NCBI RefSeq assembly: GCF_000003605.2
Contig: NW_003142823.1
Span: 4,445-34,601, forward strand
From: Saccoglossus kowalevskii
Lineage: Eukaryota > Hemichordata > Enteropneusta > Harrimaniidae
Direction of reading: 5' to 3'
DNA length: 30,157 bases
Shown here: piece by piece, positions 1 to 30,157 of the stretch
Position numbering within the stretch: the stretch's first letter is position 1
Layout of the letters: the number at the start of each line of letters is the position of its first letter
Program-made: the position numbers and the translations under genes
Notes under the pieces: generated by a model
Told to the model about the DNA's origin: nothing
What the model saw: the letters and a program-made list of their open reading frames with translations, nothing else
Databases searched by the model: none

Positions 1-1614
1 CATTGAGCAGCGATACTGGTCTCCAATTATGCAAATCAGTCAATGCTTTATCAGGTTTGGCAATAAAGTAATAACAGCTTGTTTTTGTGTGGTAGACATG
101 ACACCATGATTGAAACTGTAATTTAGTGAGGCCACCAATCCATCCCCATTTTTTTCCCAGAAAAATAAAATTCAGGGGGTAGCCCGTCACTGCCAGGTGA
201 TTTATTTTTTGGGGATTTTTTAAGACAGAAAATACTTCCTCTTTAGTCAGAATACCTTCACATTTGTTTATTTTTATTTTATTTTTGTGGGTCAACATGT
301 GGGATATTATTATTATTAAAGAACCCATATTTATCATTTGAATTCAAATTTGGAGAGGTCGATGCATATAACGCAGTATAATAATTTCTGATTTGCATAA
401 GAATGTCCCGTTCACCAGTAAATTCGTTATGATCGACCATCAATTTGGTTACAGTTTTCTTTTTAAAATTACGTTTTTCCAAGTTCAAAAAATATTTAGT
501 AGATTTTTCACCCTCCTGATACCATTGTATGCGTGAACGGATAGCAGAGCCCTGAATCTTGTGATCAATAATGCTATCAAGTTCTTTTTTTAAAGCTTCA
601 TACTGCATCAAAACACCCTCATCCAAATTGTCATCGATTTTTTTTTAAATTATACAACTCTTTTTCCAATTCAATTTCTCTATCCTTCTTTCTTTTGCTT
701 GTCGCTTTGAGAATTCAACAGTAGCCTGACGAATCTTGTACTTCAAGAATTCAAAACGAGTTTGGTGGTCAAGGTATAAAGTATCACGCAGAATATCGTC
801 AATGGTTTTATTAATACTTTCCGTATAAGTATTGTCCTCTAACAGGCCACAGTTGAATTTCCAAAACCCAGGGCCTCTACGGGAACCACCTCCGACAGAA
901 ATCGAAATCACAATTGCATCATGGTCTGATTTTGTACAAGGAAAGTCACAAAGTTTTACCTGTTTACCAAAGTTTTACCTGATTATTCAGATGTTTAGAA
1001 ATCAAAAAGTAATCCAAACGTGTTGCAGCATTTCCCCTTCTCCATGTAAACCTATATGTATTAGGATAAATATCAATAAGATTATAACATTTCATAAAAG
1101 ATAACATTTCCTTTCTAGAAGTTGATCTTGGATCAATATTTTCACCTCGTTTATCCATTACTGGATTTATTGGTATATTAAAATCACCTCCCATAATCAA
1201 TATACTGTAAGAAAAATTACAATTAATTGATGTCTTAACAACTTTTAAAAAACGAATCTGTTCTTCTTCTCTATTCGGAACATATATATTTGCAATCACT
1301 GCCTTAAAGCTATCAATATCTATTTCCAGAAAAATAAATCTACCAGATGCATCTTTGACAATTTTAGTATGTTTTATAGTTGTATTTGTGTGTAATAAAA
1401 TTGCTGTCCCACAGTTTGCCTGAGTTCCATGCGAAAAGAAAATGTGCCCTCCCCAGTCAACCTTCCATTTGTGTTCATCCTCTGAACTGCTATGGATTTC
1501 TTGCAGTAAAATTATATCTGCTTTCTGCCTCCTACAAAAATGAAAAATAGCCTTACGCTTCTGTTCATCTCTTAATCCCCTTACATTTAAACTAATAACA
1601 TTTAATGAATACAT
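1..1614 (-). pseudogene. Decayed L1/Tx1-like LINE ORF2 (endonuclease plus start of reverse transcriptase)
   Basis: Read on the minus strand from an ATG at 1614, this is ORF2 of a non-LTR retrotransposon. The apurinic endonuclease shows the expected series: LNVRGL near the start, LLQE, GGDFNIPIN, TRLDYFLIS and, after a frameshift, SDHDA at about 915-929. The linker with WYQEGEKSTKYFLNLEKRN (402-626) follows, then the first reverse-transcriptase blocks at 1-240, including a DLHNWRPVSLLN motif at the left edge. The frame breaks near 963, at the T-run around 640, and at least twice in 1-240, so the copy is dead. The rest of the reverse transcriptase lies outside the window. The linker and RT motifs fit the L1/Tx1 superfamily, but the exact clade is inferred. 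No ORF1 is recognisable upstream, so the copy may be 5'-truncated. Confidence 0.92.
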
Positions 1615-1950
1615 GTACTACAAACACAAAACGTATAAAACACGCATACATAAAAGCTCAAGTTCAAAAAAAAGAAAAAAATACCTGGATAACAGTAAAC
1701 AAAAGCTGCTGCTCCAAAAAATCCAAAAAAAAAAAATAAATATTTACGATTCACAATATGCTATTTTAAAGGTAACAAACAGTCAATAAATGCCATGTTT
1801 ATCAGAAAAAAGAATAAGTTGCACCCCAACGTAATTAAACAAAGTGCACGTGTACAGGGAAGCAATTTCCAATACCACACACAGCACCTTTTCACTCTTA
1901 TGTAACCTAAATAATACACGGTGACAATGGTGACAATGTACACATACTAA
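1615..1950. other. A/T-rich flank upstream of the LINE, no gene seen
   Basis: This stretch holds A-runs and short low-complexity tracts. Possible minus-strand open frames here are short and resemble no known protein. It may contain untranslated LINE sequence, but nothing recognisable as ORF1 is present. Confidence 0.5.
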
Positions 1951-2120
1951 CAGGTGCGGAACATGAGTGGTAAAGGCCGCGATGGAATTTGCCTTTTTTT
2001 TTTTTTTTTTAATTTAATTTTAATTTTCAATTTGATTTTGTATAATATGAAAAAAATCATTAACTTAGTCTGGCGATTTTAAAGTTTGTACCCCCCATAA
2101 AAATCCTGTATCCGCCCCTG
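1951..2120. mobile_element. Possible hAT-like non-autonomous element
   Basis: The segment begins CAGGTGCGGA and ends TCCGCCCCTG. The termini are inverted repeats matching at 9 of 10 bases (CAGGTGCGGA against CAGGGGCGGA). CAGGGGCGG-type ends are typical of hAT elements. The 170-bp interior has a T-run and A/T-rich sequence and no coding capacity. The flanking 8-mers (catactaa and cattcatt) agree at only 4 positions, so a target-site duplication is not supported. The right end is therefore more credible than the whole unit. Confidence 0.35.
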
Positions 2121-2158
2121 CATTCATTGACATTGAAATAAGCACATGGAGTAATATG

Positions 2159-2287
2159 AGGTTATTACGAAGAAACCGAAAAGTATGCACGGAGACAGGA
2201 CGGCGGGACTAACGACCGACACGTAGCGGTGGTCGATGCGACAGCGAACAGTCTGAGTGCATACTTCGCAGATCCTCGTTATAACCT
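2159..2287. repeat. Imperfect inverted repeat, arms about 31 bp
   Basis: The left arm at 2159-2190 and the right arm at 2257-2287 are inverted copies. They share perfect AGGTTAT ends and perfect AAGTATGCAC ends next to the loop, with mismatches between. The 66-bp loop is clearly more GC-rich than its surroundings and contains ACGACCGACACG. It could be a remnant of a foldback DNA element. No coding sequence is recognised. Confidence 0.5.
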
Positions 2288-3554
2288 TATTATTATACAT
2301 CATCATTGGGGTGCAGAAATCCAAAAAGTTTAGAACACAATCAGCAAACTTCTTTGTGTGTAGTCCGATCAAACTTTGGTGGCAGCCATGTTTGTTTTTA
2401 TTATTAGAGGACGCTTACGCGCTTAATCATTCCATATTTGGAATTCGCATTTCCTAATATGGTAGGATGAAAATACCCCGTGAAATACCGCAAAGTTACG
2501 GCACGCTGTAACTTATGGCGTTACGGTGACAGATGTATAATAATATGTTTTATGCACAGTCGCATTTATTTTTATATTTTGAAATGTGTTATTTTGGAAG
2601 AAAATAGTGACAGTGATTTGATACAGTATAATAGATCATTTTTTGTATATTGATGAAGTGTCGAATTCGTAATAAAGATGTTCGAAACGATTATTGTAGT
2701 ATTTTTGGAATATCTGTTACAAGTGGGCGTCATGCAAATTCAAGTGTCAAATTATCGGTTCGTTGTTTTATCCTAAGTCGCCTATTTCGTTCTACTACTG
2801 AAGTGTATCAATAAGAAACACGTATCCATGTACTTGTAACCAGGCAACTGAGGTATGTAGAGGGCGCACTTACTAGTCGGCATTGTTTGAATAGTACAAT
2901 CAGTGTTTTGGGAGTCGACACAGAATAGCTAGTCAGCACATACATGCCGGTAAGTATATAAAGTGTGTCCTTATTCTTGAACAACATCACATATTTCTTT
3001 TTTTTCTTTTCAAACCAATTTCAATAAGTTGCTGTTTTGTCGAGTATGGTGTGGAGCGAATTAAAATAAAAACCCGCATTTTCTATCTGGTGCAAAAATC
3101 TTTTTTTTTATTTACAGTTTTTTATTGTTTTTGTTTATATTTTTCAAACACGTACTATAGCCATCCGTGTTCGCAAAACCTGACCGTATGTTATATCTAC
3201 ATCGTCGCTTCCCTTTAATTACGTTGATTGTATATGTTGTGGAATGATACAAGTATTTTATTCACTGTTGTATTGTGAAACTGTCAGAATATGTACATTG
3301 CAGCTATATGACCAGATGACCCTTTAGATTATATCTATATGTGTGCATATATTACATGCAGTGGTATTAGACAGTGTTATATGCATATCAGGTGTACAAA
3401 TATACAATTTTACTGCTAGCCAACCTTAACTGTATATTTAAATGCGTTTTTTTTTCACGGCTAGGAACTGTTTGATTGTTCTGCTCAGTTCCCAAGAAGT
3501 AAAACAATCAGGATTTGTCCAGGGTCCTTTTAACGAATCGTATCTTCAGCTGTC
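2288..3554. other. Gene-poor AT-rich sequence
   Basis: No convincing coding frame or RNA gene is visible. The stretch has scattered T-runs and one CTCF-like core (TAGAGGGCGC) at 2858-2867. Short open frames on either strand look random. Confidence 0.5.
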
Positions 3555-3646
3555 TAATCAAGAGATGACCTGTCACCCCGTGAATTGATACCCATATATG
3601 TAATCAAGAGATGACCTGTCACCCCGTGAATTACTACCCATATGAG
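3555..3646. repeat. Tandem duplication of a 46-bp unit carrying a DR1-like motif
   Basis: Two copies lie at 3555-3600 and 3601-3646. The first 32 bases are identical and the tail diverges slightly. Each copy contains TGACCTGTCACCC (3566-3578 and 3612-3624), which reads GGGTGA-C-AGGTCA on the minus strand. That is a direct repeat of nuclear-receptor half-sites with one spacer base. A further AGGTCA follows at 3653-3658. The array ends about 600 bp upstream of the start codon at 4257. Confidence 0.8.
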
Positions 3647-3659
3647 TAATCTAGGTCAA

Positions 3660-4256
3660 AATGATAGGATTAAGCATTCATACTAACGTAATAATTACAT
3701 AATGTGTCAAATTTGAGTGAAATCGGACGAAAATTCGCATCATAATTGTTGCATCTATTTCTGGGATGGGAACATCTGATACTACTCCGTCAAACTGCGT
3801 TTTTAAAATTTGTTCTAATTTTGATATTGGTAACCAAGACTTGGTATTCTATTGTACGTCATGCTCATAAAACCAATCAATGTCTAATTAATGTGACAGT
3901 GTTCTATTTCGTATGATTATTTATGGTAATTACCAAAGCCTTGACCGCACACAATATATGTCATCACATGTGTATTTAATATATGGTCACGTCATAAGAT
4001 TTGGTGATAAAACAACAATATAATATTTTTATTACACTTTTATTATTACCATGCCGTACCTCGTCGTTTATGCCGTACAACTATTTTACAGGTGCGGTCT
4101 AGAGTAAGAACACGATACAACATACTGGTTCAATGAACCACCCTCTTTATTGAAGTATAAATAATCTAACACGAATTCATTTATTCGTTTTCCATAGACT
4201 TGGAGTACTTTTGCAGTTAGGAAGAACAGTTTTGCAGACTCGAATTGATCGTAGTC
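3660..4256 (+). other. 5' flank of TRIM-like gene 1
   Basis: This is AT-rich DNA between the 46-bp duplication and the ATG at 4257. I see no clear TATA box at a useful distance and no upstream coding exon. The start context, gtagtcATGg, has purines at -3 and +4. Confidence 0.4.
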
Positions 4257-5813
4257 ATGGCAACGACATTTCTGAAGAATATCGAGCACGATCACCTGAC
4301 TTGTCAAATATGTTTCATGAGATTTCGAAATGCCAGAGTGTTACCATGTCAACATAATTTCTGCGAGCAGTGTCTCTGTAAACTAGGAACACACAAACAG
4401 CAGATAACATGCCCAGTATGTCGCACTAGTCACGATATCTGTCGAGAAATCAGCTTTCCCAAAAGTCTAGTGATCAATTCACTCACTGACGTGTTGGAAA
4501 CACATGACAGGCAAAGACTAGGTAAAAATTTATGCGATGGATGTGAGGAGAACATGGTACACGGCAGGTGTCTGGAGTGCCAGCTAAACATCTGTGAAAG
4601 CTGTACAAAGACTCATGGGAAGCTGAAGCTGACTAAAAGCCATGCAATCATGAAGATTGGTGAATATGAAGATGCGATGGGACGAGATCCAGACCTTGAG
4701 AAAGCGTACATTTACTGTGACAAACACGATGATGTTCGGCTGAAGTTGTACTGTAAGCCATGTCATCAACCAATATGCACTGAATGTGCGGTGTTCGACC
4801 ACCATCAACATCAATATGTACGCGTGGAAGACGCTAAGGTGGAAGCAATAGCTGAACTCAAAGAACATGATAATGAATTAAATAAAATAGCAAAAGAGCT
4901 TCAAGCTGGGAAAGAGAAATTACAGACAGATAGAATCGTTTTACAAGATGTTTACAACGAAGAAATCACAAAACTAAACAGACAATCTGAACGGGTTTTA
5001 GAGAAACTGCGAGAAAAACTGAAGAACATTGAAGTTAAGGTGCAGGAGACGACTAAAGCTCAGTCCAAGTATTTGAAAGCAGAGTATGACGCCAAACAGA
5101 AGAGTATCCAAACGCAGATAGATGACGTCACATTGACTGAACAGAGGGTTTTGGAAACCCAGGCCTCTCTGGTGAAGGTTGTCAAGGAAACACATGATGT
5201 TCGACTGGTACAGATGAAGAAGAGGATCGCTGCAAATGTTGTAGAGATGCAACAGCAATGCGGAAGTCACAATGTAGAACAACTAGAATTCCTACAACTA
5301 GATTGTAAAGATACACTAGAATCCGCGTTCAATGATTCAGATATTTCTATTGGTTGCTATAAAAAACAGATAGTAACAAGTATGCAAAACGGAACTTCAG
5401 ACAAGGATTCCAAACCAGATCGTACACCAACCAATACTGGTGAAAGTACTGAAACACAAATAACAACACCAAAACCTGTAGACTTCGCAACGCAAAAAAC
5501 GCTTATTTCAGATGTGCTAAAGGGCCCTTGGAAGGAAGGAATCACGTGCTACTTACTCAATGTCCAATGGTTTAAAAAATGGAAAACGTACGTGAGATAC
5601 CATTCCAAGTCAGTGCGTAATAATGCCAAAGAAGCGTATTTTCCGGGTCCTATTGACAATTCAAGTCTTTTTGAGAACGGTAAGGAAATCGTTCTCAAAA
5701 GTATTTGTCCCGGCATTCATTATGTTCTTATACCGGAAGTTGGGTGGGATTTGTTTGTAAGCTGGTATGGTCTTGTTGATGGACAAAATCCTATTATCAA
5801 TTTGTTTGAGTGA
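4257..5813 (+). CDS. RING/B-box/coiled-coil protein with C-terminal DUSP domain (TRIM-like E3 ligase), gene 1
   Basis: A single uninterrupted exon of 518 residues. The RING is a complete C3HC4 (Cys16, Cys19, Cys31, His33, Cys36, Cys39, Cys52, Cys55). B-box 1 covers about 93-129 (Cys93, Cys96, Cys105, Cys108, Cys113, Cys116, His120, His129). B-box 2 covers about 154-185 (Cys154, His157, Cys166, Cys169, Cys174, Cys177, His182, His185). A coiled coil rich in Glu, Lys and Leu spans roughly 190-335, then a polar Thr/Ser/Pro linker to about 415. Residues 416-518 match a DUSP domain: QWFKKWKTYV, FPGPIDNSSLF, YVLIPEVGWDLFVSWY and VDGQNPI line up with USP4/USP15 DUSP. The family role is RING-dependent ubiquitin transfer with coiled-coil dimerisation; DUSP would be a protein-interaction module. 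Substrate is unknown. ATG 4257 is chosen because the frame extends only a few codons further upstream without another ATG. The fusion is visible in sequence; function is inferred. Confidence 0.93.
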   Translation: MATTFLKNIEHDHLTCQICFMRFRNARVLPCQHNFCEQCLCKLGTHKQQITCPVCRTSHDICREISFPKSLVINSLTDVLETHDRQRLGKNLCDGCEENMVHGRCLECQLNICESCTKTHGKLKLTKSHAIMKIGEYEDAMGRDPDLEKAYIYCDKHDDVRLKLYCKPCHQPICTECAVFDHHQHQYVRVEDAKVEAIAELKEHDNELNKIAKELQAGKEKLQTDRIVLQDVYNEEITKLNRQSERVLEKLREKLKNIEVKVQETTKAQSKYLKAEYDAKQKSIQTQIDDVTLTEQRVLETQASLVKVVKETHDVRLVQMKKRIAANVVEMQQQCGSHNVEQLEFLQLDCKDTLESAFNDSDISIGCYKKQIVTSMQNGTSDKDSKPDRTPTNTGESTETQITTPKPVDFATQKTLISDVLKGPWKEGITCYLLNVQWFKKWKTYVRYHSKSVRNNAKEAYFPGPIDNSSLFENGKEIVLKSICPGIHYVLIPEVGWDLFVSWYGLVDGQNPIINLFE

Positions 5814-6352
5814 AACTGCTTAAAAACAATTTCTAGTAGTAGCGTTCATGCACAGCTCCTTGGCACAGGCTAAGAGGTCAAATACCTTAGCCTGTGCTAA
5901 GAAATGTTGGCACAGACTAAGAAATGCTAAGTGCAGATTAAATCTAGCACGTTTTTAAAATCTGGTCCAGATCCTTAGCATGGGCTAACGAAGTGTGCGT
6001 CAAAACTTAGCTCGGGCTAAGCGCTCAACACGCCATTATATTTAATGTTCATTTTACTATTATATTCATAACCGTTCATTTCGGTGAGCCGTTTACTTTA
6101 TGACAGTAAACGCGAACACACATAGAGAGATTCTTCTTATAGCATGGAAGGTACTAACGGTTAGAGACTCTGTGCTACTTCCCGTTATTCTGCAATCTAC
6201 ACTTTCTAAATTTTCTTTGGTATTGTTTTATAAGGCAGTAGAACTAACATGTATACCTTTCTAGTTACTGTACTAATAATCATTGTTAAAATGACTATGA
6301 GAGATTTATGTGATTCTTAACAGATTTGGGCGTTCCTTAGCCCCCTGCTAAA
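5814..6352 (+). repeat. Cluster of CTTAGC-N4-GCTAAG palindromes in the 3' flank of gene 1
   Basis: Perfect or near-perfect inverted motifs occur at 5886-5901 (loop CTGT), 5974-5989 (loop ATGG, right arm GCTAAC), 6006-6021 (loop TCGG) and 6336-6352 (five-base spacer, right arm GCTAAA). Single GCTAAG arms lie at 5869-5874 and 5926-5931. A larger inverted pair, GGCACAGGCTAAG against CTTAGCCTGTGC, spans 5862-5897. If transcribed as a 3' UTR these could form short hairpins. As DNA they resemble dimeric protein-binding sites. A variant polyadenylation signal, ATTAAA, is at 5937-5942. No canonical AATAAA follows gene 1 until the LINE end at 6942. Confidence 0.7.
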
Positions 6353-6565
6353 CACTGTTTCCTCCCGTGCGTGAACTATCTGATATACACAAATATGAGA
6401 TTCGCTTAAATATTTGTACATACTTGGTACAGCGTGAAAACTACTAGTGTTACATTCAGAAGATTGTAATTACTTGGACTTGAAATTGAAATATTTGAAT
6501 GACTGTGAATATGCAATAATGTCTACATTATATTTGACCAGCATATTACTCTTCCATAACGATAA

Positions 6566-6960
6566 AAATTTCCAAGAATCGAGGCAAATTACAGATTGTG
6601 TAAAAAATGCAACACAGGTACTGTAGAAGATGAAAAACATTTCATCCTTGACTGTTGCTTCTTCACTCAAGAAAGAAATACCCTCTTAGAAGATTGTAAA
6701 TTAGAAATGTGCAGTACAACTAACCGAAATTTAATATTCACTTGCATCATAAATAGTATTACTGCACTTGCAAAATACTTAAAAAACACAATTTATAAAA
6801 CCTAATTGTAATACGTATTTTATATATACCCTTTAGTTTGTTTTGTTTGTTATTTTGAAACTTTTGTTGTTTTTGTTTATTTGTGTTTGTTTTTTCTGAT
6901 CTGTATCCTTACCATACAGCACCACCGATGGTGCAGTTGTGTAATAAAGTTATTGTTAAG
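6566..6960 (+). mobile_element. 3' end of a non-LTR retrotransposon with C-terminal zinc knuckle
   Basis: An open frame from 6566 to a TAA at 6803-6805 encodes the tail of a LINE ORF2. It contains RLCKKCNTGTVEDEKHF followed by ILDC, a Cys-x2-Cys-x9-His-x4-Cys knuckle of the type at the C-terminus of several LINE polymerases. A stop at 6563-6565 and loss of everything upstream show 5' truncation. The 3' UTR is T/G-rich, has a small CACCACCGATGGTG hairpin and ends with an AATAAA at 6942-6947 followed by GTTATTG. The clade is not assigned. Confidence 0.8.
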
Positions 6961-7696
<736 letters not shown>

Positions 7697-8850
7697 TCAT
7701 TTGAAAACCTTAGTTGAATTAGCATATACACAAGGCAGAATTTGACACGCCTAAACAATCTGCCAACAATACTGATCTGTGATTGGCCTGACTGTCAGAT
7801 GACACGTGATTAATTAATAATTTTCCATTGGATAGATTTGTGTTCAGTGTCACGTGGTATTGAGCTGAGCAATAATTGTGGTCGTGTATTTATAACGTCG
7901 ACAAAGGAATCTTGTTAGCGTTTGTTTGTTTGTTGTTATGTTTGTAGTCATTGGATGAAAGAAAGTGAAGAAATCCTCAGATCTTATGAAATATGATAAT
8001 AAAGCTAATTAAGGAGTGTCCATGTATGTTATTATTATTATGACGTAAGCAACAGATTTTCTTTCCCCTGCCAACTCAACTAAGTCGCATACGACTGTAG
8101 TTTGTAAACACAATAAATACCTGTTTCCGCTGATCCCATCAACCTTTTTCGGTTTTCACTGTATGCAAACTTGTAATCCTTTCACCGTGATTTTCAAAAC
8201 ACGCATGCGTATCGTTTGGAAAGTCACGTGACCTTTAGGTGGACCCGACCTTTAGTTGTAAACACTGAGTACACAAATGATCTATTTTATACCATAGACC
8301 CTCTGTTAGAGGGTAATATATAACTCAGGTGTTTTCTATTTATAGTACCATATATGTGTTTATCTTGACTGACGACAAATGTGTTTCTATCCAACTTTCA
8401 ATGAAAACCCATAATTTTGAACTACCACCTAGATATGCAACATAGATTAATGGTCGAAGGTTCCCCAGATTTACTGATATTGAATCCTTCAAGGGATGAA
8501 CCATCAGAAACTCTGGGGAGCAAATTTAAAAAACAAATTGCACGGGAGACATATATCCTGTATGGATCAATAAGAGACACACAATTTTGATCGCATAAAT
8601 CGTAGAAATACATTTCACACCGTGGGAAACAAAATTACAGTAAATTCGTCATGAGCACAAAACTAAGAGAAGAAAAACATATTTTTCTGTCATCGCTCCC
8701 CGGAGTTCCTAAGGTCCATCCCTAATTACATGATGCCATGATACTATCATGCAATTAAGTCTATCTAAATCTATCACACCAGCAACTCAGTAATTCGTGC
8801 AAGATTAATCTGATAAAAAGCTTCCTCACGATATCCATATCTTCACAACA
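7697..8850. other. Distal 5' flank of TRIM-like gene 2, with E-boxes and a short hairpin
   Basis: No gene is recognised. CACGTG E-boxes occur at 7803-7808 and 7851-7856. An eight-base palindromic TCACGTGA lies at 8224-8231, followed by two GACCTTTAG copies. A perfect 7-bp stem, ACCCTCT-GTT-AGAGGGT, is at 8298-8314. A minus-strand open frame of about 60 codons at 8422-8613 resembles nothing known. Confidence 0.45.
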
Positions 8851-9129
8851 CTACATGTCAACATGGAACTGTAGTGCAGTAACTCGCCCCGTAACTCGCT
8901 CACCGTGGCAGCAATGAACTCCTGGTTTGGCGTCCGGAAAAAAACGCCTTGTCGTGTCCATCATAGTGATAACATAATTGCAAACTCTAATCTCGTTCTG
9001 ATCGTTTAGTAATTCTACCTGCTTCACGGGTAAAGGCGTGTCGGCTCCTTCAAGTTAGTGATCAATTGCATAGTTTTCCAGCAACTCCAAACTCTCGCCA
9101 ATACACCGTTTACATTCTCTGACGTGACC
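8851..9129 (-). pseudogene. Possible degenerate coding stretch, unidentified
   Basis: One minus-strand frame is open from 9129 to a TAG at 8851-8853 except for a single TAA at 9055-9057. It lacks a usable early ATG. Upstream of the stop it reads RECKRCIGESLELLENY. Downstream it reads LEGADTPLPVKQVELLN, later RRFFPDAKPGVHCC. The composition is balanced, unlike most random frames here. A donor-like ACG/GTGAGC follows the HCCH codons near 8908. I do not recognise the family; it could be a decayed exon or chance. Confidence 0.25.
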
Positions 9130-9330
9130 TTAAAAGAACACGTTTGTCGTTGTTAGTCATTAAACTAATAACAGGGTTTAAAGTACACGCCAGTAATTGA
9201 TTAGCATTTGTAAATATTTAATTTGTCTAGCATAGTCACTAATTCAATTTAATGTTCAACCTGCTTATCAGTGTGGACGATATACTAGTACCATAAATAG
9301 TACAGATATAACGTCATAAAACGACACACC
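9130..9330 (+). promoter_or_regulatory. Proximal 5' flank of TRIM-like gene 2
   Basis: AT-rich DNA with a CRE-like AACGTCAT about 13 bases before the ATG. No clear TATA box. The start context, acaccATGg, is a strong Kozak match. Confidence 0.3.
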
Positions 9331-10881
9331 ATGGCGGCCAAACTTCTTGACGAAATCGACGAGCATTACTTGACGTGCCAGATATGTCTAGAAAGGTTCA
9401 TAAACGCCAGGGTGTTGCCGTGTCAGCATAGTTTCTGTGAGGACTGTTTAACCAGGTTAGTAACTCGGACAGGGGTGAAGATTCACTGCCCCTCGTGTAG
9501 ATCAGAATTTGATCTACAAGATGGCGTCAAGTGTTTACCCAGGAACCTTCAACTCAACGCACTCACGGACCTCCTTCAACAACGTGATATTGCTGATAGA
9601 TCCACTGGTCAGTTCCTCTGTGAAGGTTGCGAGAACAGACCTTCTATCAACCACTGTATCCAGTGTGCTATCAAAATATGCGATAACTGTGCAAAAACAC
9701 ATCAACGGGTTCGATTGACCAGTGGTCATACGTTGATTGATCTCGGGCCACCTTGTAGCAAACACAACGAACATCCACTAGATCGCTACTGTACGAAATG
9801 TTCTAAGCAAATATGCAATATGTGTGTTGAGATTGAACACCAGAAACACGAGTGTCTCCCGATACAAGACGCCTGGCACAAAAAAGTTGCAGACACAAGT
9901 GACACTTACAAGTCATTGCATAAAAAGCAACAAGAGGTGCAGACTGTCACCAATAACATACACTCAGCATTGGTCACCCTGAAAGATCTGTATGACGCCG
10001 AAAACACAAGACTGGAGTCACACTCTAAGAGAGTAATTAACCGACTACGAGAAACAATGAAACAGATTGAGCAAAATATACACGAAGACACAGTGACGAA
10101 AAGCAGGTATTTGCAAACAGAGTACGAGTCCAGACAGGGGTACTTCCACGGAATTCTTTCTGCCAAGACATCGTTGAAGGAAAAAATCGACGTGGCCATG
10201 TCATCACTGAAGACGGTCACGGAAAATGGGGGTGGGCGTGAAGTTTTTAAAATGGATAAGTTAGATACAGAGAAACTCTTATCCGTCGAAGATAATTTAA
10301 TTGAAGTTGTGAAATTCCCCAAACTTTTTTATACCGATGATATGAATAAAATGCTAATGAGTGACAATTTCAAACATATGTCAATAGGAAATTACAGAAC
10401 ACGTGCAGTTAAAGTCGGCTACCGTCCACAGCAGAGGAAAGTATCGAAGATTGTCGAAACGCATATACATGTCGAGGAAGTGCAAGAAGTGGAGACATCT
10501 CAAGTTGCATCTTTAAAATTACAAAATGTCATCATCAGAGATATTTTAAAAACTCCGCTGAGGAAAGGTGATAGGCGGTATATGCTGTCAACCCATTGGT
10601 TCAAACTATGGAATCAGTATGTTGCGCATGGTCAGGACGATGACCAATCACAGCTCGCACAGCATCCTGGGCCTGTTGACAACGCAACATTATTCGTCAA
10701 CCCAGGGGAGAACGTTTTGAAATCAAATTTAGCTGATAAAATTGATTACATTCTTATTCCGTATGAAGCATGGGACAAGTTGGTCCTCTGGTACAACGCA
10801 GTTGATGGCCAAGTTCCTCTCGCCAGAACTGTCAGCCACGTGGGAGTGACAGGAACTAGACTCTGTGCCGAAGACATGTAA
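9331..10881 (+). CDS. RING/B-box/coiled-coil protein with C-terminal DUSP domain (TRIM-like E3 ligase), gene 2
   Basis: A single-exon frame of 516 residues. The RING is complete (Cys16, Cys19, Cys31, His33, Cys36, Cys39, Cys53, Cys56). B-box 1 ligands are Cys97, Cys100, Cys109, Cys112, Cys117, Cys120, His124, His133. B-box 2 ligands are Cys142, His145, Cys154, Cys157, Cys162, Cys165, His170, His173. A coiled coil runs about 185-300. A short motif, MSIGNY, precedes the linker and recurs as ISIGCY in gene 1. The DUSP domain covers about 400-505, with HWFKLWNQYV, HPGPVDNATLF, YILIPYEAWDKLVLWY and VDGQVPLAR. A further 15 or so residues follow, absent from gene 1. It lies 3.5 kb downstream of gene 1 in the same orientation, so tandem duplication is likely, but the divergence shows it is old. 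Predicted role: ubiquitin ligase with a DUSP interaction module. A possible AATAAA is at 11510-11515. Confidence 0.93.
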   Translation: MAAKLLDEIDEHYLTCQICLERFINARVLPCQHSFCEDCLTRLVTRTGVKIHCPSCRSEFDLQDGVKCLPRNLQLNALTDLLQQRDIADRSTGQFLCEGCENRPSINHCIQCAIKICDNCAKTHQRVRLTSGHTLIDLGPPCSKHNEHPLDRYCTKCSKQICNMCVEIEHQKHECLPIQDAWHKKVADTSDTYKSLHKKQQEVQTVTNNIHSALVTLKDLYDAENTRLESHSKRVINRLRETMKQIEQNIHEDTVTKSRYLQTEYESRQGYFHGILSAKTSLKEKIDVAMSSLKTVTENGGGREVFKMDKLDTEKLLSVEDNLIEVVKFPKLFYTDDMNKMLMSDNFKHMSIGNYRTRAVKVGYRPQQRKVSKIVETHIHVEEVQEVETSQVASLKLQNVIIRDILKTPLRKGDRRYMLSTHWFKLWNQYVAHGQDDDQSQLAQHPGPVDNATLFVNPGENVLKSNLADKIDYILIPYEAWDKLVLWYNAVDGQVPLARTVSHVGVTGTRLCAEDM

Positions 10882-13235
10882 AGCGAGTATATGCCGCGGA
10901 TGTACACCAGACTAAACGGACATTGTACAGGGCATTAACGACTTTATATGTGTAGATTGTCGTAAAGCATCGTCGGAGGAATACTTCAAACTCAAATACA
11001 ATCGATTTTCCATCATATACGTCCCCCACTAATTCGTTTTGAAAACATCCACATGTTTGAGCAGCAAACTGAGTTTACAGTTTTCGCGTGTGGGTGGAGA
11101 AATTGTCTACAGGTTATTGCGTGGGGTCCGCATTTGAGAGGGTTAAAATATTTTGATGAGAGGGCGGGGAGGTTTTTGCGCATTTGGGTAGGTATATTAT
11201 TCGTGTAGCAGGCATTTTGCGTTAAGCCACAAACAATCTTGAAATTCACTTGGATATATGCATTTTGTTTGTCAATGTTTAATCGGCACACCACGTCCGT
11301 TCTCTTTACCCATCATATAACGTCTAGTAGGTTATCACTTACCGTCTGTGAGTGCATTAGGGAATTTTGCGGCGGACTTGGTCACGCAAAGCAGTGATTA
11401 AGGTGCTTACGAACGTAGGGATTACAAAAGGTTTGTCACACTACAAGCCGGGTAACACTACATCTATAATTTTCAAGAGCAGAAGCTGTAGTAGGAAGGG
11501 GGAGTTGAAAATAAAAAGGCAGGGCAGATTTTTAATTCCATAGTGGGAAGGTACTTTCTGAATTGAGTAGAGGGGGGCATAACAGAATAGCTTTAGGGTT
11601 ACCCTATTTTTTGCGAATGGCATTTAAAATTGATAGAAACAACTACATAAACAATATCTAGAAATTTGAATGAAAATGTGTAAAATCGCTCGTTGGCTGC
11701 TTTTATAAAATTGTATCTTTTACGTGTGGTGAATATCAGCAATGTTAAATCCACGGATTTAAGCGAATGAAACCCCGTTTATTTGACGTATTATTAAGAG
11801 GGAGATTTTACTGTCTTACGGCAAAACTGTTGTTGCGCTATGCTCAGATCATACTTAGCTTGACTCGGTCTAATAGCTTTAGACACAACACACATCCATT
11901 TGGTATTTCCCAAACATATTACATGTATATGGATATTAGCAATGTTCGAATAAATATTTTGTATTAGCCGTGAACAAGCACGGTTAAGATTGACATGGAC
12001 TGCAATTACCATTTTCATAAAGCCGAGATATTTTCAAAACATGAAGACACGATTGGTTGAAAGCAGCACCACTACCTGGCAAACTCTGTGTCTTGGTCAT
12101 TTGAACGCGCGTCATCCAAACAAAATTCCATATCCTATTTGAGTTACACAAAACAAAACTGCCTATTAAACCGAATGTGATGAAATTGTTATTGCTGTAT
12201 TCTTTTCAGATAAATACATAATCCATAGAGAAAATAAGTGCCATTAATAGTTTACATATCATTGTACGCAGAACCCAAATTATACCAGCCCCATAAAGTT
12301 GTTAATAATTTGGTAAAATTAGAGTTAAAACAATTCTCTATCTGAAATATATGTGCATGTTAGCGCCCCCCCCCCCCCAATGAAACGGGAATCAGTTGTT
12401 TACTTAGGGTACAAGCAACCAATCTTGCCAAGTCGTAGAATTGCGTAAACAATTTGTGTTTTTGGAAGTAATTAACTTTTTCACAAACTGTAGTGTTAAA
12501 AAGTTGCCAAATATATGTTGTGTTGGGACAGAAATGTCTTAAACATGTACTACACCAAGAAAGAATGTAGTTGAGTTGAGATACATCTGTCCATAATGTG
12601 CATCTGCTGATTTAAATGTTAACAGTATTGAGAAAAGATGCATTCATTTATACGTAACCCTGATAAAAAAAATCATGCAAAAATAACATACACGCTTTTA
12701 TTTTGAATTCAATAACTTGAAGCTGTTACAAAGGTGATTCATATTACAAATGTTTTATTTTTAATGTCGTATTTGGTATCGAAATCAGCTTGTAATTAAG
12801 TATACATACTGTAATATTTTTTCATTCATTTTTTCAGATAAAAAATAACAATTTAGTATTATATACAAGTCACAATTGAAAACATTTCAAACTACAGTAA
12901 TCTACAAATTGCTTGTAATACTTTTTATATCATGTTTTTATTTTATGTCACTTACAACAAGATTGGGAGATAGTGACGGAAACCTGCATTGGATGTTCTG
13001 TCACCAAACAATAATATTTTTTTTTACTCGATATCAAACTTGTGTTAAAACATACATAACACATTTCTTCTTTTTTTTCAATCAATAATATTTTTGTTTT
13101 GTTTTAATTCAGTATGAATGAATAATGCCAATAAAGTTATTACTATAAATCATTCTTTCTATAAAACAATACAATGTTACATGTTATATAAAACGCAGTC
13201 ATAATTTAGTTGAACGTTGAGGGCGATATGCGAGC
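10882..13235. other. Intergenic DNA between convergent genes 2 and 3
   Basis: Both 3' flanks lie here. Candidate polyadenylation signals are AATAAA at 11510-11515 for gene 2 and TTTATT (AATAAA on the minus strand) at 12937-12942 for gene 3. A run of 14 C lies at 12365-12378. Open frames on the minus strand at 11013-11294 and elsewhere are short and unrecognisable. No RNA gene is seen. Confidence 0.45.
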
Positions 13236-14561
13236 TTACTGAAGTACACATGATTCCTTGGGCGGCGGATTGGACAGCGACAAAATGCTACGTGGATGAA
13301 ACCGTCCCAGACTGTACTGTTTAGTTTTGACTTGCTGCATAGTATGTTGTACAGTTCCGTCTGACATAAATCCTGAATACCTCAGTGTCTTTCCTGGAAG
13401 AAGCAAATCTTTAGTTAAAGTGAAAGTGGGCGAGGACTCAGTCCGTTGTGATGTTTCTCTCACGCTGTGGCCAACAATCGGGTTGTTGTTAGTGGCTTCA
13501 CTTTCTCTTTCTGATCTAAACTTTGTCTCACATGCGACGACTTTGTCAATGGTGGTAAATGATTCTTCGACAGAAACGTGTCTGTAATTTTTCACTTTCT
13601 CGCTCAACTCTCTTGCCATCGACAGATTCTGTATGATGCCTTCCTCCGCCAATTCTATCTGCGTCAGCTCTCGATGCATGACGTCACACGTCTCCTGGTG
13701 CTCGGCATCCAGGTATTTCGCCTTCGCCTCCGCATCTTTCTCCAAGTGATGAATTATTTCATTCATCGTCTCACGGATCAGCGTCTTCTTCTTCTCCAGA
13801 TCCAGGGCTATCTGGTTCTTCTGAGAGTCGTACACAGAAGCTACCTTCTTGGTCAGGACTTCTACATTAGATTTCTTATCGCTGATATCGTGCAATCGAT
13901 CCAACAATGTGCTTTCAGTTGACCGAATTTTAGTTGATAAATAATCAGTAGTTTTCTGTAACGGGAAGCATTGATGCGGAGGGTGTCCATGGCGCATAAC
14001 AACGCATTTAACACAGACGGCGATCCCACAAGTGTTGCAATGGAAACTTGACGGGGCGCCGATGTGATGTTTGCACGTTTCGAGCGCTACTGTTCCATTG
14101 CCAATGATCGCCAACATATACTCATCTAAAGTCATCTGCATATGAGTTTCCGTCAGTTTGACTTTTCTGTGAGTATTAGAGCAAGGGTGACAAAGGAACG
14201 ATGAACATTCTACACACCGATTTCCCGCAATTGTTTCTTCACACGCATCACAAGAAAGGGTGTCTTCGTTCGTAACGTTTCCGTGCTCTCTGTTTTCTAA
14301 CAGTTCTGCCAATCCGTTCATCTGATAATTCTTGGGAAGACTGGCAATCCCGGAAGACGACGGTAACAGGTGCAATTTCCGGCATGTTGGGCACTTCAAC
14401 GTCCTATCGCCGCCACTGACTTGAACCAGGCAGTTGAAACAAAAGTGATGCTGGCACGGCAGAACCCTGGCGTCTTTAAATCGCTCCATGCATATTGGAC
14501 AAGTTAGGTGTTCATCGCTAATTTGCTGTAGAAGTAACGAGTCCGACATCTTGGCTGCCAT
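13236..14561 (-). CDS. RING/B-box/coiled-coil protein ending in a CaaX box (TRIM-like E3 ligase), gene 3
   Basis: A single-exon minus-strand frame of 441 residues starting at an ATG with context attatcATGg. The RING is complete (Cys21, Cys24, Cys36, His38, Cys41, Cys44, Cys57, Cys60). B-box 1 ligands are Cys104, Cys107, Cys116, Cys119, Cys124, Cys127, His131, His140. B-box 2 ligands are Cys163, His166, Cys175, Cys178, Cys183, Cys186, His191 and His196 or His193. A coiled coil runs about 200-330. The C-terminal 90 or so residues are polar, show no DUSP, B30.2, NHL or filamin pattern, and end PPPKESCVLQ. CVLQ fits a CaaX prenylation motif, with Gln as the last residue favouring farnesyl transferase. 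This predicts a membrane-tethered ligase, which is an inference. The segment LTKDLLLPGKTLRYSGF sits where DUSP begins in genes 1 and 2 and could be a vestige, but that is weak. It is convergent with gene 2. Confidence 0.92.
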   Translation of the reverse strand: MAAKMSDSLLLQQISDEHLTCPICMERFKDARVLPCQHHFCFNCLVQVSGGDRTLKCPTCRKLHLLPSSSGIASLPKNYQMNGLAELLENREHGNVTNEDTLSCDACEETIAGNRCVECSSFLCHPCSNTHRKVKLTETHMQMTLDEYMLAIIGNGTVALETCKHHIGAPSSFHCNTCGIAVCVKCVVMRHGHPPHQCFPLQKTTDYLSTKIRSTESTLLDRLHDISDKKSNVEVLTKKVASVYDSQKNQIALDLEKKKTLIRETMNEIIHHLEKDAEAKAKYLDAEHQETCDVMHRELTQIELAEEGIIQNLSMARELSEKVKNYRHVSVEESFTTIDKVVACETKFRSERESEATNNNPIVGHSVRETSQRTESSPTFTLTKDLLLPGKTLRYSGFMSDGTVQHTMQQVKTKQYSLGRFHPRSILSLSNPPPKESCVLQ

Positions 14562-14800
14562 GATAATCAGTGGAATTTCTGACGACCTCAGGCTGCTGTG
14601 GAAACATCAACTTCCGGGTCCACCGGTTCAGATTTGTGTGTATAATGCCCTCAACGGTAAATATAGGTAGTTCGGTTGTCTGTAATTAGGGTAGGAATTA
14701 GGGTAACGTGACACAGACAAAAAGTTGTACTATTTTGTCAAGATAAAATTAAAGCAAACAGCTATTCTCATGAATTTCCTGGTATAGTTCCAGTTAATTA
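14562..14800 (-). promoter_or_regulatory. Likely promoter region of gene 3 with ETS motif
   Basis: On the minus strand CCGGAAGT (plus ACTTCCGG, 14610-14617) lies about 50 bases before the start codon. This is a perfect ETS-family core, common at broad metazoan promoters. The stretch is GC-richer than its surroundings. Two TTAGGG hexamers (14686-14691 and 14698-14703) are present but too few to be telomeric. Confidence 0.45.
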
Positions 14801-14803
14801 TAT

Positions 14804-14864
14804 TATTAGTATTAGTATTAGTATTAGTATTAGTATTAGTATTAGTATTAGTATTAGTATTAGT
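14804..14864. repeat. (TTAGTA)n hexanucleotide microsatellite, about 10 units
   Basis: A near-perfect array of TTAGTA about 240 bp upstream of gene 3. It resembles but differs from the TTAGGG telomere unit. A TCACGTGA E-box follows directly at 14867-14874. Confidence 0.95.
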
Positions 14865-14946
14865 AATCACGTGAATATAATTAAACCAACAGGCAACTTA
14901 AAGTGACTTCAAATTAATTTAGAAATTGCCAAATCGTAATTAATTC

Positions 14947-15234
14947 TTAAAGCGGCAATAGCTGTGATTTTGATTTTTTTTGTTTAAATATAACCACATA
15001 AAAACTACAAAATCTTACCGAAATATCGTTTAAGATATAATTGCATAGGGAAAGTGACAGCCGAGTACACAAAGCTAATCTCACGTGAAAATCGATGTGA
15101 AAACTAATATTCGAGTAGTTGCCTTTTTGTTGAAATGGGAACCGTACGATGCACGATGTGCACTATTATGAGAAATATCACGTAACAAATCTTCAGTGAG
15201 AGGACTGAGAAAAAAATCGATATTGACGCTTTAA
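14947..15234. mobile_element. MITE-like element flanked by TTAA
   Basis: TTAA at 14947-14950 is followed by AGCGGCAATA. At the other end TATTGACGCT is followed by TTAA at 15231-15234. The terminal inverted repeats match at 9 of 10 bases, and both sides continue inward into T-rich sequence. TTAA targets are used by piggyBac and Kolobok superfamilies. There is no coding capacity in the 288 bp. Assignment between the two superfamilies is open. Confidence 0.6.
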
Positions 15235-16115
15235 ACCTCAAATCTATTTTCAGAGATTGCGGAAGTCACAGCCTCCGTGGTAACCATTATACCCAGCTTC
15301 GTTATTATTACTTCATAGTATCTATAAAATACACTATGCCACAATTCCCGAGTTTCGAGTTCATAATGGCTGCTTATTTGCATACCTAATTCAAGGGCGC
15401 ACTGCGAGTGGGGTTGTTTTTGAATCATCACCGAGGCGTAAATTGAATAGTTCCAAAAATGTCTCCAGTATAATCTTACTTGGCTGTGTATTCTATTTGC
15501 ATTTACCAATCATATTTTCATCACAATAAAAATGCATACATTACAGCTAAAGAGACAGACAATTGCAGATATCAGCCGCAACCATTTGACTAGTAAGTTA
15601 TAATATAGGCAAACATATGAAAGTTTTTTATCTACCCTATCACTCTCGCAACATGAATTCCGAGACTGGCTCAACTAGTTCAGAAAAACCACTGTTCATT
15701 GTAATAAATTTGTCGAACATTTATATGGGCTATCGGAGTAGACGGTTTCTGAATAAAAAAAATAGTACAATCAACAATACACATGATCTACGGGTAGGAT
15801 AATTTAAATGACAACGGACTATATTTGTTTATTTGGGGGTGACTGGATGATTGATGGAATAAATTGTAATGTAGTTAAGTATCATCGTTATCCTTGAATA
15901 CCATCTGTGATACGTCACATGTCAATGAACTACCCACACTTCCTATGTAATCAATATCTGTACTTTTAAGTAATAAAGTTACTTCCCATTTAGTAGTCAA
16001 CTGAATAACACCGTGTCTCGTCTATTCCTTACTGTTACCATACAAACATTACATCAAAGACGCGCTGAAAATGTTGGAGGAAGGCGCGACATTGCACTTT
16101 TTAACGTTACTGTAC
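15235..16115. other. Intergenic AT-rich stretch
   Basis: No gene is recognised. A minus-strand frame of 92 codons (15231-15509) and a plus-strand frame of 61 codons (15617-15802) match no known family and may be chance. AATAAAG occurs at 15971-15977. Confidence 0.4.
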
Positions 16116-17175
16116 AACTATTGAGACAGTTCGTCTAATAGTGTCTAAAAAGTTAGACATCTCTTTTTTGGGTAACTATTGGGGCAGTTCGTTTTTCTCC
16201 GATATTATCGATAATATCGATATTATCGTCTAATTATGTCTGAAAATGTCTAAGTTAGACATCTCTCTTTGGGTAACTGTGATGAATTTGTTTTTGCGTA
16301 TCTGTTGTCCGACTTATTTAGTTGATTACTAGCGAATGGCTGTGTTATGTCTGTCATCGTTTCCACCCATTTGAGTTCTGGACGGAACTCGACTCAGTGA
16401 TTTGGAACTAATTACGAGATAACCGTCGCTATTCGGACTACTATTTCTGACAGTTGGTATTCGTAGTTATTAATGTAGTGAACGATTAATCAGAAGATAT
16501 GACGTGTTCAGTACTTAGTTTGATTGGCTATGTGCAAGTTGAATGTGTGAAGGTTACGCCTTACAGTGTTTAAACTGCTTTGTAATTGGTTAAGTTTTGA
16601 TATGTAATAAACAGTCCAAGCTTGGTCACAGAGAGAGGGAGAGAGAGAGAGAGAGCACCACGAGGCGAAAGAGTCTTGGTCCGTGCTGGGGAGAGACCCC
16701 GGCGAGGCAGTTCGCCTCGAGGCGTTCTCGATGTGGCGAAAGACTAGCTATTGAACCGTATTTCGTTGTGTGTGTCTTATTTGACTCAAAACGTTTAAGT
16801 GACTTTCCCGATCCCGTACCTCAAGGGGACGAGATATAGAGACGAGACGATATTCCCCCCTGACACGTTGGAGAACCCCAGAGGAGAAGATTTTACCCCT
16901 GATATAACTATTGGGGCAGTTAGTTTTTCTCCGATATTATCGATCTTATCGTCTAATAATGTCTAAAAATGTCTAAGTTAGACTTCTCTGTCAACATTTC
17001 ATTAGATTTTATTATAATGTCGGAGCAAAACGATCTTCCCCAATAGTGGCCTAGATGTAGGTGTATAACTTAGAATTTATTAGACATTATTAGACGATAA
17101 TATCGGTGAAAAACGAACATCCGTAACACGAGTTAATGATGTCAACATTTCATTAGATTGTATTTGGCGATAATA
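16116..17175. repeat. Foldback repeat cluster built on AACTATTGGGGCAG...GATATTATCG...GTCTAA units
   Basis: At least four related units are visible: A at 16116-16173, B at 16174-16274 and C at about 16906-16990 in direct orientation, and D at about 17036-17117 inverted. Units share AACTATTG, a GTTCGTTTTTC segment, palindromic GATATTATCG tracts and repeated GTCTAA with GTTAGAC. A and B are separated only by TTGGGT, so they are tandem. C and D form a stem-loop-sized inverted pair. A second direct repeat, CAACATTTCATTAGATT, occurs at about 16993 and 17145. No coding content. Likely a foldback or satellite-like transposable repeat. Confidence 0.75.
16279..16905. mobile_element. Inserted 627-bp LTR-like segment between repeat units B and C
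   Basis: The segment interrupts the tandem units. AACT precedes it (16275-16278) and follows it (16906-16909), consistent with a 4-bp target-site duplication. It is GC-richer than the flanks, has CCAAT-type ATTGG motifs, AATAAA at 16606-16611, an AG-rich tract at 16630-16655 and GC-rich sequence after it, an order like U3-R-U5. It lacks clear TG...CA ends and has no gag or pol, so a solo LTR is only a proposal. The 80-codon Arg/Glu-rich frame at 16597-16839 is a by-product of the AG tract. Confidence 0.45.
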
Positions 17176-17895
17176 TCCGATAATGATTTATATGACATTG
17201 TCGAGCCCTCGTGGAATTTTAAAGAGTAGAGGACTATTTGTACAGGAGATGTTCCAGTGGGGACTTGTTAAAATTGTTCGATTGGCATATCGTAATCCTT
17301 TATTAGAACAGAACATGTTCTATATTTAACAAAACAAAACGTTGCTATGTTTCTATATAGGCATACAACGAACTCGAACCAAAAGAAGTCGTCCGATACA
17401 AACGACCTGCGTCCTTGAAAATCGAGTCTTATCGCCCTCGTGTTTCTGAGCAAAAAAATGTCTAGGCCAAAAGACAACCGAATTTCGCCCATTCTTTCCA
17501 GTGGTTAGATAGGTTATTTTTATTAAGAGCGCCGGGGGAATCAAAATTTGCGATGTGAATCACTTCGGCGACGAAAAATCAGTGATAGGGGTGAGAGTAA
17601 TTTCGACCCGCCAATCGATATTGGCAAGATTCAGGGCACGCAGTGACCAGTGAGGCTCAAAACTACACAAACCTTTACGAATTTCAATGAAAGACATTAA
17701 TTCATTTTTATTACAGACTCCAGGAGAACAAATATACATTATGTAATCCAGTCTGGTGAGGGAATAATCAAAGATAAATAAACAAATAACGCAACATTTT
17801 ATTTCCCGTTTTATAAAAACTCATGCTGGTGAAATCTGTTGTATTTTATACCTATCTATATACTAGTAATTCTTTCGTTGAAAACATGCTTAGGC
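17176..17895. other. Unassigned stretch with possible minus-strand transcript end
   Basis: Overlapping minus-strand frames at 17268-17544 are unrecognised. TTTATT at 17297-17302 reads AATAAA on the minus strand. A plus-strand acceptor-like tttttattacag ends at 17716. None of these is enough to call a gene. Confidence 0.3.
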
Positions 17896-17929
17896 ACACA
17901 GTCCCTCTATCACTATAGAGGGACTGTGT
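17896..17929. repeat. Perfect 15-bp hairpin flanked by TTAGGC direct repeats
   Basis: ACACAGTCCCTCTAT (17896-17910) and ATAGAGGGACTGTGT (17915-17929) are exact reverse complements separated by CACT. TTAGGC precedes the hairpin at 17890-17895 and recurs at 17929-17934, overlapping the last base, so the pattern resembles a tiny insertion with a target duplication. The stem is too short for a typical microRNA precursor. The CCCTCT/AGAGGG core also forms the hairpin at 8298-8314. Confidence 0.9.
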
Positions 17930-18191
17930 TAGGCAGAACATTGGGAAACCATGGAACGTAATTTACGGCACGTGACTAAAAAACAATTCAATGCATGTGA
18001 ATTTCCCAATGAACGTTTCAATATTCTGGTTATCTCTGGTGTGACTGCAATCTTTGATTCAGGTATAAAAAAAAACTGTTTCAAATCGTAGCATAAAGTA
18101 CGGGACTGAACCTTTGGGGAACCGTGACGGAAATTACTCGCTTTTGAGGCTGTCATAATAAGCCTGAGCGAGAGTGAAAACCGTGTTTATG

Positions 18192-18443
18192 CTAGAAAAA
18201 ATGAAGACCTTGAACGTACTTTATGTACTTTAGTACAAAGTCATATTTTGTTTGATTGCCTAACGCGCTGCAAGTTAGTGTGCACATACCTAAGCGGTCG
18301 TTCCTCAGCAAATGATTTAGCCCACTGGCAAGCATTTTCCGTGTCAAATTTGCAAAACTTTCCGTTTTTACGCAATCTGGGAAGTCCAAATTACTAAACG
18401 AAGTACAGGACGACGAAGCAGAAATATCCACGAACCAACACAT
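18192..18443 (-). CDS. Hypothetical minus-strand open frame below an ETS site
   Basis: An 83-codon frame starting with ATG at 18443, of balanced composition and without recognised domains (begins MCWFVDISASSS). A perfect ETS motif, ACCGGAAGTG (18499-18508), lies about 55 bases before the start, and the CCAAT-bearing array at 18686-19060 lies further upstream on the same strand. That arrangement would suit a minus-strand promoter. No splice structure or homologue is established, and a frame of this length can arise by chance. Confidence 0.22.
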   Translation of the reverse strand: MCWFVDISASSSCTSFSNLDFPDCVKTESFANLTRKMLASGLNHLLRNDRLGMCTLTCSALGNQTKYDFVLKYIKYVQGLHFF

Positions 18444-18685
18444 ACCAAAAATTATATCTCAAAAGCAAATATTCGTGGTATATTTCAACTCTAACCGGAC
18501 CGGAAGTGAGAATGTACTCTAAATATCAAAACATATTGTAATATAAGGTAGTAATGAAAACAAATTCATGCCTTTATAACTGTACACTGGAGTCGGTAAA
18601 AGCATATTTATTTATATAAGTATACTTTTGTAATAAATTCAAAACCCAGCTACATTTGGTATCAGTCTCATTCAAATCTAAACCA
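18444..18685. promoter_or_regulatory. ETS motif ACCGGAAGTG and AT-rich flank
   Basis: The ten-base motif at 18499-18508 is an ideal ETS-family site. It sits between the 77-bp CCAAT array and the minus-strand frame at 18192-18443. The rest of the stretch is AT-rich and unremarkable. Confidence 0.4.
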
Positions 18686-19060
18686 GACGTTTGGATTGGC
18701 TAGACAGACGTCTTTCTACCATTCCGCGAAGCGATCGCCAGTCACACAGAAATGAGAACAGCGTTTTGATTGGCTAGACAGACGTCTTCCACCATTCCGC
18801 GAAGCGCTCGCCCATCAGTCACACAGAAATAAGAACAGCGTTTGGATTGGCTAGACAGACGTCTTCCACCATTCCGCGAAGCGCTCGCCCATCAGTCACA
18901 CAGAAATGAGAACAGCGTTTTGATTGGCTAGACAGATGTCTTTCACCATTCCGCGAAGCGCTCGCCCATCAGTCACACAGAAATGAGAACAGCGTTTGGA
19001 TTGGCTAGACAGACATCTTCCACCATTCCGTGAGTCACACAGAAATGAGAACAGCGTTTG
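18686..19060. repeat. Tandem array of a 77-bp unit, about five copies
   Basis: GATTGGCTAGAC recurs at 18694, 18768, 18845, 18922 and 18999, giving spacings of 74, 77, 77 and 77. Each unit also carries GACGTC or a one-base variant, a CCGCGAAGCGCTCGC-type near-palindrome (lost in the last copy) and a CACACAGAAATGAGAACAGC segment. ATTGG is the reverse complement of the CCAAT box. Copies are highly similar, so the array is young or homogenised. On the plus side a TATAAATA is at 19103-19110. Confidence 0.95.
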
Positions 19061-19929
19061 TCACTGCATTCGCTCATAGAAAATATAACTGCCGTTTAAG
19101 TTTATAAATATTGAGCTTTGTTGATAATTTGCAACATTTGCTCTCTTCGGTTTACAATTTTATGTTCAGACGATCAGTATTTTCTTAAATATACATAATT
19201 TTAGAAATGCGAGAAACCTGTCTAATTGTACTATTGACTTGTATGATATGGCGATGACGTAGTCTTCAGTGGCATTTTCATCTGAGCGACCCTGGGTTGT
19301 ATAACCTTATGCCTAGTATTAACTAGTAATTGAGGGACAAAACAAATGAAACAGTGGGATTTATGATATAACGTGTTTTTTAAAAGAAAGTTTATATACG
19401 AATATGTCAACTTTTGTTTTACAAAATAAACCTTATTAAAGTTGTTGACATTTTTTTAAACATAATAATTATAATTTTAGAAAAATAAAAAAGAATTCCA
19501 ACAAGCATGACACGAATTAATGAAGTCAACATTTAACAAATGAAATAGAACTGTGTGTGTACTCCTCGGTGCATTGATTGCATGATTCATTTCTATCATA
19601 TTTTCAAAGTATATATATAAATTACTAACTATGTTCCATTTCGAACACATGTAATCGCTCAAAGACTGATATTACTGTGCAAATTGGAATATATAAAATA
19701 ATAAATAAATAAATAAATAAATATTAAATATATTTTACGAAGAACTGTTTGTCAATCATATGCACCATGGGTAACGTGTGAATTAGAATGTATTGATTTA
19801 TTTGCTTGTTCGATTGTTTCGAAACCAGTCCTCCCATTGCGGTAACAATTAATATATCTTAGTACCTTTAATGGACGTAGCGTAGTGGTAGGTACCATGG
19901 TTCGATCTGTACAAGCATCCACATACAAA
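19061..19929. other. AT-rich spacer with (AAAT)n
   Basis: An (AAAT)n tract occupies about 19698-19723. No gene is recognised. A TAGCGTAGTGG/GGTTCGATC pair near 19877-19905 recalls tRNA A and B boxes but the spacing is far too short. Confidence 0.4.
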
Positions 19930-19930
19930 C

Positions 19931-20212
19931 GCGCCCTCTGGCGATTGAAAACTGTCGACCAATCACAAAAACAATGCGCAGACTCAATGCGCAAACGACC
20001 ATAACAATCTTGAAGAAATGAAGAAGTGCTGTAGAAGTTGAGGTGCAAAACAACGCAATTGTAGGATTTTCGTGAGGAGTTTGGACAGGCTTGCTGGATT
20101 TCCGTCCTAAATATGGTAGTCAGGTATACCACAACCTTCCTTTGATTGATCTAGAGAGGATAACTGAACGAAACACGTAGACGAAAGCTTGACAGTCGGT
20201 TGCCATTTGCAG
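19931..20212 (+). promoter_or_regulatory. Candidate promoter and untranslated first exon
   Basis: In order on the plus strand: GCGCCCTCTGGCG (19931-19943, a reverse CTCF-like core), CCAATCA (19959-19965), two TGCGCA motifs (19975-19980 and 19988-19993, as in NRF1 sites), then about 220 bp ending in TTTGCAG/GTAGGT, a strong splice donor at 20213. The block is GC-richer than its surroundings. A short upstream frame begins with ATG at 20113. An alternative donor, CAG/GTATAC, lies at about 20124. The minus-strand 126-codon frame across 19752-20132 matches nothing known. Confidence 0.35.
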
Positions 20213-23200
20213 GTAGGTCGACATAAAGTTATGCTCTGTTTTGTTTAGCGGACACCTGTCACAGGCTGTGAAACTCTGACGATTTTCGCACCCCAACAAC
20301 AGCTATATTCACATCTGGCCATTACAAGTCGCAACATGTGTAGTCGTGTTTCATATACGGCTATGTACATTAAGAATTTTTTTTGTAGAGACTGGATTTT
20401 TCCCAGCAGTGTGTCACTGTAAATTTTACGACAACAAAGTTTATAGGTCAACCAACACCAGGAACGCCAGCAAATCCACAATCTGATCTATACAATGAGA
20501 CAGATCGTTGCACACTCTGATCATTTCTAACCTTACTTATGATTAGTAAACGTATTTAGTTGACTGTGTGGTACAGGTGGAATATCCCATGGGAATCGAG
20601 ACACGTTTAAGTGACCAACTTTGCTGAGCGATCGGATATCGAGGAGTGTGTGTATGCTTCATAACCATATCAACGGCTATTGTAAACGTGATGGCAATGG
20701 GTTTAACCTGAAACGTGTCCTCACTAATACATTCCCACCGGGACAACACCGTAGTTATGTACCCTTGCAAACAGTTATAATGTAAATCCTAAAGCTTTGG
20801 AAAGTTGTATATTTTCCTCTGAGAAGAAAAAGAAAGCGACTCTCCCACTTTGAGTGTGCATATTTGATTTCGGACCGACCTTGCCTTTACTCATGTCTGT
20901 GTTGGTAGAATGTCAGTGCTTGAACTGTTGACAAGCATGCTTGTTTGGAGACCATAGTATTTTTCAATTAATCACCAGGACACATTAGAGACGACATGAA
21001 TATTCAAGCACAGGTGTGAATGCATGAAGCGTAGTCTTTCATATAAATTCTTAAAGGTATGTGAAAGAACCCAGAGATTGTGTTTAAAGTTCACCCACAT
21101 AGCTGTATTATAAATTCCATTTTTTTTTGCCCCAGTTAAGTTTTGTTATGTCATGAAAAATGCCTTGTATCAGGTAGGTGCTGTGCACGTACAATTCATA
21201 TGATTTAATCTGAGATATTGTCAAAGCATTGACAGTGGATGAAACCGTGAGCCATATTTGTAAAGTTCATTCAGTCGCTGTGTATGTTTTATTTCTGAAG
21301 CCTTTAAACAGAGCATTGTCTGCTCAAGAATTTTGACTTGACTGGTTTTCATCATTTTTTCTTTCATTCAGTGTATTATCACTAACGGCAGATCTCTTTA
21401 TAATGAGCAGCTAAAATAATTTTCTAATCGGATAATGAGAGATTAATATGGCGTCACTGTGATTAACCTCCAACTGTGGCTGTTATAAACTGTGTGCGCA
21501 GTAAACCAAGTAGCCTAGCTTAGACAATAGACAGAAGACAATACAGTTAGAATCTACTGAATACATTAAGGATTGATCATCTGAATATTGTTAAGCTGGA
21601 AATTATAGGGCTTTCTTTGGTTCCTTTGTGTGCACAGGGTGGTAGAAGAAAATAAAAATAATTTCTCTGGAATTCAACAAAAGATAATTCTTCAAATTCA
21701 ACCTGGGCCAAACACTCAATTTCTGCAGAGCTTTCAGATTTTCAGTAAAAAATATATTCTGTTTTCTGTTGAATTAATTAAAACTGAACCCAATTTCTGT
21801 GAAATTAAATTATTTCTAAAGACCATACTTCACTATTCATTTAATAGAACAATTTCCAAATATATTTAAAAAAATATATTTGAAGAACTGAATATAGTTC
21901 CTGTGAAATAAAATACATGTATTCGAAAAAAAAAAACATTTCCATGTGTAAAATAAATTGTAATTTTATTAAAATTTATTATTTTGAAAACTTATTTTTT
22001 AAATGATAAATAGTAACACATTTTTTTGCTGAATTTGTTAACATTAAGATAAACATTATTATGTAATGATTCTCATAAAATCTATTTCCAATTTTTGTGT
22101 TACAATTTTATTGTAAATGATTTTAGCTTGATTTAATTTTCACTGACAAGACATTTTAGTTGTTTTGTATGACATTTATTTTCACTGAATTTGGTGAGTT
22201 GAATTTAAAACATAGAAAAAAAAAATCACTGGATTTTGTTTTCCATTTTTTCAGCATAAATAGTGAAAAAAAAGTACTAGTACAGTAAATTAATTTTTTG
22301 TTTGTTTTGTCAATATTCATTCAATCTGAGCATTAGATAAATATACTTTATTTTTTGCTGAAGGAATAATTCATTGAAAATAAAATCCAGTGAAAATACT
22401 TTTTTTCCTAAATTTAACTTCAACTCGTCAAAAATACCGGTAAGTAAAAATAAATTCCATTTAAAATACCCAAAATTCAGCGAAAATTAATTCCAGCTAA
22501 AATAATTTATTTTACAGTAGTTGTATGAAAGTTATAGTGTTTCAAACCATCTCTCTATTTTATGCATTATAGTCTATCTCACCTTGAATTTATTAGTCTA
22601 TCATTAATCTTTCAACATTATTGATTTGATGACAAGTGACTGTATTTTGTTAAAATAGAACAAAGCTGTTGTTTGTTGTGTTGATTTGTAATGCTTACTA
22701 TTAGAATATCAATATGTGGGTAACTATGTGTGTTCATGGAAGTCATTACATCTTTTAACTATGCAGTCAATATTTATTATTAATGCTGACAGCATTACAA
22801 GTACTAGACACAGTGCATGTTATCAACTGTATCCTGTTGATATCCCTGTATGGTTGTAATTCATTGCTGTCATCTTTGTGTTTTCTATCATTTTAGTGTG
22901 TTTAAATGTCTTGTCTGTATACTTTAAACATCCCATAAAACTATTGACTCTACACTTTTACATGTTATTGGGTGTAAATGCCAGTGCTTGTCAATGGATA
23001 AATATAGTAATCATTGCAGTAAAATTAAATGTACTCATTTCATATGAGGTGTCAGAATTGATGAATAACCATGACTGGAAACCAGTAGTGAGATTGTAAA
23101 TAATCCCTGTACCTAGGTTACTTATTCTGATACTTTCCATGGGTATTGTGCTATAGAACTGTATTAATGTATAATATAATACATTCATTTTTATCATAAT

Positions 23201-23355
23201 TTGTTGGGAAAAATAGTTGTGTAATTCTTTCAAAGATGAAGTTGTACCAAAAATACCAGGATGTGTGACCTCTTGAAGGTCATGCATGTGACCTTAACAT
23301 CATGGGGTCAGGGCATGTTGGGCTTGTCACTATACAATGTATTACCTGTAAAGAG
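20213..23355. other. Intron-like AT-rich DNA
   Basis: Long A/T tracts with no convincing coding frame. At about 21650-22510 degenerate motifs such as CAGTGAAAAT, TTTCACTGAATTT and AATTCAGCGAAAATTAATT recur, suggesting an old decayed repeat. A cluster of AGGTCA half-sites lies at 23266-23311. If the upstream donor at 20213 is used, this is first-intron sequence. Confidence 0.4.
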
Positions 23356-23557
23356 TTAACCTTTTCACCACCAGATTTTCTCACCTAAATTTTTCTGAAG
23401 TTTTTTCTTGTATTATTCAGTATTTCTGGAACCCTAATTTTGAAGCCAACAGACAAAATTTCAGTTTTTAGTCAAACAAAACTAGCTATTTGTCCCTATC
23501 TTTTAAAGGAAAGACTATTTTGTGATGAAAAGAGGGAACTGGTGGTAAAAAGGTTAA
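23356..23557. mobile_element. piggyBac-like MITE
   Basis: TTAA (23356-23359) is followed by CCTTTTCACCACCAG, and CTGGTGGTAAAAAGG is followed by TTAA (23554-23557). The inverted repeats match at 14 of 15 bases. A TTAA target with ends beginning CCTTT is the signature of piggyBac-family elements. The 202-bp unit has no coding frame and depends on a transposase elsewhere. Confidence 0.75.
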
Positions 23558-24236
23558 CATGCATTATTATGTATACTTGCTTGGGTAATCAATAAAATTA
23601 AAATGAAAGTATGTATTTCTGTGACTCGCATACTGCCCTGTTGACCTGGTATACAATGGATCTAAAAATATTTTCTGCAATTTTAATTTACAAGATGTCG
23701 CCACTTCAGAACAGCCTCCACCCAAAATTAATTTTAGGGTAATTTTCTGATGTAGAGATTGTTTGGGTCCAAAAGGCTGAATAAACAAATGAACATCGGT
23801 ACAGGATATACATCTTTATACATTTACAATATTATTATGTAAAATCTTGTGCCAACTAGAAGAAGAAACATTTTTGTCACTATGTTTTCAATCATATGGA
23901 TACTGTATTACATGTACTGGTAGTTTCAAAAGAATTCTATCATTCATAATGAAATCTGTCTGCTACCATATGTCCTCAGTACATGTTGTATTGACAGCAA
24001 AAGCTTTTTCAATTTTGATTAACTTGGTCAAAACTCAAATCTGAAAGATATGGTGTTTGTGTTGTTTATAAATTACTTCTATTTAAGTCTATTTATTGTT
24101 TTCACTATATTAAATCCCATCATGCATTGCTGTTTGAATTTAATTTAGCTTCTTGTGTGCACTAAAACACAACTAATCTTAACTAAGTACGTAATGTTTC
24201 ATGTTTGAAGTTCACTCGACTGCAACCTGAGTAAAG
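23558..24236. other. Intron-like or intergenic sequence
   Basis: No gene, RNA or repeat is recognised. Short open frames appear random. Confidence 0.4.
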
Positions 24237-24364
24237 TAGTTAAAGAGTGGCAGTCGTCATGCCGCGTCCTGTTCGATATGAGACTCATAGCGACGTGTAA
24301 AATACATTGTTTATTTACATAAAATTCGAACACGCGCTGTGAGACGACCACTGCGCTTTAACTA
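24237..24364. repeat. Imperfect foldback, about 128 bp
   Basis: TAGTTAAAG at 24237-24245 pairs with CTTTAACTA at 24356-24364. The arms continue with related blocks: CAGTCGTC against GACGACCA, and GCGTCCTGTTCG against CGAACACGCGC. The GC-rich centre contrasts with its flanks. It may be a decayed DNA element. No target-site duplication is clear. Confidence 0.45.
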
Positions 24365-25228
24365 AATCTAATCAAAAATGCTTAACGTCAAATATTGATT
24401 TTGTAATAATAAGTCCTTCATCGATTTGATGACCCCCTAAGATGCTAAAAACTTGATCACAGCCAAATCTATAGACTGCTAGGTGATGACCAGATATTGT
24501 GATGCAAATATCTTGCAAATAGTGTAATTGCTGCATTTTATAACAGTACACATATTGACATGTCAAAGGCTTCCAACAAAAATTGGTTGTCAATACAACT
24601 TTGTGTTTTGGAATTCCATTCATTGGTTCATTGATTTGTCAGCGCTCAGTAAAAGCTGCCACTTCCACATTTTTTGATTTTCTTTGCATTTATACATATT
24701 TATAAACAAAGAATAGAATTGTTCAATCTTGACCACAAGTAATATGACTGCTCACATCTACAGGTGGTAGACATTGTTATTACCATCATTGTCATCTCAG
24801 CTGCCTTGTCAATCCCAAAACACACACTCAAATTCCTAAAAAACGGCCCCTTAAGGCAGGTGATGACTGACAGACTTTCTTGTGACCTCATTCACAGTTG
24901 GGGGATTCTATCATCATACTAGTGTCAGAGTTCTCTTATGAACTAACATGCCAGTTCATCTCCGGTTAGACATGCTTGACTCTACAGACTGTCTCAGTGT
25001 GGTAATTAATTGGGAAAACTTACAATGTTCCAGTTTTATTTGGACATGCTTCACTTTGCATTGGTTACTTAGCAGGAAGGACCATTCAAACTTTTAGCCA
25101 TTAAAGCATGCACAATGTGTACCTTATGAAAGCTAGGTTTTAATATTGCTGGCTGTTCATGTATTATGCAACGATACTACACAGGCCATACAAATTACCT
25201 TCAAGGCACAAATTATTTACTATCTCAG
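24365..25228. other. Intron-like sequence before candidate exon
   Basis: AT-rich, no recognised gene. It ends in ttatttactatctcAG, an acceptor-like tract at 25213-25228. Confidence 0.35.
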
Positions 25229-25293
25229 CATGAAAAGCAAAAAGAAAATCGCAAAAAAGGGAGATTTACGAGATGTGGGGGTACAAGTGGATG
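25229..25293 (+). CDS. Candidate first coding exon (version A)
   Basis: An acceptor tract ending AG at 25227-25228 is followed by C and ATG at 25230. The 21 codons begin MKSKKKIAKKGD and end LRDVGVQVD, then one base and a donor ATG/GTAATT at 25294. The peptide is strongly basic at its start. The exon ends in phase 1. Joined to the exon at 27797 it would continue with Ala and EAQRRR. The protein family is not recognised, and no transcript evidence is available. Confidence 0.35.
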
Positions 25294-25561
25294 GTAATTT
25301 GACGTCATGCTTATTCCTACTTAAGGTTGTTTTTATTGGTTGGTCATCTTTATGGTGAGCTGGTCATGACAGTGGATTGAACCATTAACACAATTCTACT
25401 TTTTGACCCGTTTATTTCATGTTTTATGCCTGTCCCATAGCCATACAGAGTTTGTTTTATATGTTTATTCTATTTAGAATATTACAGGTGTTTTTGTATG
25501 TAGAACTATAAGTCAAGTTTTAAATTGAACAAGAAATGTAATACACAAGCTTTTGTTTTAG

Positions 25562-25604
25562 ATGGGCTTTGGATTATGTTTCTGTAGCAAATCTACAACA
25601 GAAA
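25562..25604 (+). CDS. Candidate alternative first coding exon (version B) with acylation-type N-terminus
   Basis: cttttgttttAG precedes ATG at 25562. Fourteen codons encode MGFGLCFCSKSTTE, then one base and a very good donor GAAA/GTAAGC at 25605. Gly2 with nearby cysteines resembles an N-myristoylation plus palmitoylation signal. It ends in phase 1, like the exon at 25229-25293. Reading version A into this exon would hit a stop codon, so the two would have to be alternatives. The call is an inference from splice signals and phase only. Confidence 0.3.
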
Positions 25605-27796
25605 GTAAGCATACAATTAGGTCACGTTAAAACCTCAAACCAGGGCTTTGAACTTTTTTTGCCTCCCTAACGATTACTGGAATAGTTATTTATTTTGGAA
25701 TTCTGTAGACTTACTGATAGTTCGTGCACATAGCAGTGTTTTTTTTTTTCAGAACAGGGCAGAGAAGCCACATCAGGCAAACAGTGTGGGAACCATATAA
25801 TAAAACTTTGCTTGGCTTTGCTTGGTTTTTCTAGAAAACAATGAAATGAAGACTGAAACTTGACGTAATACTAACAATATTCAGCAAACAGGGCCAAACT
25901 ACAACTCAGATAATGTAATAAAAATTATTTGAAATTATATTGATCTCTATAAAATAAAATGCCATTAACACATAAACATACTGCCTAGTAAGTACTTACA
26001 TTTTCGAAATGGTTTCCCTGTGCTTGTAGTTTAATACACGCATTTAAATTTAAATTTGAAACAAATAAAATTAAATTAAATAATAATAATATGTAATTAT
26101 TATCCTTTATATAACCCCATGATTCTGTTATTTTTATTTATTTATTATTATTTTCATGAGATAAAATGGCCATAATACCGACATTTTGTGAGATGTGTGT
26201 TTTCAGTGTTCAGTGATGGAATTCATTATTACTGTGTTCAATGGTTGAAAGTAATGAAAAGTGTTTAAATATAATATAAATACGACATTTTTGAAATGAG
26301 GAAGACATCTGTAATTGATTTAAATGTACATATTTTTATGCTTGGCTATAATTTATTGTTTTTACCATCAGGTGTATAATATATGTATTTTTCCAAGCAT
26401 GGTATGTGTGTTTTAGTAATTGCATCAAATTGTGCTGTTTTACTTTTGTAATTTGTTATCTTTGTACAGATCTCCATGTTTACATAATACTATGACCAAA
26501 TGAAAATAAATAGAGCTAACAAACTGTTTCCATGGTAACATTCTACTTCCAAATACCAATACTAAAGCTCACAGCATGCTAATCTATGTTATGTGTGCCA
26601 TGAATAAAATTGTAGTAGTTGTTTACACATGCTGCACGCCATGGAATTGAGGCAATATAAAACAAATTATGTGATTCCCTATAATAGTCTAAAAAAAATA
26701 CTGAGTAGATTGGCAGGTTTTTTATTTCCAATAATTGGTACTCTTAGATTATTCTTCTTGAGCATATCATGGTTTAATTACAGACATGAAAAGTGTCATC
26801 TAAGATTTCATATTTCATATTCTATAAATAGTCATTCCAAAAATGGAAAAGGAAATAAAATCATAAATTACAACATTTGTAGAATGGTGATAGCTTATTT
26901 GCATAGAAATAATTGTTGGGCTTATTTAGAGTAAATAAATTGTTTGATTTCCCACAAATAGATAATGTGCGATTCCCATGATACATCACATTCATGTCAA
27001 CCAGAGATTAACTTAGACAGCACTGTAATATTCTTTTAGGAAGTTAAAAATAAATAGTTTTTTGCTTGTAATAAGATGCACCATGAAAGAATCACCACAT
27101 TGTAAGACTTTGCTAATAAACCTGTAAAGGGCATCAAGACAAATGGGCATCAAGGTGACTGCATTGATGTCTCCTTAAAATTTAAATCCTGAATGTACCT
27201 ACATGTAAGCGAGACCTATGAATACTTTCTCAATTTTTGCTTCAGTTTCATAATGTGGGTACAACTCACTCACACACATGACTGTAATAAAAGTGGTATT
27301 GTCAGCAACATTTTAATTATTAGGTCAAAACATAAATTTGAATGTTGTATATGTTAACATATTGCTGCCTTTTCTGATCTCAGCAAAATTCTGGAGTAAT
27401 AGGCCTGATGAGGGGGTCCGCTGAATGACATTCAGATTATAGGCACTATATTGCACAGTGTGGAGTGCTGTTGAAAGGTTTGTCTCTGCTAGAAATCACT
27501 GAACTGTAACAGTGTGATTATGGTTACATTGTAATGATTTATATCTTAATATCCCTACTTTGTCTGTTTACCATTATTCATATTGCCCAACTCGTCAATC
27601 AGCCAGCATACCACATTACATTCTGAAAATATATTCGTTTTTTCTCAACACAATGATTTATTTTTATTTAATTATTTCAATCAGTGATTTATTTTCAGGT
27701 TGTGATTAATTGATTTAATTGATTAGCAGTAGTTAATAGGATTACAGGATTATATTGAAGGGTTTTGGAATTATAACACTAGTATCCGTTTGCCAG
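25605..27796. other. Intron-like AT-rich DNA
   Basis: A strong acceptor (tttttttttcag) ends at 25752 and is followed by a phase-compatible open stretch without a good donor, so it is left unassigned. A 101-codon frame at 26629-26934 is A/T-codon biased and unrecognised. No other gene is seen. Confidence 0.35.
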
Positions 27797-27845
27797 CTGA
27801 GGCTCAGCGTCGTCGGGTTCTTTTGATCTGGATTTCACTGGTATG
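27797..27845 (+). CDS. Candidate internal exon starting a membrane segment
   Basis: tatccgtttgccAG precedes a GC-rich stretch. In phase 1 it reads EAQRRRVLLIWISLV, positive charges followed by a hydrophobic run, as at the start of a transmembrane helix. Two donors are possible: CTG/GTATGG at 27841 and ATG/GTATGT at 27846, the latter being stronger. The frame stays open past both donors to a stop near 27953. The acceptor phase fits both candidate first coding exons. The family is unknown and later exons would lie outside the window. Confidence 0.33.
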
Positions 27846-28831
27846 GTATGTAATGGTGTTAGTGTGGATAATCCCATGTACAGCGGAGAAAATTCTGTCA
27901 CAGCTGGGATGTGAACAGGAACTAGATTGTAGAAATGTTCACACCCAACATTAAATTAACATTGAAAGACTTTGTTTTTAAATTAAAAAATGCAAAAGAT
28001 TACAGTCACAATTTTAGTGATTTTCAGTTTTTATGCAATTTTCCCAATTGGAAGATTTTTCTTTTCAGTATAGACTACATATTAAGGACATGTTGGCAAG
28101 AGGTGCACATACTGGAGTTAAATTAATATGTTTTCATGCGTGTGATGTTGTTATATTTTCATACATATGATTTGATTAGATAGACAGGGTTTACCCACAG
28201 ATGTAGGTCACTATGATGCCTAATCCAGTTGTCTCTCTAACATTAGTTTAGGCCAAAAACTAGAAATGTAATGTAATTTTGTCAAATTATTTGTTTTCTT
28301 GTTTTATGCAACTTAGTCTTAATTTTTTTTATTCAAATTTGTTATTAGTGTCATTAAAAAATAAGCAAAAAATCTATTGTTATTTAAAACCTTTTGTTCT
28401 GTAAACTGCTTTATTTTTGCAAATAAACACATTTTTGTGAATATTTAGAAAAAAATGAGGTTTTGTACAAAATTATAATATTGTGAAAATAATAGTGATG
28501 AATATTAAATAGATTACAGTATGTTCTATTATAATCAACAATATATTGAAATTTTCTTACCACATTACCAAGAAACAAGATATTTTTTTGTCAGAAACTT
28601 GCAAATGTTTTTGTTTGTCCATATTCTACGGCGGTCTAATTCATAACACATACATGTTTAATTAGATTGTCTGGGTAAATAATAAATCTGAAATAAATGG
28701 GGACCATGTAGATAGTAATAATAATAACTTGATTGAAATCATATCCATAATGGGGTATTGATCAATACAATAAAGGTAATATATATATATAAAATAATGA
28801 CAAAACAAAATTACAAATATAACTAAATATA
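27846..28831. other. Intron-like AT-rich DNA
   Basis: No gene is recognised. gatttttcttttcag at about 28053-28067 is a good acceptor but no matching donor is evident. A short (TA)n lies near 28779-28791. Confidence 0.35.
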
Positions 28832-29242
28832 AGGCCAGACTTTTATTATCCCTTGTTTCGCGAACCCGCCGAATGAGCAGGAGCCAAAAATGAAATAAAA
28901 AGAAAATTTTATTTCAGCGTAATTTCTCTCGTAAGTGCAAAAAAATGCTAAAAAAATATTATTTTTATCTTCACTTTTTTTACCGCCCGCTGCATAACAA
29001 ATCCAAGTTGCATTTTCGTTGGAGTATCATGATCGTACCGAAGTCTCGCACAGATGAGAAACAAGATTATACATGGAATAAAATTTTATTTCATTTCTTC
29101 TCTTCGATCAATGATCTCACTTACAATTCTTTGAGAATCACACAAATCTAATGGAAAAAAAGAATTAATTTTATTTTTTTTCGCCCTCAAAAAAGTTGCC
29201 TTATAAAAACTCGAGAAACAAGGAATAAAAAAAGTCTGGCCT
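28832..29242. mobile_element. MITE-like DNA element with 32-bp terminal inverted repeats
   Basis: The left terminus (28832-28863) begins AGGCCAGACTTTT and runs into CCCTTGTTTCGCGA. The right terminus (29211-29242) is its reverse complement with 29 of 32 bases matching. AAATATA flanks both sides directly (28825-28831 and 29243-29249), a possible 7-bp target duplication in AT-rich DNA. The 411-bp unit contains no recognisable transposase; the 68-codon frame at 28945-29151 is unidentified. Superfamily is not assigned. Confidence 0.85.
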
Positions 29243-29249
29243 AAATATA

Positions 29250-30157
29250 ACTAAATAATAGATATCTGAATGCTATGGTGCACTCAAATTACTGCACATT
29301 GCTTCAAATTCACAGAGATAAATTTTTGCCAATTTATCCGAGTCAGTTTAAAAAAAATTTGAAAATCCTCAAATTATGAAAACAGTTGTAGTCTAAAAGA
29401 TTTTTGTTTTTCGAGTAGTGATGTTCAAACACTGGTTGAGAGACAACTTTTAAATTGTTGGGAGACGACTTTAAAATTTTTGAGAGACAACTTTATGGGG
29501 TGCTGAGTGAATGCCACTTGTTATCTCATGAAATCGAATATAGGTTGACCTTGATAGATTTCTGAATATTTTTATTTTGATTGATGATATTTATTATTTC
29601 TCAATGCGTCCAAACATATAATCAAGATATTCAAGTGTGCCAGGAAGGCAATAATAGCTAGTGAGCAGTTGATATATTTAAGTCATGGGTTGCCCATTAA
29701 ACGTTTTGGGGGTGGTAGGTTTTTCTTGAACTGCTCTAAAAAACAAAAATCAACAGGGAAAATACCAAAAAACAATTATCAATTACCTTTCAACAAATTT
29801 ACAGTGACATAGTCCTGAAAAAATAATCTAGCCTAAATTTTATACTAATTATCAAACTCCTCAGTACCTCCCCAAATACTCTTTAACTAAACAGATCATT
29901 GTTATCTGACTTCATTAATCCTTGTGTGGACGAGATAATTGTGTTTAATTTGCAAACCAACTAATCAGATGTATGTTATAAACTGCAAGCAAAGAGTAAG
30001 TGAGTTAGCTACCATGATATGACAGTTAAGTAAGAGACATTATTTGAAGTCCACAATGATTTCATTCATTGGTATTGTACATTACTGATGTAAAGCTTTC
30101 ACATTTCCCATCACTTTACATACTTGTTTTATGAAATATAAGACACAGATTATCACT
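29250..30157. other. AT-rich sequence to the right edge
   Basis: A short array with a period of about 22 bp, core GAGACAACTTT, lies at 29439-29500 (three partial copies). No gene is recognised. Confidence 0.4.

Follow-up and report, generated by a model that had tools for sequence, protein, structure and literature searches.

Does the open reading frame at 4257–5813 (+) encode a TRIM-type ubiquitin ligase that ends in a DUSP domain, and, if so, where did this domain come from and what may it do there? DUSPs were stated to be exclusive to ubiquitin-specific proteases (USPs) (PMC4243247), a review of 2021 continued to describe their own function as unknown (PMC8125482), and an inventory of Giardia proteins lists the DUSP model of Pfam, PF06337, as a deubiquitinase model. 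The window, that is, the whole stretch of DNA analyzed here, comprises 30,157 nt of Saccoglossus kowalevskii (assembly GCF_000003605.2, NW_003142823.1, positions 4,445–34,601 of the forward strand). It occupies positions 4445–34601 of a contig of 160,192 bases (C3376), parts of which read N, in an assembly of 572 Mb and 4830 contigs. We refer to the two TRIM-DUSP genes in the window as T1 and T2, to a TRIM in the window that has no DUSP as T3 and to a DUSP-bearing relative outside the window as T4.

T1 (4257–5813, +) is a single uninterrupted frame of 518 codons, opened by its first in-frame ATG. Its domains follow one another in the order C3HC4 RING (residues 16–55, then an Arg; 4302–4421, +), B-box 1 (residues 92–130; 4530–4646, +; zinc pattern, with PF22586 below its cut-off), B-box 2 (residues 152–189; 4710–4823, +), coiled-coil region (residues 190–330; 4824–5246, +), a poorly conserved linker (residues 331–405; 5247–5471, +) and a C-terminal DUSP including its N-terminal lead-in (residues 408–515; 5478–5801, +). 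In a Pfam search with the whole protein, DUSP (PF06337) was found at residues 430–514 with an E-value of 5.8e-17 (62.3 bits, cut-off 29.3), zf-B_box (PF00643) at 4.2e-10 in two stretches, and several RING models matched, the best of them at 1.9e-07. Among PDB chains, phmmer matched residues 407–515 to USP4 and USP15 (E-values from 1.4e-21 to 1.3e-20) and the DUSP to USP11 (1.7e-12 and 4.7e-11), while the N-terminal half matched chains of TRIM2, TRIM3, TRIM28 and TRIM56. From the sequence matches to solved DUSP chains, the C-terminus would be expected to adopt the tripod-like alpha/beta fold of a DUSP. The initial annotation, made from the letters alone, had described a complete RING, two B-boxes, a coiled coil and a C-terminal DUSP akin to that of USP4, USP11 and USP15. 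The RING, B-box and DUSP profiles, the zinc patterns and the matches to all three proteases agree with it; the coiled coil, on the other hand, is seen by alignment and composition only. This region is charged or polar and free of Pro in both T1 and T2 (in T1, 51% of it is K, E, R, D, Q or N, with one Gly), and it aligns with that of other TRIMs. Its best fraction of hydrophobic a/d positions is 0.45 in T1, 0.35 in T2 and 0.49 in T4.

Downstream of the coiled-coil region, DUSP is the only domain that Pfam lists, with E-values considered up to 1 for T1 and T2 and up to 0.1 for T4. By the same searches, none of the described TRIM C-terminal domains (B30.2, NHL, FN3, MATH, filamin and others) occurs in T1, T2 or T4. 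The USP domain is absent by Pfam as well, and the stop codon comes after the DUSP.

T1 is not alone, and the initial annotation, right about its architecture, had overlooked T2 and T3 in the window and T4 beyond it. T2 (9331–10881, +) is again a single open frame, of 516 residues, with the domain order of T1: a C3HC4 RING (residues 16–56; 9376–9498, +), two B-boxes (zf-B_box at 1e-08 in two stretches; B-box 2 at residues 141–178; 9751–9864, +) and a DUSP (residues 402–506; 10534–10848, +), of which Pfam matches residues 413–501 at 2.7e-17. All eight C3HC4 RING ligands and the following Arg are intact in both genes, each of which has two B-box zinc patterns, and the full-length identity between the two proteins is 32%. 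T4 is found at a distance of about 104 kb on this contig. Its frame of 623 codons (C3376:113863–115731, −) encodes two B-box patterns, a region resembling a coiled coil, a linker some 200 residues long and a DUSP at 5.2e-18 (match at C3376:113905–114171, −). The T2 and T4 DUSPs also score above the Pfam gathering threshold (63.4 and 65.7 bits). No RING was found in the T4 frame or in the readable part of the surrounding 10-kb stretch, so at least this member of the family may not be a ligase. T3 (13236–14561, −; 441 residues) has a RING, B-boxes and a coiled-coil region and no DUSP. Around these TRIM genes, we observed a 46-base tandem repeat in two copies as well as simple repeats rich in AT (3555–3646, 7333–7458 and 14794–14877). 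About 2.6 kb from T1, a frame at 964–1614 (−) matches Exo_endo_phos at 1.2e-17 and is a piece of a LINE-type retrotransposon.

Genome-wide counts are lower bounds given the N stretches and the capped number of candidates scored. A DUSP search of the whole genome, in which 13 candidates were scored, returned at least eight matches: T1, T2, T4 and five exon pieces of three genes, on contigs C3976 (two pieces), C761 (two) and C11 (one), which we label USP-type by their DUSP and neighboring exons. The C3976 gene also has a UBL-type exon that resembles, by eye, that of USP4 chain 3jyu. When full-length T1 was searched against the genome, the DUSP part was reached by four of the 73 matches listed (T1, T2, T4 and a single USP exon); the remaining 69 cover the TRIM part only, including T4's own B-box/coiled-coil part. 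Within the window, a sensitive profile search of all frames of at least 20 codons revealed no further DUSP. Several of the genomic TRIM matches listed end, by eye, in NHL-like repeats, and one of the long TRIM frames listed, with 23,108 codons, probably reflects a stretch of N.

Two trivial explanations could be set aside. A chance frame or an assembly join was rejected because the TRIM-DUSP order is repeated in two further genes that have diverged in sequence. A normal USP gene spliced over a TRIM was rejected as well: the frame ends once the DUSP is complete, and two UBL-exon queries found no UBL remnant in the window or in stretches L011 (that of T4), L024 and L027, of which L011 and L024 are partly N (best E-value 0.70). 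As to wider distribution, a single pattern scan of viral contigs, which are not an animal collection, gave two pattern matches and none that was confirmed.

Among the sequences compared, the closest relative of the TRIM-borne DUSPs is found in the same genome. Over the DUSP region, T1, T2 and T4 are 41.8%, 43.0% and 45.1% identical to the USP15-type gene on C3976, and each of them is nearer to this gene than to USP4 chain 3jyu, USP15 chain 3lmn or the gene on C761. Identity among the TRIM-borne DUSPs is 41.5% for T1/T2 and 33.3% and 33.6% for the pairs with T4; that is, they are no closer to one another than to the USP15-type protein of their own genome. The C3976 DUSP region itself is 73.9% identical to 3lmn and 67.8% identical to 3jyu. 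The other USP15-type gene, on C761, shows 45.8% identity to C3976 over the DUSP and has PGPIDN changed to PGCIDN; being less similar to the TRIM-DUSPs than C3976, it was rejected as the source. The same applies to the C11 gene, presumably USP32-like from its appearance, which a TRIM-DUSP profile matches more weakly (4.2e-05 at best, against 5.4e-16 for C3976). A seven-row DUSP tree resolves none of its four inner branches.

Both USP15-type genes have two introns inside the DUSP, at common positions and phases: intron 1 splits the Trp codon of GDTW/GESW (after TG, phase 2), and intron 2 splits the Glu codon that follows LFK/ILR (G before the intron and AA after it, phase 1). T1, T2 and T4 are continuous across both positions; in T1, the aligned codons C431 (5547–5549, +) and N474 (5676–5678, +) are uninterrupted. 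The match between the TRIM-DUSPs and the C3976 protein starts at TQK, about ten residues past the presumed start Met of the latter. The similarity of T4 does not end with the DUSP but takes in the first of the following strands ("VKVY" against "VEVY") and so enters the USP15 DUSP-UBL junction. With both USP introns missing in all three TRIM-DUSPs and the match starting near the USP15 start, the comparison points to capture of the DUSP from a USP15-type transcript, and a spliced mRNA would be the simplest source.

Alternatively, TRIM and DUSP could have been joined at the DNA level, by exon shuffling or local recombination followed by the loss of both introns, or the DUSP could have spread between TRIM neighbors. 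T1, T2 and T4 do share one 160-kb contig, and the body of T4 matches another TRIM better (8.6e-21) than it matches T1 (1.3e-13) or T2 (8.6e-05), as would suit such a history. However, it would have to account for two introns common to both USP15-type genes and missing in all three TRIM-DUSPs, in a genome where 57 of the 73 TRIM matches listed sit in single frames of at least 300 codons and where LINE-type endonuclease relatives gave at least 151 matches, many with stops (150 of 270 candidates scored). Since the introns are gone in all three genes and single-frame TRIMs are many, an RNA step is simpler, and we consider joining at the DNA level unlikely.

The DUSP may have been acquired once or more than once. 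On the B-box/coiled-coil part, T1 and T2 group together with support of 94/89, below the level that the tool marks with a star. T4 stands apart from them in the free tree, and a single clade of the three passes the AU test (p-AU 0.234). The pattern may stem from one ancient capture that was followed by fast divergence, or from a second transfer of the DUSP.

TRIM ligases dimerize through the coiled coil and recruit an E2 by the RING. It is reasonable to hypothesize that the coiled coil of the TRIM-DUSPs would likewise make a dimer and their RING recruit a charged E2. The DUSPs would then bind either a protein that USP4/15-type DUSPs bind, most simply a target in common with USP15, or a target that is new, and whatever the DUSP holds would be ubiquitinated by the ligase: a ubiquitin writer would be using the address label of an eraser. 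TRIM C-terminal domains often set interaction specificity (PMC3137616). RIG-I and Rheb are listed as binding to USP4 through its DUSP, NBS1 recruits the enzyme by binding to the same domain, and the USP4 DUSP-UBL binds BRAP, a RING ligase (PMC7935551). Given these known partners and the role of TRIM C-termini in specificity, we take the TRIM-borne DUSP to recruit a target or partner; overall, TRIM-type RING ligases that carry, as their recruiting C-terminal module, a DUSP obtained from a spliced USP15-type mRNA are the likely interpretation of these genes. Ligases and DUSP enzymes are also known to meet as separate proteins: the interactors listed for the USP4/15 group include TRIM25 and TRIM21 (PMC4624187, the columns of which we read as USP4, USP15 and USP11), and USP15 deubiquitinates TRIM25 (PMC5372499). 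In the pairs BRAP with USP4/USP15, TRIM25 with USP15 and TRIM21 with USP4 (PMC7935551, PMC4624187, PMC5372499), the RING ligase and the DUSP enzyme are two proteins, whereas in a TRIM-DUSP they share one chain. The suggestion of the initial annotation that such a protein could compete for, or bridge to, USP partners is a fair hypothesis and a possible role. Against a recruiting role speaks that several partners of USP4/15, e.g., SART3, depend on the UBL or on the DUSP-UBL hairpin (PMC7935551, PMC5372499), and both are absent in the TRIM-DUSPs.

The surface of the domain offers a further view on this role. The USP15 DUSP has two hydrophobic clusters that may serve substrate recognition, and its PGPI motif packs on W37 (PMC5372499). 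Hydrophobic positions of cluster A are still hydrophobic in 6/7 cases in T1, 6/7 in T2 and 7/7 in T4, and those of cluster B in 6/6, 4/6 and 6/6, respectively. Strict identity to 3lmn is 4/8, 4/8 and 5/8 in cluster A and 2/6, 4/6 and 4/6 in cluster B, with 32/91, 35/96 and 32/97 outside the clusters. The Trp equivalent to W37 is present in all three genes, and the motif reads PGPI in T1, PGPV in T2 and PGKI in T4, which is a comparison of residues and not of packing.

A different set of positions matters to the protease. Clerici et al. reported that USP4 activity is lowered by mutation of ten exposed residues of the DUSP: M24, R40, F51, residues 88–92 and E134/Y136, the last two at the DUSP-UBL interface (PMC4243247). 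E134/Y136 lie beyond the region compared here, so that our comparison covers the other eight positions. T1 has none of these eight identical to USP4, T2 and T4 two each, while the USP-type proteins of the same genome keep six (C3976) and four (C761). The USP4 loop IDELD (88–92) aligns with CPGIH in T1, which has a one-residue gap beside the loop, ADKID in T2 and VEGKD in T4; at the cavity, M24/F51 correspond to L/Y in T1 and to M/Y in T4. The two sets overlap, since USP15 I84 and F47 correspond to USP4 I88 and F51. The fold core and most of the cleft positions are kept, the loop behind USP4 turnover is not. This contrast fits a DUSP released from its task in a protease and employed in binding instead, as judged from few positions, the hydrophobic ones of which may be kept for fold stability alone. 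As the clefts are mostly kept, the turnover residues mostly lost and the UBL absent, partner binding is favored over mimicry of the catalytic role.

A more specific version of target recruitment is a rivalry between writer and eraser. The targeting domain of USP15 would have been retro-captured onto TRIMs and kept in at least three genes, shedding its catalytic-switch role and largely keeping its clefts, and ligase and USP15 would be competitors for the same clients, unless the ligase marks USP15 itself. We put this forward tentatively, as a possibility that is rather less probable than not. If true, it would be the first described use of a DUSP outside deubiquitinases, as far as we found, and it carries a testable idea: by copying the address label of a deubiquitinase, a ligase can evolve to oppose that enzyme.

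The TRIM-borne DUSP might instead act on the enzyme directly, either by pairing with the DUSP of USP15 or by occupying the insert/switching-loop site of the USP; USP15 would thereby be ubiquitinated or inhibited by the ligase. Such contacts have precedents in USP4, the DUSP-UBL of which binds the USP4 insert, with the DUSP needed for turnover (PMC4243247), and crystallizes as a dimer through the DUSPs (PMC7935551); the L/Y and M/Y residues at the cavity of T1 and T4 would also suit them. However, the poor retention of the USP4 activity positions in T1, T2 and T4, relative to C3976 and C761, the replaced IDELD loop and the missing UBL all run counter to a role as regulator of USP15. With the turnover loop and the UBL gone, this explanation is weaker than recruitment of a target, and we regard it as doubtful.

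Sequence conservation indicates that the domain has been maintained. Between T1 and T2, identity is 50.0% in the RING, 33.7% in the B-boxes, 25.7% in the coiled coil, 24.6% in the linker and 41.5% in the DUSP, which makes the DUSP the best-kept part after the RING. dN ranges from 0.44 to 0.93; of the five domains, three are saturated for dS and the other two have values of 1.46 and 2.42. At ten core positions picked by eye, T1, T2 and T4 have the same residue (USP4 numbering: W41, F42, W45, V49, P97, W101, W107, Y108, Q114 and P116). A passive relic, i.e., a captured DUSP that stays in frame and does little while the TRIM works through its RING, B-boxes and coiled coil alone, would agree with a piece that came without the UBL and protease parts and with the change of PGPIDN to PGKINN in T4, but it is very unlikely because the DUSP is conserved, as seen in its identity relative to coiled coil and linker, in dN well below dS and in the shared core positions.

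In primates, the TRIM5-cyclophilin A fusion (TRIMCyp) is a RING–B-box–coiled-coil ligase whose C-terminal domain was replaced by an intronless, mRNA-captured domain of an unrelated protein. The C-terminal domain of the TRIM-DUSPs is likewise intronless and apparently captured from mRNA. Unlike TRIMCyp, they use the DUSP of a deubiquitinase rather than a cyclophilin, have it in a single frame with the rest of the protein and exist as copies that are far diverged. Zebrafish ftr52 is another TRIM with a new C-terminal domain (RanBD/cyclophilin) in the place of the usual one; there, the new domain spans several exons, whereas in the TRIM-DUSPs the frame is continuous and the domain is a DUSP (PMC3137616). 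The RING, two B-boxes and coiled-coil region are those of TRIM-NHL, TRIM-B30.2 and other TRIM classes, and the DUSP ending sets the genes apart from these as well as from the FN3, MATH and filamin classes. With USP4, USP15 and USP11 they have in common the DUSP sequence (E-values down to 1.4e-21), the lead-in and the PGPIDN motif; in contrast to these enzymes, they have no UBL and no protease, the DUSP is C-terminal on a TRIM and the activation-loop residues are mostly lost.

The initial annotation knew of no standard TRIM class with this ending, which agrees with two TRIM surveys (PMC3503706, PMC3137616) whose main text, like that of an Aplysia immunome paper (PMC9334734), does not contain the word DUSP. 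The portions available of papers naming both "tripartite motif" and "DUSP domain" describe no TRIM-DUSP. More generally, we found no report of a TRIM-DUSP in the open-access literature, among the matches listed, and unpublished database entries with such an architecture may well exist. TRIMs by their N-terminal half, the genes end in a C-terminal class not found in the open-access literature searched and were probably made by a route of the TRIM-cyclophilin type. They are a likely case of mRNA capture giving TRIM ligases a new ending in animals other than primates. A TRIM with a DUSP as its recognition end also amounts to a natural experiment, in which a DUSP freed from its protease allows its binding role to be studied alone.

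In a search for a mollusc haemocyanin family, neither this family nor the control gave a match. Finally, we made a minor observation on the mitochondrial contig of the same assembly (C4830, 17,037 bases), where COI lies on the strand opposite several other long frames. All eight ATA codons of COI fall at positions where table 4 gives Ile, which we take to be the usual Ile positions of this protein.
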